Notes under the pieces: generated by a model
The model's input: the letters and a program-made list of their open reading frames with translations, nothing else
The model's database searches: none
What the model was told of the DNA's origin: nothing
Program-made: the position numbers and the translations under genes
Shown: positions 1 through 64,000 of the stretch, in pieces
How the letters are laid out: each line of letters starts with the position of its first letter
Numbering within the stretch: position 1 is the stretch's first letter
Source: Actinomycetota bacterium
GTDB lineage: Bacteria; Actinomycetota; Acidimicrobiia; Acidimicrobiales; JAMCPL01
DNA: 64,000 nucleotides
Direction: 5' to 3'
Assembly: GCA_023379675.1 (NCBI GenBank)
Contig: JAMCPL010000016.1
Span: forward strand, 55,897-119,896

Positions 1-2
1 TC

Positions 3-326
3 TGTTGCGAGATTGCCAGTAGGGATGTGGTGCCGTTGCTGGCACGCCACGCCTTGCTTGCACGAGAGGAATCGGATTTCCTGGATGATTTGGCGAAGGA
101 CATAGATCCTTGCGATGTAAACGCCTTGAATGGCGCCGGCAAGGTTATTGCCCGGCGGGCAATCAGGGAATGGTTGCGTTCCGGAGAATATCGCTATCCT
201 CCTGACCTGGCCGGAGTGGAGCGGGTGTTGTCGGTGGCTGCTGGCGAATGCGAGGGGACTGATGTCGTGCCGGGCATCCATGTGAGCCGTTCCAGAGGCA
301 TGCTGACCAAGACCCGCTACGAGTAA
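3..326 (+). CDS. tilS: tRNA(Ile)-lysidine synthase, C-terminal part (gene enters from left edge)
   Basis: Open frame from window start (CEIASRDVVPLLARHALLAREESDFLDDLAKD...ARRAIREWLRSG...YPPDLAGVERVLS) and position directly before hpt. Confidence 0.75.
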   Translation, partial: CCEIASRDVVPLLARHALLAREESDFLDDLAKDIDPCDVNALNGAGKVIARRAIREWLRSGEYRYPPDLAGVERVLSVAAGECEGTDVVPGIHVSRSRGMLTKTRYE

Positions 327-465
327 GTGCACAACGGCGGTATCTTGTGTAGGATGATCCGCGGTGGTGATGTCGCCCGTGGAAGCATGGAGTCATGGAT
401 GCCTCGAGCGTTGGAGCCGTGTCATCACTTGTATCTGGATAGCGGAGATAGCGGAGGTAATTGCC

Positions 466-999
466 ATGTATGAAGGCTATGGACATCTCGGTGAGATAGT
501 GGTATCCGAGGAGGCCATACGGAAGCGCACTTCCGAGCTGGCATCCGAACTGATAGCAGATTACGCCGGACGAGTTCCGCTGCTTGTCGGGGTATTGAAA
601 GGTGCATTGATTTTTATGGGGGATCTGATCAGGGAATTGGATATCCCTCTGGAAATAGATATGATGGCGATCTCATCCTATGGTTCGGCCACCTCCACCA
701 GCGGGGTGGTAAGAATCATTAAGGACCTGGACACGGATCTCACCGACCGGCATGTACTCATTGTGGAGGACATAGTGGACAGCGGGCTTACCCTTTCCTA
801 CCTGAAGCGTAGCCTGCTTGCTCGCAATCCTGCTAGCCTGGAAGTATGTGCATTGCTGGTGAAAGATGGCGTGCGGCGAGCAGATCAGGAGGTGCGCTAC
901 GCAGGTTTTCATATCCCTCCGCGTTTTGTAGTCGGGTACGGGTTGGATATGAATGAGCGCTACCGCAATCTCCGAGACATATACATTTACACTCCATAA
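466..999 (+). CDS. hpt: Hypoxanthine phosphoribosyltransferase
   Basis: PRTase motif VLIVEDIVDSGLTLSYL and LVGVLKGALIFMGDLIREL; start taken at MYEGYGHLGEIV. Confidence 0.95.
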   Translation: MYEGYGHLGEIVVSEEAIRKRTSELASELIADYAGRVPLLVGVLKGALIFMGDLIRELDIPLEIDMMAISSYGSATSTSGVVRIIKDLDTDLTDRHVLIVEDIVDSGLTLSYLKRSLLARNPASLEVCALLVKDGVRRADQEVRYAGFHIPPRFVVGYGLDMNERYRNLRDIYIYTP

Positions 1000-1143
1000 C
1001 CATCCGGTGAATGGAAATGGACAGGAACGGCGTAACCTCTATTTCGACTCGCAGCGCGGCACCCTGCAGAAGGGTTACCTGGTCCGGCTACCTGCTGAGC
1101 CTCTTAAGTGTCCTGATATGCAGTATGCAGCTGGTGTGCCGCA

Positions 1144-1719
1144 ATGAGCGTGGATATGGCTAGGGCCGAGAGTGCGGTCAGGGAGTTACTCCTTGCGATA
1201 GGGGAGGACCCTGATCGTGACGGGCTGCAGGCGACTCCCAGGAGGGTGGCTGTGATGTGCGAGGAAATATTTGCCGGCATCGGGCTGGACCCATCCCAGC
1301 ACCTAATGGTGACTTTCGATGCCGCCCATGAGGAGATGGTCATGGTGAAGGACATCCCGTTTGCGTCGATGTGCGAACATCACTTGGTTCCGTTCCTTGG
1401 CAAGGTGCATGTTGCCTACATCCCTGGCAAGGAGGGGAGGATCACCGGGTTGTCCAAGCTGGCCAGACTCGTGGAAGGATACGCGCGCAGGCTTCAGGTG
1501 CAGGAGCGGATGACCACTCAGATAGCCGATGCCATGGAAGCGGTGCTGTCGCCACGGGGAGTGCTGGTGGTGGTGCAGGCGGAGCATCTTTGTATGGCCA
1601 TGCGGGGTGTCAGGAAGCCGGGGACCACGACTGTCACGTCTGCGGTGAGAGGAGTGTTCCGGGATGATCCACGAACGCGCCTTGAAGCCATGTCTTTTGT
1701 GCATGGATCCAATGGGTAG
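1144..1719 (+). CDS. folE: GTP cyclohydrolase I
   Basis: [52 protein letters not shown] motif. Confidence 0.97.
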
Positions 1720-1830
1720 CGGCTCCGGTGGGCCCATACCGGAGTCTGATTGCCTACCCTCTGATATCCGGCTGTATGTTGGTTTGCTCTCCACGCACGT
1801 AAACGTACCGGTACTTCCGGCATCACTGTA

Positions 1831-2676
1831 ATGGGTGCCGCAGAGCCTGCTAAGGTAAGTCCTGCAAGTGACCTGCCTTCCCGTTTGATAATGGGCATAA
1901 TCAATGTCACGCCCGATTCCTTCTTTCCCGACAGCAGGTATCCCGATCCTGCTGTAGCCATCGAAAGAGGCATGGAGATGATCGCCGAAGGAGCGGACAT
2001 CCTTGACATTGGAGGAGAATCCACAAGACCAGGTGCTTCGCCAGTCGGCGAGCAGGAGGAGATGGCCAGAGTGTTGCCGGTTGTCCGTGAACTCGCCAAG
2101 TATGTCCGGGTTTCCATTGATACCCGCAAGCATGCCGTGGCACTTGAAGCAGTACAGGCCGGCGCATCCATCATCAATGATATTTCCGGTTCCCTCTATC
2201 CTGTGGCGGCGGATTATCATGTGGCGTGGATAGCTATGCATATGAAAGGTGACCCGCAGCATATGCAGGAATCCCCCACCTATGGAGACGTGGTGGCCGA
2301 AGTGGAAAGCTTTCTGCTGGATGTAGCATCCAAGGCCGTAGATGCGGGTGTGGAGGAGGTGTGGATAGATCCCGGGATCGGGTTCGGGAAAACCCTGGCG
2401 CACAACGTGGAATTGCTCCGGACGCTTCCAAGGCTCGCGTCGCACGGCTTTCCTGTCCTTGCGGGAACCAGCCGCAAGAGTTTTCTTGGTGCTCTAGGTT
2501 CACGGCATGCAGGCGAAACACTGGATCCGCACCTGCGCCTTCCAGGTTCACTGGCCACCGCCATATGGTCCTTTATGGCAGGTGCGTCTGCGGTGAGGGT
2601 GCATGACGTGCGCGCCACCAGAGAGGCGCTCATGCTGCTGGAGGCGATAGGAGAGCGTCCGCGGCTAAAACGGTAA
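1831..2676 (+). CDS. folP: Dihydropteroate synthase
   Basis: MGIINVTPDSFFPDSRY, DIGGESTRPGA, DPGIGFGKT and GTSRKSF motifs. Confidence 0.96.
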   Translation: MGAAEPAKVSPASDLPSRLIMGIINVTPDSFFPDSRYPDPAVAIERGMEMIAEGADILDIGGESTRPGASPVGEQEEMARVLPVVRELAKYVRVSIDTRKHAVALEAVQAGASIINDISGSLYPVAADYHVAWIAMHMKGDPQHMQESPTYGDVVAEVESFLLDVASKAVDAGVEEVWIDPGIGFGKTLAHNVELLRTLPRLASHGFPVLAGTSRKSFLGALGSRHAGETLDPHLRLPGSLATAIWSFMAGASAVRVHDVRATREALMLLEAIGERPRLKR

Positions 2677-2720
2677 GATTGCAATGTCTTCAATTGCCGC
2701 TAAGCAGGTGTAGGTAGCTG

Positions 2721-2754
2721 TGGCCATGTTTTGTATGGCCATGTTTTGTATGGC
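2721..2754. repeat. 15-bp perfect tandem repeat TGGCCATGTTTTGTA x2 plus TGGC
   Basis: Direct reading, 37 bp upstream of the MNT-HEPN start. Confidence 0.9.
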
Positions 2755-2790
2755 TAATGCCTGCAGCGGCGCAGGTGGTAAGATATTTAT

Positions 2791-3594
2791 ATGTCCATTG
2801 CCTACGAAGTGAGGTCAGATCATAAGGCGCTTTACAATGGACGGACGCTAAAAGAATGGATACCTGATATTGTCACCGCACTGGTAGCCGAGGTTGACCC
2901 CGTTCAGATATACGTATTCGGTTCTGTTGTCCGTGACGAAGACGGTCCTGACAGCGACTTGGATATTTTAGTCGTGTTCGACAGGATAGAGAACGATCAG
3001 CTATGGTCCATGAAGAGCAAGGCAGGGGTGGCTACCGCCGGCTACGTTCCCCGCGATGTGCTTGTCACCGACTTGGCCCGCTTCGAGTTCAACAAGCAGA
3101 GACTCTGGCATATAGAACACGAGGTTGCGGAATCAGGTCAGCTGGTATACAGCCGTGAACCTCGGATACCAAAGGAGATGTACATGAATCCACCACCGGT
3201 AGACAATGATGCAGATGCCGGCTATTGGCTGGAAAGAGCAAAGAGGGATTCAAAGGCAAGTAACCATCACCAAGTAAACGACCAACCTCTTGCACTCTAC
3301 CTTGCCCAGCAGGCTGCTGAAAAGGCACTCAAGGCGCTGATAATCTCTGACGGGATAGGTTGCCCAAAGACTCATGACCTAAGCGAGTTGGCAAAGGCAC
3401 TTCCTGCCGGCCATAGTGATCGTTTTAATACGGATCTTTTCAACTTGAAGAATCTCAATGATCTCACCAAATGGGAGGTTGAGGGACGTTACCCCGCCAT
3501 AGTGGACAATTTCAGCGATGATGATGCAGAGCGACTGTTTGCCACATCTGGCCATATATTGGAAACAGTGGAAAGTATAATCGGCAAGAGCTAA
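2791..3594 (+). CDS. Fused minimal nucleotidyltransferase (MNT) - HEPN domain protein
   Basis: GSVVRDEDGPDSDLDILVVF (MNT) followed by YWLERAKRDSKAS...LYLAQQAAEKALKALI...KTHDLSELAKAL (HEPN). Confidence 0.85.
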   Translation: MSIAYEVRSDHKALYNGRTLKEWIPDIVTALVAEVDPVQIYVFGSVVRDEDGPDSDLDILVVFDRIENDQLWSMKSKAGVATAGYVPRDVLVTDLARFEFNKQRLWHIEHEVAESGQLVYSREPRIPKEMYMNPPPVDNDADAGYWLERAKRDSKASNHHQVNDQPLALYLAQQAAEKALKALIISDGIGCPKTHDLSELAKALPAGHSDRFNTDLFNLKNLNDLTKWEVEGRYPAIVDNFSDDDAERLFATSGHILETVESIIGKS

Positions 3595-3599
3595 GAGGC

Positions 3600-4502
3600 T
3601 CAGCGGACGCGAATTACCTGAGTGTTGCCGACGGAATCATGCCAGGCCCTCCACGATTTGCTCCAGAGGGGTGAAAGGGCATTCAGCACCCCCGGCAGGA
3701 TAAAGGCCAGGAAGAGCACGACGAAGACAGCCCTGCGTACCAACGCCCTTGCAGCACCCGCCTGCCCGCCCGTAACGGCGTCGCGAGTGGCGATCCCGAG
3801 GGCCATCTTGCCCACGGTCTGGCCACGTGTGCTACCGTCCATCAGCGCAAAGTATCCCAGCAAGATGACCAGTTCGAGCACGTAGACCTCCATAAGGTGC
3901 GTATTGAACACCGGCAATCCATTCTTGCCCGTAGAGATCTTACCGGGTAGGACTACGCTCACGATCACGGAGCCAACAATGTTGATCAGGAGGATGTCCA
4001 GTATGTACGCCAAGGCGCGCTTCCACCATGGAGCGCATGGACGGCCCAAGCAATCGACCGGCCCAGGATGCTGTAGCGCCTGACCGGGAAACTGGCCATA
4101 TCCACTGGCTCCATATGCGCCCGGCATGCCGGCACTTCCAGGATGTCCCCATCGAGGGGGAGCACTCTGGTACGGATTCTCCGGAAACATCCCATCCTGT
4201 GGCTGGCCGTTGCCATTCGAGGCATCTTGCGGGTAGCGGCTGCCATTTTGACGGGCCTGGCTGGAGGTTTCTCCGTACCGCTTGCCGTTCACACGACCAT
4301 ATGTACGTACACCGGTATCATCACTGTCACTGTGTTGGCGGCTGGAATCCTCCGACCCGCCTACCTCCTCCGACCCGTAAAAAGGCGCCTTGCCGTAAGC
4401 AGGCTTGGGTAGGGTAGGTTCGGATTGGCTGGGTTCGGGTAAGGCCGACTCGGGCCGACTCGGGCCATGGTCATTCTCTTGCTCGTCATCTGCCATATAC
4501 AT
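3600..4502 (-). CDS. RDD family membrane protein with long disordered N-terminus
   Basis: APWWKRALAYILDILLINIV ... TRGQTVGKMALGIATRDAVTGGQAG...LVRRAVF. Confidence 0.88.
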   Translation of the reverse strand: MYMADDEQENDHGPSRPESALPEPSQSEPTLPKPAYGKAPFYGSEEVGGSEDSSRQHSDSDDTGVRTYGRVNGKRYGETSSQARQNGSRYPQDASNGNGQPQDGMFPENPYQSAPPRWGHPGSAGMPGAYGASGYGQFPGQALQHPGPVDCLGRPCAPWWKRALAYILDILLINIVGSVIVSVVLPGKISTGKNGLPVFNTHLMEVYVLELVILLGYFALMDGSTRGQTVGKMALGIATRDAVTGGQAGAARALVRRAVFVVLFLAFILPGVLNALSPLWSKSWRAWHDSVGNTQVIRVR

Positions 4503-4542
4503 TCATCCTAACATACCGCCCGGTGAATGTGGATCGGGCACG

Positions 4543-4690
4543 CAGTAAGGACTGGAAAGAAGAGTGGGAGTGGAGGGGGAAAGAATAGTGGGAGTGGAGG
4601 GGGAAAGAATAGTGGGAGTGGGAGTGGGTGGGAAAATGGGTAAGAGGGGGAACAGTAAGGACTGGAGGGAGAGGGAGGGAATGGAAGCGA
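4543..4690. repeat. Purine/G-rich tract with about 2.5 copies of a 24-bp unit (ATAGTGGGAGTGGAGGGGGAAAGA), bounded by a 14-bp direct repeat
   Basis: Direct reading; CAGTAAGGACTGGA at 4543-4556 and 4653-4666. Confidence 0.85.
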
Positions 4691-4737
4691 GAACGGGAAG
4701 CAGCCAGGGCGAGTAGCGTTGCCCCGGATTTTCGGTA

Positions 4738-5925
4738 ATGATATACATAGATATGACCTGGGTGGATCTTGTGATACTGGTACTGGTCGGGCTGGCCGCC
4801 GTGAGGGGGCTCAGGCTCGGCGCCGTCCAGCAGATTCTGTCGTTCGGCGGCTTCTGGCTGGGGCTGTTCCTGGGCGCCCTCATCGCGCCCTTTTTCGCGC
4901 ATACAGTCTCGTCATCGCTGGCCAAGGGGGTAATAGTAATCGTTGCCGTGCTGGGATCCGCCATCGTACTCGGTGGCCTGGGCAGGGTCGTGGGATCATT
5001 CTTCTCCACTGCGATCAGGCGCATCCATCTTGGAGGGGTGGACACAGTGCTCGGAGTGGGGGTGGCGGTAGTAGCCACTCTCCTCGCCTGCTGGCTGGTG
5101 GCAAGCTTCATGGTCAATTCCAGATGGCCCGCCCTGGACAGCGCCATAGGCGGTTCAAGGATAATCACCGCGATGGATCGGATACTGCCTGCGCCGCCGG
5201 CTCTATTCTCCAAAGTGGAGAGCTTCCTCACTCAAGAGGGGTTCCCGGTTGCTTTTGCAGGTATCCCGCCACAAGTGTCCGGTAAGGTCACCCTGCCGGA
5301 CAATGTCCAGGTACGAGCCGCTCTCACTGCTGATGCATCGTCCACCGTAGAAATTGAAGGCCGTGCCTGCGGGCTCATACTGGAGGGAAGCGGGTTTGTG
5401 GTGGCACCAGGATACGTTGTCACCAATGCTCATGTGGTGGCAGGCGAGCGGAGCACATACATACTGGAAAACGGGCGTCAGTTTCCCGCCACCCCGGTGC
5501 TCTACGATCCCAAGCTCGACATATCGGTGCTACGGGCCCCCACCTTCTCCAAGCCTCCTCTGAAGCTCGATCCACACCTGGTGCCGACCGGAACCCCAGG
5601 CGTGGTGATGGGCTACCCCGAAGACGGCCCGTTCACCTACGGAACTGCCGGCATAATGGCTTTATACGATGCAAGGGGGCTCGACATATACGGCAACGCC
5701 TACGTAACCAGGCAGATATACGGCCTCCGGGCCATCGTGCGACCTGGAAACTCGGGTGGCCCCCTCGCAGAGCCGGATGGCACAGTCATTGGCGTAGTGT
5801 TCGCCCGTTCCACCACCAATTCGCAGGTGGGCTATGCAATCGCATCACCAGCAGTGCTGGCTGAAGTGCATCCTGCGCTCCGCAGCACCACCAGGGTATC
5901 GACTATGGAATGTTCCAGCGCCTGA
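4738..5925 (+). CDS. CvpA-domain membrane-anchored trypsin-like serine protease (MarP-like)
   Basis: N-terminal four-TM CvpA-like region; protease motifs VVTNAHVVAGE, YDPKLDISVLRAP, RPGNSGGPL. Confidence 0.9.
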   Translation: MIYIDMTWVDLVILVLVGLAAVRGLRLGAVQQILSFGGFWLGLFLGALIAPFFAHTVSSSLAKGVIVIVAVLGSAIVLGGLGRVVGSFFSTAIRRIHLGGVDTVLGVGVAVVATLLACWLVASFMVNSRWPALDSAIGGSRIITAMDRILPAPPALFSKVESFLTQEGFPVAFAGIPPQVSGKVTLPDNVQVRAALTADASSTVEIEGRACGLILEGSGFVVAPGYVVTNAHVVAGERSTYILENGRQFPATPVLYDPKLDISVLRAPTFSKPPLKLDPHLVPTGTPGVVMGYPEDGPFTYGTAGIMALYDARGLDIYGNAYVTRQIYGLRAIVRPGNSGGPLAEPDGTVIGVVFARSTTNSQVGYAIASPAVLAEVHPALRSTTRVSTMECSSA

Positions 5926-6054
5926 GCGACAGGGCCGGTGATGGCAAGGCAACTTGAAAACTGGGCAAGAGCCGGTAGCAGGAACATTTGGGTGGACGGG
6001 CAAGCGGTGTGGAGAGAGGATTACCGGCGGCGGAATATTCAGGAAAACACGACC

Positions 6055-6072
6055 AGGATAAGGATAAGGATA
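6055..6072 (+). promoter_or_regulatory. Triple AGGATA repeat spanning the Shine-Dalgarno region of the GH15 gene
   Basis: AGGATAAGGATAAGGATAGG then ATG at 6078. Confidence 0.6.
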
Positions 6073-6077
6073 GGTAG

Positions 6078-8036
6078 ATGGCACTTCCCATAGAGGACTA
6101 CGGCATAATAGGAGATACTCACACTGTGGCCCTGGTGGGCAGGAACGGCTCGATAGACTGGCTCTGCCTGCCTAGATTCGATTCGGAGGCGTGCTTCGCA
6201 GCCCTGCTCGGCGACGACTCCAATGGCTGCTGGAAGATAGCACCGGTCGGCGGGGGCATGGCGACCCGCAGGCACTACATGGGGAACACTCTTGTACTGG
6301 TGAGCGAGTTCGACACCATTCAGGGTACCGCCAGAGTGATCGACACCATGCCCATAAGAGAGGAGCATCCGTGGGTCATCCGCGTCGTGGAAGGAGTCTC
6401 CGGTAAGGTCGATATGCGCATGGACCTTACCATCAGGTTTGGATACGGTAGCACCATTCCCTGGGTACACCGATCAGATGGCCTACTGGTGGCTGTTGCC
6501 GGCCCTGACACGCTGGCACTGTGGACACCGGTCGAGACAAGGGGCATCGACCGTTCCACCGTAGCTGAGTTCTCCATCTCCCAAGGTCAGCGGGTACCGT
6601 TCACTCTCTCTTGGAGCCAGTCTCATCAGAATCCCCCGCGGCCCATAGATGCCTGGTACTCGATCGAGGATACCCGCACCTGCTGGGAGGAGTGGGTATC
6701 CCACTGCACATTTGACGGGGAATGGGGAGAGGCCGTCGTACGGTCACTGATCACCCTGAAGGCGCTCACCTACGAGCCTACTGGCGGGATAGTGGCGGCA
6801 GCGACCGCAGCGCTACCAGAGACCCTGGGGGGGATGCGCAACTGGGATTACCGGTACTGCTGGCTCAGGGATGCCACCCTCACCCTTGGGGCGCTGATGA
6901 GGAGCGGTTACCATGAAGAGGCGCTCGCATGGAGAGATTGGCTGCTGAGAGCCGTAGCCGGTGACCCCTCCGAACTTCAGATAATGTACGGTCCCGCCGG
7001 AGAGAGGCGGCTTGCCGAATGGGACGCTGACTGGCTGCCCGGCTACGAGGGCTCCAGGCCCGTACGGATCGGTAACGCCGCATCGGAGCAGTACCAGCTG
7101 GATGTATATGGCGAAGTGCTCTCCACGCTGTGCGAAGCGGCAAGGGTGGGAGATGTCCCGACACCTGCCACATGGGGATTGGCAAGCACGCTCATGGAGT
7201 TCCTCGAATCGAACTGGTCACGACCGGACGACGGGATATGGGAGGTACGCGGCCCGCAACGGCACTTTACCCATTCAAAGGTGATGGCGTGGGCAGGGGT
7301 GGACAAGATAATCAAGATGGCGGAGGCTTTCCCCCCGGATGCCGTTACCGCGCCTGCACGGAACACGGGCACAAGAGGCATGTCCCGCGCGATCGGCAAA
7401 GGAGATTCCAGGAACGGGCCTGGACCTCTGCCGATCGACAGATGGCGCCAGTTGCGCAGCAAGATCCACAAGGAAGTACTCGTTGCGGGTTACAACCCGA
7501 AAGTAGGTGCATTCACCCAGTTCTACGGATCTGATGCCCTTGACGCGAGCGTACTCATGATACCTATGGTCGGCTTCCTGCCCGCCACCGACGAGCGCAT
7601 GATTTCCACCATTGAAGCCATCGAACGTGACCTGACCGAGGATGGGTACGTACTGCGTTATAGAGCTGAGGATGCCCACGACGTGGACGGCTTGAGCGGG
7701 CGGGAGGGGGCCTTCCTGGCGTGTTCGTTCTGGATGGCCGACTGCCTTGCGCTGATAGGCAGGGAATCCGATGCAAGGGCCCTCTTCGAGAAGTTGCTGG
7801 GGCTGAGAAACGATCTGGGGCTCCTGTCCGAGGAGTATGACATGGTGGCAAAGCGACTGGTGGGTAACTTCCCGCAGGCGTTCTCCCATGTGTCTCTCGT
7901 CAATGCCGCATACAACCTGTCGGGGCATTCGATGGATACGAGTAGGTCGATACCACCCAGCCAACTCCTGCGCAAGGTCAGGCAAGGTTCCCGGCGGAAG
8001 AAGTCATCGCTGCACCGCCGCCACAGCATCTCGTAG
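6078..8036 (+). CDS. Glycoside hydrolase family 15 (glucoamylase/trehalase-like)
   Basis: IEDYGIIGDTHTVALVGRNGSIDWLCLPRFDSEACFAALLG; GGMRNWDYRYCWLRDATLTLGAL; SEEYD. Confidence 0.95.
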   Translation: MALPIEDYGIIGDTHTVALVGRNGSIDWLCLPRFDSEACFAALLGDDSNGCWKIAPVGGGMATRRHYMGNTLVLVSEFDTIQGTARVIDTMPIREEHPWVIRVVEGVSGKVDMRMDLTIRFGYGSTIPWVHRSDGLLVAVAGPDTLALWTPVETRGIDRSTVAEFSISQGQRVPFTLSWSQSHQNPPRPIDAWYSIEDTRTCWEEWVSHCTFDGEWGEAVVRSLITLKALTYEPTGGIVAAATAALPETLGGMRNWDYRYCWLRDATLTLGALMRSGYHEEALAWRDWLLRAVAGDPSELQIMYGPAGERRLAEWDADWLPGYEGSRPVRIGNAASEQYQLDVYGEVLSTLCEAARVGDVPTPATWGLASTLMEFLESNWSRPDDGIWEVRGPQRHFTHSKVMAWAGVDKIIKMAEAFPPDAVTAPARNTGTRGMSRAIGKGDSRNGPGPLPIDRWRQLRSKIHKEVLVAGYNPKVGAFTQFYGSDALDASVLMIPMVGFLPATDERMISTIEAIERDLTEDGYVLRYRAEDAHDVDGLSGREGAFLACSFWMADCLALIGRESDARALFEKLLGLRNDLGLLSEEYDMVAKRLVGNFPQAFSHVSLVNAAYNLSGHSMDTSRSIPPSQLLRKVRQGSRRKKSSLHRRHSIS

Positions 8037-8057
8037 ACAACTGACTCAGAACCATAT

Positions 8058-8116
8058 CACGATATAGAAAAGCCACAATATATCGTGGCCTATATTTACC
8101 TATACCGCACGATATA
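8058..8116. repeat. Three copies of CACGATATA (+, -, +) in a convergent intergenic region; central hairpin GCCAC-N8-GTGGC
   Basis: 8058-8066 (+), 8079-8087 (-), 8108-8116 (+); hairpin 8073-8090. Confidence 0.7.
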
Positions 8117-8226
8117 TGAAGCGCTGATCTGTCTTTCGACGGTTCCGATCCCGCTGGTCTCTCGACCCACCCTTCTGACGGCAACGATCCAACTTGACAA
8201 TAGAGTGGCTTAAACCAGATGCCGGC

Positions 8227-10665
8227 TCAGGATGCTGGAGATGCAACGGTAAGCGCCGCCTCACGTACCTCCGTTGCAAAGTCGATTGCCCTGGCCTCCA
8301 TGTTGGAGTGCGCAAGCTGAGCGGTGGCGACCACCTTAGCACCCTTGCTCTCGAACGCCTTCGCCACCACCCTGGACACGTTCTTCGGAGACACGCCGTA
8401 GGTGCAGAACACGGCCACCCTCTTGCCCCCAAGTCTCGGGAGCCCTTCCATCCAGGCTCGCGTAGTCTTGGCCGGCTTCACTCCGGCGAAGACAAACCCC
8501 TCCACCCATGTTCCGAGCACGATAAGATCCGCCCATGCCATCTCCGCCAAGCCCACCCTGGAGATCGGCAGGAACTTCACGGAGGCGCCCCTACCCCTCA
8601 ATGATCCCGCTACGATAGACGCTGCCTTCTCGGTGTGGCCGGTGAGCGAATCATAGACAACCAGCACCCGTCTGGCGCTACCGCCAGTACTACCACCTGT
8701 ACCACCTGTATCGCCTGTGTAAGTGGCCCCTGATCCAGCCCCAGCCGATCCTGTGCTCAAGTGACTCCTCCTTGCAGGGATCGATGGGCGGGAGCGCAGT
8801 ATGGCCTCTGCAGCCCTCTTGCCCTGGGACATCGACTCCACAACCGTCGATGGACCGATCAAGGCATCCCCGGCTACCCAGGTCCTGTCACGCACCGCAA
8901 GTGACGCTGACATCAGACCCATCTCGCGGTTGACCGAAAGAGTGCCTACCGGATTGGAGTTGCAGAACTTCGATGCATCGTTGTGCAGTATGCCACTCGC
9001 CACCCAGCGCCTATCGGGCATACCTTTGGCCACCTTGCGGATGGGCGTTCCCGGGAGGTACTTGGCAAGCTCGGCATCGACCCTGTACCCCATGGCCATC
9101 ACCACAAGATCAATCTCGACAGTGCGCACCTTGTCCTTCAGCACTTTCGGAAGTTTTGACCTGTCGTTCTGTACCGTAGATGCGAGCACGGCCCTCTTTA
9201 CACGGCCGTTTTCCCCTTGGAACTCAATCAAGGTGCTGGAGAAGTTGGCTTCGACGCCCTCCGCTTCGGCCTCGGCGAGTTCGTCCGGCCTCACCAGTGC
9301 AAAACGCCTATCCAGCCAGTCGACGCAGATCGCCTGTGAAGCCCCAAGACGAAGAGCCGAACGGGCCACGTCCATTGCGGTATTACCTGCGCCAAGGACG
9401 AGAACCCTCGGCCCTTTGGCAGGATGGGAAGTGCCGGTTAGACTGGTTCCGGCCGCCTCGCCGGAGCCGGTACCGGCCAACTCAAAGCCACTGCCAGCCG
9501 ACTTGTTGCCCAACCGAACCCTGTTGAAAACCTCCTCGACATCTACCGCCTCGCCGGAGCCGGTACCGATTGCACCTGGAAGGCCGACCTCCTCTATACC
9601 CTCCCTCGTATCGAGAGCATCCTTCGCCCTCTTCAGGAACCAGGTGGCATCGGTGATACCGTCGAGGTCGGCGCCCGGAACCGGAAGCCTGATCGGCTTG
9701 CTCGCACCATGACACAGTACGACTGCATCCATCTCCGCAAGGAGCCTATCAATGTCGCCGTCCTGCACTTCCACGCCTAAACGAAGATCGACCCCTGCCT
9801 GCTGCAATGTGTCCCACGGGCGCTTCGCCACGGCATCGGGCAGGGTAAAGTCGGGTATACCCCACCTCAGCAACCCTCCCAGATCCCCGTCCTTCTCGAA
9901 CACCGTGACGGATGCACCTGCCTGGACAAGGGTGGAAGCCGCCCCGATACCTGCTGGCCCTGCACCGACTACGGCGACGGACATCCCCTCACCATCATCA
10001 GAGAGCCGCTCGAGCGGTGGCACCGGCTCGTTGTCGGTGATAAAGCGTTCGATCAGGCCAATTGCAACCGGCTTCTCACCAGCCAGCGACCATGAGCAGG
10101 AACCCTCACACTGGGCTGACTGGTCGCATACACGTGAACACACATCCGGAAGGAATGACGTGTTCCGCAAGATCGAGTGGGCACGGGAAAGATCGCCCTC
10201 CCTAACCGCCCGTATGAATCCCGGAATGTCGTTGTGCGCCGGGCAGCCTCTCACGCAGGTGGGGTCAGGGCAGTCGAGGCAGCGCATCGCTTCCTGCCGG
10301 GCAGCATCGACCGATGGGATACCCTTACGCATCTCTTGGTTGTCACCGAGCACCGGATCGAGATGCAACACTTCCCGCTCCACCCGCTCTCCTGCAAGCG
10401 CAGGTCCTTCAATGACGATGGCACTGAACGGGCAGGTTCTCTCACACTGCCTGCAACCCACACACAAGGTGTCATCGCCCTGTGCGATCCATAGGTCAGT
10501 GTGCATCGTAAGTGCGCCTTTCGGACACCGTATTACGCACTCCTGGCAGCCTGCGCAGCGCTCAGCATTTACGTGGATGGACGGCATCGTGAGGGTGCCT
10601 CTCGGTGACCCTGTAGCACCTTCACCTCGGCCTGCAGCGCCGTGCCTCTCTTCCGTAATAGTCAT
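8227..10665 (-). CDS. Ferredoxin - GltD-like FAD/NAD(P) oxidoreductase - flavodoxin fusion
   Basis: CAGCQECVIRCPKG / CVGCRQCERTCPF, CLDCPDPTCVRGCPAHNDIPGFI, VAVVGAGPAGIGAAS, VLVLGAGNTAMDVARSALRLGA, C-terminal RRVLVVYDSLTGHTEKAASIV (flavodoxin). Confidence 0.88.
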   Translation of the reverse strand: MTITEERHGAAGRGEGATGSPRGTLTMPSIHVNAERCAGCQECVIRCPKGALTMHTDLWIAQGDDTLCVGCRQCERTCPFSAIVIEGPALAGERVEREVLHLDPVLGDNQEMRKGIPSVDAARQEAMRCLDCPDPTCVRGCPAHNDIPGFIRAVREGDLSRAHSILRNTSFLPDVCSRVCDQSAQCEGSCSWSLAGEKPVAIGLIERFITDNEPVPPLERLSDDGEGMSVAVVGAGPAGIGAASTLVQAGASVTVFEKDGDLGGLLRWGIPDFTLPDAVAKRPWDTLQQAGVDLRLGVEVQDGDIDRLLAEMDAVVLCHGASKPIRLPVPGADLDGITDATWFLKRAKDALDTREGIEEVGLPGAIGTGSGEAVDVEEVFNRVRLGNKSAGSGFELAGTGSGEAAGTSLTGTSHPAKGPRVLVLGAGNTAMDVARSALRLGASQAICVDWLDRRFALVRPDELAEAEAEGVEANFSSTLIEFQGENGRVKRAVLASTVQNDRSKLPKVLKDKVRTVEIDLVVMAMGYRVDAELAKYLPGTPIRKVAKGMPDRRWVASGILHNDASKFCNSNPVGTLSVNREMGLMSASLAVRDRTWVAGDALIGPSTVVESMSQGKRAAEAILRSRPSIPARRSHLSTGSAGAGSGATYTGDTGGTGGSTGGSARRVLVVYDSLTGHTEKAASIVAGSLRGRGASVKFLPISRVGLAEMAWADLIVLGTWVEGFVFAGVKPAKTTRAWMEGLPRLGGKRVAVFCTYGVSPKNVSRVVAKAFESKGAKVVATAQLAHSNMEARAIDFATEVREAALTVASPAS

Positions 10666-10857
10666 GATGCAAAATCTCCTTTCCGGCGCTCGTAGCTGTT
10701 ATGCTTACGACCAAGCCTGTTACCGTTCCTTGCCATTCCTTACAATTCCTTGTTGTTCCTTACCGCTCTCTGCTATTTCCCGTGCCGGCTACCCGTCATC
10801 TGTCTCCCTGCCTGCCTTTGCCTACCACTTGCCTGCTCACGCCTGTAATTCTACTCA

Positions 10858-12810
10858 TCACGACGCAGCATGCATGGGGATGTAGAGCAACAGCATGCTC
10901 ATCCCTATGGCCACCACCATGAAGATGGACATTGCCTTTGCCAACGCGGGACGGCTTGCCAATGAAGCCATATCCCTCTTGAATATCCTCTTCATCACCC
11001 AGAGCGATAGGAGCAGGCCGGCCGCCATAACGGCAAGCTGTATGCCTACGATCTGCCACCCGATATACGATGGCAGGTTGTCAAAGCTCTTCACGTGCTG
11101 AGCAAAAATAGTCATGTTGTACCATCCGGTATGCACGCCGAGTTCTCCAAGGACGGAACTGACCACTCTGGGCGTATGCTTGATGAACCTGGGTAGCTGC
11201 CGGGCAAGGTAGTCGGCCGCTGTCACCGGTATGAGGGCGTAGGCGAATGGTACATACCATTGCTTCCACGAGGAAGCGATTCTCTTCTTAGTAGTCTGTT
11301 TGGCGGTCTGTGGATGCAACCCGATGCTGCCAGACACGGCGCCGGTACCATCACTGCCACTATCGCCATACTGCGCTGAGCGAAGCTGTCCGTCACCACT
11401 TGAGCCATCGCGCACCAGCGTGCTGACACCTCCAGCTTCTCCTGTCATGCTACCGTGACCCAGACTACTCTCCGACCTTGCTCCAGCACCAGCATAGGAT
11501 AATTTGCCTGATGATGCAGCCGATGAAGTGTTTATCAGGAGTCCTTCGCTCACCTCGCCATATGCCGTAGTGCGCCCATCTATGGAGCTATCATAAGCCA
11601 TACTCACGCTCTGCCTGCGTGCTGCCACGGCCCGTATAGCCAGCCCCGCACCGACTACCACCAGTGCAAAGACCGCTATGAGCCCAAGGTAATCTATAGG
11701 ATTGGGATAGGGGATACCTGTGTACTTGGTAAGCCAGGCATCTGCAGTGGCGTAGATGTTCAATGCGTTCACCTGCTGGAACACGACCAGGCCGAGCAGG
11801 AGTGACACTCCAAGAGCGATGTCCACCCGGCGCTTGCTCGGAGCCACGACCGAGGTAAGGGGCTTCTGCACAAAGAGACCTATATTGCCGTACGGGCATG
11901 CCTTGTAACATTCGCTGCATAGCCCGCAGAGCAGGTTCGAGTCCGCGCTGCCCGGCCAGGTGTACCACGGGCAACCAAAGCCCTTCTCGTTGCCTCTCAT
12001 GCAGTCCTTGGTCGGGCACGATATGCATTTCTCGCGATCTCTGGTGCGGAAGCCGGCCACCGACCCCATTGCTCCGACAGTGCCGATCAGGGAGGATAGC
12101 GGGCAGATGTAGCGGCAGAAGGTCCTGCGCTCGAAGAGTAGGAAGACTATGAGAGCAGAGCCGACAATGCCCATTACCATGAAGCTGGTGTCATATGCAG
12201 GACCCGGACCGGCTATATTGAAGAACTCCTCTATCCAAGTAAGAATTATGAATGTAGTTACGGATATAAGTAGCCCATATCCTGCCCACTTTTCAGGAAG
12301 CTTCCAACCCAGACCCAGTGCCTTCTGGGTACGCTTGAAGAATGCCTTGCGCTGTATCCACTCACCGAACCCACCAAACGGGCACATCGAACACCACGCC
12401 CTCCCCACGACCACCATCATCACAAATACGAGGCAGAACCACACATACCAGGTAATGGCGGCACCGAAACTGCGACCCGGGGCCAGACTCGGAAAGACCA
12501 GACCAAGCACAATCACAGCCCAGAAGATCACCTGATTGGGGAGTATAAGAAAGAACTGGAACTTCCTCGACTGCATAGCTCTAGCCAGCAGCTTGCCCAG
12601 CACCGGGATGCGCGTCACATCGATAGGCGGGTCGGTCTCGGCAAATCTGGTCCTAGCCGCCCTGCGCTCCGGTGGGCGCAAACGCACCTTGATTGGCGCC
12701 GGTCCGGGCGGGGGCTGCACCGAAGCATTGTCCTCCGGTGACCACGGATCCGCGAGTCCGGTATCCTCCGCCGCTCTCGTCGCTTGCATCTCTTCTGTTA
12801 CCGTCACCAT
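10858..12810 (-). CDS. NapH/NosR-like membrane polyferredoxin
   Basis: CSMCPFGGFGEWIQRK, CRYICPLSSLIG, CISCPTKDC, CGLCSECYKACPYG and several TM segments; start moved to ATG 12810 because AAAGGAG lies just upstream. Confidence 0.85.
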   Translation of the reverse strand: MVTVTEEMQATRAAEDTGLADPWSPEDNASVQPPPGPAPIKVRLRPPERRAARTRFAETDPPIDVTRIPVLGKLLARAMQSRKFQFFLILPNQVIFWAVIVLGLVFPSLAPGRSFGAAITWYVWFCLVFVMMVVVGRAWCSMCPFGGFGEWIQRKAFFKRTQKALGLGWKLPEKWAGYGLLISVTTFIILTWIEEFFNIAGPGPAYDTSFMVMGIVGSALIVFLLFERRTFCRYICPLSSLIGTVGAMGSVAGFRTRDREKCISCPTKDCMRGNEKGFGCPWYTWPGSADSNLLCGLCSECYKACPYGNIGLFVQKPLTSVVAPSKRRVDIALGVSLLLGLVVFQQVNALNIYATADAWLTKYTGIPYPNPIDYLGLIAVFALVVVGAGLAIRAVAARRQSVSMAYDSSIDGRTTAYGEVSEGLLINTSSAASSGKLSYAGAGARSESSLGHGSMTGEAGGVSTLVRDGSSGDGQLRSAQYGDSGSDGTGAVSGSIGLHPQTAKQTTKKRIASSWKQWYVPFAYALIPVTAADYLARQLPRFIKHTPRVVSSVLGELGVHTGWYNMTIFAQHVKSFDNLPSYIGWQIVGIQLAVMAAGLLLSLWVMKRIFKRDMASLASRPALAKAMSIFMVVAIGMSMLLLYIPMHAAS

Positions 12811-13080
12811 TACTCCTTTCAAGGGTAAGGGGCCTCTCCGCAACACGTTCCCAACATGTACATCGTGCCCAGATCGATCACTCCCGCGATTATCGCCTTC
12901 ATGACGCCGCTCGGACACATATGGACAGGTCCCTGAACCCGTACCCAACTGCGTAGCACCCCATCGGAAATGCTCCGCAGTCACCTGCTGGGCTCTCTCG
13001 ACAGGACTCCCGCATATATGCTTGCATGCTCTACCTATAGGGTGCGCTTTTTTGGAAGGGGCGACCAGGGTACAAAAGCA

Positions 13081-13105
13081 CCTACGTAGTGACCAATTAC
13101 GTAGG
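13081..13105. promoter_or_regulatory. Perfect inverted repeat CCTACGTA-N9-TACGTAGG, candidate response-regulator operator
   Basis: 8-bp arms 13081-13088 and 13098-13105, between the kinase stop and the polyferredoxin gene. Confidence 0.6.
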
Positions 13106-13114
13106 GGACTACCC

Positions 13115-14227
13115 CTATACGTACGGTACGTGTGCCCGTACGGTACTTCCTCTACCGGGCGCGGATTGTACGTAGAGATTCCCGCCTACGAGTTGGGCGC
13201 GCTCGTACATGCCCAACATGCCGAAGTGCTCACCGTGATAGAACCCGTCGGGCCCAATAAAGCCCAATCCGCCCGATCCGGTGGAACCTCCGGATAGGAA
13301 GTCGTCCGATACCCGGAATCCGATCCCGTCATCGACTATCTCCAATTCTACGGCATCCTCTCCGAAGTGGAGAGTCATACTGCCATGACGGGCACCCGCA
13401 TGCCGGGCCACGTTGGAGAGTGCTTCTTGCGCGATTCGGTATAGTGCGAGTTCCGTGGAGTCATCAAGGATGCGTGATGGCGCCTTTCCCAACACCTCGA
13501 ACTCTACATCAAGTGAATCGGTGGCTGCATCCTCCGCCAACCTCGCCAAGGCCACTTCGAGACCAAGATCTTCCAGCGCGGGCGGCCTCAGCCCCCTTAC
13601 CACCTCCCGGAGACCCTTTACCGACTCGTCGACAAGCTGGCGTGCCTGGGCCATGGCGTCCCTCGCACTGCCAGGCAGATCGGGGGCTTTGCTGACCGCG
13701 GATACCTTCCTTCCAAGCTGGATCAGAGTCTGCAGCGTCTCGTCATGCAACTCGCGAGCAATGCGGCTGCGCTCCTCCTCCAGCCCGGAGAGCACGGCCT
13801 GAGCATATGCCTCCACCTTGGACCTTGCGGCCTTGTAGGCATCATTGAGGTCATGCTCCCGCTGCATGCGCCAGCCGGCAAACACTCCCACCACGATGAC
13901 AATAGCCACCATGATGATATCGCCCGTCATGTCCAGCGTCTCCCCGTGAATGCCATCAATCACAATGTCGGGAATCCACAAGATGACCACCCATGCTGTC
14001 AGGGCGACCGATCCACTCAGCCCGAAGCGCAACGCCCCGTAGAGTATGGGAAGTATGAGAAGCGCAGGTACATCACTGTCCGGGAATATATTGAAGGCAT
14101 GGCTATCAAGCAACATCTGCCCACCAACAATGCCCGCGCAAAGCGCCACGGCCACCCAGAATCTCCAATCCCTGAAAGGACCCGTGCCCGTAGATACTGG
14201 TACCCGGTAGGGAACGCTCGACGGCAT
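13115..14227 (-). CDS. Sensor histidine kinase, HisKA_3 (NarX/LiaS-type)
   Basis: EEERSRIARELHDETLQTLIQLG; EALSNVARHAGARH; VDDGIGF; HFGMLGMYERAQLVGGNLYVQSAPGRGS; N-terminal TM segments. Confidence 0.93.
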   Translation of the reverse strand: MPSSVPYRVPVSTGTGPFRDWRFWVAVALCAGIVGGQMLLDSHAFNIFPDSDVPALLILPILYGALRFGLSGSVALTAWVVILWIPDIVIDGIHGETLDMTGDIIMVAIVIVVGVFAGWRMQREHDLNDAYKAARSKVEAYAQAVLSGLEEERSRIARELHDETLQTLIQLGRKVSAVSKAPDLPGSARDAMAQARQLVDESVKGLREVVRGLRPPALEDLGLEVALARLAEDAATDSLDVEFEVLGKAPSRILDDSTELALYRIAQEALSNVARHAGARHGSMTLHFGEDAVELEIVDDGIGFRVSDDFLSGGSTGSGGLGFIGPDGFYHGEHFGMLGMYERAQLVGGNLYVQSAPGRGSTVRAHVPYV

Positions 14228-14238
14228 CGCCGGTCGAC

Positions 14239-15003
14239 CTAGGAAGTCGATGGCATGGTTCCGGACCCGTATCCGGGCATGGTTCCGGGCAGCTTGCCGT
14301 CAGTACTCGTGGCCGCAGCACTGGTATTAGCACCACTGGCGGTGGCAGCCGTGCTTACAAGGCCCTTTTCCATGGCAAATACCGAGAGCCTGGTCCTCGA
14401 ATTGACCCCGAGCTTGTCGAAGATATGTCGAATATGAGTCTCAACCGTGCGTCTGGATATGTCAAGCCTGTCCGCAATGGCCTTGTTGGAGAGGCCCTCC
14501 ACCACCATCTTCACCACCTCGAGTTCCCGGTCCGAAAGCGTGGATGGCGGGCCTGACTCTGCCGGCAGGTCGTCGGCTCCCTCCCTCAGCCCCATCGCCA
14601 AGGACCTGTCGACCACCACCGCCCCTGATCGCAGGGCATATATGGCATTGATGATCTCCTCGTCAGGAGCACTCTTCAGAAGGTAACCAGAGACCCCCGC
14701 CGCCAGCGCCGAGCGCAGGTAATCGCTGTCACCGTAGGCTGACAGTACGAGCAATTTCATCTGCGGAAACTCTTTGGACAGCCGCTTGGCAAACTCTATA
14801 CCGCTCTCACCAGGAAGCCGCACATCGAGGACGATGATATCCGGAATGCGCTCCTTGATCAATATGTACGCATCCTTGGAGTTGCCGGCCTCCCCCACCA
14901 CCAGCACATCCCCGTGTTCCTCCAGTATCTCCTTCGTACCCTGGCGCACGACCGGATGATCGTCGACCAGCACCACACTCAACTGATGATTTTCCACCAA
15001 CAT
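14239..15003 (-). CDS. NarL/LuxR-family response regulator
   Basis: VVLVDDHPVVRQG; DIIVLDVRLPGESG; LSDRELEVVKMVVEGLSNKAIADRLDISRRTVETHIRHIFDKLGV. Confidence 0.95.
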   Translation of the reverse strand: MLVENHQLSVVLVDDHPVVRQGTKEILEEHGDVLVVGEAGNSKDAYILIKERIPDIIVLDVRLPGESGIEFAKRLSKEFPQMKLLVLSAYGDSDYLRSALAAGVSGYLLKSAPDEEIINAIYALRSGAVVVDRSLAMGLREGADDLPAESGPPSTLSDRELEVVKMVVEGLSNKAIADRLDISRRTVETHIRHIFDKLGVNSRTRLSVFAMEKGLVSTAATASGANTSAAATSTDGKLPGTMPGYGSGTMPSTS

Positions 15004-15388
15004 ACCCCATAACCTACTTTCACGAGACCAATCGACCGAGAACTATACAAACTTTACCTGGGCACCTTCAGCACCTATACTAGCCATTCTGCACTGTGGC
15101 GACGGGAATACCAACGGTGGGTGCACGGATAACGACGCCGTATTTACCCCGACCCTCCATACGTATTTACCGCACCATACGCACAATCAATGCGTGCCAG
15201 CCCACCGTGGTTCTTCGCATAAATGTGCTGACGGACCTCACCGTACCATGCGAAGCCATGAGAATTACCCAGCGTACCTATCACCATGCGGCACCTAGCC
15301 ACTCTTTCCTGCCCAAATCCACTCCGATTGACTTCTTAGCGCACGCGCCAACCGCCCTGTCCATCCCCTCGGCACCCAACTGATAAGA

Positions 15389-16060
15389 TTGACCTCAGTG
15401 GAAGGCACTCCTATCACAATACTGCTCGCTGACGATCACGCCGTCGTAAGGGAAGGGATACGCCAGATAATCGAACGCAGCGCCGACATGCAAGTGATCG
15501 GGGAGGCGGGTGACGGTGAAACAGCCATCGAACTGGCTCGCCGCTCGCTGCCCCAGGTGGCGTTACTCGACATCCGCCTCCCTGGAATCACCGGGATAGA
15601 GGCGGCACAGCAGATATCTAAAGTGTCACCAGAGACGAAAGTCCTCATCTTGAGCGCATACGCCGAGCAGGCGTACATAGAAGCGGCCATGGAGGCCGGG
15701 GTGCATGGATACCTGTTGAAAAGCGCACCGGGCCGGGTGCTCCTGGACTCGATCCGAGCAGTACGCTCCGGAGCTATGGTGCTGGATAGCTCGCTGCCAA
15801 GAGGTCCTATCGGCCACCCCGTCGATCACCCACCGGATGACGGTGAAACTCCGGTACTCACTCCACGGGAACTGGAGATAGTTGCTCTGGTCACCAAGGG
15901 ATATCGCAACAAGCAGATCGCAATGGAGCTGGGAGTGTCCCTAAGGACCGTAGAGAGCCACTTGGAGCACATCTTCGACAAGGTGGGCAGCACCTCCCGT
16001 ACAGAGCTCTCCATGTTCGCAGTGGCCCACGGCTGGGTCGATCCAAACCGGGACGACTAG
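15389..16060 (+). CDS. NarL/LuxR-family response regulator (second paralog, divergent)
   Basis: ILLADDHAVVREG; VALLDIRLPGITG; LTPRELEIVALVTKGYRNKQIAMELGVSLRTVESHLEHIFDKVG. Confidence 0.95.
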   Translation: MTSVEGTPITILLADDHAVVREGIRQIIERSADMQVIGEAGDGETAIELARRSLPQVALLDIRLPGITGIEAAQQISKVSPETKVLILSAYAEQAYIEAAMEAGVHGYLLKSAPGRVLLDSIRAVRSGAMVLDSSLPRGPIGHPVDHPPDDGETPVLTPRELEIVALVTKGYRNKQIAMELGVSLRTVESHLEHIFDKVGSTSRTELSMFAVAHGWVDPNRDD

Positions 16061-16115
16061 GACTTATCCGCTACAGTGGTGGTTGACAGCCTGGGAACGC
16101 TCCCCTGAACAGAGA

Positions 16116-16143
16116 GAAGCGCCAGGCAAACGCCTGGCGCTTC
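16116..16143. terminator. Bidirectional terminator hairpin between convergent genes
   Basis: GAAGCGCCAGGC-AAAC-GCCTGGCGCTTC, perfect 12-bp stem, 4-nt loop. Confidence 0.8.
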
Positions 16144-16194
16144 TTCATTCGGAACGCCCGTAGTGAGCGCAGGATACCCGAGATTTCTGTAGTA

Positions 16195-19100
16195 CTACGA
16201 CGTAGCCGCCGTAAACCATCCCGACACATCGACAAGCACGTTGACACTGCCACTTCCACCGCCATTGGCAATATTCACCGTACCACTCGAAGTGAGCCCG
16301 CCAATCACCATGTTCGCACTAGTGGTGCCAACCCCAAAGTTGACGTCTGAAGTCGTCGGAGCAGTACTGCCTGAATATACCGTCAGGTAACCTCCACCGG
16401 TTCCACCGGTTGCAGTGACATTGCCAACAAACGCAGTTGCGCTGCTCGGTATACTATCAATACCTGTCACCTGAGCGGTGATCGACTTGCCTGCCGATAC
16501 CGCCCCCAGCGTCGCATTGGCACTGGGCAGGTTTTCAGAAGCACAGAAGCTCGGCGCTGACGACACGCTGCACCTGGTATCCACAATCCTTGCCGGTGTG
16601 ACCGGGTTGAATAGCGAACCAGTCTGGCTGGTGGATGACCCATCGGTGTAGTAGCCGCTCACGTCCACTATGAAGTTGGCGGTGCCGGAATTGTTATAGA
16701 GCGTGATTGCCCCATTGGCACCGACTTCTACGATCACCCTGTTCGGTACGGTCTGGCCGGCAATCCAGTTGACGGTTGACACCGTAGCCTTGCTGGCGCC
16801 TGCAGGGTAGGCGGTGAAGTAACCGCTACTGGATGTGTTAACTGCAGTGAGATTCAACACCACTGCAGATACTCCACTTGATGGGACCGGACCAACACCA
16901 GTTACCGTGACGTTCTCAGTCTTGCCTGCACCGAGGGTAACGAGCTTACCATTGGCACTCGGAATGGCCGAGCAGTAGCTGCTTGTTATACCAGTAGGCA
17001 ACGGCGACTCGCTGCACCTGCTGTCCGCCAATCTTGTCGGAGTGACGGCATTGTAAAGACCAGCGGGTGTACTACCCGGAGGTGCGTAGTAGCCCTCTAT
17101 GTCCACTATGTAGTTCACAGCGCCACTCGTGCCGCCATTGGCCACGCTAATCTCACCATTCGAGGTGTTTACAGGCACCGTCACCAGGTTGGTAACCACC
17201 TTAGTGGTAGATGTCCAGTTGAGACTGGAAACCACCGCAGGGGTCGAGCCCTCAGGATAGATGCTCAAGTAACCGCCACCAGTCATATTGACTGCAGTCA
17301 CATTAACCACAACGGCTGTAGCGGTCAACGGAATGGCATCCACGCCGGTTACGGCCACATTCTCGGACTTACCTGCCGCCAGGGTACCAAGAGATGCATT
17401 TGCACTCGGCAGGTTCTCACCAGCACAGTAGCTTGGCGCCGGTGAAGCGCTGCAACGCGTGTCGGCCAGCCTCATCGGGTTCACTGGCGTATATGCATCA
17501 CCGCTAATCGCCACCACATATGTGAACTGATCGGCAGATGAGGTCGCTGACGTGCCTCCAGCGGTGGTGACTGTCACATTGACCGTGCCTGCAGACTCCG
17601 CAGGAGAGGTGGCGACAATCGACGTTGACGAGCTGACCGTTGCGGCGGTCGCAGTCACCGCACCGAACATCACCGTAGCACCAGAGGCAAAATTGGTACC
17701 TGTGATAGTAACTGCGGTACCGCCAGAAGTCGGGCCGGATACTGGGCTGATGCCACTTACCGTAGGCAGCGCAATTATGGTGTAACTCGATGTATTGACA
17801 GGCACAATGTCAGTCGAAGTGTTGACACCGAGTGTGTAGCTGCCCATCGCTGGGTTGGTCACCCCACTTACAGCAACTGTGACAGCGGTCGAATCAGCAA
17901 CCGCAACCGGACTGGTAATAGTAACCGTATCGGTACCACCACCCGAAACGGTAGCAGCAGCGGTAGCATTGACCGTGTAATCACCAGCACTGGTCGGGAA
18001 CACTGTACCGCTTGGGGCAGTGAAGGTAATAGTACCACTGTTGGCGGCAAGCGCACCACTGGAGCTGGTTGTAAAGCCAACCGTGTACGTTGCACTTACA
18101 CCGGCCAGATTGCTGCTTGGACTTGGACCCGTAACGCTTGAGACGGACGAACCAATAGCATAAGAGGCTGTGTCCACAGGTACCGTATCCGACGACGTGT
18201 TCACCGCCATGGTATAGCTACCACTGGATGGATTAGTGACACCCGATATGGCAACCTTCACTACCGACGAATTGCCTATCGCAATCGGCGTGGTGATCGT
18301 AACCGCACTCGTGCCACCACCACTCAGTGTCGTTACTGCAGTACCACCTACCGTGTAATCCGATGCAGCAGAGGGAAATATCGTACCGCTCGGAGACGTG
18401 GTTAGAGTAATCGTACCGCTACCCGCCGCCAGTGCGCCAGTTGTGCTGGTCGTGAAGCCAACAGTGTAGGTGGCACTAGTAGCCGGTGTCGCCGGACTTG
18501 GCGATGGCCCCGTTAGGCTTGACACCGCACCTGTGATTTGATAGCTACCGGTGGAACTGGGAGCCAGATCAGCCGAAGTATTTACATTCAACATGTAAGT
18601 TCCTGCGGGTGGATTGACAACACCCACGATAACAATGCTAACCGGCATAGTGACACCCACCGCCGTGGGAGTGGTGATGGTAGCCGTCGAGTCCGAGTTA
18701 CTAAGTGCAACCGTAGATGCCGCTACAGCAGCACCGCTATTCACACTGACCGTATATGCCGACGCCGCAGACGGGAACACGGTACCCGCAGGCGCTGCGA
18801 GGGTGATCGTACCCGTTCCAGCCGAAAGCGCACCGCTGGAACTGGTTGAGAAGCCCACAGTATACTGCGCAGACTCGCCAGAACCCTTCAGCGTCATCGA
18901 AACACTAGGACTACTGACTGCACTCTCGATCGTGTAGCTCGAGGTAGGCACGACAGCTTGATCCGCCGAAGTACTTAGATACTCGCTGTAGGTGCCGGGC
19001 GAAGGATTGGTAACACCGTTGATCACAAGTGTTCCTGCGGCGGAATCAGCAATACTCTGCAGCGGCTGTAACTCCACTTGGGCACAACTCCATCCACTTA

Positions 19101-22100
19101 GTGCGGCTGGAAGAGCTGATGGGCATGTTGCCGCAGCACTATGAGCAGCTATACCGTCAACCACAAAATCCGATGCACTTGACGTAGGCAGCCCCGTCGC
19201 TGTGCCACCAGTTGCCGCAGGCGGTACCACAACATAAACATAGTTGAGGATACTACTGGTAGTGGTGTCAACTAGCCCGCCAGTCGCACTGGTAGTGAAG
19301 CCATACACGTACTGCGCCGTTGTCGGATCAGCAGCCAAATTGCTAACCATGGGGCCGGTAACCTTGCTGAGACCGGTATACACAGAAATAGATGGCTCCA
19401 AAGGCGATGTACCATAGGCACAGGTAACACCACCAAGTGGGCAACTGTCCGACGAGGTGGTGATATCCATAGAGTATGTAGTAGACGGAGCCATCACTAC
19501 CGGCCCATTTGTTACACCATTTATCACTACGGCAACTGAAGCACCGCCAGCCACATCCGTCGGCGTAGTGATCGTGACGGTCGCATCGGAATTACTGAGA
19601 GCCACTGTCGATGCAACGACTCCGTTCACCGTATACGCAGTTGCAGATGACGGGAAAACGGTACCGCTCGGGGACGTAGCAAGAGTAATCGTACCTGTCC
19701 CTGCCGCTAATGAACCACCGGTGGAACTCGTAGTGAAGCCAACCGTATAAAGTGCAGACTGGCCTGCAGCATTATTACTGGACTTCAAACCAGGACTAAC
19801 AACCGACCCTGGGAGGGCAACAATTGTGTAACTCGGCCCAGGAACAAGACCCTTTGAATCGATGCTCGACTTCACTGAAAATGCGTATGAACCCGCAGCC
19901 GGATTTGTCACACCACTTATTACAATAGTAACAGTAGCTGACGCGCCCACCGAAACCGGCAGATCAATGACCGGGACATCCGTAGTTGACGATGCTGCAA
20001 GGCTCACCGCAGCAACACCATTGACAACATAGTCCGAAGCAATGGTTGGCAATGCAGAGCCCGCGGTAGATGTAAGCGTTATGGTGTCATCAATGTTCAA
20101 TCCGCCAGTACTGCTTGTATTGAAAGACAGCACATACTGGTTACCAGGGGTAGTAGCAAAACTATTGGGTGATATACTCGGTCCCGTAACACCAGTTACA
20201 AATTGTGGCGACGACAACGGCGACGACGGCACGTCATACCAATTACTGTTCACCGGCGTAGTGTCCGACGAGGTATCCACACTGAGCTGGTAGCGACCCG
20301 TTGCCGCATCAGTAGTGACGCTAACAGACACACTCACAACATCCGTGGCAGGCACCGCCGTTCCAATATCCAACGTTACCGAGTTCGATCCTGATACCGG
20401 AACGCTGCTGACGGTAACCGAAGAGGTTGCCGTCGTGTTCGTAACGGTGTAGCTCCCGGTGGCACTTGGAAACTCAACTCCGCTCGGGGCCACGATGCTG
20501 ATGCTACCGCCTGACTTTATACCACTTGTCGAGGTGAAGCTGATGCTGTAGGTGCCCGAGCTATCGGACGCACTAACGTCGCTAACTGCCGTTGCTGAAG
20601 TGATCGTATATGAGGACGACGGAGACGGGTAGTCATTCGCCGACGTAAGTACCGCACCAAGCTCCGCAGTGTTGGAGGACACGGTCGGGTTGGTCACGCC
20701 AGCCACCACTACGGTTACGCTAGAGGAGTCAGCCACCGATACCGGCGTAGTAATAGTTGCCATAACTATAGGACCAGAGGTCACCGGAGTAACTGTACCT
20801 GACGCAGCTACTCCATTCACGGTGTAGTCCGTTCCAGAAGTCGGGAAGGCCGTACCTGCGGTGGCATTGGTACTCGACGCACTCGGAGCAACGAGCGTAA
20901 TGGTATCCGTTCCGGCAGTAAGTGCACCGGTGCTGCCGGTAGTAAAGCTATAGGTGTAATTTGCGATTGCTCCCGATGCCAGACTGGTGGGATTGGGCCC
21001 GCTAACACTTGTCACCTCCGTAGCCACGTTAAACGCTACTTTTGCTGGAGCCTGATCTGTTGAATCACTCACATAAAGATCAGTTGAACCAGCAGTTGTT
21101 GTATTGGTAACGCCAATCACATTGACCGTGACAGTCGTACCTGACGAAATAGTTCCTACCGGGTTGGATATGGTGACGCTGTCAGTTCCCCCACCCGTGA
21201 TGGTGGTAGCGGCGACACCACCGGTGCCGGAATTCACCGTATACGAGCTTGGAGCTGTCGGGAACGCAGTTCCGGTCGGCCCCGTCAGCGTAATGGAGCC
21301 ATTGGAAGCAATCCCGCTTGTGGCAGAAAATGTAATTAGGTCATTGGAACCGCCACCTGCAAGTACCGCACTTGGGTCAGGACTTGTTGTAAGGGTTACC
21401 GAGCCAACCTCAGTAGGAGCCGTCACGATCGAGTAGCTGGAGGTAGCTACCGGTGCCGCATCCGAGGAGGTGGATACATCAAGGGTATAACTACCTGCAG
21501 ATGTGGGATTGGTCACATCATACACGACCACGGTTACACTGGCAGAGTCAGGTATGGTTGTGGTCAGTGGATTGGTAATGACAGCACAGGTTGCGCCAGT
21601 CACAGTTCCGGATGGGCACGATGAACTCACACCAGTAGCGGCAACATTGTTCACTGTAAAATAGGATGGCGTCGCCGGCCATGTGGTTTTACCCGTTGGG
21701 TCAATCAAGGTAATGGTTCCCGGCGTCGTAGCCGTTGAAGCGGCAATTGCGCCAGTCGAGGAGGTTTTGAAGCCAATTGTGTAAATTGACGGATCACCTG
21801 CGTAGTTACTGTTTGGTCCACTTGGAGACGGACCTGTCACATTCGTAACTGAGGTGGCTACTGCCGAAATGGTGTAGCCGGAGGTGTTGACCGGAGCCGT
21901 GTCTGCGGAGGTGCTAACCGCCATGGTGTATGTCCCTGCAGGAGGATTGGTCACGCCGTTTGCCACGACAGTAACTGAAGTACCGTCAGCCACAGCCGTC
22001 GGAGTGGTGATGGTCGCCGTCGCATTGGAGTTGCTCAGGCTGGGCGTTGCCGATACCGCTATGCCATTGACCGTGTACGCACTTGCAGAAGATGGGAAGA

Positions 22101-22623
22101 CCGTGCCGGTCGGTCCGGCAAGCGTGATGGTTCCTGATCCGGACGCAAGCGCGCCACTGCCACTCGTGGTGAATCCGACCGTGTACAGCGATGACGCACC
22201 AGCCGTCGCCGGACTCGGGCTTGGCCCGCTATTGATTGTGACCGAGGTGGCCGCGAACGCGGTACTGCCCAGAAATGGCAACATACCGAGTCCCGCCATC
22301 AGCGCAATGCTCACGCTCGCTATCGCCCTACTGAAATAGCGCAACTTGGCGGACCGGACGGTCCCTGTTTGGCTGCTAATGGTTTCTTGCTCGTCCACGG
22401 CTTTGTGACCTCCTCTGTCGTATTCCATGAATGGACCTTTGTTCGACTCTTGCACTTTGTCGCTCCACCTTTCGTATGCGCTCATGTACTTACCACCAAA
22501 ATCTACACTCATCCGATCTCCCGATGCAAATCCACCCGATCTCCGGGCCCGTCCCGAGCTTCTACTCTTACGGTTATCCATGTTTTCACCATTCATATTG
22601 CTGTCCGTATGACTGTTTATCAT
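16195..22623 (-). CDS. Giant secreted/surface repeat protein: signal-peptide-like segment, about 11 Thr/Ser-rich repeats, IPT/TIG domain, three C-terminal RLADTRCS repeats
   Basis: Repeats of YTVGFTTSSTGALAAGTGTITL...VFPSSASAYTVNG...VTITTPTAVA...VVVAGVTNP..GTYTMAVSTSSD; VSGISPVSGPTSGGTAVTITGTNFASGATVMFG; three blocks starting PV(N/T)P(M/T/A)R(L/I)(A/V)D(T/S)RCS. Confidence 0.85.
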   Translation of the reverse strand: MINSHTDSNMNGENMDNRKSRSSGRARRSGGFASGDRMSVDFGGKYMSAYERWSDKVQESNKGPFMEYDRGGHKAVDEQETISSQTGTVRSAKLRYFSRAIASVSIALMAGLGMLPFLGSTAFAATSVTINSGPSPSPATAGASSLYTVGFTTSGSGALASGSGTITLAGPTGTVFPSSASAYTVNGIAVSATPSLSNSNATATITTPTAVADGTSVTVVANGVTNPPAGTYTMAVSTSADTAPVNTSGYTISAVATSVTNVTGPSPSGPNSNYAGDPSIYTIGFKTSSTGAIAASTATTPGTITLIDPTGKTTWPATPSYFTVNNVAATGVSSSCPSGTVTGATCAVITNPLTTTIPDSASVTVVVYDVTNPTSAGSYTLDVSTSSDAAPVATSSYSIVTAPTEVGSVTLTTSPDPSAVLAGGGSNDLITFSATSGIASNGSITLTGPTGTAFPTAPSSYTVNSGTGGVAATTITGGGTDSVTISNPVGTISSGTTVTVNVIGVTNTTTAGSTDLYVSDSTDQAPAKVAFNVATEVTSVSGPNPTSLASGAIANYTYSFTTGSTGALTAGTDTITLVAPSASSTNATAGTAFPTSGTDYTVNGVAASGTVTPVTSGPIVMATITTPVSVADSSSVTVVVAGVTNPTVSSNTAELGAVLTSANDYPSPSSSYTITSATAVSDVSASDSSGTYSISFTSTSGIKSGGSISIVAPSGVEFPSATGSYTVTNTTATSSVTVSSVPVSGSNSVTLDIGTAVPATDVVSVSVSVTTDAATGRYQLSVDTSSDTTPVNSNWYDVPSSPLSSPQFVTGVTGPSISPNSFATTPGNQYVLSFNTSSTGGLNIDDTITLTSTAGSALPTIASDYVVNGVAAVSLAASSTTDVPVIDLPVSVGASATVTIVISGVTNPAAGSYAFSVKSSIDSKGLVPGPSYTIVALPGSVVSPGLKSSNNAAGQSALYTVGFTTSSTGGSLAAGTGTITLATSPSGTVFPSSATAYTVNGVVASTVALSNSDATVTITTPTDVAGGASVAVVINGVTNGPVVMAPSTTYSMDITTSSDSCPLGGVTCAYGTSPLEPSISVYTGLSKVTGPMVSNLAADPTTAQYVYGFTTSATGGLVDTTTSSILNYVYVVVPPAATGGTATGLPTSSASDFVVDGIAAHSAAATCPSALPAALSGWSCAQVELQPLQSIADSAAGTLVINGVTNPSPGTYSEYLSTSADQAVVPTSSYTIESAVSSPSVSMTLKGSGESAQYTVGFSTSSSGALSAGTGTITLAAPAGTVFPSAASAYTVSVNSGAAVAASTVALSNSDSTATITTPTAVGVTMPVSIVIVGVVNPPAGTYMLNVNTSADLAPSSTGSYQITGAVSSLTGPSPSPATPATSATYTVGFTTSTTGALAAGSGTITLTTSPSGTIFPSAASDYTVGGTAVTTLSGGGTSAVTITTPIAIGNSSVVKVAISGVTNPSSGSYTMAVNTSSDTVPVDTASYAIGSSVSSVTGPSPSSNLAGVSATYTVGFTTSSSGALAANSGTITFTAPSGTVFPTSAGDYTVNATAAATVSGGGTDTVTITSPVAVADSTAVTVAVSGVTNPAMGSYTLGVNTSTDIVPVNTSSYTIIALPTVSGISPVSGPTSGGTAVTITGTNFASGATVMFGAVTATAATVSSSTSIVATSPAESAGTVNVTVTTAGGTSATSSADQFTYVVAISGDAYTPVNPMRLADTRCSASPAPSYCAGENLPSANASLGTLAAGKSENVAVTGVDAIPLTATAVVVNVTAVNMTGGGYLSIYPEGSTPAVVSSLNWTSTTKVVTNLVTVPVNTSNGEISVANGGTSGAVNYIVDIEGYYAPPGSTPAGLYNAVTPTRLADSRCSESPLPTGITSSYCSAIPSANGKLVTLGAGKTENVTVTGVGPVPSSGVSAVVLNLTAVNTSSSGYFTAYPAGASKATVSTVNWIAGQTVPNRVIVEVGANGAITLYNNSGTANFIVDVSGYYTDGSSTSQTGSLFNPVTPARIVDTRCSVSSAPSFCASENLPSANATLGAVSAGKSITAQVTGIDSIPSSATAFVGNVTATGGTGGGYLTVYSGSTAPTTSDVNFGVGTTSANMVIGGLTSSGTVNIANGGGSGSVNVLVDVSGWFTAATS

Positions 22624-22875
22624 ACTTCAACGTATCTTGTCAAACTCATATCCATACTTGGCATTCATATTTTTGCGTGACACAGATGTGATCTTAACAG
22701 TAAAATGTCCTACTGCGCAAGTACTTGGCACAATATCCTACCTGACCAGGTATTTCCCCGGCTGTATCGCATGGTGTCATAGATTAGCCGGTTTTCGCAA
22801 TCCTGTCAAGTCTTTCGGAGAAATTTTCGTAGCGGTTTCCCCAGGGCCCTTGCGGTTGATGGTATTGGTGGTAGA

Positions 22876-23517
22876 GTGAGTGTTATGACCGTAACGGTTG
22901 CAGCATCGAAGGATCAGAATCCCAACGCGAAGCCGGACCCAAGTCTAGGCTCAGGCTCAGGTCTAGGCCCCATGGCCAGCGCCAAGGCTCCACCCAGAGC
23001 GTTTACCGCCTCCGATCTCGACACCATGGGAGACGATGGGTACCGCCGCGAGGTGATTGAAGGGAGATTGATCGTGACACCGTCCCCGATAAGCAGGCAT
23101 CAGGATGCTGTAGGCTCTCTCTTTTTGCTACTCGGGCACCACCGCCCTGACGGCTTCAGGGTCATGATAGCCCCTCTCGACTGGCGTACCTCTGGCGGAA
23201 ACAGCCTGCAGCCCGATCTCATGGTCATAGGTGAAGAGGACTACAATCCTGACGGCTTCCAACTCGCCACCCCGCTACTCGTGGTCGAGGTGCTCTCTCC
23301 GTCCACAATGATCTACGACAAAGGAGACAAGCTCAGGATCTACGAGACACTGGGTGTCCAATCCTACTGGATAGTGGACCCCGCCACCCCAAGTCTTATC
23401 GCATTGCAGTTGCGTGACGGGAGCTATGTGGAGGTTGCGCAAGTTACGGGTTCTCAGACCTACGAGGCCGATCTTCCCTATCCCGTGCCGGTGGCACCTG
23501 CCGATCTCATCCGCTGA
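22876..23517 (+). CDS. Uma2-family (DUF820) PD-(D/E)XK-like protein
   Basis: REVIEGRLIVTPSPISRHQ; LQPDLMVIGEED; PLLVVEVLSPSTMIYDKGDKLRIYETLGVQSYWIVDP. Confidence 0.9.
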   Translation: MSVMTVTVAASKDQNPNAKPDPSLGSGSGLGPMASAKAPPRAFTASDLDTMGDDGYRREVIEGRLIVTPSPISRHQDAVGSLFLLLGHHRPDGFRVMIAPLDWRTSGGNSLQPDLMVIGEEDYNPDGFQLATPLLVVEVLSPSTMIYDKGDKLRIYETLGVQSYWIVDPATPSLIALQLRDGSYVEVAQVTGSQTYEADLPYPVPVAPADLIR

Positions 23518-23579
23518 GGAGGCGCCAAACACGGTGGGCATAGGCCAGCGGCAGGTAGTCCGACAGACGAGCCAACATC

Positions 23580-26453
23580 ATGGTGATAGGCTCGACAGGC
23601 ATGGCTCAGAAAGCTCGAAACCAGAACCGGCAGGACCGAGAAAACCAAAGCCGGGCGGCAAGGCGATCTTCGACAGCTAGGACGTCTCAAGGCAACCAGA
23701 ACCGGGACAATGCGAGCCGTTCCCCCCGTTCCGGCCAGAGAAGCCAGGCTGCCCAGTCATCGCTGGCGCACGGGAGTGATACCAGTAAATCAGGACAGGC
23801 TCGACCGGCACGGAGGACACCGGAACGGGCATCGGCCAGAACGGGCACGGCTGGCAAGAGAACAGCCGGCGGGGAAGATAGGAGCCCTAGTCGCTCGCAG
23901 ATCCGCCCGGTAAGTCATACGAACCTGCCGGAACCGTTGGGCGCCGTAGCTGTGCATGCACAAAAGATATTGCCCGCTTCAGTACCGCTTCCTATAGCGG
24001 GACTAGTCATCCTGGCATGGGCACTTCTCGGCCTGTTCTGGGGCACGGGGGTGATCAGTTCGTGGGCGTTTACCCTGTTCCTCGCAACCATGGTACCTGC
24101 AATACTCGGGACCGGAGTGATCGCCGCCATGGTCTCCCGAGGCAAAGAGCCCCTGCGAGCCGCCCGGGCATGCGTGCTGCTGGCACTCCTGCTGGTGGTT
24201 CCGCTCGTATTCGACCCTCACAGCACCCATGTGTTCAACCTGCCCAAGTATACTGTCATCGTCTGGGGAGCTCTCGTGCTTGGTGCACTGTGGATCGTCG
24301 AAACCATGGCCAAGCGCAGGGTAGTGCGATGGCGTAACGGCATGCACTGGCTGCTGATCGCATCTACCGTATGGGTGCTCATCACGGCCATAGCTAGTGT
24401 CGATCCGAGCATGTCGGTCCTCGGAGCACCCGGATCATACGACGGGCTCTACTCGTCACTTGCCTTCATGGTGATCGCATTCTCTGCCGCTGAAGCCTTC
24501 GATCCTCGCGATCTGTTGAAAGTCATGGGCGTACTCGGCTTCGCAGCCTGCAGCGTGGCTTCCATATACGGTCTCGTACAGATACATGACCTCATCACCC
24601 ACGGACCTCACTGGGATTTCGTACACTGGGCAAGGCTTCCGTTTCACAACGTCTTTTCCACCATGGGCAACCCCAACTTCCTATCCGGCCTCTACGTCAT
24701 TGTCCTGCCTGCATGCGTACTAATCGTGTTGCGGGCCACCAAGCGGTGGGTCAGGGCGGTTGGAGCCATAGCCTGCCTCATACTGCTCGCCGAGATACTT
24801 CAGAGTGCCACCAGGGGCGCCTGGGTTGCAGCAATCGCCGCTCTCTTCGTCCTAGCCATAGTACTGTGGCCTGAAATAAGGCGCAAGCCCCTGCTGATTG
24901 CCGGAGGAACCGGCGCCGTGGTGATCGTCGTAGGCACAGGGCTCGCACTTGGAGGCGCTAAGTATATAGGGGCCAAGCTCACAGCCCTATTCAACGCCGG
25001 TCCCGCCAGTTCGATCCAGCAGAGGTTCGATCTGTGGACAGCCGCCCTGCACATCGGAGGGCTGCATCCGCTGCTTGGTACTGGTCCTGATACCTTCGAG
25101 ATCGTATATCCTCGTTACGAGAGTGCCCAGTGGGTGCATTACCTGGGACAGATCTTCGTCGCCAATGGGGCCCATGACGTGTGGATGAACACGCTTGCGG
25201 ACAAAGGTTGGGTAGGCGTTGCGATACTTGTTGCGATACTGGGGTACGTGGGTTTGCGAGCGCTCGGAACGCTCATCCGGTACCGCAGGGCTGAAAGTTC
25301 GAGTTTCAGCACGGGTGGAGCCCGCGCTGAGGGTGCTGGTGTGGGCAGTGCTGCGGGTGGCATGAGCACGGGTACTGGTGGCGGCGGAAGTACCGGCAAA
25401 TTGGGAAGTGGCATCGGTGGCGCCACTCAACGCAGGTACGTGTTCGGCGTGCTGGCAGCCGGGCTGGTGGCGTACTGTGTACAGGACATCTTCAACGTCC
25501 AGGAGGTCGCCCTTTCCATGGTATTCTGGATGATGCTCGGGCTTCTTTGCGTGGCTGCACGCGACGCGGGCGTACCCAGCACCTGGTCGGCCAGAAGGCT
25601 ACTCGGCATCGGAGTAGGTAGGCTAGATACAGTTGCCATCGGCAATGTTGGCAGCCTCACCTTTGGTAATGGCGATGACAACGATGCCCTGGGTAGTAAT
25701 GGCGGTGGCTCTAGGGGCAGGGTAAGCAGCCGTAGGGGAGGACTGCGTGCATGGATGAATACAGAAGTCGGCGGCGGCGCCAGGAGCCGCGGTGGAGGTG
25801 GCGCCAGGAGCGCCACCAACAAGGGTACGCAACCTCGCCAGGCTCAGCGGGCTCGGCAGGGACACCGGAACCGTAACGCAACCACCAACCCCCTTCCCAC
25901 CCTGCTTACCGCAATCGTCGCTATTGTGGTCGTGGCCATACTCGCCTTTGGTGCAGACGGACCGTGGCGTGCAGCACATGACTACTGGGCTGCGCTCATC
26001 GCTCAGAAGCAGTATCAGGGTGTCGCGAAGACATACGGCGCCACTTCGACACAGGCAAAGACCATCGGAAACTCTTACTTCACCGATCTGCACAACGCTA
26101 TGTCACTCAATCCATGGGATGCCGGCTATCCAGCCGCAGTCGGTATCGACTACGGTGAAGCAGCGGTACACGCTTCATCTGGACAAGCACGTACAGCAGA
26201 TCTTGCGAAGGCCCACACGTACATGGCCAGGGCAGCAGCTATATCACCCCTGGAATCGAAATATCGTGACGAGTATGCCCAGGTGCTCGTGGATCAGGCC
26301 AAGGTGGCGCAAGCCGGCAAGGCCGGCGCGCAGGCAAGGCATGACTACGCTCAAGCGATAGCACAGCTACGCAAGGCCATTCGCTACGACCCACGAGATG
26401 AGACATTCCGAGCCTTCCTCTCGCAGACCGTTGCCGCAGCCAAAAAACTGTAA
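23580..26453 (+). CDS. O-antigen ligase/polymerase-like membrane protein with C-terminal TPR-like region
   Basis: Many TM segments, TMGNPNFLSGLYVIVLPA, ATRGAWVAAIAALFV, HPLLGTGPDTFEIVYP, HDVWMNTLADKGWVGV; C-terminal helical repeats. Confidence 0.82.
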   Translation: MVIGSTGMAQKARNQNRQDRENQSRAARRSSTARTSQGNQNRDNASRSPRSGQRSQAAQSSLAHGSDTSKSGQARPARRTPERASARTGTAGKRTAGGEDRSPSRSQIRPVSHTNLPEPLGAVAVHAQKILPASVPLPIAGLVILAWALLGLFWGTGVISSWAFTLFLATMVPAILGTGVIAAMVSRGKEPLRAARACVLLALLLVVPLVFDPHSTHVFNLPKYTVIVWGALVLGALWIVETMAKRRVVRWRNGMHWLLIASTVWVLITAIASVDPSMSVLGAPGSYDGLYSSLAFMVIAFSAAEAFDPRDLLKVMGVLGFAACSVASIYGLVQIHDLITHGPHWDFVHWARLPFHNVFSTMGNPNFLSGLYVIVLPACVLIVLRATKRWVRAVGAIACLILLAEILQSATRGAWVAAIAALFVLAIVLWPEIRRKPLLIAGGTGAVVIVVGTGLALGGAKYIGAKLTALFNAGPASSIQQRFDLWTAALHIGGLHPLLGTGPDTFEIVYPRYESAQWVHYLGQIFVANGAHDVWMNTLADKGWVGVAILVAILGYVGLRALGTLIRYRRAESSSFSTGGARAEGAGVGSAAGGMSTGTGGGGSTGKLGSGIGGATQRRYVFGVLAAGLVAYCVQDIFNVQEVALSMVFWMMLGLLCVAARDAGVPSTWSARRLLGIGVGRLDTVAIGNVGSLTFGNGDDNDALGSNGGGSRGRVSSRRGGLRAWMNTEVGGGARSRGGGGARSATNKGTQPRQAQRARQGHRNRNATTNPLPTLLTAIVAIVVVAILAFGADGPWRAAHDYWAALIAQKQYQGVAKTYGATSTQAKTIGNSYFTDLHNAMSLNPWDAGYPAAVGIDYGEAAVHASSGQARTADLAKAHTYMARAAAISPLESKYRDEYAQVLVDQAKVAQAGKAGAQARHDYAQAIAQLRKAIRYDPRDETFRAFLSQTVAAAKKL

Positions 26454-26550
26454 CCGTAGTATGTGTGTAGCCGGCTCGAGTTCGTTGGTATAGCTGACCA
26501 GTTCAGGTAAACGCAGTATGTATGTATGTAGTATGTAGTATGCTGGACAC

Positions 26551-26871
26551 ATGAGCAGTACTTCAATGGTTGTGACCCTGCTTATTGCCATAATTGCAAC
26601 ATTCGTCGCAACTGTGGGGATCATCCTTCAGCAAACCAGCGCCCTGCGTAAAGAGCTGAAGTCGGATATGGCCGAGCTGAAGTCGGAGCTGAAGTCGGAT
26701 ATGGCCGCAATGGAACAACGTCTCAACGACCGGATAGCCGGTATAGAAACACGAATGAGCAGCATGGAAACTACGCAAATAGCCCAAGCCGAACTCTTGG
26801 GTCGTATCGATGAAAAGCTCAGCATACACATTGCCGGCGGACATACCCACATGGCGACAGCATCGGCCTGA
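26551..26871 (+). CDS. Small membrane-anchored coiled-coil protein
   Basis: N-terminal TM then heptad-rich KELKSDMAELKSELKSDMAAMEQRLNDRIAGIETRMSSME. Confidence 0.6.
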   Translation: MSSTSMVVTLLIAIIATFVATVGIILQQTSALRKELKSDMAELKSELKSDMAAMEQRLNDRIAGIETRMSSMETTQIAQAELLGRIDEKLSIHIAGGHTHMATASA

Positions 26872-26919
26872 GAATAAGTCGCAGCTACAGCTGGTGACCT
26901 GCCTCGGACAGTCTCACTC

Positions 26920-28680
26920 GTGCTACGGATGCTCATGAGCGCCACACCGCTATTTGATCGCTCGGGGAATGGCGCAGCCAGCACAATCGTATGGCCGCCC
27001 CCTATCGGGAAAGCTCGGTTCTGGATCATCCAGGGCCTCGTATTCCTTGTCGTGATTGTTCAGGAGCTGCTCTGGTTGCCAGGTATAAGGGGTTGGGGAC
27101 TAGGGATACCGCCGTTTGTAGCGATCGGGCTGTTCGGAATACCTGTACTCTACGCTGCACTGGACTTCGGCTTTGCTGCGTCTGTGGCAACCGCCACAAT
27201 AGCCACTGGCGCTACAGTGGTGACTATCGCTGCAAACGCCATCTTCGGCCACGTGCCCGCCCTGTACTCATGGGCTTATGCAGTGGAACTTGCATCGTTG
27301 CTCGTGGTGGCGGCGGCGGTAGGATCGCGCTTTGAGCGCGAGACCCGGGCTAGAATAGAGGTGGAACATGCCGCGTTGGCGGCCAGTGCAGCCGAGGAAC
27401 GCTACCACTCGCTTTTCGAGGCAAGTGCAGCCCCAGTGTTGCTGGTGGACCGCACAGGAGTCGTGCGTGAAGCAAATGCATCCGCCCGCAGGACATTCTC
27501 CCATCCAAGCCTCTTTGGCCGGACGCTCAGGGAGATAATCGGCGGGGATGCAGCCAGGATATTGCTGGCGGGGCCCAAACAAAAGGGCACCCCGGTACAT
27601 GTCATCACGCCCAACGGTATTGACTACATGCTAATGGCAAGTGCGGCTCCCACGGTTGCGGTAGGTGCAGATGCACAGACTGCAGATGCACAGACTGCAG
27701 ATAGCAAGGCCGCCAATACAAAAGACGCCAGTAGAAGGACCGCTGGCGAAACAGCCAGCAGGGCCGGTGTCGCCGCTGTTGCCGGTGCTGGAGACGCGCG
27801 CAGGCCGCGTAAGCGACGCCCGACGGGTGCTGCCGCTGTTGCCGATGAAAGAACCAATAATGCAGCGGATCATATCTCCAGTGGCGCATCCTGGCCTGAC
27901 GGGATACTCCAGGTGGTATTCCAGGACGTGACCGAAGAGATCCAGCGCCAGCGCCAGACCGAAGCATATGCAGAACACGTAATGAGAGCGCAGGAGGAGG
28001 AACGGCGCCGTATAGCTCGTGAGCTACATGACGAACCTGTACAATCCCTCGTGCATCTCTGTCACAGGATAGATACGGCGATGGAGATTGCCGGATTGCC
28101 TGAAAGAGCCTTCAGGGAACTGGGGGATACTCGCACGATGACAGAAGGCATCATAACAGAACTTCGCAACATCGCTACAGGATTGCGCCCTCCTGCGCTG
28201 GATGACCTTGGACTGGTTGCATCACTACGCAACCTTGTATCAGAATACAATAGTCGGACGGATGCCCAAGTTACGCTTCGTATCATCGGCACAATGCAGC
28301 GCATGGATCAATGGCGGGAACTCACCATTTACAGAATTACCCAGGAAGCACTATCCAACGTAGAACGCCACTCGGAAGCTACAGAGGTACTCGTTTCGCT
28401 CAAGACTACTGGCAACATGCTGAGGCTGGCAGTGGTGGACAACGGCCAAGGTTTCGACAGCAGCACCAGAACGCTCGGCGGCGGTACGGGAGGTACCGAC
28501 GGCGTGAGCGGCTTGGGCAGTACGGGAAGTATGAGCGGTACGGGAAGTACGGGAAGCATACACCTTGGCCTGCTGGGCATGAGAGAACGAGCACAACTGG
28601 CCGGGGGCAGCCTCCGGGTGGATTCACGGCCTGGAAAGGGAACGCTGGTAAGCCTGCGTATCAGGTATTGCCGGCAATAG
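26920..28680 (+). CDS. Membrane sensor histidine kinase with PAS domain, HisKA_3 type
   Basis: YHSLFEASAAPVLLVDRTGVV; EEERRRIARELHDEPVQSLVHL; EALSNVERHSEATEVLV; VVDNGQGF; HLGLLGMRERAQLAGGSLRVDSRPGKGT. Confidence 0.9.
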   Translation: MLRMLMSATPLFDRSGNGAASTIVWPPPIGKARFWIIQGLVFLVVIVQELLWLPGIRGWGLGIPPFVAIGLFGIPVLYAALDFGFAASVATATIATGATVVTIAANAIFGHVPALYSWAYAVELASLLVVAAAVGSRFERETRARIEVEHAALAASAAEERYHSLFEASAAPVLLVDRTGVVREANASARRTFSHPSLFGRTLREIIGGDAARILLAGPKQKGTPVHVITPNGIDYMLMASAAPTVAVGADAQTADAQTADSKAANTKDASRRTAGETASRAGVAAVAGAGDARRPRKRRPTGAAAVADERTNNAADHISSGASWPDGILQVVFQDVTEEIQRQRQTEAYAEHVMRAQEEERRRIARELHDEPVQSLVHLCHRIDTAMEIAGLPERAFRELGDTRTMTEGIITELRNIATGLRPPALDDLGLVASLRNLVSEYNSRTDAQVTLRIIGTMQRMDQWRELTIYRITQEALSNVERHSEATEVLVSLKTTGNMLRLAVVDNGQGFDSSTRTLGGGTGGTDGVSGLGSTGSMSGTGSTGSIHLGLLGMRERAQLAGGSLRVDSRPGKGTLVSLRIRYCRQ

Positions 28681-28726
28681 CTAAACGCATCGCCTCCCTG
28701 AGATTCAATGAGGTAATGTGGCTTAG

Positions 28727-29899
28727 ATGGATGCACTTATCACTGGAGGAGCCGGCTTCATAGGGTCGCACCTGGCTGGATACCTCCTTCAGCAGGGTCA
28801 CAGCGTTACAGTCCTTGATGATCTCTCAACAGGATGTTACGATAATATCGCACATTTGGCAGGTAACCCACAATTCCGCTTCGAGCAAGGCAGCATACTG
28901 GATGCCGATGCCGTCGAAAGAGCGTTTACCGGCACACGCTCGGGCGAAACCGGCCAGATAGACACACCCACACCCACACCCGATACAAATTTTCGACTTG
29001 TACCAGCAACCCCCACACCCACACCCACACCCACACCCACGCCCACACCCACGCCCACACCCACTGACGGACATGTAAATCACGTAGATACGGTATTTCA
29101 CCTCGCTGCCGCAGTTGGAGTGGAGCTTGCGGTCTCCCATCCGGTGGAAGGTCTCATGGTCCACGTCATGGGCACTAAGCTGATCATGGAGGCTGCCCAC
29201 CGTTACAGGTGCAGGGTAATGGTAGCTTCCAGCAGCGAAATCTACGGCAAGAGCACCTCGGACAATATGTCAGAGGACGATGATCGGGTACTCGGCTCGC
29301 CTCTCAAATCACGATGGTCGTACTCCGAGGGAAAAGCCATAGAGGAGACAATGGCATACACTTACTGGCGAGAAACGGGCCTGCGAACCGTAATAGTGCG
29401 CCTGTTCAACATGGTCGGGCCGCGGCAGCACGGCCGTTACGGGATGGTACTTCCCCGATTCGTGCATCAGGCCGTCACGGGCCAACCGCTCACTGTCTAC
29501 GGCGACGGGCGCCAGAGCCGGTGCTTCTGCTACATAGGCGATGCCATCCCGGTACTGGTCGATCTGGTACAACGCTCAGATGCACACGGAAAGGCGTTCA
29601 ACCTGGGCAGCAGGGAGGAGACAACCATCGAAGCGCTCGCCCAGAAGGTGATCGATCTGGCTGGCTCCAAAAGTACAATACACTACATACCTTACGGCAA
29701 AGCATACAAAGATGGATTCGAGGACATGCCTAGAAGGGTGCCCGACATCACCAAGGTACGGCAGCTTACCGGCTTTGTTCCTCGCACCACGCTAGACGAG
29801 ATCATCCAGATGCTGGTAAGCCTTGAACGCGGCGTTGGCGAAGGCCGGTTCCCGCCAGGGCGGAATGAGACATTGTACAGCGCAACTTCAGAAACATGA
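28727..29899 (+). CDS. NAD-dependent sugar epimerase/dehydratase with Pro-Thr repeat insertion
   Basis: MDALITGGAGFIGSHLAGYLL; VDTVFHLAAAVGVELAV; SSSEIYGKS; YSEGKAIEE; insertion TPTPTPTPTPTPTPTPTPT. Confidence 0.92.
   Translation: MDALITGGAGFIGSHLAGYLLQQGHSVTVLDDLSTGCYDNIAHLAGNPQFRFEQGSILDADAVERAFTGTRSGETGQIDTPTPTPDTNFRLVPATPTPTPTPTPTPTPTPTPTDGHVNHVDTVFHLAAAVGVELAVSHPVEGLMVHVMGTKLIMEAAHRYRCRVMVASSSEIYGKSTSDNMSEDDDRVLGSPLKSRWSYSEGKAIEETMAYTYWRETGLRTVIVRLFNMVGPRQHGRYGMVLPRFVHQAVTGQPLTVYGDGRQSRCFCYIGDAIPVLVDLVQRSDAHGKAFNLGSREETTIEALAQKVIDLAGSKSTIHYIPYGKAYKDGFEDMPRRVPDITKVRQLTGFVPRTTLDEIIQMLVSLERGVGEGRFPPGRNETLYSATSET
28962..29064 (+). repeat. In-frame (CCCACA)n hexanucleotide repeat inside the epimerase gene
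   Basis: Direct reading of CACACCCACACCC... tracts encoding (PT)n. Confidence 0.9.
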
Positions 29900-29904
29900 G
29901 GTAG

Positions 29905-30942
29905 ATGAGCGCCCTGCCCCTCTGGGCCTACCCGCTGATACTGCTGGCATCCGTAGCGCTTTCCATGGTGCTTACCCCTCTAGCTCTGCACATTGCCTTG
30001 CGCCACGGGATTCTCGACCATCCTGGTCCTGCCAAGGCTCATGCCGAAGCTGTGCCGTACCTGGGGGGCGCAGCCATAGCGCTGGCTTTCGCCGTTGCAG
30101 TACTTGTCGCCACTGTAGCTCACCCTCCTGGTCAAGGGCTTGGCCAGCTTGCTGCGATCATGGCTCTCGCTCTTATGCTGGCGGCACTGGGGCTGCTCGA
30201 CGACCTGCGAGGAACGCCAATCTGGTTGCGCCTTGCTCTCGAAGCTGGTGCGGGTGCTGCACTGTGGGCAATGAGGGTGTCCACGCACCTGGCAGGGTTC
30301 TCTCACCCAGCAAACGCTGTCACTACAATTGCGTTTGTGATCATAGTAACCAACGCCTTCAATCTTCTGGACAACATGGACGGCCTTTCCGCTGGTGTGG
30401 CTGCCATTACCCTGCTTGGCATCTTCGGAGTGGCTGCCTATCACGGCGAGTTCCTTGTTGCCGCTCTGGCCGTTGCCCTGGCGGGATGTGCTATGGGATT
30501 TCTACGTCATAATTTCCATCCTGCCTCTATCTATATGGGTGATGCCGGAAGCCTGTTTCTCGGCTTTCTTATAGCCACACTCGCTCTCAAACTACGCGAC
30601 GCTCCATACACCAGGGTGGACATGGCGGTGCTGGTGGCCGTGCTCTGGGTTGCGCTACTGGATACCGGCCTGGTGGCAGTAACGAGAGCATTACGCAAGA
30701 CAAGCCCCTTCAAGGGTGGACAGGACCACACCAGCCACCGGCTCGTACGCTTGGGCTTTTCCGTGAGGGTTGCCGTTGCACTCATCTACGCTATAGCTTC
30801 GGTGATGGCGGGCTTGGGGGTGTGGCTCTCGTCGAGCAGCCCGGCTACAGACACCATAGCTCTTGCGAGCGAACTAGGGGCCGGAATGGCAGCCATCGCC
30901 CTTCTGGCAGTATTCGCACGACCTGAACTACCTGCAAGATAA
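29905..30942 (+). CDS. MraY/WecA/TagO-like polyprenyl-phosphate sugar-1-phosphate transferase
   Basis: HPGPAKAHAEAVPYLGG; NAFNLLDNMDGLSAG; YMGDAGSLFLGF; KTSPFKGGQDHTSHRLV. Confidence 0.93.
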   Translation: MSALPLWAYPLILLASVALSMVLTPLALHIALRHGILDHPGPAKAHAEAVPYLGGAAIALAFAVAVLVATVAHPPGQGLGQLAAIMALALMLAALGLLDDLRGTPIWLRLALEAGAGAALWAMRVSTHLAGFSHPANAVTTIAFVIIVTNAFNLLDNMDGLSAGVAAITLLGIFGVAAYHGEFLVAALAVALAGCAMGFLRHNFHPASIYMGDAGSLFLGFLIATLALKLRDAPYTRVDMAVLVAVLWVALLDTGLVAVTRALRKTSPFKGGQDHTSHRLVRLGFSVRVAVALIYAIASVMAGLGVWLSSSSPATDTIALASELGAGMAAIALLAVFARPELPAR

Positions 30943-30954
30943 GACTTAGGACAG

Positions 30955-32025
30955 GTGAGACAGGTACAGGTGAGGCAGGCAGTGCGAGAGCAAACGGGAC
31001 AGGTACAGGTGAGGCAGGCAAACCAAGCAGGGCAGCCGGAGCAAGTGGAGATCCTCATGGCGACCTACAACGGCGAGAAATTCGTAGCAGCCCAGATCGA
31101 GAGCATCCTGGCTCAGGATTACCGGCACATCCTGCTCACGATATTCGATGACGGTTCCACCGACGGTACGCTCCGGCAAATTGAGCAGTACCTATCCAAC
31201 TCGCAGGTCCGCATAGTCGGAAGCGAAAGGGTTGGACTTCCACGAGTATACTTTCGGCTGTTGGGTTTCCTCTCTCCAGCCTCCCAGTACGCCGGCTATG
31301 CAGACCAGGACGATGTATGGCTGCCCGGGAAGGTGTCCAGATCCCTCAGGCTTTTACGCGCTGTGAGGGAAACCGTAACAGATCCCTTGCCTATGCTTTA
31401 CTGCAGCAGATCGTGCATAGCAGACGAGCAGCTACGCGTCACCGGTACCACCATGCTGCCCAGATACCCTCCTTCCTTCCCCAACGCGCTGGTGCAAGGC
31501 ATTGCGGCAGGAAGCACTATGCTCTTCAATAAAGGAGCAGCCGGACTGCTGGCCTCCTGGACCCCTCAGTTCGCCCCCATGCACGATTGGTGGACCTATC
31601 TGGTCATCTCGGCAACAGGTAGGGTCGTCTACGACCCGTTGCCCACCCTCCTCTACCGCCAGCACGGCGCCAATGCCCGGGGGATCATGCAGAACGGCAG
31701 GTGGTCATGGCGGAAACGTGCCCTATGGCATTTTCAGGAAGGCGCACGTAGCAGCACCCGGCAAGCAACCGAGTTGCGCGAATGGCTTGGAGACGGGAAG
31801 CACCTTCAGAGTAACGGCGCGCATTCAGACGCACTTGGGCCGAGAACGGCGCCTACTCCCTTAAGCATCTTAAGCCCTGCCGTTTCAGCAGAACTGGACA
31901 GCTTTCTGGACTCGCAACACGACCTACCGGCACGGATGCGCTACGCCCTCTCCGGTACCGCCCATCGCCAGCGCAAGGTGGACGACATAGTATACCGGGC
32001 CCTCTACCTCCTTGGCCGGATCTGA
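30955..32025 (+). CDS. Glycosyltransferase family 2
   Basis: VEILMATYNGEKFVAAQIESILAQDYRHILLTIFDDGSTDGT; YADQDDVWLPGK. Confidence 0.93.
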   Translation: MRQVQVRQAVREQTGQVQVRQANQAGQPEQVEILMATYNGEKFVAAQIESILAQDYRHILLTIFDDGSTDGTLRQIEQYLSNSQVRIVGSERVGLPRVYFRLLGFLSPASQYAGYADQDDVWLPGKVSRSLRLLRAVRETVTDPLPMLYCSRSCIADEQLRVTGTTMLPRYPPSFPNALVQGIAAGSTMLFNKGAAGLLASWTPQFAPMHDWWTYLVISATGRVVYDPLPTLLYRQHGANARGIMQNGRWSWRKRALWHFQEGARSSTRQATELREWLGDGKHLQSNGAHSDALGPRTAPTPLSILSPAVSAELDSFLDSQHDLPARMRYALSGTAHRQRKVDDIVYRALYLLGRI

Positions 32026-32106
32026 TCACGAATACGCAACCTCCACCTTGATCACCTACAATAGGCATCTCGACGATGATCGATGTGGAATTTCAGCAAT
32101 ACCCTT

Positions 32107-33111
32107 TCAGCGAGAGCCTTTCCGAATTGGCATCTGAGCATCGAATACAGTCCTGGTGAGTATCTTGGCCACCGCCTCGGAAACCTGGGTAAACATGAGG
32201 CGAAGTGCCTTGCGATCTGACTGCACCACCTTTGCCGGAATCCAAACTCCACCACCGGAAGCAAATGGGCTGCACGCAGGGGGGGGACCAGCGGAAGAGG
32301 AACCAGCGGAAGAGGAACCAGCGGAAGAGGAACCAGCGGAAGAGGAACCGGCGGATGTAGCTACACCTCCGGCTCCAACCACCCCTCTTGCGGATGCCAA
32401 CCGCGATCGGGACGCAGGTACACGTGCCAGGGCGGACCGGGACAAGGGTGAGGACGGCGGCAAATGCCGGGAGGCAGGCTGAAACGCTGCTCCGCGTGCC
32501 GGCGAACCAGGTGATAACGCGACCAGGTCTATGGCCACCATCACCCGATCTCCCTTCGCCACCACAGGAACCTTTCCTTCATCTAGGATCGGGCGGAGAC
32601 GCACCCCGCCAGCCGAGATGTCCACTGTCCTGGTAGCATAGATATTCGCCATCGCCAGCCCCTCTGGTGCCCCTGACCCTGCCGTCTCGCCAACCCCAAC
32701 GCTGGCTACAGCACCAGCTGCACCAGCAGTCGCAGCCCCAACCCCAGCTCCCTCGCTCACAACCTCCACCACCGCGTCAACCTCCAAGGCCGCCCGCACC
32801 CAATTGCGTCGCTGGATTTCCACCGGCTCGCTCATGTTGCCCAGTACGAAGACAAAGTAAGCCGGGCCGGCCACCTTGACTTCGAGGATGCCGTCCAGGC
32901 TCAGGTATACGCCGTCATTGAAGAACTCCATGCTCACCTTGCAGCCGTCCAGGCTCAGTATATCAGGGTCGGGGGTTTCCATCCTGATCACGCTGCCAGC
33001 ATCACCAGTGATCACCGCTTCGACACGTAGCATCTCGCCCACCGCGGAACCTCGAGACCCCGCGAACGTGACCAGAGTCACCCTGCGATCTTCGAGATCC
33101 GTCAGCACCAC
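32107..33111 (-). CDS. PilZ-domain (YcgR-like) c-di-GMP binding protein, coupled to flhB
   Basis: PilZ motifs RRNWVR and DISAGGVRL; GTG 33111 sits 1 nt after flhB stop (33113-33115); the longer ORF upstream is antisense/overlap artefact. Confidence 0.85.
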   Translation of the reverse strand: MVLTDLEDRRVTLVTFAGSRGSAVGEMLRVEAVITGDAGSVIRMETPDPDILSLDGCKVSMEFFNDGVYLSLDGILEVKVAGPAYFVFVLGNMSEPVEIQRRNWVRAALEVDAVVEVVSEGAGVGAATAGAAGAVASVGVGETAGSGAPEGLAMANIYATRTVDISAGGVRLRPILDEGKVPVVAKGDRVMVAIDLVALSPGSPARGAAFQPASRHLPPSSPLSRSALARVPASRSRLASARGVVGAGGVATSAGSSSAGSSSAGSSSAGSSSAGPPPACSPFASGGGVWIPAKVVQSDRKALRLMFTQVSEAVAKILTRTVFDAQMPIRKGSR

Positions 33112-33112
33112 A

Positions 33113-34219
33113 TCACGCCACCATTGTACTGGTAGGCCGCTTGTGCACAGTGCCGGATCTTCTCTGCATGTCGGGCAGCGTGAGTACGAAGGCAAGCAGG
33201 CGGGCAACGGCCACGTAGAGTTCCACTGGAATCTCGTCATCCAGCTCGCAGGCTCCATAAAGAGCACGCGCCAGAGGCGGATCCTCCACCACGGGAACCC
33301 CGTGGCGAGATGCCTCTTCCCGTATGCGTAACGCCACCCAGCCGGACCCCTTGGCCACCACCTTCGGCGCACCCTTGGCTTTGGGGTTGTACTGCAGGGC
33401 TACCGCGAGGTGAGTAGGGTTGGTTATCACGGCATCCGCCGTAGCCACCCTCGCCATCATCCTGCCACGTGCTATACGGATCTGACGCTTCCGCACCGCC
33501 TGGCGCATCTCAGGTGGCGCCTCATACCTGCGGTTCTCCTCCTTCACCTCCTGCTTGGACATCTTCATGCTCTTCATGGTCTGCCACCGCTGAAAAGCAT
33601 AGTCGACCACGCCAAGCGCTATCCCTATCAGCGACACATACCTGACCAGTAATAGCAACTCAGAACCGAGGTAATCAAGCATGGGACCGAGAGCTGTTGG
33701 CCTCGTACCGACAAGAGTGTGTATGACCTGGGTGATTATAGACAGCGCAACCCCAGAGATCGCCACCAGCACAAGAGTCTGCTCGATCAGGCTCCACAGA
33801 GTCTTGAAGGAAAAAAACCTCTTGATACCGTTAAGCGGGCTGATCCTGGAGAAGGTCGGCTTCATGGCCTCTGTGGCGACAACAAATCGCACCTGCATAA
33901 ACGTGACAAACAAGCTCACCAGTGCAACGGCTCCTATGATGGGCAGGGATATATAGAGAACGTCCTCCAATCCCAGACCAAATAAACCTATATCCCTTGG
34001 CAGGCTGGGATGGCTCATTGCCGATACGCAATACGACACCAGGAGCATCAGTCTCTTCTCCCCGGCCCCGAACAGCGAGGGCAGGATGAGGGATGCAAAT
34101 AGCATGGACACCCAGCCGGATAGATGGCTGGAACGAGCTATCTGACCTTTCTTCCGGTTCTCCTTGATCCTGCGCGGAGTCGGTTTTTCGGTCTTGTCCT
34201 GTTTGTCACCGTAGGCCAT
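33113..34219 (-). CDS. flhB: Flagellar export protein FlhB
   Basis: DKTEKPTPRRIKENRKKGQIARSSHL; NPTHLAVALQYNP; VPVVEDPPLARALY. Confidence 0.97.
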   Translation of the reverse strand: MAYGDKQDKTEKPTPRRIKENRKKGQIARSSHLSGWVSMLFASLILPSLFGAGEKRLMLLVSYCVSAMSHPSLPRDIGLFGLGLEDVLYISLPIIGAVALVSLFVTFMQVRFVVATEAMKPTFSRISPLNGIKRFFSFKTLWSLIEQTLVLVAISGVALSIITQVIHTLVGTRPTALGPMLDYLGSELLLLVRYVSLIGIALGVVDYAFQRWQTMKSMKMSKQEVKEENRRYEAPPEMRQAVRKRQIRIARGRMMARVATADAVITNPTHLAVALQYNPKAKGAPKVVAKGSGWVALRIREEASRHGVPVVEDPPLARALYGACELDDEIPVELYVAVARLLAFVLTLPDMQRRSGTVHKRPTSTMVA

Positions 34220-34371
34220 ATGACATCCTCAATCCACTGTACAGCCCACCGTTCAACCCGCTGCCCACATGGTGCCTATACTTCCAGTGTACAGTCACGA
34301 CATGCCCACCACTCAAGCCACCATACAGTCCACCGCTCAGCCCGCAGTACATCTTCGGCCAGGCTATCCTC

Positions 34372-35136
34372 TCACCTCAGTAGCGACGCCATCCCCGACA
34401 GGGAGCGCTCCACGATCTGAGCCAGGTAGGCGGGCATGGTCCTTATTCCTACGGCCACCAACATCAACGACAGCATAACCTGCAGTGGCAACCCTAACCA
34501 CCACGCGTTGACCTGAGGCGCAGCCTTGGCCATCAGGGCAATCACGACCTGGGCGACAAACAGCACCGCCAGTATAGGTGCGGCTATTTCGAGCGAAGCA
34601 ACAAAGAACGTCGCCACCTCGCTTGTGGCAACCGCAGCCATCTGCCCCGATGCCGAGAGGCCAAGGCCGGGAGCGTTGAACGAAGTCATAAAGCCTTTCA
34701 CCAGCAGCATCTCCCCATTGGAGGCAAACAAGAGCAATATTGCAATCATCTCGTAGAACTGGCCGAAGAGTAGAGTCTGGGTATTCTCCAGCACATTCAT
34801 GGATGGCGGTAGAGCGAGCCCGCCGAAAAGGCTTGCAAAGGAGCCCGCCGCGCTGATGGCGGATATGAGTGTCCTTACCACGAAACCGAGTGCCACGCCG
34901 GTAAGCACCTGTATGACCACCGCCCCTATGAACGACGCAGTGTCCATGGGCATCCCTCCCGCAGCCACCAGCCTTGGCGCTTCCAGGAAAGCAAGCCCCG
35001 CCGCTATACCGACGACCCCTTGGGGCGGGAGCACCGCCGACACCGAGAACGGCGGCACCATCATCAGCCATGCTGAAGCTCGCACCAGCGCAAGAAAGAA
35101 CGCTATGAGCCATGGCGCATCAAGGCTGATCTGCAT
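34372..35136 (-). CDS. fliR: Flagellar export protein FliR
   Basis: Hydrophobic FliR-like sequence, MVPPFSVSAVLPPQGVVGIAAGLAF; operon position. Confidence 0.9.
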   Translation of the reverse strand: MQISLDAPWLIAFFLALVRASAWLMMVPPFSVSAVLPPQGVVGIAAGLAFLEAPRLVAAGGMPMDTASFIGAVVIQVLTGVALGFVVRTLISAISAAGSFASLFGGLALPPSMNVLENTQTLLFGQFYEMIAILLLFASNGEMLLVKGFMTSFNAPGLGLSASGQMAAVATSEVATFFVASLEIAAPILAVLFVAQVVIALMAKAAPQVNAWWLGLPLQVMLSLMLVAVGIRTMPAYLAQIVERSLSGMASLLR

Positions 35137-35172
35137 CAGCTCGCCCCTCTGTCCCTACCGGTAGGCGCCAGC

Positions 35173-35448
35173 TCATGCAACGGTAATGATGTGCTGCACC
35201 TGCCCGAGCAGGTTCTGCACGTAAGCTACGAAGACGCCCAGCATCCAGTGACCCGCTATCAAAAGCACCAGTGCTATGCCAATCAGCTTCGGAACGAATG
35301 TGAGAGTGAAATCCTGCAACTGGGTAACCGACTGGAAGAGAGATACGGTCAAGCCCACCACGAGAGCCACTATAAGGATGGGACCCGCCAGCTTTGCAGC
35401 TACCACCATTGCCTGTGTCGCTATGTGCATCACTTCCGCATCAGTCAC
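35173..35448 (-). CDS. fliQ: Flagellar export protein FliQ
   Basis: ALVVGLTVSLFQSVTQLQDFTLTFVPKLIGI. Confidence 0.95.
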   Translation of the reverse strand: MTDAEVMHIATQAMVVAAKLAGPILIVALVVGLTVSLFQSVTQLQDFTLTFVPKLIGIALVLLIAGHWMLGVFVAYVQNLLGQVQHIITVA

Positions 35449-35553
35449 AACGCTGTACCTCCTTCACTCCTCCATGCCGGCCCCCACCCACGTCAATGCC
35501 AACTCCACTATATGTCGTATTACGATGTATTTTCATAGGCTACTCCCCTCTGG

Positions 35554-36240
35554 TCATCTGAAGCTCACTACAAGGGCATGGGTAAGCAACACCCATCCAT
35601 CCACCATTACAAAGAGCAGCAGCTTGAACGGTAGCGATACAAGGGTAGGCGGGAGCATGACTATGCCCATGGACATCAAGGTGGATGCCACCACCAGGTC
35701 AATTATGAGAAATGGCAGCAAAAGCACGAAGCCGATGATGAAGCCGATCTTGAGCTGCGTTAGCAGGAACGCGGGAATGATGTCCATCATCGAAGCATCC
35801 TTCAGGGATGCTGGATGGCTGCCGGATGCTGAGGTGGTCAGAGCCAGCTCGTTCTTCCCTGTCTGCTTGAGCATCCAGGTACGCAATGGGACCTCCCCCG
35901 CATGGTAAGCCTGGCTAAAGCTCTCTTTCCCGTGAAGGTAGGGCTGCAGCGCCACAGTGTTCATCTGGTTCAGTGTAGGCGCCATGATGAAAAGCGACAG
36001 GAACAGAGCGAGCCCGACAAGCACCTGGTTCGGGGGTACGAATTGCAAACCGAGGGCGTTACGGGTGAGCCCGAGTACGATCACGATCCGGGTGAATCCA
36101 GTCAGCATGATGAGAAGCGACGGTGCCAGCGCCAGCAGGGTGATCCCCAGTATTACGAGGATGGATGTGGAAGGCTTGGTGAGCGACTTACCGAAATTGA
36201 TGTTGATGGAAGAGGCGGCAAGCAGTATACCGACAAGCAT
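35554..36240 (-). CDS. fliP: Flagellar export protein FliP
   Basis: MLTGFTRIVIVLGLTRNALGLQFVPPNQVLVGLALFLSLFIM; LTQLKIGFIIGFVLLLPFLIIDLVVASTLMSMGIVMLPP. Confidence 0.97.
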   Translation of the reverse strand: MLVGILLAASSININFGKSLTKPSTSILVILGITLLALAPSLLIMLTGFTRIVIVLGLTRNALGLQFVPPNQVLVGLALFLSLFIMAPTLNQMNTVALQPYLHGKESFSQAYHAGEVPLRTWMLKQTGKNELALTTSASGSHPASLKDASMMDIIPAFLLTQLKIGFIIGFVLLLPFLIIDLVVASTLMSMGIVMLPPTLVSLPFKLLLFVMVDGWVLLTHALVVSFR

Positions 36241-36253
36241 GTTCGGTACCTCC

Positions 36254-37033
36254 CTACCGGATGCCCGAACGCCTGACGGTCATCTCTCTCAAGTACTCGA
36301 TGGGACTGGTGGAGCCCGCCACTGGCGAGCTGCCCGCCGTCCTGCCCGGCACGGTGCGGGTGCCTCTTCTTGTAAAACCTTGCCGTCCTGCGAGATTTTG
36401 AGACCCTGCAGTGTCATGAATCTCCGCAGGGTCTCGAGAACCTACACCAGTTTGAAACCCTGCAATATCTTGTAGCTCCGTAACATCCTGTGGCCCTGCA
36501 AGGTCAGCAAGCACAGAGACATTGTGCTGGGTGACCCCCAGCAAGAGCAACCTGCCTTCCACCTGTACAATGATCAGCGAGATACCCTTGCCGAGCATCT
36601 GCCTGGATACTACGTCGATCGGAGCCTGGCGCTTCCCACCAGCGCCACCAAACAGACCGCTCACGGAAGCGCCCCCGAGCAGCATCCTCCCGGCACGCGA
36701 TCGAGCCACCTTGGAGACCACCCACACAAAGAGGACTATCACGCCCAGAGCCATTACCACCTGCAATATCAAACCAGGCAACGACACGGTGACCGGCGCT
36801 CCGGCATGTTGCGCTGCATGCGTGGCAGCTGCAGCATGATGTACCAGATGGCCGGCGGCATGAATGACCCCATGGCGAGCCGGATGCGATGATGTCACCG
36901 TACCACCCGCACCATGCTTGGAGGAAGAGGCGGTAGTCGAGGAAGGGGATGTCGAGGAGGAGGATGCGGTCGAAGCCGTAGACGAGGGAGCTACAGTAGA
37001 AGGTACCGTGGAAGCCACTAAGGAGGCAATCAT
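36254..37033 (-). CDS. fliO: FliO-like flagellar biosynthesis protein
   Basis: Single TM followed by KRQAPIDVVSRQMLGKGISLIIVQVEGRLLLLGVTQHNVSVL; position between fliN and fliP. Confidence 0.8.
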   Translation of the reverse strand: MIASLVASTVPSTVAPSSTASTASSSSTSPSSTTASSSKHGAGGTVTSSHPARHGVIHAAGHLVHHAAAATHAAQHAGAPVTVSLPGLILQVVMALGVIVLFVWVVSKVARSRAGRMLLGGASVSGLFGGAGGKRQAPIDVVSRQMLGKGISLIIVQVEGRLLLLGVTQHNVSVLADLAGPQDVTELQDIAGFQTGVGSRDPAEIHDTAGSQNLAGRQGFTRRGTRTVPGRTAGSSPVAGSTSPIEYLREMTVRRSGIR

Positions 37034-37608
37034 CTTTCCTCGTACACCATGTCCCGGCGCGCTATGTCTGTGATACGTACGCCCATCTCGTCATCGACTA
37101 CGACAACTTCACCCTTGGCGAGAAGGGTGCCATTCACCAGAATGTCAACATTACTTCCCACCTGCCTGTCAAGCTCGATGATGGAGCCGACTCGTAGCCC
37201 GAGCAGATCCCTTACCATCATCCTGGTATGGCCCAGCTCGACGGTAACCGCCATCTCCACTCCCTGCAGGATCTCTATCGGCCGAGCTACTTGACTCCCC
37301 GATGCCTCGTCACGCGAGCGCTCCGGCCCATAGCCATCATGACCACCGCCCGCGCTTCCGTCAAATGATAAGTCCGATCCTTGATCCGATCCCGAGCCTG
37401 GGCCTGGCGCCATGCCTGGAACGGCGCCCGATCCCGCAGGATCGCCTCCCGGGCCACCAGCCGCCACACCACCAGCGGCAGGGACACCGGCCACTGCGGC
37501 GCCACCGGTCGGCGCCCCACCGGCAATACCACCGGTACCCGTGCTGGCACCGCCAGCATCAGCGCCCTCTTGAGTTCTCGCCACTTCCACTACATCCTCG
37601 TTACTCAT
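37030..37608 (-). CDS. fliN: Flagellar switch protein FliN with long Gly/Ala-rich N-terminus
   Basis: MAVTVELGHTRMMVRDLLGLRVGSIIELDRQVGSNVDILVNGTLLAKGEVVVVDDEMGVRITDI. Confidence 0.96.
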   Translation of the reverse strand: MSNEDVVEVARTQEGADAGGASTGTGGIAGGAPTGGAAVAGVPAAGGVAAGGPGGDPAGSGAVPGMAPGPGSGSDQGSDLSFDGSAGGGHDGYGPERSRDEASGSQVARPIEILQGVEMAVTVELGHTRMMVRDLLGLRVGSIIELDRQVGSNVDILVNGTLLAKGEVVVVDDEMGVRITDIARRDMVYEER

Positions 37609-37710
37609 CTCGTATCCTTTTACCCTTTTGTGATACCGGGAATAAATATCGTTACCCGATACTCTTATTCTGATTCAATGCGTCCTTTCCCGGTCTTGCC
37701 ACATCCGCCA

Positions 37711-38718
37711 TCACAAGATCAGTCCCCTACCCTCCTGCGATTCGACCACGATACAGGCCAGCCTCCTGCCCTTGGATGCGGGAAGCACGTGGCAGATAGT
37801 CATATCTCCAGCCTGCAACCTGAGTGGCTCCCCCTGCTCGCGATGGAGGGGGATCACGTTGCCTGGCCGCAGCCCGAGAATTTGATCGGAACTGAGCGTG
37901 ATCTCCGGAAAACTCACCGCAATGTCCACCGGGACCTCCTGGAGAACGCTCTCGACCTCCTTGCGCGAGTCTCCCTGATCCTCCGTCATCTCCTTGACCT
38001 CCAAGCGGTCCAGCGCCTCGAGAATGGGAAGCATCACATTAAGGGGGAATGTCAGGCTGAAGGCACCTGTCTGTCCCTCGCCTGCCTCCAAGGAGAAGGG
38101 AACCACCAGACATATCTCACTCGGCTTGGCTATCTGGAGAAACATTGCACTGGCCGCCTGGGTAAGAGCGCCAACCTGGACGGGGATGACCGGTGAGAGG
38201 GATGGGCCTATCTCGCTCAACGCCATCGCCACCACGTCACTCACGACCTTCTGCTCTATCTCGGTAAGAGGCCGCGCGGGGAACTGGCCCCAGCCGTTAC
38301 CTCCCAGCCGGAAGTCCACCAGCAGCATCGCCAGATCCAACGGCACATGCAGCATCACCCTGCCCCCAAGCGGTATGAGGGTTGCACTGGCCAGGAAGGT
38401 CGGCTCAGGAAGGGAGCCGGAGAACTCATCCCACCTGTACTGTTCCTGCTCACCGATCTCTATGTGTACCGGAACCCGAAGGTTGGTAGTCAGGTTGGCC
38501 GCCATCCTGTGACCGAGGGTCTCCAAGAGCGGGTAAAACCTTCTAAGGCGTGCCCTGTCGAGGGCATCCTGGTGGTGGAAGTCATAGAGACGCACCTCGC
38601 CACGGACGTTCTCGCCGTCATGCTGCCCGCCGGGAGCGCCAGGCAACCCATCGACTTCGCCACCATGGGCAACGCCCACCTGCTCTGCCGACCCAAGGAC
38701 ACCGGCCACCACGGTCAA
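37711..38718 (-). CDS. fliM: Flagellar switch protein FliM
   Basis: VRLYDFHHQDALDRARLRRFYPLLETLGHRMAANLTTNLR; C-terminal SpoA-like domain. Confidence 0.93.
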   Translation of the reverse strand: MTVVAGVLGSAEQVGVAHGGEVDGLPGAPGGQHDGENVRGEVRLYDFHHQDALDRARLRRFYPLLETLGHRMAANLTTNLRVPVHIEIGEQEQYRWDEFSGSLPEPTFLASATLIPLGGRVMLHVPLDLAMLLVDFRLGGNGWGQFPARPLTEIEQKVVSDVVAMALSEIGPSLSPVIPVQVGALTQAASAMFLQIAKPSEICLVVPFSLEAGEGQTGAFSLTFPLNVMLPILEALDRLEVKEMTEDQGDSRKEVESVLQEVPVDIAVSFPEITLSSDQILGLRPGNVIPLHREQGEPLRLQAGDMTICHVLPASKGRRLACIVVESQEGRGLIL

Positions 38719-38760
38719 CCGATCACCTCTATATCCTCACCGCATACAGCGTGGAAAGCC

Positions 38761-40080
38761 TCATGGCATGTTGATAATGGATTGCAGGTCGGTGGCAGTG
38801 GTCGTCACGACCTTGGTATTTGCCTGGTAGTCCGTCTGGGCAATGATGAGGTCGGTGAGCTGGCTTGCCAGGTTCACATTGGACATCTCCAGGCTCCCGC
38901 CGACAAGGTTGCCCCTCCCACCACTCTGGGGGGTACCTACCAGCGGCTGGCCCGAGTTGGCGGACTGCCCGTAGGCATTGTTGCCTATCTCTGTCAAGCC
39001 CCCTGGGTTGGGGAACTCCGCGAGGGCAACCTGAGCAACCGGCATAGATCGTCCGTTGGAGAACGACCCGGTGATCACCCCATTCTGGCCTATCGTGAAC
39101 GTCTGCAATACTCCCGCCGAGTTGCCGTCCTGGCTTACTGCGGCGATGGTCTGCTGGTTGGCGTACTGGGTCACATCGTTTACAGTACCAGGAGCGGCAA
39201 AGTTCACCGTCCAGGTATCTCCGGTGGTGAAATAGTAAGGGGGACTTGGTGGCATGGTATTGACAGAGACCTGCCAACCCGTGGTGGAGTTGCCCGCAAC
39301 TCCACCACCGCCCGCAATACCAGATACCTGACCTGTGGTTGGATCGAACGTGATGGTTGCCGGTGTACTGAACAGCTGGGAAGGAGTGGCCGTGCCGTTC
39401 GGCACCGTGGCCGTCATGTTCCACTCGTTCGGCGTGCCCGATACCCCCGTGTAGGTGAAGGTAACCGGTACCACATTGCCAAGAGCGTCGTAGGAATCTA
39501 TGGTCGTGGTAATGGTAGGAGGAGTTCCCGTGCCATCCCAGGCCGGCAGGTTCCCCGCCATGTCCATGTGAGTGGTCTCCGAGGCCAGCATCACCTCTCC
39601 GGTCGGTATCCTGATGCTGCTCACCGGAGCGGTCGTATTGAGCGTTCCGGTATTGGTCGCCTGCCAGCCCTGTACCAGCCCGCCTTCAGGGGTAACAAGG
39701 TTACCGTTGGCATCCAGGGTGAACTGCCCCGCGCGGGTATACACCTGGGTACCACCCTGGATGATCGAGAAGTATCCCGAACCATTGATAGCTACATCAG
39801 TGGGCTGGTTGGTCTGCTCCATCGACCCTTGCGTGAGGTTATGGAGCACGGCAGCCACTCTAACCCCTGACCCTATGGCTACGGGGTTGATACCGCCGCC
39901 GATGGTAGGTCCTCCTGGAGCGCTTGCCCCTGATATCTGCTCGGCCAGCAGATCGCCGAAGACCGGCTGCTCCGACTCGTAACCGACGGTATCGACGTTT
40001 GCTATGTTGTTACCGATCACGTCCACGTAATCCTGATTGGCCGCTATGCCTGACACTGCTGCCAGTAGTGATCTTTCCAT
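38761..40080 (-). CDS. flgE: Flagellar hook protein FlgE
   Basis: MERSLLAAVSGIAANQDYVDVIGNNIANVDTVGYESEQPVFGDLL; C-terminal NVNLASQLTDLIIAQTDYQANTKVVTTTATDLQSIINM. Confidence 0.95.
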   Translation of the reverse strand: MERSLLAAVSGIAANQDYVDVIGNNIANVDTVGYESEQPVFGDLLAEQISGASAPGGPTIGGGINPVAIGSGVRVAAVLHNLTQGSMEQTNQPTDVAINGSGYFSIIQGGTQVYTRAGQFTLDANGNLVTPEGGLVQGWQATNTGTLNTTAPVSSIRIPTGEVMLASETTHMDMAGNLPAWDGTGTPPTITTTIDSYDALGNVVPVTFTYTGVSGTPNEWNMTATVPNGTATPSQLFSTPATITFDPTTGQVSGIAGGGGVAGNSTTGWQVSVNTMPPSPPYYFTTGDTWTVNFAAPGTVNDVTQYANQQTIAAVSQDGNSAGVLQTFTIGQNGVITGSFSNGRSMPVAQVALAEFPNPGGLTEIGNNAYGQSANSGQPLVGTPQSGGRGNLVGGSLEMSNVNLASQLTDLIIAQTDYQANTKVVTTTATDLQSIINMP

Positions 40081-40174
40081 TTTTATCCTTTCCTCCTCAA
40101 CTTTCCTTTTCTATTTTCCATTTCTATTCGTGATTCCTGTATTGCCTTGGGTATTTTGTCCTGCATGTTCTTCA

Positions 40175-40588
40175 TTAGGTCACTTTGGTCACCGAGCTCA
40201 GCGGCACCGCAGTACCACTGACCGTCAACGTGGGCACCCCGGTACTGGACAGCTCCACAGACGATACGCTTCCCGTAAGCGTCTGCCCCGATGAAAGGCT
40301 TGCCGTGACGGTCTTTCCTATCAGGCTGGTGGCTGTGGCAGTCTGCACCGCTGACTGTTCAGCAGCCATCTCGGTTGACATCTGCTGTACCATCTCCACC
40401 TCGGAAAGTTGCGCCGTCTGGGAAATGAACTGGGTACCGCTCACCGGATTGAGCGGGTTCTGATACTTGAGCTGTGCTACCAGCAACTGCAGGAAGGAAT
40501 TGCTGCTGGCAAGCTGCTGTATGGGATTGAGCGAATTGGTGGATTGGCTGCTGGATGCCACTCCACTCGTTCCTGGTATAAATGTCAT
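40175..40588 (-). CDS. flgD: Flagellar hook capping protein FlgD
   Basis: NSFLQLLVAQLKYQNPLNPVSGTQFISQTAQLSEVEMVQQM. Confidence 0.95.
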   Translation of the reverse strand: MTFIPGTSGVASSSQSTNSLNPIQQLASSNSFLQLLVAQLKYQNPLNPVSGTQFISQTAQLSEVEMVQQMSTEMAAEQSAVQTATATSLIGKTVTASLSSGQTLTGSVSSVELSSTGVPTLTVSGTAVPLSSVTKVT

Positions 40589-40727
40589 ATCATATTACCT
40601 CCTCTGTATTATTGTATCGTTATATAATGTATTATTATATCGTATCATTGTATTGTCATTACATCCTGTATCTTCGTGTCCTGCCCCGTTGCCCACTCTG
40701 TTACGATCCGTCATGGATGACCCAGCC

Positions 40728-42725
40728 TCATATCCTCAGGTCCACCAGCCTTGCCGCCCCCCTCGTTCCCGTGCCAGCCAGATTACCTGCCTGGACGCCG
40801 GCCAGCATGTCATTCGCACCGGCCTCAGTGGATGCCTCTGTGGATATCCGGCTCGCACCCTGGCCGGTACCGTGCCCTGTACCCTGGCCCGTACCCTGAC
40901 CGGTTGCGCCTCCCCATGAAAGAGTGACCGTGGTGGATCGAGATGACCCGGAAGCAAGATGATCCTTGATGTCCTGGAGAAGCTGGGCAAGCAATTCGTG
41001 CGCCCGTGCATTGTCGGTCTGAAAATGGACAGTCAAACCGGATGCACTAGCCTGCACCATCGCACGGATGGCACCCAAACCGGGCGGCTCCAGCCTGATA
41101 GTGACCGAGCCGGCGCCCTCGCCCGACGACTGGAGAGGGATCAGCACATCGACTATCTCGGCTGCAACCTGAGCTGGCGTGGCCCCTGGCGACACCGTAA
41201 CCACCGCGTCTCCAATGTACCCAGAAGACTCCGCCAGAGAAGAAAGTAGGGCATCAAGCGCTGCTGCCGTCGATTGCACCCCCCCTTGCTCCGCACCGCC
41301 GGGCCCGCCGGTGTTTGAAAGATGGGAGCGTGACGAGGCTACGGATGTACCTGTACCTGCCCATCCCGATCCCGCGCCACCTGCGGCCGCGCCTTGCGAT
41401 CCGGAACCCTCCGCACCTGCACCTTCACGACCCGCTGTCCCGTACTGACCCGTAGCGAGACCTGAGTTGGATGTCGAATTGGCCAGCGAGGCGGCTTCCT
41501 CCTGGTACATGGTATCTTGTTGCGATAGATTTGACTTGCTCCCTGATGGAATGCCCGTGCTGGCGGCAGCTCGGGCCATAGTGGTAGACGCGTCCGAGGC
41601 GGCGGCATAGGAAGAGGAGGGGTGAGGAGAAGAGCGATCGGAAAAAGGCGCTGAAGTGCGGGGTAAAGGGGAATCGGGACGAGCGGAACCAGATGAAGAT
41701 GAGTCGTGGGCAGGGGCAGAGGCGGCGGCATCGGAAGAAGGAGGGCGGGAACGGGAAGCGGGATTGGCTGATGACGATGAGTCATGGAGTGCGGATGGTT
41801 CCGGCGTTTCCGCGGAAACATCACCATGGCCAGAAGCACCCGCGGGATCACCGGCTGGCGCATGGACGGAACCACCTGCGGGGCCACTGGACGGAGACTC
41901 TGCTGTGCCACCGGCGACAGCACGCGTGGAAGCATCGCCGGAACCACCTGCGGGGACCGGAGCACCGTCGGGTGCGTTATGGGCGGAACCACCTGCGGGG
42001 ACCGGAGCACCGTCGGGTGCGTTATGGGCGGAACCACCTGCGGGGCCGTGGCGGCCAGAAGCACCCGCAGAAGCACCCGCCGCCGAGACTCCATCCCCTA
42101 CGGCCAGCCCTGCCTGCTGCTCCCTGCCTGCTGCTCCCTGCCTGCTGCTCCCTGCCTGCATCCCTTGCCCATTGCCGCCGCCCTTCCCCGCACCGCTTCC
42201 GCTACCATCTCCTGCCACCGATCCCGTCTGGCCTCCCCTGTCACCCCCATTACGAGAGTCACTACCCTTTACTATCTCCTCCTTGCTGATATTTCCCGTT
42301 ACCCGTCCCACCCCGCCGCTCTTTCCAGCGTCTCTTCCGCCACCATCTCCCTTCACTTGGTTCGGTGCATCCAGCCTGGAAGCGCCGGAAAAAGCACCAT
42401 CAGCCGTTCTCTGTGCAGAACGCCCTGGCATAGGATCCTTCTGCGATGCCACAAGCTCTGGTACCGGTCTCTGTACGCCTGGTTCCGCAGCGGGGAAGTG
42501 TGCATGCACATCCACAGGATGCGTCGTTGCCATTACCTCGTGAAAAGCCATCTGGTGTCCTTCAGGTTGCCCGACCTGAGTCACTCCAAAGTTACCCGCG
42601 CCGGCTACCTGCAGTGCGGCAGGAGAATCACTGGGTTGCCCGGCTGCGTCACTCTTGTTGACACGTGCCAGCGGCGGCGCTGAAACTTCGCCAGCTGCCG
42701 GCGTGATTGCCGCATCGTACATCAT
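40728..42725 (-). CDS. fliK: Flagellar hook-length control protein FliK
   Basis: C-terminal GSVTIRLEPPGLGAIRAMVQASASGLTVHFQTDNARAHELLAQLLQDIKDHL; very long low-complexity N-terminus; operon position. Confidence 0.88.
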   Translation of the reverse strand: MMYDAAITPAAGEVSAPPLARVNKSDAAGQPSDSPAALQVAGAGNFGVTQVGQPEGHQMAFHEVMATTHPVDVHAHFPAAEPGVQRPVPELVASQKDPMPGRSAQRTADGAFSGASRLDAPNQVKGDGGGRDAGKSGGVGRVTGNISKEEIVKGSDSRNGGDRGGQTGSVAGDGSGSGAGKGGGNGQGMQAGSSRQGAAGREQQAGLAVGDGVSAAGASAGASGRHGPAGGSAHNAPDGAPVPAGGSAHNAPDGAPVPAGGSGDASTRAVAGGTAESPSSGPAGGSVHAPAGDPAGASGHGDVSAETPEPSALHDSSSSANPASRSRPPSSDAAASAPAHDSSSSGSARPDSPLPRTSAPFSDRSSPHPSSSYAAASDASTTMARAAASTGIPSGSKSNLSQQDTMYQEEAASLANSTSNSGLATGQYGTAGREGAGAEGSGSQGAAAGGAGSGWAGTGTSVASSRSHLSNTGGPGGAEQGGVQSTAAALDALLSSLAESSGYIGDAVVTVSPGATPAQVAAEIVDVLIPLQSSGEGAGSVTIRLEPPGLGAIRAMVQASASGLTVHFQTDNARAHELLAQLLQDIKDHLASGSSRSTTVTLSWGGATGQGTGQGTGHGTGQGASRISTEASTEAGANDMLAGVQAGNLAGTGTRGAARLVDLRI
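41941..42045. repeat. 45-bp perfect tandem duplication plus 15-bp partial copy in fliK
   Basis: GAACCACCTGCGGGGACCGGAGCACCGTCGGGTGCGTTATGGGCG at 41941 and 41986. Confidence 0.95.
42108..42159. repeat. 14-bp perfect tandem repeat (CCCTGCCTGCTGCT, about 3.7 copies) inside fliK coding sequence
   Basis: Unit starts at 42108, 42122, 42136, 42150. Confidence 0.95.
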
Positions 42726-43537
42726 CCACCTCCCATCTGAGCCATAACCTGCTCGACCATTGTCACGTAATCCTGCGTCTGAGGATAGGGAGGTATTCCC
42801 CCGTACTGCTTGACCGCCCCCTGGCCGGCGTTGTATGCCGCCAACGCAAGAGGTATGGACCCGCCGAACACCTTCAAGTTGTCGCTGAGTATAGCGGCCC
42901 CTGCGTCAATGGCCTGTACAGGGTTGTACGGATCTATACCCATCTGCGAGGAAAGCGAGGGCATGATCTGCATGATGCCCTGGGCACCAGCGCTACTGAC
43001 GGCCGAGGGATCGAATCCCGACTCCACTTTGGCGACTGCTGCAAGCATGGCAGGCGATATACCGTAATTTGCAGCCGCCTGCTGGAATACGGGTACTAGG
43101 CTGGCGGGCACACCAGCGCTGATCAGCGCCGCGCCCGTCACGCCGGAAGCACCGGCACTGGCAGCACCATAGCCGCTGCCAACTCCATATGCTCCACCGG
43201 CACCATAGCCGCCGCCCGCTCCACCGCTGGTCACCTGAGGCTGCATGGTTGCCGTCCCAGCAACAGATCCATAACCCGGAACCAGCGATCCGTTACCAGC
43301 CCCGCCGGCTCCACCGGTGCCCGTACCTGCTCCCTGCCGGCTGGATCCAGAAGATGGCGACCCGCCTCCTACCGTCGCGAGGGCATCATAGACAGATTGC
43401 ACCGCAGCCAGCACCTGGGCAAAATCACCGGATGATGCGGCACCTGAGATCTGGCCACCAAGGGAGGACACTGCTGTACCCACGGCACTTATCCGGGACA
43501 GCTCGTAGGGTACATAGCCGGATGCACTCATGCTCAT
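42722..43537 (-). CDS. Lytic transglycosylase (SLT domain) in flagellar operon
   Basis: ALISAGVPASLVPVFQQAAANYGISPAMLAAVAKVESGFDPSAVSSAGAQGIMQIMPSL; LALAAYNAGQGAVKQYGGIPPYPQTQDYVTMV. Confidence 0.93.
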   Translation of the reverse strand: MSMSASGYVPYELSRISAVGTAVSSLGGQISGAASSGDFAQVLAAVQSVYDALATVGGGSPSSGSSRQGAGTGTGGAGGAGNGSLVPGYGSVAGTATMQPQVTSGGAGGGYGAGGAYGVGSGYGAASAGASGVTGAALISAGVPASLVPVFQQAAANYGISPAMLAAVAKVESGFDPSAVSSAGAQGIMQIMPSLSSQMGIDPYNPVQAIDAGAAILSDNLKVFGGSIPLALAAYNAGQGAVKQYGGIPPYPQTQDYVTMVEQVMAQMGGG

Positions 43538-44010
43538 AAGCCTTCCCCCACCTGCTGCACGCTCTCAGCCACGACATACCCGTAACCATTCGATGCATAT
43601 CGTGCAGCTACAATATCGTCGATCTCCTTTACCTCCTGACGATTCTCCTCCAACCGGTAGAGAGCCTTCTGGCGGTCATCAAGCCTGTCAAGCATGGAAA
43701 CACGACGCTTGGCCTCGACCCAGGCAATCTGGCACGAAGCAACAGCACCCGCCGCCACGCCGGCGGACTGTTGCGCGGATGCCAGCGCCATGGCTGCCAA
43801 CTCCGCATTGCCACGCTCCCGCGCATAGACTTCGTAATCCTGCACACCCATGGTTGCGGGCATCATGGCATAATCCGCTGCCCGCTTATCTCGTAGTTCG
43901 ATAGCTTCTCTCAGGTGGCGGTTGGCCACCGCCAACTCCATCCGCGCCGTTCCCTCTTGCACCCTTCGCATCTGACGTACGCGCTCCAAACGGAAGCTGT
44001 AAGACTTCAT
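43534..44010 (-). CDS. fliJ: Flagellar protein FliJ
   Basis: YSFRLERVRQMRRVQEGTARMELAVANRHLREAIELR; coiled coil; 4-bp overlaps with neighbours. Confidence 0.8.
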   Translation of the reverse strand: MKSYSFRLERVRQMRRVQEGTARMELAVANRHLREAIELRDKRAADYAMMPATMGVQDYEVYARERGNAELAAMALASAQQSAGVAAGAVASCQIAWVEAKRRVSMLDRLDDRQKALYRLEENRQEVKEIDDIVAARYASNGYGYVVAESVQQVGEGL

Positions 44011-45509
44011 GCCTGCCCACCCCCGAGCACATTGGCCACATTCGCCGCATTTGCCTGTCCTGCAGCCACGCCACTCGTAATGGATCCACCCAGTACCGGA
44101 CCCCCGGCAAGTACACCACTCGACCCCGGACCGATCACCACTGAACCGACCGGCAACGACCCTCCTGGCAGAACGCCACCCACCACTGAACCGACCGGCA
44201 ACGACCCACCCATCAGGGCACTCATGGTCATCTTCGATTCCGCCAGTGGAGCGACCTCGAAGAGGTCCTGGCGTAGGAACGCATCCACCTGCCCCTGCAA
44301 CTCTATGGCCCTGTCCACCAGCAGATTGGTGCCTCTGACGTAGGCGCCTATCTCCACCAGGTCCTTGGCATCCCGGTAAGCCGCTAGCAGTGCCCTCAAT
44401 CCTTGCGCCATCCTGCGATGCTCAGGCGTGGTGATGGCCGGTTCCAGGCGGGAAATGGATTCCAACACCTCGATTGCAGGGAAATGGGCTCCCGTAGCAA
44501 GACGGCGCGAAAGGACAATATGGCCATCCAGTATCGCCCTGGCCGCGTCTGATATCGGTTCGTTCATGTCGTCGCCCTCGACCAGCACCGAATAGAGGCC
44601 AGTAATGCTACCCCTGTCAGATATGCCGGCCCGCTCCAGTAGCATTGGCATGAGCGAGAAGACCGAAGGAGGATAACCCCTTGTAGCTGGAGGCTCACCG
44701 GCAGCCAGGCCGATTTCCCTTTGAGCCATCGCAAAGCGAGTAAGTGAATCCATCATGAAAAGCACGTCCAGGCCCTGATCTCTGAACCACTCCGCTATAC
44801 GAATGGCGGTGAACGCGGCTCGAACCCTCACCATTGCAGGCCGGTCGGAAGTGGCAACCACTATCACCGAACGGGCAAGACCCTCTGGACCAAGATCACG
44901 CCTGATGAACTCGTTGACTTCGCGCCCCCGTTCGCCCACCAGCGCGAGCACTGAAACCGCCGCATCGGTGCCCCTCATGATCATCGACAGCAGGCTCGAC
45001 TTCCCGACTCCCGAACCGGCGAAAATACCAAGGCGCTGACCCTTACCGCACGGGATAAGCGTGTCTATGGTCCGTATCCCCAGAGCAAGCTGCGTATCGA
45101 CCAGGTCCCTTTCGAGGGGGTGCGGGGGCTGTCCGTGCATGGTCACCTCTTCGAGTCCATCCAGCGAAGCACCGCCGTCCACTGGCCGGCCAAGGCCATC
45201 CAGCACGCGACCGAGCAGTTCCCCTCCTACCCGCACAGTTAGAGGGTGGCCAAGGGCTTCGGCCTCGTCACCGCAGCGAACTCCGGTAATATCCCCCAAG
45301 GGCGCGCACGCAAGCATGGAGGAGTAAGCCGAAACCACCTCCGCGTCGAGCACCCCGCCATGGCGGTATATCCTTACAGCATCACCAACCGCAGCCTCGA
45401 TCCCTTCGACATCTATGCGGAATCCGACCATCCGGGAGACCCTTCCGGTGCGCCTTGGCCGCGCAACAGCCGCCAGGGACCGCTCCAGCACAGGAGAGAG
45501 TATGCTCAT
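44007..45509 (-). CDS. fliI: Flagellum-specific ATPase FliI
   Basis: GKGQRLGIFAGSGVGKSSLLSMI; LALVGERGREVNEFI; LFMMDSLTRFAMAQREIGLAAGEPPATRGYPPSVFS; start moved to ATG 45509. Confidence 0.97.
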   Translation of the reverse strand: MSILSPVLERSLAAVARPRRTGRVSRMVGFRIDVEGIEAAVGDAVRIYRHGGVLDAEVVSAYSSMLACAPLGDITGVRCGDEAEALGHPLTVRVGGELLGRVLDGLGRPVDGGASLDGLEEVTMHGQPPHPLERDLVDTQLALGIRTIDTLIPCGKGQRLGIFAGSGVGKSSLLSMIMRGTDAAVSVLALVGERGREVNEFIRRDLGPEGLARSVIVVATSDRPAMVRVRAAFTAIRIAEWFRDQGLDVLFMMDSLTRFAMAQREIGLAAGEPPATRGYPPSVFSLMPMLLERAGISDRGSITGLYSVLVEGDDMNEPISDAARAILDGHIVLSRRLATGAHFPAIEVLESISRLEPAITTPEHRRMAQGLRALLAAYRDAKDLVEIGAYVRGTNLLVDRAIELQGQVDAFLRQDLFEVAPLAESKMTMSALMGGSLPVGSVVGGVLPGGSLPVGSVVIGPGSSGVLAGGPVLGGSITSGVAAGQANAANVANVLGGGQA

Positions 45510-46378
45510 CACCGGACCCGCCCTGACATCCCCTGTAACGATAGACCAATATCCTGCACAGAAGAACCCAGTAGATCCGCCACCCTCTTCAAGGCCGTGG
45601 AAATCTGACCATCCACCGTACACGATCCGGCCTGTACAACACATCCGCCCCTCTCGACAGAATCGTCCGCGACGATCGTTATGCTCTCACCATTGACCAG
45701 AGGAACCAGATCGTCAGGATTCACTGCATCGTCAGGGTGCATTCTAATTACCAGATCGCTTCCTTGAGGCACCAAGCCTACTGCACGCTCCAGTGCTTCC
45801 CTTCCAGGATTACGGGACACGGCCAGCTCCCGGAGAAGGATCGCTCCCGCTATACGGACAGCCAGATCGACCACCTCCCTGGAAGCCACCTTCAGAACCT
45901 CATACCGCCCTTCTGCCAGCCGGCCCGCAGCCTCCTCGATGGACGACGCCAGCTTCGCGACAAGCTCCACACGTTCGGCTTGCATGGAAGATATAGCATC
46001 CTCCATGCCCTTGCGGTAACCCTCCTCGTATCCGGCTGAGCGGGCCTTCTCCACCCTGTCCTGCAGAGAGGAGGTAGCCGGACGGCGCACAGCCTCTGGG
46101 GAAAAAGTCCGCAGATCCCCTGAAGCTACCTGGACTCCGCTACCTTTTACCTCGCCCACCTTGGTCGCACCTTCTTTGACCTCATCCACGGTGACCTCAC
46201 CGAGAGAGGCCCTGGTGGCCCTCTCCGCTTCCGCCCCTTTCAGCACCTTCATGGCCTGGCGCGTGGATGGACGTCTCGATGCAGATACACTACCGGCGTG
46301 ACCGGAGGAGGCACCACCAAGCGAACCGCTCCTGGCGTAGGAAGCACCGGAAAGCTTCTTACTGGACAAGCTGCTCAT
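45509..46378 (-). CDS. fliH: Flagellar assembly protein FliH
   Basis: KARSAGYEEGYRKGMEDAISSMQAER; VVDLAVRIAGAILLREL; VRMHPDDA-like; start at MSSLSSKKL. Confidence 0.88.
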   Translation of the reverse strand: MSSLSSKKLSGASYARSGSLGGASSGHAGSVSASRRPSTRQAMKVLKGAEAERATRASLGEVTVDEVKEGATKVGEVKGSGVQVASGDLRTFSPEAVRRPATSSLQDRVEKARSAGYEEGYRKGMEDAISSMQAERVELVAKLASSIEEAAGRLAEGRYEVLKVASREVVDLAVRIAGAILLRELAVSRNPGREALERAVGLVPQGSDLVIRMHPDDAVNPDDLVPLVNGESITIVADDSVERGGCVVQAGSCTVDGQISTALKRVADLLGSSVQDIGLSLQGMSGRVR

Positions 46379-47372
46379 CTCCCCGTACCAGGACGATCTC
46401 CCCGGCACTTTCAAGTTCCCGCACCACCCTGACAACCGCCTGCTGGGCCGACTCCACCTGCGAAACCCGTATCGGGCCCAATATCTCCATCTCCTCGGTG
46501 AGGTCTTCCTGGGCACGCTCAGACATGTTGTGAAGGAACTTCTCCCTCACCTGATCGGATACACCCTTGAGCGCCACCGCCAAGTCCTTGGCCACCACGT
46601 TGCGCAGCACCCTCTGCAAGGTTCGATCGTCCAGATTGGTGATGTCATCGAATACAAACAGCTCATTGCGGATCTGTTCGGCAAGCTCGGGGTCAGTCTC
46701 TTCGAGCTCGGAGAGTATCTGCTTTTCCGTCGAACGCTCGGAATGGTTCAGAATGGAGACTATGGAGGAGATCCCTCCGACCTCCGTAGTCACCACCCCC
46801 GAACGTATAAGATTCGCCAGCTTACGCTCGAGCACCTCGGCCACCTGGCTCACGGCCTCAGGAGGAATGCGGCCCAGAGTGGCGATCCTCCTAGCCACAT
46901 CGACCCTCAGCTGCTCCTCCATCTCCGCAAGGACCCTGGCTGCATCGTCGGAGGACAGGTGAGCCAGCACGACCGCTATGGTTTGCGGGTGCTCATCGGC
47001 AAGAAAACTGGCCACCTGCAACGGATCTATCTTGTTCAGGAAGGCAAGCGGGTGCACCTGGCCTCCCGTCTCCAGCTCCGAAATGATCTCCTCAGCCCTT
47101 GCCCTGCCAAGGCGGTCCTCCAGCAGTTTGCGGGCCACGTCCACACCACCCTGCTTCACCTGGAAGAGCACCGCCGCCTGCTCGAGGAATTCACTGAGGA
47201 CGGTGCGCACCACGGGTGGCTCCAATGCCGGCAGGGAAGCCATCTCCGCTATCAGATCGATGACCTCTATCTCGGTAAGGCTCTTGAGCACCCTCTGGGC
47301 ATGCTCTTCGTCGAGCTGGGCTATCACCAGCGCGGCCTTCTGCGGACCTGAGAGCGCAACTGGGGCCGCCAT
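46359..47372 (-). CDS. fliG: Flagellar motor switch protein FliG
   Basis: LSGPQKAALVIAQLDEEHAQRVLKSL; HPQTIAVVLAHLSSDDAARVLAEM; FVFDDITNLDDRTLQRVLRNV; ALKGVSDQVREKFLHNMSERAQEDLTEEME. Confidence 0.98.
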   Translation of the reverse strand: MAAPVALSGPQKAALVIAQLDEEHAQRVLKSLTEIEVIDLIAEMASLPALEPPVVRTVLSEFLEQAAVLFQVKQGGVDVARKLLEDRLGRARAEEIISELETGGQVHPLAFLNKIDPLQVASFLADEHPQTIAVVLAHLSSDDAARVLAEMEEQLRVDVARRIATLGRIPPEAVSQVAEVLERKLANLIRSGVVTTEVGGISSIVSILNHSERSTEKQILSELEETDPELAEQIRNELFVFDDITNLDDRTLQRVLRNVVAKDLAVALKGVSDQVREKFLHNMSERAQEDLTEEMEILGPIRVSQVESAQQAVVRVVRELESAGEIVLVRGDEQLVQ

Positions 47373-48976
47373 CAGACGTTTGCCGCCTTCTTCTCACGCA
47401 TCCAACTCCTTATGGTGGCCGCCACCTCATCCGGCTGGTTCTCTATGAACTGGTTCATATCGACGCTGGGCGCGCCGGCAAGTTCCCCCCCTACCGTCTG
47501 GAGCTGGCTGGTAGGCTCGCCAACGAGCGCTCCGGGTACCTCCGGGTACTCCAAGAGGCCGTCAATCCCAAGCTCCTGCTCCGCAGACGCCCTCCTTGCC
47601 TTACGTGCTGAACGCCACAAGAGGAAGAGCACCACCAGGATCACGAGTGCAACTGCAAGCAACTTGATGTCGTTCATGAGTGCAGCCTTGCGGGTTGCCG
47701 CAGCGGCGGCAGCAGCCTGCTTGGCGGCAGTGTTGGCGGCTACAGTGGAAAACGGCATGGACGCAAAGGACATCGTGTCCCCTCTGGCCGCCACCACATG
47801 CGCGGCGTTGACCACGCCTGCCTTGAGCGTGGCAAGGCTCACTCCCGCCGGCAGGGCCCTCGAGTTGACCAGCACCGCAACAGACTGGTTGACTGGCTGG
47901 CCAGGTGATGTAACCGTACTCTGGGTCTGCGTGCCGGCTTCGCAATTCGACGTGCCCGAACTCTTCGTGTAGTTTGTGGCTCCGGTGCCAGTGGTTGGGG
48001 TCACGGTCGACCCCAGCGCTCCACCGGGAATCGTGCCAGAGCCGGTGAATTTCTCGTTGCTGGTGGATGTACTGGTGCAGAATCCGTTCACCTTGCCATT
48101 AGGCGCAGAGAGGAGAGTATGGGTGGTGGTGCTCTGCTGGTTGAAATTGAGTTGTGCGTTGACAACCACATCAGCATTGTTGGGGCCAAGCACACTGGTC
48201 AGGTAAGCCTCTATCTTGGCCTGCTCCGCCTGGTCGTATGATTGGGTGGCGCTATCCTCGGTTCCAAGAGCAGAGGTCACTCCAGGCCCTGCCAGCAAAT
48301 TGCCGTTGGAATCAGCGACGGTCACGTTGCTCGCCGACAGCCCCGGCACTGACGATGCCACAAGATGCACTATAGCCTGCACCTCGCCTGGTGATAGTGT
48401 CGCTCCTGGAGCCATATCCACGAGAACCGACGCACCTGTGGGATTGGTATTGTTCAGTACGAAAGTCTGATTTGCAGGCAGCGCGATATTCACCTGCGAC
48501 CCGGTCACGCCATTGATTGCATCGATGGTATTGGAAAGCTCGCCTTGGAGCCCGATGAGGTAGTCGGTCTGTTGTGCAAGCTGAGACGTCGTAATCCCGG
48601 CCTTGTTGACCTGCGACAACCCCACATTGCCCTGGGTGGGAAGGCCAGCTTGGGCGAGGGCCAAGCGCTGGCTTGCAACGTCGTTGGCAGGCACCATGAT
48701 GGTCGAGCCACCGTTGGCCAGTTGGAACGGCACATGGTCGGAGGTGAGCTTTGCCGTCATCGAGGCTGCATCCGAAACGGAGAGATTGGTGAACAGGGGA
48801 GCATAAGTGGGCTGGCCGGAATAGGTCATGAAAATGGCTGCAATAATAATGATCATCAGCGCAACCGCCACCACGGTGGTCTTCTGGCCGGTGGTAAAAC
48901 CATCCATGATGCTCTTCACTCGGGTGCCGATGTTCTCCCTGTAACGATTGATCTGTTCGGCCGGTACGAGAGCCAT
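47372..48976 (-). CDS. fliF: Flagellar MS-ring protein FliF
   Basis: YAPLFTNLSVSDAASMTAKLTSDHVPFQLANGGSTIMVPANDVASQRLALAQAGLP; QTDYLIGLQGELSNTI; start at MALVPAEQINRYRENI. Confidence 0.96.
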   Translation of the reverse strand: MALVPAEQINRYRENIGTRVKSIMDGFTTGQKTTVVAVALMIIIIAAIFMTYSGQPTYAPLFTNLSVSDAASMTAKLTSDHVPFQLANGGSTIMVPANDVASQRLALAQAGLPTQGNVGLSQVNKAGITTSQLAQQTDYLIGLQGELSNTIDAINGVTGSQVNIALPANQTFVLNNTNPTGASVLVDMAPGATLSPGEVQAIVHLVASSVPGLSASNVTVADSNGNLLAGPGVTSALGTEDSATQSYDQAEQAKIEAYLTSVLGPNNADVVVNAQLNFNQQSTTTHTLLSAPNGKVNGFCTSTSTSNEKFTGSGTIPGGALGSTVTPTTGTGATNYTKSSGTSNCEAGTQTQSTVTSPGQPVNQSVAVLVNSRALPAGVSLATLKAGVVNAAHVVAARGDTMSFASMPFSTVAANTAAKQAAAAAAATRKAALMNDIKLLAVALVILVVLFLLWRSARKARRASAEQELGIDGLLEYPEVPGALVGEPTSQLQTVGGELAGAPSVDMNQFIENQPDEVAATIRSWMREKKAANV

Positions 48977-49159
48977 CTCAGCGCCGCCCAGCCTTCCCTG
49001 CACAGGTATTCCCATATACCTTTGCCGCAGCAACTTTCTCCGTAACCGTGCGGCCACCGGCACCAGGTACTCTCACTGCAACCTCCTTATCTACGTCGAA
49101 TACCTTCTGCTCCACCGTCAAGCATCTCTCGTTATATCGCTCCGATCTGCTCCAACCGG

Positions 49160-49477
49160 TCATATAGGCAGGTTCATCACTTCCGTAAACGCGGTGACGG
49201 CCTTGTTCACAAGCGCCACCGTCACCTGGGTGGCAAGCGACGCCCTCGCAGTAGTGATCATCGCCTGCGCAATGTTGCCCTGGCCAGCAGCCGCCTGGGC
49301 CTGCTGGCTCGTAGCAGCCGCCTGGGTGTTCTGCAGCGAGTCGATCGCGTTGAGCATGGAGTTGGAAAACGACGGACCGCCTGATGAGGATGCACTGCCG
49401 ACGCCGCCCTGGCCACCGGCTACTTGCGAAGCACCCTGGCCAATGGAAGGAAGTGGATTTACCAGAGGAAGAGGCAT
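49160..49477 (-). CDS. fliE: Flagellar hook-basal body protein FliE
   Basis: FSNSMLNAIDSLQNTQAAATSQQAQAAAGQGNIAQAMITTARASLATQVTVALVNKAVTAFTEVMNLPI; start at MPLPLVNPLPS. Confidence 0.9.
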   Translation of the reverse strand: MPLPLVNPLPSIGQGASQVAGGQGGVGSASSSGGPSFSNSMLNAIDSLQNTQAAATSQQAQAAAGQGNIAQAMITTARASLATQVTVALVNKAVTAFTEVMNLPI

Positions 49478-49484
49478 ATCACCA

Positions 49485-49892
49485 TCAGCTCCCCAACGTA
49501 AGTGCCGACTGGTAAGCCGACTGCGCTTTTTGAAGGGCGGATACGTTTGCCTGGTAGGAGGCTTGGGCCTGGACAAGATCGACAAGCTGCTGTGACATCG
49601 ATATATCCGGGTAACGCACATACCCCTGGGCATCCGCCAAAGGATTGCCGGGCTGGTATGCTATCCTGCCTGTAGTGTTGCCCAGTGCTATGCCCACCAC
49701 GGCGACACCCCTGCCCTGATTGCCGAGAGCAGTCGACTCGGGCATGACCACAGGTGTCTGCTCGCGATATGGGATCTTGTTGGCGGGAACCGCATCGTTC
49801 ACGTTTGCGAGGTTGCCGGCCAGCGTATCGATCCACGTCTGCATAGCATTGATGCCGGAACCCGATATGGGTATCGCACCGAAAAGACTCAT
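49485..49892 (-). CDS. flgC: Flagellar rod protein FlgC
   Basis: ISGSGINAMQTWIDTLAGNLANVND; GYVRYPDISMSQQLVDLVQAQASYQANVSALQKAQSAYQSAL. Confidence 0.95.
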   Translation of the reverse strand: MSLFGAIPISGSGINAMQTWIDTLAGNLANVNDAVPANKIPYREQTPVVMPESTALGNQGRGVAVVGIALGNTTGRIAYQPGNPLADAQGYVRYPDISMSQQLVDLVQAQASYQANVSALQKAQSAYQSALTLGS

Positions 49893-50233
49893 TGAAAACT
49901 CCCTCCTGCCGCTCCCTGGACAAGCCGGTACTGGGCATTGAACATGTCCACCAATGCCTGGTACTGCATAGTTGCCTGGACTGCATCTACCATCTGGCTT
50001 CCGACATCCACGTTGTTACCGTTGGTGGTGGGAAGCCGGGGGGAGGCCGACTCGGTGATCGACGCGCTCTGGGGACCCTGCCCGCTCATTGCGCTTTCCA
50101 GGCTCGACTGGAAATGCACCTGCTGGGCGGTATACCCGGGGGTATCCACATTGGACAAGTTGCCTGCTATGGCCTGCTGGCGCTGGGTCATACCTTGCAA
50201 CGCAAAGCCCAGCACCTGCATGATATCGCTCAT
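49889..50233 (-). CDS. flgB: Flagellar rod protein FlgB
   Basis: LGFALQGMTQRQQAIAGNLSNVDTPGYTAQQVHFQSSLESAM; MQYQALVDMFNAQYRLV. Confidence 0.95.
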   Translation of the reverse strand: MSDIMQVLGFALQGMTQRQQAIAGNLSNVDTPGYTAQQVHFQSSLESAMSGQGPQSASITESASPRLPTTNGNNVDVGSQMVDAVQATMQYQALVDMFNAQYRLVQGAAGGSFQ

Positions 50234-50346
50234 CGGAACTCCTCAGTACTACTCGCTCTTTCTCCACCGGGCACCATTACGGCATCCGGCACTACATTCG
50301 AGCCCTTCCTGGGCAATTCCGGTGTCTCCATACACCGCCTCCCCTG

Positions 50347-50374
50347 TTATCGGTAGGGAATGATTAAATCTTTA
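50347..50374 (-). promoter_or_regulatory. Sigma28 (FliA)-like promoter TAAAGATT-N12-ACCGATAA upstream of flgB
   Basis: 7/8 match at each box to the TAAAGTTT / GCCGATAA consensus, one extra spacer base. Confidence 0.65.
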
Positions 50375-50411
50375 GCACATATCCAAGGTCGCAGGGTGGA
50401 TGGGCGCCGGG

Positions 50412-50440
50412 CCTGCCGTACATGCTCCTGCCGTACATGC
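50412..50440. repeat. Direct repeat CCTGCCGTACATGC x2, 15-bp period
   Basis: 50412-50425 and 50427-50440, upstream of the methyltransferase start. Confidence 0.9.
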
Positions 50441-50475
50441 CGCAATGTGCATACAATATGCGCTAGTATCTCTTC

Positions 50476-51342
50476 ATGTCATTACAAGAGACAGACGCTT
50501 GGTCGGAACTGGACAGTGCATTCCAGAATGAGCTCTCCTCCGATCTGGACCTCGAACATATCCGGCTCCTCACCCAGACAGTGACTTCGGCACCCGGCAG
50601 GAGAGCGCTATTGCAGGCATTGCATCTGGGTGACCGGAAGCACGTGCTCGACCTCGGCACCGGATTCGGCCCGGTGGTATTCGAGCTGGCCGCCCTCGGC
50701 ATCAATGATCTCTGCGGCGTTGACAACGATCAAACAGCCCTCTCCGCCGCTCGACGCATCACCACATCGCTACAAGCTTGGATACCTGGCGGATGCAACT
50801 TGAGATTCGATGAGGGCGATGCCACCGACCTGCAATTCGACGATGCCTCATTCGATCTGGTCACCTCCTTCCTCCTTTACCAGCATGTGGATGACCCACT
50901 GGGACTCACAGCTGAAGCGTGGCGAGTGCTCGAAAATGGCGGGCTCTTCTGTGCCGTCGAGGTCGACAATGGCCTGTCCGTCATGTATCCTGAGCCTTCC
51001 GAAGCCGTTACCAGGTTGGAAGAGGCCTACGACCGCCTGGCAAGCAGCAAGGGCGGCGACAGGCTGATTGGGAGGAAGCTCTCCACGATGCTCGACAACC
51101 AGGGTTTCAACATAGCGGCCATCCTCGTCCTGCCCAACGCCGCTCACGGACCAAGTCGCCCCGGCGACCTGGGACGCCAGCTCGACTTGGAAAGATTGAT
51201 GATAGCAAGGGACGCTATCGTTGGAGCAGGTCTGTTGACCCCCAACGAGATGGATGAATACCTGAGCATCTACGCCACCGAGGAAGCGTCGATCAGATTC
51301 AGACTTGAAACCCTCATAGCCGTGGTCGGGCAGAAGCCATAG
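50476..51342 (+). CDS. Class I SAM-dependent methyltransferase
   Basis: HVLDLGTGFGPVVFELAALGINDLCGVDND; FDEGDATDLQFDDASFDLVTSFLLYQHVDDP. Confidence 0.9.
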   Translation: MSLQETDAWSELDSAFQNELSSDLDLEHIRLLTQTVTSAPGRRALLQALHLGDRKHVLDLGTGFGPVVFELAALGINDLCGVDNDQTALSAARRITTSLQAWIPGGCNLRFDEGDATDLQFDDASFDLVTSFLLYQHVDDPLGLTAEAWRVLENGGLFCAVEVDNGLSVMYPEPSEAVTRLEEAYDRLASSKGGDRLIGRKLSTMLDNQGFNIAAILVLPNAAHGPSRPGDLGRQLDLERLMIARDAIVGAGLLTPNEMDEYLSIYATEEASIRFRLETLIAVVGQKP

Positions 51343-51500
51343 CCTGGCAGATCCCGCGCCAGTGCAGATGGAGAGGCGACGGATCGACCTAGCGGTCGGA
51401 ACGGCGGCTCATCCGTGGAACCTGCTGATCAAGACGGCAAGAAGTTCAAGAAACCGGAATCCTGGACGGAGGTGCCTGCGTTTGGATTACGGGGCAGGTC

Positions 51501-51899
51501 CTAGGCGCGTTGGTCCAGATACACAGGTGCGGGCGTAATGCTCAGATTGACCTGGCCAATCGCCGCCAAGGAGACGGCCACACCATCGCGTAGTCCTGCG
51601 ACCCTATCTTCCATTGATCTAATACGTTCCAGGATATCTTGGGCTCTCACACGCATGGAGGCCGTCATCTCTCCCTCACCGGGTGCGCTCACGTATGGTT
51701 GCGGCCAATCACCCTGCCCCAATGAAGCCGCCTCACAACGATCCAGGTAGCCTTCCAACCTATCGAGCACTTCCTGCCACGATAGCGCCATGTCTCCCAT
51801 GCCAGCCGCACCTCCCGCGCCTACCATACCACCAACGCCTCCCACTGGAGACGACCGCTCATCAGTCACCTCGCCGCTCGCTCGCCTCACCTCATCCAC
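51501..51899 (-). CDS. Small flagellar-locus protein, possibly FliT-like chaperone
   Basis: GTG 51899 overlaps the fliS end; helical ALSWQEVLDRLEGYLDRCEAA...; function inferred from position. Confidence 0.45.
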   Translation of the reverse strand: MDEVRRASGEVTDERSSPVGGVGGMVGAGGAAGMGDMALSWQEVLDRLEGYLDRCEAASLGQGDWPQPYVSAPGEGEMTASMRVRAQDILERIRSMEDRVAGLRDGVAVSLAAIGQVNLSITPAPVYLDQRA

Positions 51900-52389
51900 C
51901 GGAAGCGACGGCAGGAACCGGTGCAGGGGTGTCAGGCGTAGTGCCGGTGTCGTGCGAACCACCCAGGGAGCCGTCCTCCCCTGAAGCCGCCGTCCTGAAT
52001 GCATCCGCCAATCGTTCTACCAGCTCCACCACCCCACGCAAGCGCTCCACATCCTTCTGCAGATTCGCCTGGACAAGCTCACCATGGATGTAGGTATAGA
52101 GCTGGGCGAGGTTGGCTGCACCTTCCCAGAGATCGGTCCTCAGCACATCCCGTAGGGTGAGTACTATCTCCTGGGCATTCACCAAATGGTCATTTACGCC
52201 CTTCAAATCCCTGATTCCTTCCACCACGAGCAAGGACGTGGCCGTAGTAATGTCGAGCAACAGCTGATCGTAAAGCATGACGACCCTCTGCGCGGGAGTC
52301 GCCGTCAGGATGGCGTCACGCAAGTATCTCTCACGCAGATATCTCACGTTGGCGCTGGCATTACGGCCATATTCCCTACCATAAGTCAT
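51892..52389 (-). CDS. fliS: Flagellin export chaperone FliS
   Basis: TATPAQRVVMLYDQLLLDITTATSLLVVEGIRDLKGVNDHLVNAQEIVLTLRDVL; YTYIHGELVQANLQKD. Confidence 0.95.
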   Translation of the reverse strand: MTYGREYGRNASANVRYLRERYLRDAILTATPAQRVVMLYDQLLLDITTATSLLVVEGIRDLKGVNDHLVNAQEIVLTLRDVLRTDLWEGAANLAQLYTYIHGELVQANLQKDVERLRGVVELVERLADAFRTAASGEDGSLGGSHDTGTTPDTPAPVPAVASGG

Positions 52390-52486
52390 AGCTTCACCTT
52401 ACGCACAACATAAGCACCCAATGCATCATCGCGTCACTCCATATCCTGTAAACTCATATACTACAAATATACTACAAACCCATGCC

Positions 52487-55072
52487 CTATAACCCCGGCA
52501 ACTGGGCGATGGAAGAAGAGAGCATGGCGCCCTGGTTCTTCAAAGATCCCAAAGTGGCCTCCATCTGAGCGAACTGGGCCTCCAGCGTCTTTTTCTCCTG
52601 AGCGACTATCTGTGAATAGAAAGCTATCTGCGGATCGAGACCTGTCGACTGCTGTTGAAGGCTGTTGATCGTGGTGGTGACGGAACCATTGATGGGACTT
52701 GATGCCGCGTACATCTGGCTGGAAAGCTGCTGGCCGAGACCCTGGACATAGGTGATATTAGTCGAAATCGGATATGTCAGGGTGCCTGGCGTGGTAATCT
52801 GCAGATCCAGGCCGGCGAGCGGGGAATTGGTGGTCGGAAATGCCAGGTACTGGCCATTCCCCGTACCGTATACATCGGTACCGTTCACATCTATGTATCC
52901 CGCGACATTCTGACCGGCATAGGTATAAGTGGTATTGGCCGCCGCCGCCAGCCCGGTAGTGCCCGTTCCCGAGGCGGTCGACGACAGGGTAAAGCCTGCA
53001 GAACCACCATAGGAGTTGGATGTAACCTGTACGGCATAGCCTGAAGTAGTGTCCACCACCTGGGCAGATAGAGCCATACTGTTGTTTGCAAAGGTCTGGT
53101 TGAGACCCTGGGCTATGGCGGAGAGCGTCTCGCCCACCGTAGTGGCATAAGTTGCCGTAGCGCCCCCGCTACCCACCGTCAGGGTCTCGGCAGTCGATAC
53201 TGTCGAGGTCGGAGATGAATAGTATTCGTCTCCGGTATCGGTAGCCTGTAGGGCAGGCTGGGTAACGGTCAGAGCGTATGTACCAGGCTGGGTCTGGTTA
53301 GACGCGTACACCAGGCTGATCTCAGAAGTGTAAGGCGATCCCGAGGGAAGCTGGATGCCCTGCTCGAAAAGGGCGGCCACCTGGTGAGGATGGGCTGCAA
53401 ACTCAGACTCGAAGGTAGTCTGATTGAAACTTATCGTGCCATTTGAAGTGACGCTGATGCCCGCCGCCAGCGCGTTGCCAAGGTTTGAGGTACCGCCATT
53501 TGTTGCAAAGGTGGAGAGGATCTGACCCTGTATCCCTTGCAGTATGGCGTTGCCCATGAGGGGCCCCGCAACCTTGCTCTGATCGTTGTACCCGGCATAC
53601 TTCTGGATATCGGAGAGAACCTGGTTTGCGGCGGTAACCAGGTTCTGAACCTGCGTTGCCTGACCGGCGGCATTGGGCGCAACGGTGATGGTCGTGCTGC
53701 CAGTACCGGTTACCGTTACATTGGTGCCTGGCATCACATTGTTGAAGGTATCAGTCTGAGATGACAGCGTGTAGCCGCTCGTGCCACCCACCGAAATCTG
53801 GGCATTCTGAGCAGATTGGATGGCGTTCATGTTTCCAAGTACGGTTCCAAACGGGTTGTACGCGTCCGCACCGCTCAACGGGACGGTGATCTGCCCGTCT
53901 GTTCCAGTGGTGCTGGATGCAAGCTGGAGGATGTAAGCTCCCGACGAGGTCTGCACGGCTGAAGCTGTGACACCTGCACCTGCCGCATTGATATTATTGA
54001 CCACGTCCCCCAATGATCCATTGCCCAAAGATATATTTGTCGCACTTACCGTTCCGGTGGAGAGCGCCGCCGTAGATCCATTCGGCCCGGTTGCACCGGC
54101 AAACTTCACCTCTATAGAGCCGCCACTCGAGTCTCCGGAAGTGAGCTGCACCTCCCCCCCAGGAGCAATGTTGGTAATCGTGTTGGAAGTGCCGTCGACA
54201 TTGACAACGGCATTCACTCCGCTCACGGTCGTACCGGTCGGGAGATCCAGCGCTGCGGCAGCCGTAGAGGGATCCGTAGTAGCGGTGGAGGAATTGATTT
54301 CAAGGGTATCGGCGCTACCGGAATCGTTGGTGGAGACCACAAGCTCACCGGAGGAATTGAGCGAGAAGTTCACTGGAGCACCCGCGGACGATGCCGCCGA
54401 GTTCAGGTCGGAGACGATCTGGCTCGGAGAAAGGGTCGTGCCGGTAGGTAGCGTGAGGGAATATGCGGTTCCATTCACCGTCAGTCCCAGAGTGTTGTCG
54501 GAGGTAGTGAAGGATTGGGAGGTCAGTGCAGCCGTACCGGTAATTGTGGCGGCTTGAGATGCCTGGGTCACCTGTATTGAATGGCTCCCGAGAGCAAGCC
54601 CCGATCCCTGGACAGTGGCGAGCCACTGGAAGCCGTAGTTCTCCGCTCCTTTCGAAAGTAGGTACTGTGAATCGGATGTGATGCTCGTGGATGTCGAGCT
54701 GACCGAGTTCTGGCTGGCAAGTATCTCGGCTTGGGCGAGCTGGTTGACGGAAAAAGTGAGCGATCCAGACGCGGCACCGGCCGTTGCAGTGGCGGTGGCT
54801 ACGGAGGTGTCGGAAGAAGAAGCTGTCATCAGGTTCCATCCGGAAGGCGTGGAAAGCGACTGGGCGGCGGTCTGGAATGCCGCTATGTCCTTGTTGATCG
54901 CTTGCCAGTCCTTGACCTGGGAATTGATCTGGGACTGCTGGTTCTCGAGATTGGTGACCGGAAGCTCGTATGACTGGAGTAAGGCGCTGATAACCTGCTG
55001 GGTATTGATGCCGGATATAAGCCCGTTCACCAAGAACTGGGGTGAAAATCCTGATGGACTCGTAATTGACAT
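52487..55072 (-). CDS. fliD: Flagellar filament cap protein FliD
   Basis: GFSPQFLVNGLISGINTQQVISALLQSYELPVTNLENQQSQINSQVKDWQAINKDIAAFQTAAQSL; C-terminal coiled coil EKKTLEAQFAQMEATLGSLKNQGAML. Confidence 0.95.
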   Translation of the reverse strand: MSITSPSGFSPQFLVNGLISGINTQQVISALLQSYELPVTNLENQQSQINSQVKDWQAINKDIAAFQTAAQSLSTPSGWNLMTASSSDTSVATATATAGAASGSLTFSVNQLAQAEILASQNSVSSTSTSITSDSQYLLSKGAENYGFQWLATVQGSGLALGSHSIQVTQASQAATITGTAALTSQSFTTSDNTLGLTVNGTAYSLTLPTGTTLSPSQIVSDLNSAASSAGAPVNFSLNSSGELVVSTNDSGSADTLEINSSTATTDPSTAAAALDLPTGTTVSGVNAVVNVDGTSNTITNIAPGGEVQLTSGDSSGGSIEVKFAGATGPNGSTAALSTGTVSATNISLGNGSLGDVVNNINAAGAGVTASAVQTSSGAYILQLASSTTGTDGQITVPLSGADAYNPFGTVLGNMNAIQSAQNAQISVGGTSGYTLSSQTDTFNNVMPGTNVTVTGTGSTTITVAPNAAGQATQVQNLVTAANQVLSDIQKYAGYNDQSKVAGPLMGNAILQGIQGQILSTFATNGGTSNLGNALAAGISVTSNGTISFNQTTFESEFAAHPHQVAALFEQGIQLPSGSPYTSEISLVYASNQTQPGTYALTVTQPALQATDTGDEYYSSPTSTVSTAETLTVGSGGATATYATTVGETLSAIAQGLNQTFANNSMALSAQVVDTTSGYAVQVTSNSYGGSAGFTLSSTASGTGTTGLAAAANTTYTYAGQNVAGYIDVNGTDVYGTGNGQYLAFPTTNSPLAGLDLQITTPGTLTYPISTNITYVQGLGQQLSSQMYAASSPINGSVTTTINSLQQQSTGLDPQIAFYSQIVAQEKKTLEAQFAQMEATLGSLKNQGAMLSSSIAQLPGL

Positions 55073-55337
55073 ATCCCTGCCTCCGTAATAGCAGATCTTT
55101 AACTACTGGCGTACCAACCCGCCACGTATTACTAAACGCTCAAAATCCGAAACTCCGGCCACCACCCTAAGCAAAGCATATGGCTCCAAGTTTCGAAGTC
55201 CCCTGGAGTTCCTGCCTTGGAGAGTGGTGGCCCGACCGGTACAATACCAACAGGCACAATGCCGACCGACCCACCGTTATCTCTCCAACAAGTGGCAGAA
55301 GCCACAGTTAACTTTTAACTTTTAACTTTATCCTGGA

Positions 55338-56195
55338 TCAGATCAGCTTCAGGATAAGTGAAGGCGCAGTCTGGGCCTGAGCCAGCATCGCCACACCAGT
55401 CTGCATGAGGATCTGGTCCGTGCTGAAGGTGGTCATTTCCTGTGCCATGTTCACGTCCACCATGCCGGAGTACGCTGCCTGCAGGTTCTGGTTGCCGACG
55501 GTAAGGTTGGCAACCAGGGCGCCCAACTCGTTCTGCGTGGCACCAAGTGATGACTCTATGGTGTCCACCGAATTGAGAGCACTCTGCACGGCGGCAATTG
55601 CCGCCGTTGCCGACGCGGCATTTGCAACCGACACGGATGCGGCGAGTAACCCAAGTGCACCTGTAGTCACTGCATTCATGCTGAGGCTCACCTGCTGGTA
55701 AGCATTCGCTCCGCCGGCCGTGCCAGCAGCCTGGGCGAATGCACCGACCTGGATGACAAAGGTCTGATTAGAGTTCAGCAACTGCGTGGTGCCATAGCTG
55801 GTCGAATTGGCTATCTGATCGATCTGGGCCTGCAACGCCGAAAACTCCTGCTCGTTGGCGCTCAGCGACGTGGAGTCATTGGTTGCCGAGTTGGCGGAAG
55901 CCACAGCCAGCTGATCCATGGTCTGCAGTATCGAAGTGATCTGGTTGAGCGCTCCGGTAGCCGTCTGCACCATCGCCGTAGTGTTCTGGGCATTCGACAT
56001 CGCCTGCTGGTAACCGGTCGACTGGAAAGACAACGCCTCCGAAGTCACATACCCTGCCGGGTTGTCCGCTGCAGTCTGTATCTGCAAGCCCGACGAGAGC
56101 CGTGATATTGCGGTGCTCATTGCCGAATCCGTACTGTTCAAGTTGTTGTAGGCCTGGATGGCCGACATATTTGTATTTACTACTAGAGATGACAT
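55338..56195 (-). CDS. fliC: Flagellin
   Basis: VNTNMSAIQAYNNLNSTDSAMSTAISRLSSGLQIQTAADNPAGYVTSEAL; VDVNMAQEMTTFSTDQILMQTGVAMLAQAQTAPSLILKLI. Confidence 0.97.
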   Translation of the reverse strand: MSSLVVNTNMSAIQAYNNLNSTDSAMSTAISRLSSGLQIQTAADNPAGYVTSEALSFQSTGYQQAMSNAQNTTAMVQTATGALNQITSILQTMDQLAVASANSATNDSTSLSANEQEFSALQAQIDQIANSTSYGTTQLLNSNQTFVIQVGAFAQAAGTAGGANAYQQVSLSMNAVTTGALGLLAASVSVANAASATAAIAAVQSALNSVDTIESSLGATQNELGALVANLTVGNQNLQAAYSGMVDVNMAQEMTTFSTDQILMQTGVAMLAQAQTAPSLILKLI

Positions 56196-56329
56196 CCTTA
56201 TCTCCTTTTATCTCTAATGTTTTCCTTCCCCCCTCCATGGGGGCTTACTGGCAGTATACAACAAATCAGGCCAGCATGCGAGGTGACCCACGCATGCCCA
56301 CACTCATTGCCGTACTACATACTTATTGG

Positions 56330-56356
56330 TTATCGTCCAGCCGGTACGAAACCTGA
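56330..56356 (-). promoter_or_regulatory. Sigma28 (FliA)-like promoter TCAGGTTT-N11-GACGATAA for fliC
   Basis: 6/8 and 7/8 matches to TAAAGTTT-N11-GCCGATAA with exact spacing. Confidence 0.7.
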
Positions 56357-56376
56357 AGCACAAAAATCCCAATCCT

Positions 56377-56404
56377 TCAAGTAATCTTCGCGGGTTGCCG
56401 ATAG
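56377..56404 (+). promoter_or_regulatory. Possible sigma28-like promoter TCAAGTAA-N12-GCCGATAG for the giant glycosyltransferase
   Basis: -10 box 7/8, -35 box 5/8, spacer one longer than consensus. Confidence 0.4.
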
Positions 56405-56491
56405 ACTGAGAACGGGCAACGTCCCACACGGGGGTATTTATTACATGGCGAAGGATGAAAACACCATAAGACATGAGAGGCTGGCAAGCCG

Positions 56492-59400
56492 GTGAAAAGG
56501 CCATCTCTGGCCATCATTATAGAAATAGGGTCGTCTTGGTGGCACGCGCAGAGGTGCCTCGATACTTTGCGCCCGGCATTGGACTTGCAAAGGAACAAGG
56601 TCATAGCCCTGCCGTCCATGCATGCACAATCTGAACCGGCGATCAAGACAGGACTCAACGGCCCTAATGCGGAAGATGCGTGGATATCCATAAATACCCG
56701 CTCCAAGCTCGACCTGTATCCGTGGGTGCACATCATGGACATGGACATGAGCAATCCGCCTACCTACGGATCCATGCTCAACCAAGCGATGAGCCGTTTC
56801 GACTTACTGGCATACGACATCCTGCTCATCATCGACAGCTACACACTCATCGATTCCGTAGCGTTGCGCCAGATCGTAGAGACTTACCGCAACCCTAAGG
56901 TTGGCGCAGCGGGACCGCTCTCGAATGATGCCGATGGGAAGCAGTTGCTGTCCGAGACTTCCTACGACCCAGACGATGCGCAATCCCTGCGTGATTTTTC
57001 CCGTAAATGGGCCACTCAGCACGGCAACGAAACGTCCATGACCGATTGGCTCGACCACGTGGCCCTGACTTTTCGGTGCTCTGCCATCACTTCCTCGCAC
57101 CTGTCATTCAACGCGCAGCTCCACGATCCGGTATACGTAAAAGAGGACATGCTGAGGCGAATAGCCCAAACAGGCTGGCAGCTCCAGATCGCAACAGGAG
57201 CTTTCGTGCATCATGAAAGCTCCGATTACCGCTTGGCGCCGGCTGCGGACCGGGATCTCTTCTTCCATTTACATGGAGAATATCCAAGATCTACGCCTCC
57301 CCTGCTGGTATCAGCCTGTCTAATCACAAAAAATGAAGAGAGCAACCTGCCCGACTGCCTGAAGTCATTGGACGGATTCGCCGACGAGATCGTAATCTAT
57401 GACACGGGATCGTCCGATGGAACTGCCGAGATCGCACGGGGCTACGGCGCCACCGTCATCAACGGTTACTGGAATGATGACTTCTCGAAAGCCAGGAATG
57501 CAGCGCTGGCAAGCTGCAAAGGGCGGTGGATCCTCTGGATCGACGCTGATGAAAGACTATCCTACAATGACCCCGCCGGTATAAGGCAGTCCCTGGCGGA
57601 AATGCCCTCCAATATAGAGGGCTGCCTCGTACACATAGACAATCTCGAAGGAACCGGAGTCACCTCCGCCTTTACTCACCCAGCCTGCAGGATGTTCCGT
57701 CGCACCAGGTGTCATTGGCATGGACGCCTGCACGAGCAGATCTCCCTGATCGATAGAGACGCGAAGAGGGCGCCATTTCTCGTGCCGTTTTCCAAGATAC
57801 GCCTGTTGCATACCGGCTATCTCGATGAGGCTGTTCGCAGCCGTGCAAAGCCGGAACGCAACCTGGCGCTGGCGGTCGAAGAGATGGAGGACCTGGAAGG
57901 TAGGGATGAGTCGTACGTGAAGATCAGCCTTGCCCGCTCGAAGGCTATGGCAGGCGACATGGAAGAAGCCGTAAAAGTATCGCTCGAAGCTGCCGAGAGC
58001 GCCACCGACCCGACCACGAAAAGACTGGGAATCCAGACCGCCATACAAGGGCTGATCGGCCTGGGAAGGCTGGATGAGGCCCTCGAACAAGTTGAGGTGC
58101 TGCGCGGCTGCTCCGCCAACCCGGTGACTGCGAACAGCCTGGAGGCAACGATAAGATTGCAACAGGGCAAGCCTGAATCGGCACTAGCCCTCCTAGAAAC
58201 AATTGGCTCGAGGGAAGTCGACGACGACATGTTCGAGTACCGGGCAAGCCAGTTTGCAGGGATCAAGGCCCGCGCTCTCGCGGCCATGGGCAGGCACTCC
58301 GAAGCTGCGGACATACTCTTGACCTCGCTTTCCGAGGCGGGCACCCTCGACGCCCATCTAGGTGATCTGCTCGATGCCCTGGAAAGGGCCGGGCGCTCTC
58401 CTGGCGAGATCGTCGGCGCTCTCGAGAAGGGGAAGCGGCTTACTGCGTTCATGGCCCAGATAGTCCAGCTGGATCCCGAAAAGGCCGACTCGGTGCTGCA
58501 GGCATGCTACGAGCACTGGAAAGACTACGGCATGCTAAGCCAAGTAATGGCCGCCGCCGGCCTGGTCGCGAAGCGCCTTCCAGTCCTCAATGCGCTGGAG
58601 TGGTCGGCCAGGCTGAGGCTGCTGAGGCTGGGAGAGTCATGCCCGTTGCTCGGCAAAGCAAATGACACCAGCCAACCGTTGGCGGAAAGGGCGCTTGCCG
58701 CCGCTACCGCCATCTATGCCTTCGGTGACTCATCGGCATACCGGGCGCTCCGCTCCATCCTGAAAGAGGCCCTAGCAGCAGATCGTAACGGCACCGAGAT
58801 GAACGACCCTGCCGAGCTGAAGACGGTGCTGGCAGGCATCGAAGTCCTTGCCCCAGGGGCCACCGCCCGAGCGCTGCTGGATGCCAGCATAATCATTTAC
58901 TGCCACAACGATGCAATCGCGACGCAGGAATGCCTTACTTCGATCCAGCAGAATACCACACCTGGATCCTACGAGGTAATCCTTGTCGACGATGCATCCA
59001 CCGATGCCACCAGGGAATTGGAGATGGCAAGCAACCCCTATTTCAGGATCCACAGGAATCCCAGCCACCTTGGAACGATGGAGAGCTACCGCCTGGTATC
59101 CCAACTCGCCAATGCTCCTTGCATCCTGCTCGTGGACCAGCACTCGCAGGCCCTCCCGGGATGGGCAGAGCCACTGGAAGGCATGCTCGATGCCCATTCC
59201 CGTGCCGGCAGGAAAGCTCTAACGTTGACTGGCCGGCTCACCGAAGGATATGCACCTGCGGAAAACGCAGTTGTCTTGCGCAGGGACGCTCTGCACCTGA
59301 TCGACTGGGGCGCCGTTCGTAGCATAGAAGGCATCCCGCCTCAATTGAACGCGCCACTTTTCCACCGAGAGGGCACTAAAGAGAGTACAGAGGGTACGGC

Positions 59401-62119
59401 ATCGAGCGAAGGGAATGAGAACAACGCCGAAGATACCTCCTCCCCACAGGCACCCCTTACGTCCCCTGTACACGTAATTGGCCAACTCGGCGTTGTAAGT
59501 GGGCTGGGACAGGCTGCAAGATTACTCGTCGACACTCTCGCTGCAGCAGGAATTCGCTCGATGTGCACATCTCTGGACGCTCTTCATCGAGAATCTGCTT
59601 ATGCTTACCCGCAAACCTCAAATTATGACGGCCATGCAGAGGAGCATGACATCGACATTATCTGCTTCTATCCTGACGCGTTTGTCTCACTGCTTGACAA
59701 CGAGGAACTGACCTTGTGCAACGCCGGCTACAGGATAGGCCGGTGGGATTGGGAGCTCGAGACGCCGCCCGCTCTGACCCAAAGGGCTCTTCCATATGTA
59801 GACGAGATATGGGTATTGAGCGACTTCGAGCGTGCGTCTTTCTCGCGAGCCACTTCCAAGCCGATCCATGTCTTTCCTTACCCAATCGCAGCACGAGACC
59901 ACCCACCCGTATACTCCCGCTCGGCCCTCGGCATACCGGAAGGCTTCCTCTTCCTCTCCATGCTCGATCTATGGTCCACCGCTGGAAGAAAGAATCCGGC
60001 TGGACTGATCGAGGCATTCAGTAGGGCATTCACACCCGGTGAAGGACCGGTGCTCCTCATTAAGATCCACAATGCAGACAAGACAGCCGACCTCATAGGA
60101 CTCAGACACCTGGCAAGAGGTCGTAGCGACATAGTGCTCGTAGTGAATGACATCTACGCAGACGACCGCATAGACTCGCTTGTCGCCAACTGCGATTGCT
60201 ATGTGTCGTTGCATCGTTCGGAAGGATTCGGCTTACCTCTGGCGAATGCCATGTCGTGGGGAAAGCCGGTGATTGCCACCGGATATTCAGGAAACCTGGA
60301 CTTCATGGACAGCAGCAATTCATATCTTGTCCCATGGCGGTACACAGAGCCGGGACACGATGCTGGCCATTATCTCAAAAGTGCAATATGGGCGGAACCA
60401 GACCTGGATGCCGCTGCCGGCATTATGCGATATGTCTATGAGCACCAGGAAGAAGCAAGAGCAAGGGGAGCACTTGCGAGAGAATCGATAAGGGCCAGCC
60501 ACTCCCCGGAAACATCGATAGCTTTCCTCAGAGAGAGGATAGGCACCATCCAGCAGGAGCTTCTGTCACCAGCACGGCTGCCGTCACGCAGCATTGAAGA
60601 TGATGCTACCCCTCATTCCCCTGGCAACACGGGTACGGGTAGTCCGGGTCGGCCCATTGCTGCCGGCACATCACCATCATCTACGTCATCATCGTCTCTG
60701 CCACTGCCACCATCGCGTAGCATATCTAGACTATCGCGTGTCGATGGAGTGGACCTCCTGCCACCTGGTGGCAACTATCGAGGAAGCCTCATCGTGTTCC
60801 AAGCAGTGGACCGAGCGATCGACGGCTCACCGTTCCCACGCCGCTTGCTGGCCAAGAACGATGTCGCGCAGCACGATGTCGCGCTGTTGTTCATGAATCC
60901 CGATGCCATCCCGTCGTTTGCGGTGGAACGCGGCCAGGACTTCTTCGAACGGTACACGATCTGCTGTTTCGATTGGCCGCTGGAAGAGCTATCGGCAAAT
61001 ATGAAAAGGGGACTCAGGTATGTAAACGAGATATGGGTCCCCTCCGAACGGGCATACCGGGCAGTGTCCAGTGCCGTCAACAAGCCGGTAGTCAAATTGC
61101 CGATCCAGCCTGCGGATGTCATGAGGCATACTTTCACGACACTGTTTGATCGACCGGCCACCACTCCCCATACCGCTGCCAGTACCGCTCCAGCCATATA
61201 CGACACCGTCCCTGCCTCCGATATCTCCTCCGACTCATCGCTGCAAGCACTGAACATTGATCCAGATCGGCCATACCTACTCAGTGTCATCGACACACAC
61301 CATCCTTTCGAGATGACCAATGCTCTTGGCACGATACAGGCATTCTCCAGGGCATACCCGGATCCCAGCAGGTCCTCTCTACGGCCAATGCTCGTCATCA
61401 TCCAGACATCCGGGACATTCAGGCCCGGTCAGCTCGACGTCATCAAAAAAGCCATAGCAGGCCGGGACGATATGGTAATTGCTGGTCCATTGAGCATGGA
61501 ACATATCGTGTCATTGACCGGAAGGTGCAGCGGCTACATCTCGCTCCATCGTGCAACAGGGTTCAACTGGCCACTCCTGCTCGCCACCTCGTTCGGTATA
61601 CCCACTATAGCCACAGACAGTCCCGCCGGTGAGCGATGGAGCACCGCTGTGTCTTTCCACCCGGTCTCCGCAAACGAGGGTACGGTGCCGTCAGGCTGCT
61701 GGCCCTACCCCGAAGGCATGTCCTGGACAGAGCCGGATATAGCGGAAGCGTCTTCGCTGATCGCCAGGGTGTTCGAGGATGAGATCACCAATCTCGACCT
61801 TTCCAACGGCAAGCAAATCCTAACCCGTCACGATCCTCCAAAAGACATACCCCCTCTCGCCAGCGGTGCACATGCCACCGATCAAACGGTGGAGAAAGAC
61901 ATGAAGTCCATAATCACCTCCAGGCTTCATTTCGCCCACAATGCGTTCAGAAGAGCGAACCAACTCGCCAGGCTCCGCGGTAGACGGCAACTTCCCTCGT
62001 ATGCGCCTGTTACGACGCATGACACAGATGATATGGATGGTGTGGATAGTGTGGATGACATGGATGGCAGCACCAGCCCCGGTGCTTACGGTAGATGGCT
62101 AAAGCAGTTCGACACCTGA
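56492..62119 (+). CDS. Giant multi-domain glycosyltransferase (about three GT2-like modules, TPR-like region, two GT4-like modules)
   Basis: SACLITKNEESNLPDCLKSLDGFADEIVIYDTGSSDGTAEIARGYGA...WILWIDADERL; ASIIIYCHNDAIATQECLTSIQQNTTPGSYEVILVDDASTDAT; VHVIGQLGVVSGLGQAARLLVDTL...HRSEGFGLPLANAMSWGKPVIAT; HRATGFNWPLLLATSFGIPTIAT. Confidence 0.88.
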   Translation: MKRPSLAIIIEIGSSWWHAQRCLDTLRPALDLQRNKVIALPSMHAQSEPAIKTGLNGPNAEDAWISINTRSKLDLYPWVHIMDMDMSNPPTYGSMLNQAMSRFDLLAYDILLIIDSYTLIDSVALRQIVETYRNPKVGAAGPLSNDADGKQLLSETSYDPDDAQSLRDFSRKWATQHGNETSMTDWLDHVALTFRCSAITSSHLSFNAQLHDPVYVKEDMLRRIAQTGWQLQIATGAFVHHESSDYRLAPAADRDLFFHLHGEYPRSTPPLLVSACLITKNEESNLPDCLKSLDGFADEIVIYDTGSSDGTAEIARGYGATVINGYWNDDFSKARNAALASCKGRWILWIDADERLSYNDPAGIRQSLAEMPSNIEGCLVHIDNLEGTGVTSAFTHPACRMFRRTRCHWHGRLHEQISLIDRDAKRAPFLVPFSKIRLLHTGYLDEAVRSRAKPERNLALAVEEMEDLEGRDESYVKISLARSKAMAGDMEEAVKVSLEAAESATDPTTKRLGIQTAIQGLIGLGRLDEALEQVEVLRGCSANPVTANSLEATIRLQQGKPESALALLETIGSREVDDDMFEYRASQFAGIKARALAAMGRHSEAADILLTSLSEAGTLDAHLGDLLDALERAGRSPGEIVGALEKGKRLTAFMAQIVQLDPEKADSVLQACYEHWKDYGMLSQVMAAAGLVAKRLPVLNALEWSARLRLLRLGESCPLLGKANDTSQPLAERALAAATAIYAFGDSSAYRALRSILKEALAADRNGTEMNDPAELKTVLAGIEVLAPGATARALLDASIIIYCHNDAIATQECLTSIQQNTTPGSYEVILVDDASTDATRELEMASNPYFRIHRNPSHLGTMESYRLVSQLANAPCILLVDQHSQALPGWAEPLEGMLDAHSRAGRKALTLTGRLTEGYAPAENAVVLRRDALHLIDWGAVRSIEGIPPQLNAPLFHREGTKESTEGTASSEGNENNAEDTSSPQAPLTSPVHVIGQLGVVSGLGQAARLLVDTLAAAGIRSMCTSLDALHRESAYAYPQTSNYDGHAEEHDIDIICFYPDAFVSLLDNEELTLCNAGYRIGRWDWELETPPALTQRALPYVDEIWVLSDFERASFSRATSKPIHVFPYPIAARDHPPVYSRSALGIPEGFLFLSMLDLWSTAGRKNPAGLIEAFSRAFTPGEGPVLLIKIHNADKTADLIGLRHLARGRSDIVLVVNDIYADDRIDSLVANCDCYVSLHRSEGFGLPLANAMSWGKPVIATGYSGNLDFMDSSNSYLVPWRYTEPGHDAGHYLKSAIWAEPDLDAAAGIMRYVYEHQEEARARGALARESIRASHSPETSIAFLRERIGTIQQELLSPARLPSRSIEDDATPHSPGNTGTGSPGRPIAAGTSPSSTSSSSLPLPPSRSISRLSRVDGVDLLPPGGNYRGSLIVFQAVDRAIDGSPFPRRLLAKNDVAQHDVALLFMNPDAIPSFAVERGQDFFERYTICCFDWPLEELSANMKRGLRYVNEIWVPSERAYRAVSSAVNKPVVKLPIQPADVMRHTFTTLFDRPATTPHTAASTAPAIYDTVPASDISSDSSLQALNIDPDRPYLLSVIDTHHPFEMTNALGTIQAFSRAYPDPSRSSLRPMLVIIQTSGTFRPGQLDVIKKAIAGRDDMVIAGPLSMEHIVSLTGRCSGYISLHRATGFNWPLLLATSFGIPTIATDSPAGERWSTAVSFHPVSANEGTVPSGCWPYPEGMSWTEPDIAEASSLIARVFEDEITNLDLSNGKQILTRHDPPKDIPPLASGAHATDQTVEKDMKSIITSRLHFAHNAFRRANQLARLRGRRQLPSYAPVTTHDTDDMDGVDSVDDMDGSTSPGAYGRWLKQFDT

Positions 62120-62159
62120 AGTGATCCCCAATACCGTGAAAATCAGACTACCAGCAGGA

Positions 62160-62176
62160 GGGCTGCATGGCAGCCC
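62160..62176. other. Perfect hairpin GGGCTGC-ATG-GCAGCCC between the two glycosyltransferase genes
   Basis: 7-bp stem, 3-nt loop; no T-tract. Confidence 0.7.
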
Positions 62177-62206
62177 GTGTAGTACCGCCGGGAGGCTGCG
62201 GCAGGC

Positions 62207-64000
62207 GTGAAAATAGTAATCGACCTGCAGGGTGCGCAGGCAGAAAACCGGTTTCAAGGGATTGGGCGTTACTCGCTTTCTCTGGCCAAGGCCATTGCCG
62301 CCAACGCCGGGGAACATGATGTATATATAGTGCTGAGCAAGAGCTTGCCAGGTACTATTGAGGATATCCGGGCTGCATTCCAGCATGTGCTGCCCCAGGA
62401 GCGTATCGTGGCCTTCAGCGTCCCTGATGGTACGGCGGCACTCAGGTGCACCAGTCCCTTTAGAGCCAGGGCGGCCGAGTTGCTCAGGGAGCAGTTCCTG
62501 GCAGGATTGAAGCCTGACGTTGTCCTGCTGACAAGTCTCTTCGAAGGTATTGTTAGCGACTCTGTCACCTCTATAGGTCTGCTGCCATATACGTACCTTT
62601 CTGCAGTGGTGCTTTACGATCTCATCCCGCTTGCCATGCCGCAGGACTACTTACGGGATGAAATCCGGGACAGATGGTATCGGAGAAAACTGGAACATCT
62701 GAAGCGGGCGGATCTGGCACTTGCTATTTCGGAGTTCACGAAAAAGGATGCAGCTCGCCTGTTGGGGATGGAATCTCATCGTATGGCGGTAATCGGGTCC
62801 GCTGCAGATGGCATCTTCAAGCAGTTGGATCTAGCAGAACATGAGCAGATCCGCATAAGGAAGCGTATGGGCATATCGAAGCCGTTTGTCCTGTCGGTTG
62901 CCAATACGAACGAACCCAGGAAAAACGTAGCTGGGCTGTTCCAGGCATTTGCCATGCTGCCGCAAGACATAAAGCACCGCTTCCAGCTCGTCATACCCAG
63001 CAGTGCCACCAAGGCCGAGAAGGACGCCACATTGCACCAAGCCAGGGAGGCCGGCCTGGGTGACGGTGATGTGGTGCTTACTGGATATGTCACAGATGAT
63101 GACTTGGTAGCTATGTACAACCTATGTTCGCTGTCTGTATTTCCTTCGCTATATGAAGGATTTGGTTTACCAGTGCTCGAGGCGATGGCATGCGGGGCGC
63201 CCGTAATATGCTCATCGACTACTTCCCTGCCAGAGGTGATGAGCTGCGATGAAGCTCTCTTTGACCCAGCGTCTCCCAGTGCAATAGCTGCCAAGATGAC
63301 CGAGGTGTTGGCTGATGATGCCTTCGCCGACCGGTTGGTGGGTAACGGCAGGAGGCAGGTGGCCAGATTCTCATGGGACAGGAGCGCAGAACTGGCCTTG
63401 GCCGCATTCGAGGATGCACTTGGCAGGAAAAATACATCTTTCAGTTTTGCCGGTGGTGTAACTGTCACAGGCGTAAGCACTGCCAAATATGTCGGCACAG
63501 AACCGGCAACGGTCACAGATGCAGCCACGGATGCAGCGACAGATGCGAGTACGAGCACTGCCAAATATGTCGGCACAGAACCGGCAACGGTCACAGATGC
63601 AGTTACGGATGCAGCGACAGATGCGGGTACGAGCACTGCCAAATATGTCGGCACAGAACCGGCAACGGCCACGGATGCAGCGACAGATACGGGCATGGGT
63701 CCGGTAGGAGGGACAGAGATGCATCGTGCCTCCGCTCACAATGCATCCAAACCATCCCTTGCCTTCATCTCTCCCCTTCCACCGGATCAGACCGGTATCG
63801 CCAGCTACAGTGCTGAGCTGGTACCTGCTCTGGCTGAGTACTACGACATTGAAGTCGTCACCGGCCATGGTGTCGGCAGCATCACCGGTGGTGGTGCACA
63901 TGGTACAACCATACGCACGCCGCAGTGGTTCGAGCGAAATGCCGACCGTTACGACCGGGTGCTCTACCAGATGGGCAATTCCCCCTTTCATATTTACCAG
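62207..64000 (+). CDS. Multi-module GT4 glycosyltransferase, truncated by window end (absent from the ORF track)
   Basis: GTG 62207; VKIVIDLQGAQAENRFQGIGRYSLSLAKAIAA...FVLSVANTNEPRKNVAGLFQAF...FPSLYEGFGLPVLEAMACGAPVICSSTTSLPEV; second GT4-like start LAFISPLPPDQTGIASYSAELVPALAEYYDIEVVTG; open to last base. Confidence 0.9.
   Translation, partial: MKIVIDLQGAQAENRFQGIGRYSLSLAKAIAANAGEHDVYIVLSKSLPGTIEDIRAAFQHVLPQERIVAFSVPDGTAALRCTSPFRARAAELLREQFLAGLKPDVVLLTSLFEGIVSDSVTSIGLLPYTYLSAVVLYDLIPLAMPQDYLRDEIRDRWYRRKLEHLKRADLALAISEFTKKDAARLLGMESHRMAVIGSAADGIFKQLDLAEHEQIRIRKRMGISKPFVLSVANTNEPRKNVAGLFQAFAMLPQDIKHRFQLVIPSSATKAEKDATLHQAREAGLGDGDVVLTGYVTDDDLVAMYNLCSLSVFPSLYEGFGLPVLEAMACGAPVICSSTTSLPEVMSCDEALFDPASPSAIAAKMTEVLADDAFADRLVGNGRRQVARFSWDRSAELALAAFEDALGRKNTSFSFAGGVTVTGVSTAKYVGTEPATVTDAATDAATDASTSTAKYVGTEPATVTDAVTDAATDAGTSTAKYVGTEPATATDAATDTGMGPVGGTEMHRASAHNASKPSLAFISPLPPDQTGIASYSAELVPALAEYYDIEVVTGHGVGSITGGGAHGTTIRTPQWFERNADRYDRVLYQMGNSPFHIYQ
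63475..63695 (+). repeat. 78-bp tandem repeat, about 2.8 copies, encoding STAKYVGTEPATVTDAATDAATDAST linker
   Basis: TGCCAAATATGTCGGCACAGAACCGGCAACG at 63481, 63559, 63637. Confidence 0.95.

Follow-up and report, generated by a model that had tools for sequence, protein, structure and literature searches.

A giant glycosyltransferase with a GmaR-like core beside flagellin in an actinobacterial order, and its probable part in Maf-independent flagellin glycosylation

Described systems and the layout of the giant protein

A stepwise, lipid-independent class of flagellin O-glycosylation has been described (PMC12645811), and several systems bear comparison with the locus analysed here. In Listeria monocytogenes, the 637-residue GmaR combines glycosyl transfer and antirepression in one protein, being both flagellin O-GlcNAc transferase and MogR antirepressor: its N-terminal domain transfers GlcNAc to flagellin, a protein that the TPR is proposed to recognise (PMC9638930). 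FlmG of Caulobacter crescentus likewise joins, in a single cytoplasmic protein, a TPR domain that binds flagellins and a glycosyltransferase domain (PMC7591256). At the type B locus of Clostridioides difficile (GT1, GT2, GT3), GT2-family enzymes encoded beside fliC extend the glycan stepwise, GT1 adding GlcNAc and GT2 two rhamnoses (PMC5207246). The fgt1 and fgt2 glycosyltransferase genes of Pseudomonas syringae lie upstream of fliC and serve a Maf-independent, stepwise glycan (PMC3927599), while the flagellin glycosylation islands of Geobacillus and Enterobacteriaceae hold highly variable GT2 and GT4 genes, with methyltransferases, beside flagellin (PMC5109656, PMC4875605).

The locus lies in a window of 64,000 nucleotides, the whole stretch of DNA that was analysed. 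Its largest gene diverges from the flagellin gene fliC, opens with GTG and contains no internal stop (Table 1). This open frame is a real gene, since the sister species, on its contig L004 (G003:C4), has the identical GTG start, and dN/dS is 0.15-0.28 across all modules, which indicates purifying selection on each. Pfam, NCBIfam and the mapping of homologues give the module order GT2-GT2-TPR-GT2-GT4-GT4: Pfam places GT2 above its cut-off in two stretches, the best at residues 274-358, finds a GT2 below threshold at 94-245, and places GT4 at 1166-1281; the third GT2 (about 797-900) is detected by NCBIfam models. Together with profile comparison, these results confirm the original prediction of one 1875-residue ORF divergent from fliC with three GT2-like modules, two GT4-like modules and a TPR-like region.

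Table 1. Features of the locus, in window coordinates
Feature	Coordinates	Strand	Basis
fliD, filament cap	52487..55072	-	Pfam FliD_N E=1.5e-23, FliD_C E=5e-21
fliC, flagellin, 285 aa, presumed acceptor	55338..56195	-	Pfam Flagellin_N and Flagellin_C; Ser+Thr 22.8%
Sigma-28-like promoter facing fliC	56330..56356	-	13/16 consensus matches; conserved in L004
Sigma-28-like promoter facing the giant gene	56377..56404	+	12/16 consensus matches; conserved in L004
Giant multi-module glycosyltransferase, 1875 aa	56492..62119	+	open frame; homologues; conserved linkage to flagellin
Module 1, GT2-like, residues 1-262, metal-binding motif lost, ED pair kept	56492..57277	+	alignment
Module 2, GmaR/SunS-type GT2, residues 265-475, DAD intact	57284..57916	+	PDB profile match to GmaR; invariant residues in alignment
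TPR-like helical solenoid, residues 476-790	57917..58861	+	TPR/PPR protein profile matches; helices in model
Module 3, short GT2-like, residues 792-965, metal-binding motif lost	58865..59386	+	alignment
Module 4, GT4, residues 985-1400, first Glu of EX7E intact	59444..60691	+	Pfam; alignment
Module 5, GT4-like, residues 1450-1810, both EX7E Glu lost	60839..61921	+	hhalign against module 4; alignment
ORF2, GT4 protein cut by contig end, recent duplicate of a three-GT4 gene	62207..64000	+	DNA identity, dS, intact orthologue

The core of the protein is module 2, its most conserved module. A PDB search with the single sequence returns GmaR first (E=1.4e-27, residues 272-465); when a profile of 15 homologues is used instead, the best match is again GmaR, over nearly all of the domain (E=7e-51), followed by the peptide glycosyltransferase SunS (E=3e-27). 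Module 2 is thus a full-length GT2 domain of the GmaR/SunS family, and the metal-binding DxD motif (here DAD), the HE pair and other residues are invariant in the 15 homologues. SunS and related peptide S-glycosyltransferases belong to the same family by profile, but they act on Cys in a small peptide and have no link to flagellin.

The resemblance to GmaR extends to the order of domains, with TPR directly after GT2: residues 473-766, approximately, match TPR/PPR consensus proteins by profile, and a low-confidence AlphaFold2 model is all-helical over the same segment, with the TPR of OGT and GmaR among its Foldseek hits, a result of limited weight. This model had only two sequences as input and reaches a mean pLDDT of 50 over residues 1-790; only the solenoid, where blocks mostly score 60-84, was used.

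Beyond the core the two proteins part: three to five more glycosyltransferase modules are fused here, and there is no sign of the antirepressor domain. That C-terminal domain of GmaR has no sequence match in the giant protein, in which glycosyltransferase modules come after the TPR, and the match to the truncated GmaR structure 7x9r is limited to residues 411-500. Both facts, together with the invariant catalytic residues of module 2, speak against the idea that the protein is a GmaR-type regulator of flagellar genes whose sugar transfer is a side activity. GmaR itself, as glycosyltransferase and antirepressor (PMC9638930), lends that idea its appeal, but we consider it very improbable.

Among the other systems, FlmG has its TPR first, a GT-B domain second, and pseudaminic acid as its sugar, whereas in the giant protein a GT-A type domain precedes the TPR, which sits between GT2 modules 2 and 3, and the genome yields no NeuB match. 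In its core the giant protein most resembles GmaR, and in logic C. difficile type B and P. syringae Fgt1/Fgt2: the former uses separate genes where this locus has one giant fusion, and the likeness to the latter is one of gene position and stepwise scheme, nothing here pointing to rhamnose. The Geobacillus and Enterobacteriaceae islands consist mostly of separate genes, in contrast to the conserved giant core with exchangeable tails found here. In mechanism the locus appears, by analogy, to fit the stepwise, lipid-independent class. No fusion this large at a flagellin locus is described in the literature searched, which took in few subscription journals.

The link to flagellin

The original prediction would have been refuted by homologues found consistently in loci that lack flagellin, and 248 genomes of the order show the reverse. 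Counting as a strong homologue any match to module 2 plus TPR at E<=1e-40, and as flagellin any hit at E<=1e-22, 36 genomes have both and 193 neither; 12 flagellated genomes lack a strong homologue, and 7 genomes, some of these exceptions being incomplete, have a homologue and no detected flagellin (Fisher p=5e-26, a statistic that ignores relatedness). The two genes share a contig in 30 genomes, within 3 kb in 26 and within 8 kb in 28, and are divergent in 20 of the 26. In two more genomes they lie 17-100 kb apart, and in 6 of the 36 on separate contigs. The distances include two weaker flagellin hits, G051:C251 (2.5e-14, a fragment at a contig end) and G044:C5:43140 (8.8e-19); leaving these aside, 24 of 29 same-contig genomes remain within 3 kb.

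A glycosyltransferase gene beside flagellin, as in flagellin glycosylation islands, is therefore found both here, as divergent neighbour, and across the order. The check proposed at the outset, a search for the fused architecture beside fliC in other genomes, finds the GmaR-TPR core in proteins of many sizes: homologous ORFs range from about 450 to 2569 residues, many relatives are shorter, and the giant form is one extreme of this range. Homologues of about 600-850 residues, which are nearly just module 2 and TPR, also adjoin fliC.

Calling the flagellin Ser/Thr-rich was fair: its content compares with mostly 10-16% in other long ORFs of the window. The neighbouring Thr/Ser-rich surface protein, named in the original prediction as the alternative acceptor, is indeed rich, at 27.3%, and turns out by Pfam to be the filament cap FliD. 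The gap of 296 bp between fliC and the giant gene contains two opposed sigma-28-like sites, scored against the E. coli consensus; hits at that level number 8 in the whole window against 3-7 in shuffled sequences. Similar sites facing the glycosyltransferase gene are present in L040 and L042; the same threshold yields none in L036, L039 and L045. The genome encodes a FliA-family sigma factor (E=1e-74).

The system had been expected to work independently of Maf, and this is borne out by the genome, which is about 91% complete: it contains no match to the Maf domain PF01973 or to the NeuB-family synthase PF03102, in searches whose positive controls were detected, and none to the Maf-related PF20157, for which no positive control was detected.

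Glycosylation directed at flagellin, as first proposed for this locus, is well supported by sequence evidence, because the core is of GmaR type, the gene adjoins and co-occurs with flagellin, sigma-28-like promoters face both genes, and the Maf and NeuB models find no matches. One may still ask whether the gene encodes a surface-polysaccharide glycosyltransferase that happens to adjoin fliC, flagellin not being its target: the GT4 modules are similar to those of polysaccharide enzymes, and ORF2, discussed below, derives from a non-flagellar locus. However, the 26 of 30 same-contig pairs, the co-occurrence with flagellin, a core nearest to a flagellin-modifying enzyme and the sigma-28-like promoter all run counter to such a function, and it seems to us improbable.

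Catalytic motifs of the other modules

The remaining glycosyltransferase modules are in unequal states. Several order-level homologues have NND in module 1, where the five members of the window family read DSY, DSL, DSS or DDH and retain the ED pair. Module 3 is a short domain with DQH, DNH or similar at the place of the NND seen in order-level homologues. Both modules have thus lost the motif's last Asp in the window family. Module 5 escapes Pfam but aligns with module 4 as its diverged copy (hhalign probability 100%, E=3e-41, 30% identity), and both Glu positions of EX7E are lost in all four aligned sequences. Module 4 has kept most GT4 signature residues: the first Glu of EX7E is invariant, and at the second position this protein has Asn where relatives have Asp or Glu. 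Profile searches of the PDB with modules 1 and 5 returned no matches, and the AlphaFold2 model of residues 781-1810, again from two input sequences, is poor (mean pLDDT 29).

From these motif states, modules 2 and 4 are judged likely to be active, and modules 1, 3 and 5 likely to be inactive. Despite their degenerate motifs, the latter three are not decaying, with dN/dS of 0.16, 0.28 and 0.26 respectively.

The idea of five working enzymes, the giant protein alone making a heteropolymeric glycan, is not supported, since all family members examined lack key catalytic residues in modules 1, 3 and 5. Some points do favour it: five modules are there, each under purifying selection, module 1 still has its ED pair, and the NND in modules 1 and 3 of order-level homologues implies that an ancestor probably had working versions. 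Against the loss of the last Asp in both, the shortness of module 3 and the absence of both Glu from module 5, this has little chance of being right.

At the other extreme, module 2 might be the only working enzyme, adding one sugar per site, with all other modules structural. Its conservation, and the short homologues beside fliC in which it stands nearly alone with TPR, agree with this; but module 4, with its first Glu, its signature residues and a dN/dS of 0.18, does not look like a mere structural part, and we judge this simpler scheme unlikely, if less so than five active enzymes.

Exchangeable tails and the proposed mechanism

Downstream of the giant gene, the original prediction saw a second same-strand ORF, 87 bp on, with at least two GT4 modules. 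The spacing is exact (62120-62206). Base 64000 of the window is also the end of contig C16, which truncates ORF2, and the visible part holds one complete GT4 and the beginning of another; the intact orthologue (L061:3350-7213(-), 1287 aa) has three GT4 stretches.

The two proteins had been taken for partners, and here the comparison with the sister species decides otherwise. That species has a single protein of 2564 residues, whose additional tail is a GT2-GT2 pair; ORF1 ends at a residue that matches the sister protein (FDT), and ORF2 follows. Over its first 1.5 kb, ORF2 has 94.6% DNA identity to a gene located where contig C12 ends; dS between these copies is 0.077, and the sister species' orthologue of the C12 gene stands at 0.37-0.40. 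The terminal part of contig C11 holds the matching 3' end of a gene of the three-GT4 type, 63 residues long and with 87-95% identity to relatives. Next comes what is left of the ancestral GT2 tail, KELAWMRERW...DPAYNPNLSLETADFDLAWPPRIA, and beyond it a truncated sulfotransferase-like ORF, an APS kinase, and FliW-like and FlgL-like ORFs; C11 also carries an ORF that we take to be WhiB-like. By the dS values, the C12 identity and the C11 remnant, a duplicated segment from elsewhere in the genome displaced the old GT2-GT2 tail, the junction of C16 and C11 being inferred from synteny with the sister species. An assembly chimera was considered as the source of ORF2 and rejected: the copies differ by about 5% of their DNA, and C11 keeps the 3' end and the tail remnant in synteny. 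ORF1 and ORF2 are not a conserved pair either, as relatives have different neighbours; ORF2 is a recent arrival in place of a different tail.

Neighbours in other relatives are a glycosyltransferase plus methyltransferase protein (G002) and a GT2-methyltransferase-GT17 protein (G004). In the sister species, an intact sulfotransferase ORF follows the giant gene (Sulfotransfer_3 in Pfam at E=4e-4, short of the curated cut-off), and a sulfated flagellin glycan there is a speculative suggestion.

We propose a cytoplasmic, Maf-independent O-glycosylation of flagellin, to whose whole scheme we give a probability of roughly three in four. The giant protein would be made together with flagellin from the back-to-back sigma-28-type promoters, and its TPR solenoid would hold newly made flagellin. 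Module 2 would transfer a first sugar from a nucleotide sugar to Ser/Thr in a presumed O-linkage, and module 4 would then add at least one more, while modules 1, 3 and 5 probably serve as scaffold or acceptor-positioning domains. Before export, the variable tails or neighbouring genes may finish the glycan in a species-specific way: candidates are the fused GT2-GT2 tail and then the sulfotransferase gene in the sister species, and the three-GT4 protein in this genome. A more daring version, a single-chain flagellin oligosaccharide synthase in which a GmaR-type initiator and an extender are fused with degenerate glycosyltransferase scaffold modules, with tails swapped between close species and a sulfated glycan in the sister species, is tentative and less likely than not.

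With this locus, the GmaR type of flagellin glycosyltransferase reaches into an actinobacterial order, and a single chain of 1875 to 2564 residues unites initiation and probable extension. Its conserved yet degenerate modules offer a natural case for pseudo-glycosyltransferase roles in acceptor handling or glycan length, and the replacement of a tail between two close species suggests that the flagellar surface could change fast by recombination. Should the linkage across the order have its apparent meaning, sequence would allow flagellin glycosylation to be predicted in these uncultured bacteria, and culturable relatives would allow it to be tested.

Repeat copy number in the ORF2 linker

The linker that separates the GT4 modules of ORF2, the gene 87 bp past the giant glycosyltransferase gene, is the site of a 78-bp tandem repeat (Table). 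The near-copy of ORF2 on contig C12 has fewer copies of this repeat, and the length of this linker thus varies.

Other features of the window and its relatives

The 2142-aa ORF is probably a large surface protein. The gene downstream of the sigma-28-like site looks like flgB. Triple fusions were found in two members of the genus, and counterparts of the 491-aa GmaR-like protein occupy similar positions in genomes G003 (the sister species) and G005. Alongside the sulfotransferase and APS kinase ORFs of the Table, a flagellin glycan bearing sulfate is a speculative possibility.

Table. Coordinates of the features
Feature	Location	Strand	Remarks
Tandem repeat, 78-bp unit	window:63476-63688		2.7 copies, 94% match; in ORF2
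ORF, 2142 aa	window:16195-22623	(-)	TIG domain, DUF2808 match
Sigma-28-like site	window:50347-50374	(-)	14/16, top-scoring in window; 16-position E. coli consensus
SAM-dependent methyltransferase	window:50476-51342	(+)	interposed between flagellar genes of opposite strand
APS kinase, truncated sulfotransferase-like ORF	L051:17243-19504 (G000:C11)		beyond the C16/C11 contig gap
Sulfotransferase ORF, intact	L004:17680-18561		sister species; immediately after giant gene
GT2 - methyltransferase - GT17 fusion	L004:20195-22603		close to flagellar locus
GT2 - methyltransferase - GT17 fusion	L038:544-2820		close to flagellar locus
GmaR-like protein, smaller, stand-alone, 491 aa	L053:8828-10303 (G000:C8)		distant from flagellin

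Flagellin and the GmaR-type gene

In the survey of 248 genomes of the order, flagellin scores better in most flagellated genomes that lack a GmaR-type gene (E about 1e-37 or lower) than in those that have one. Since the scores differ in this way, the comparison hints that the GmaR-type enzyme may be accompanied by a distinct type of flagellin.
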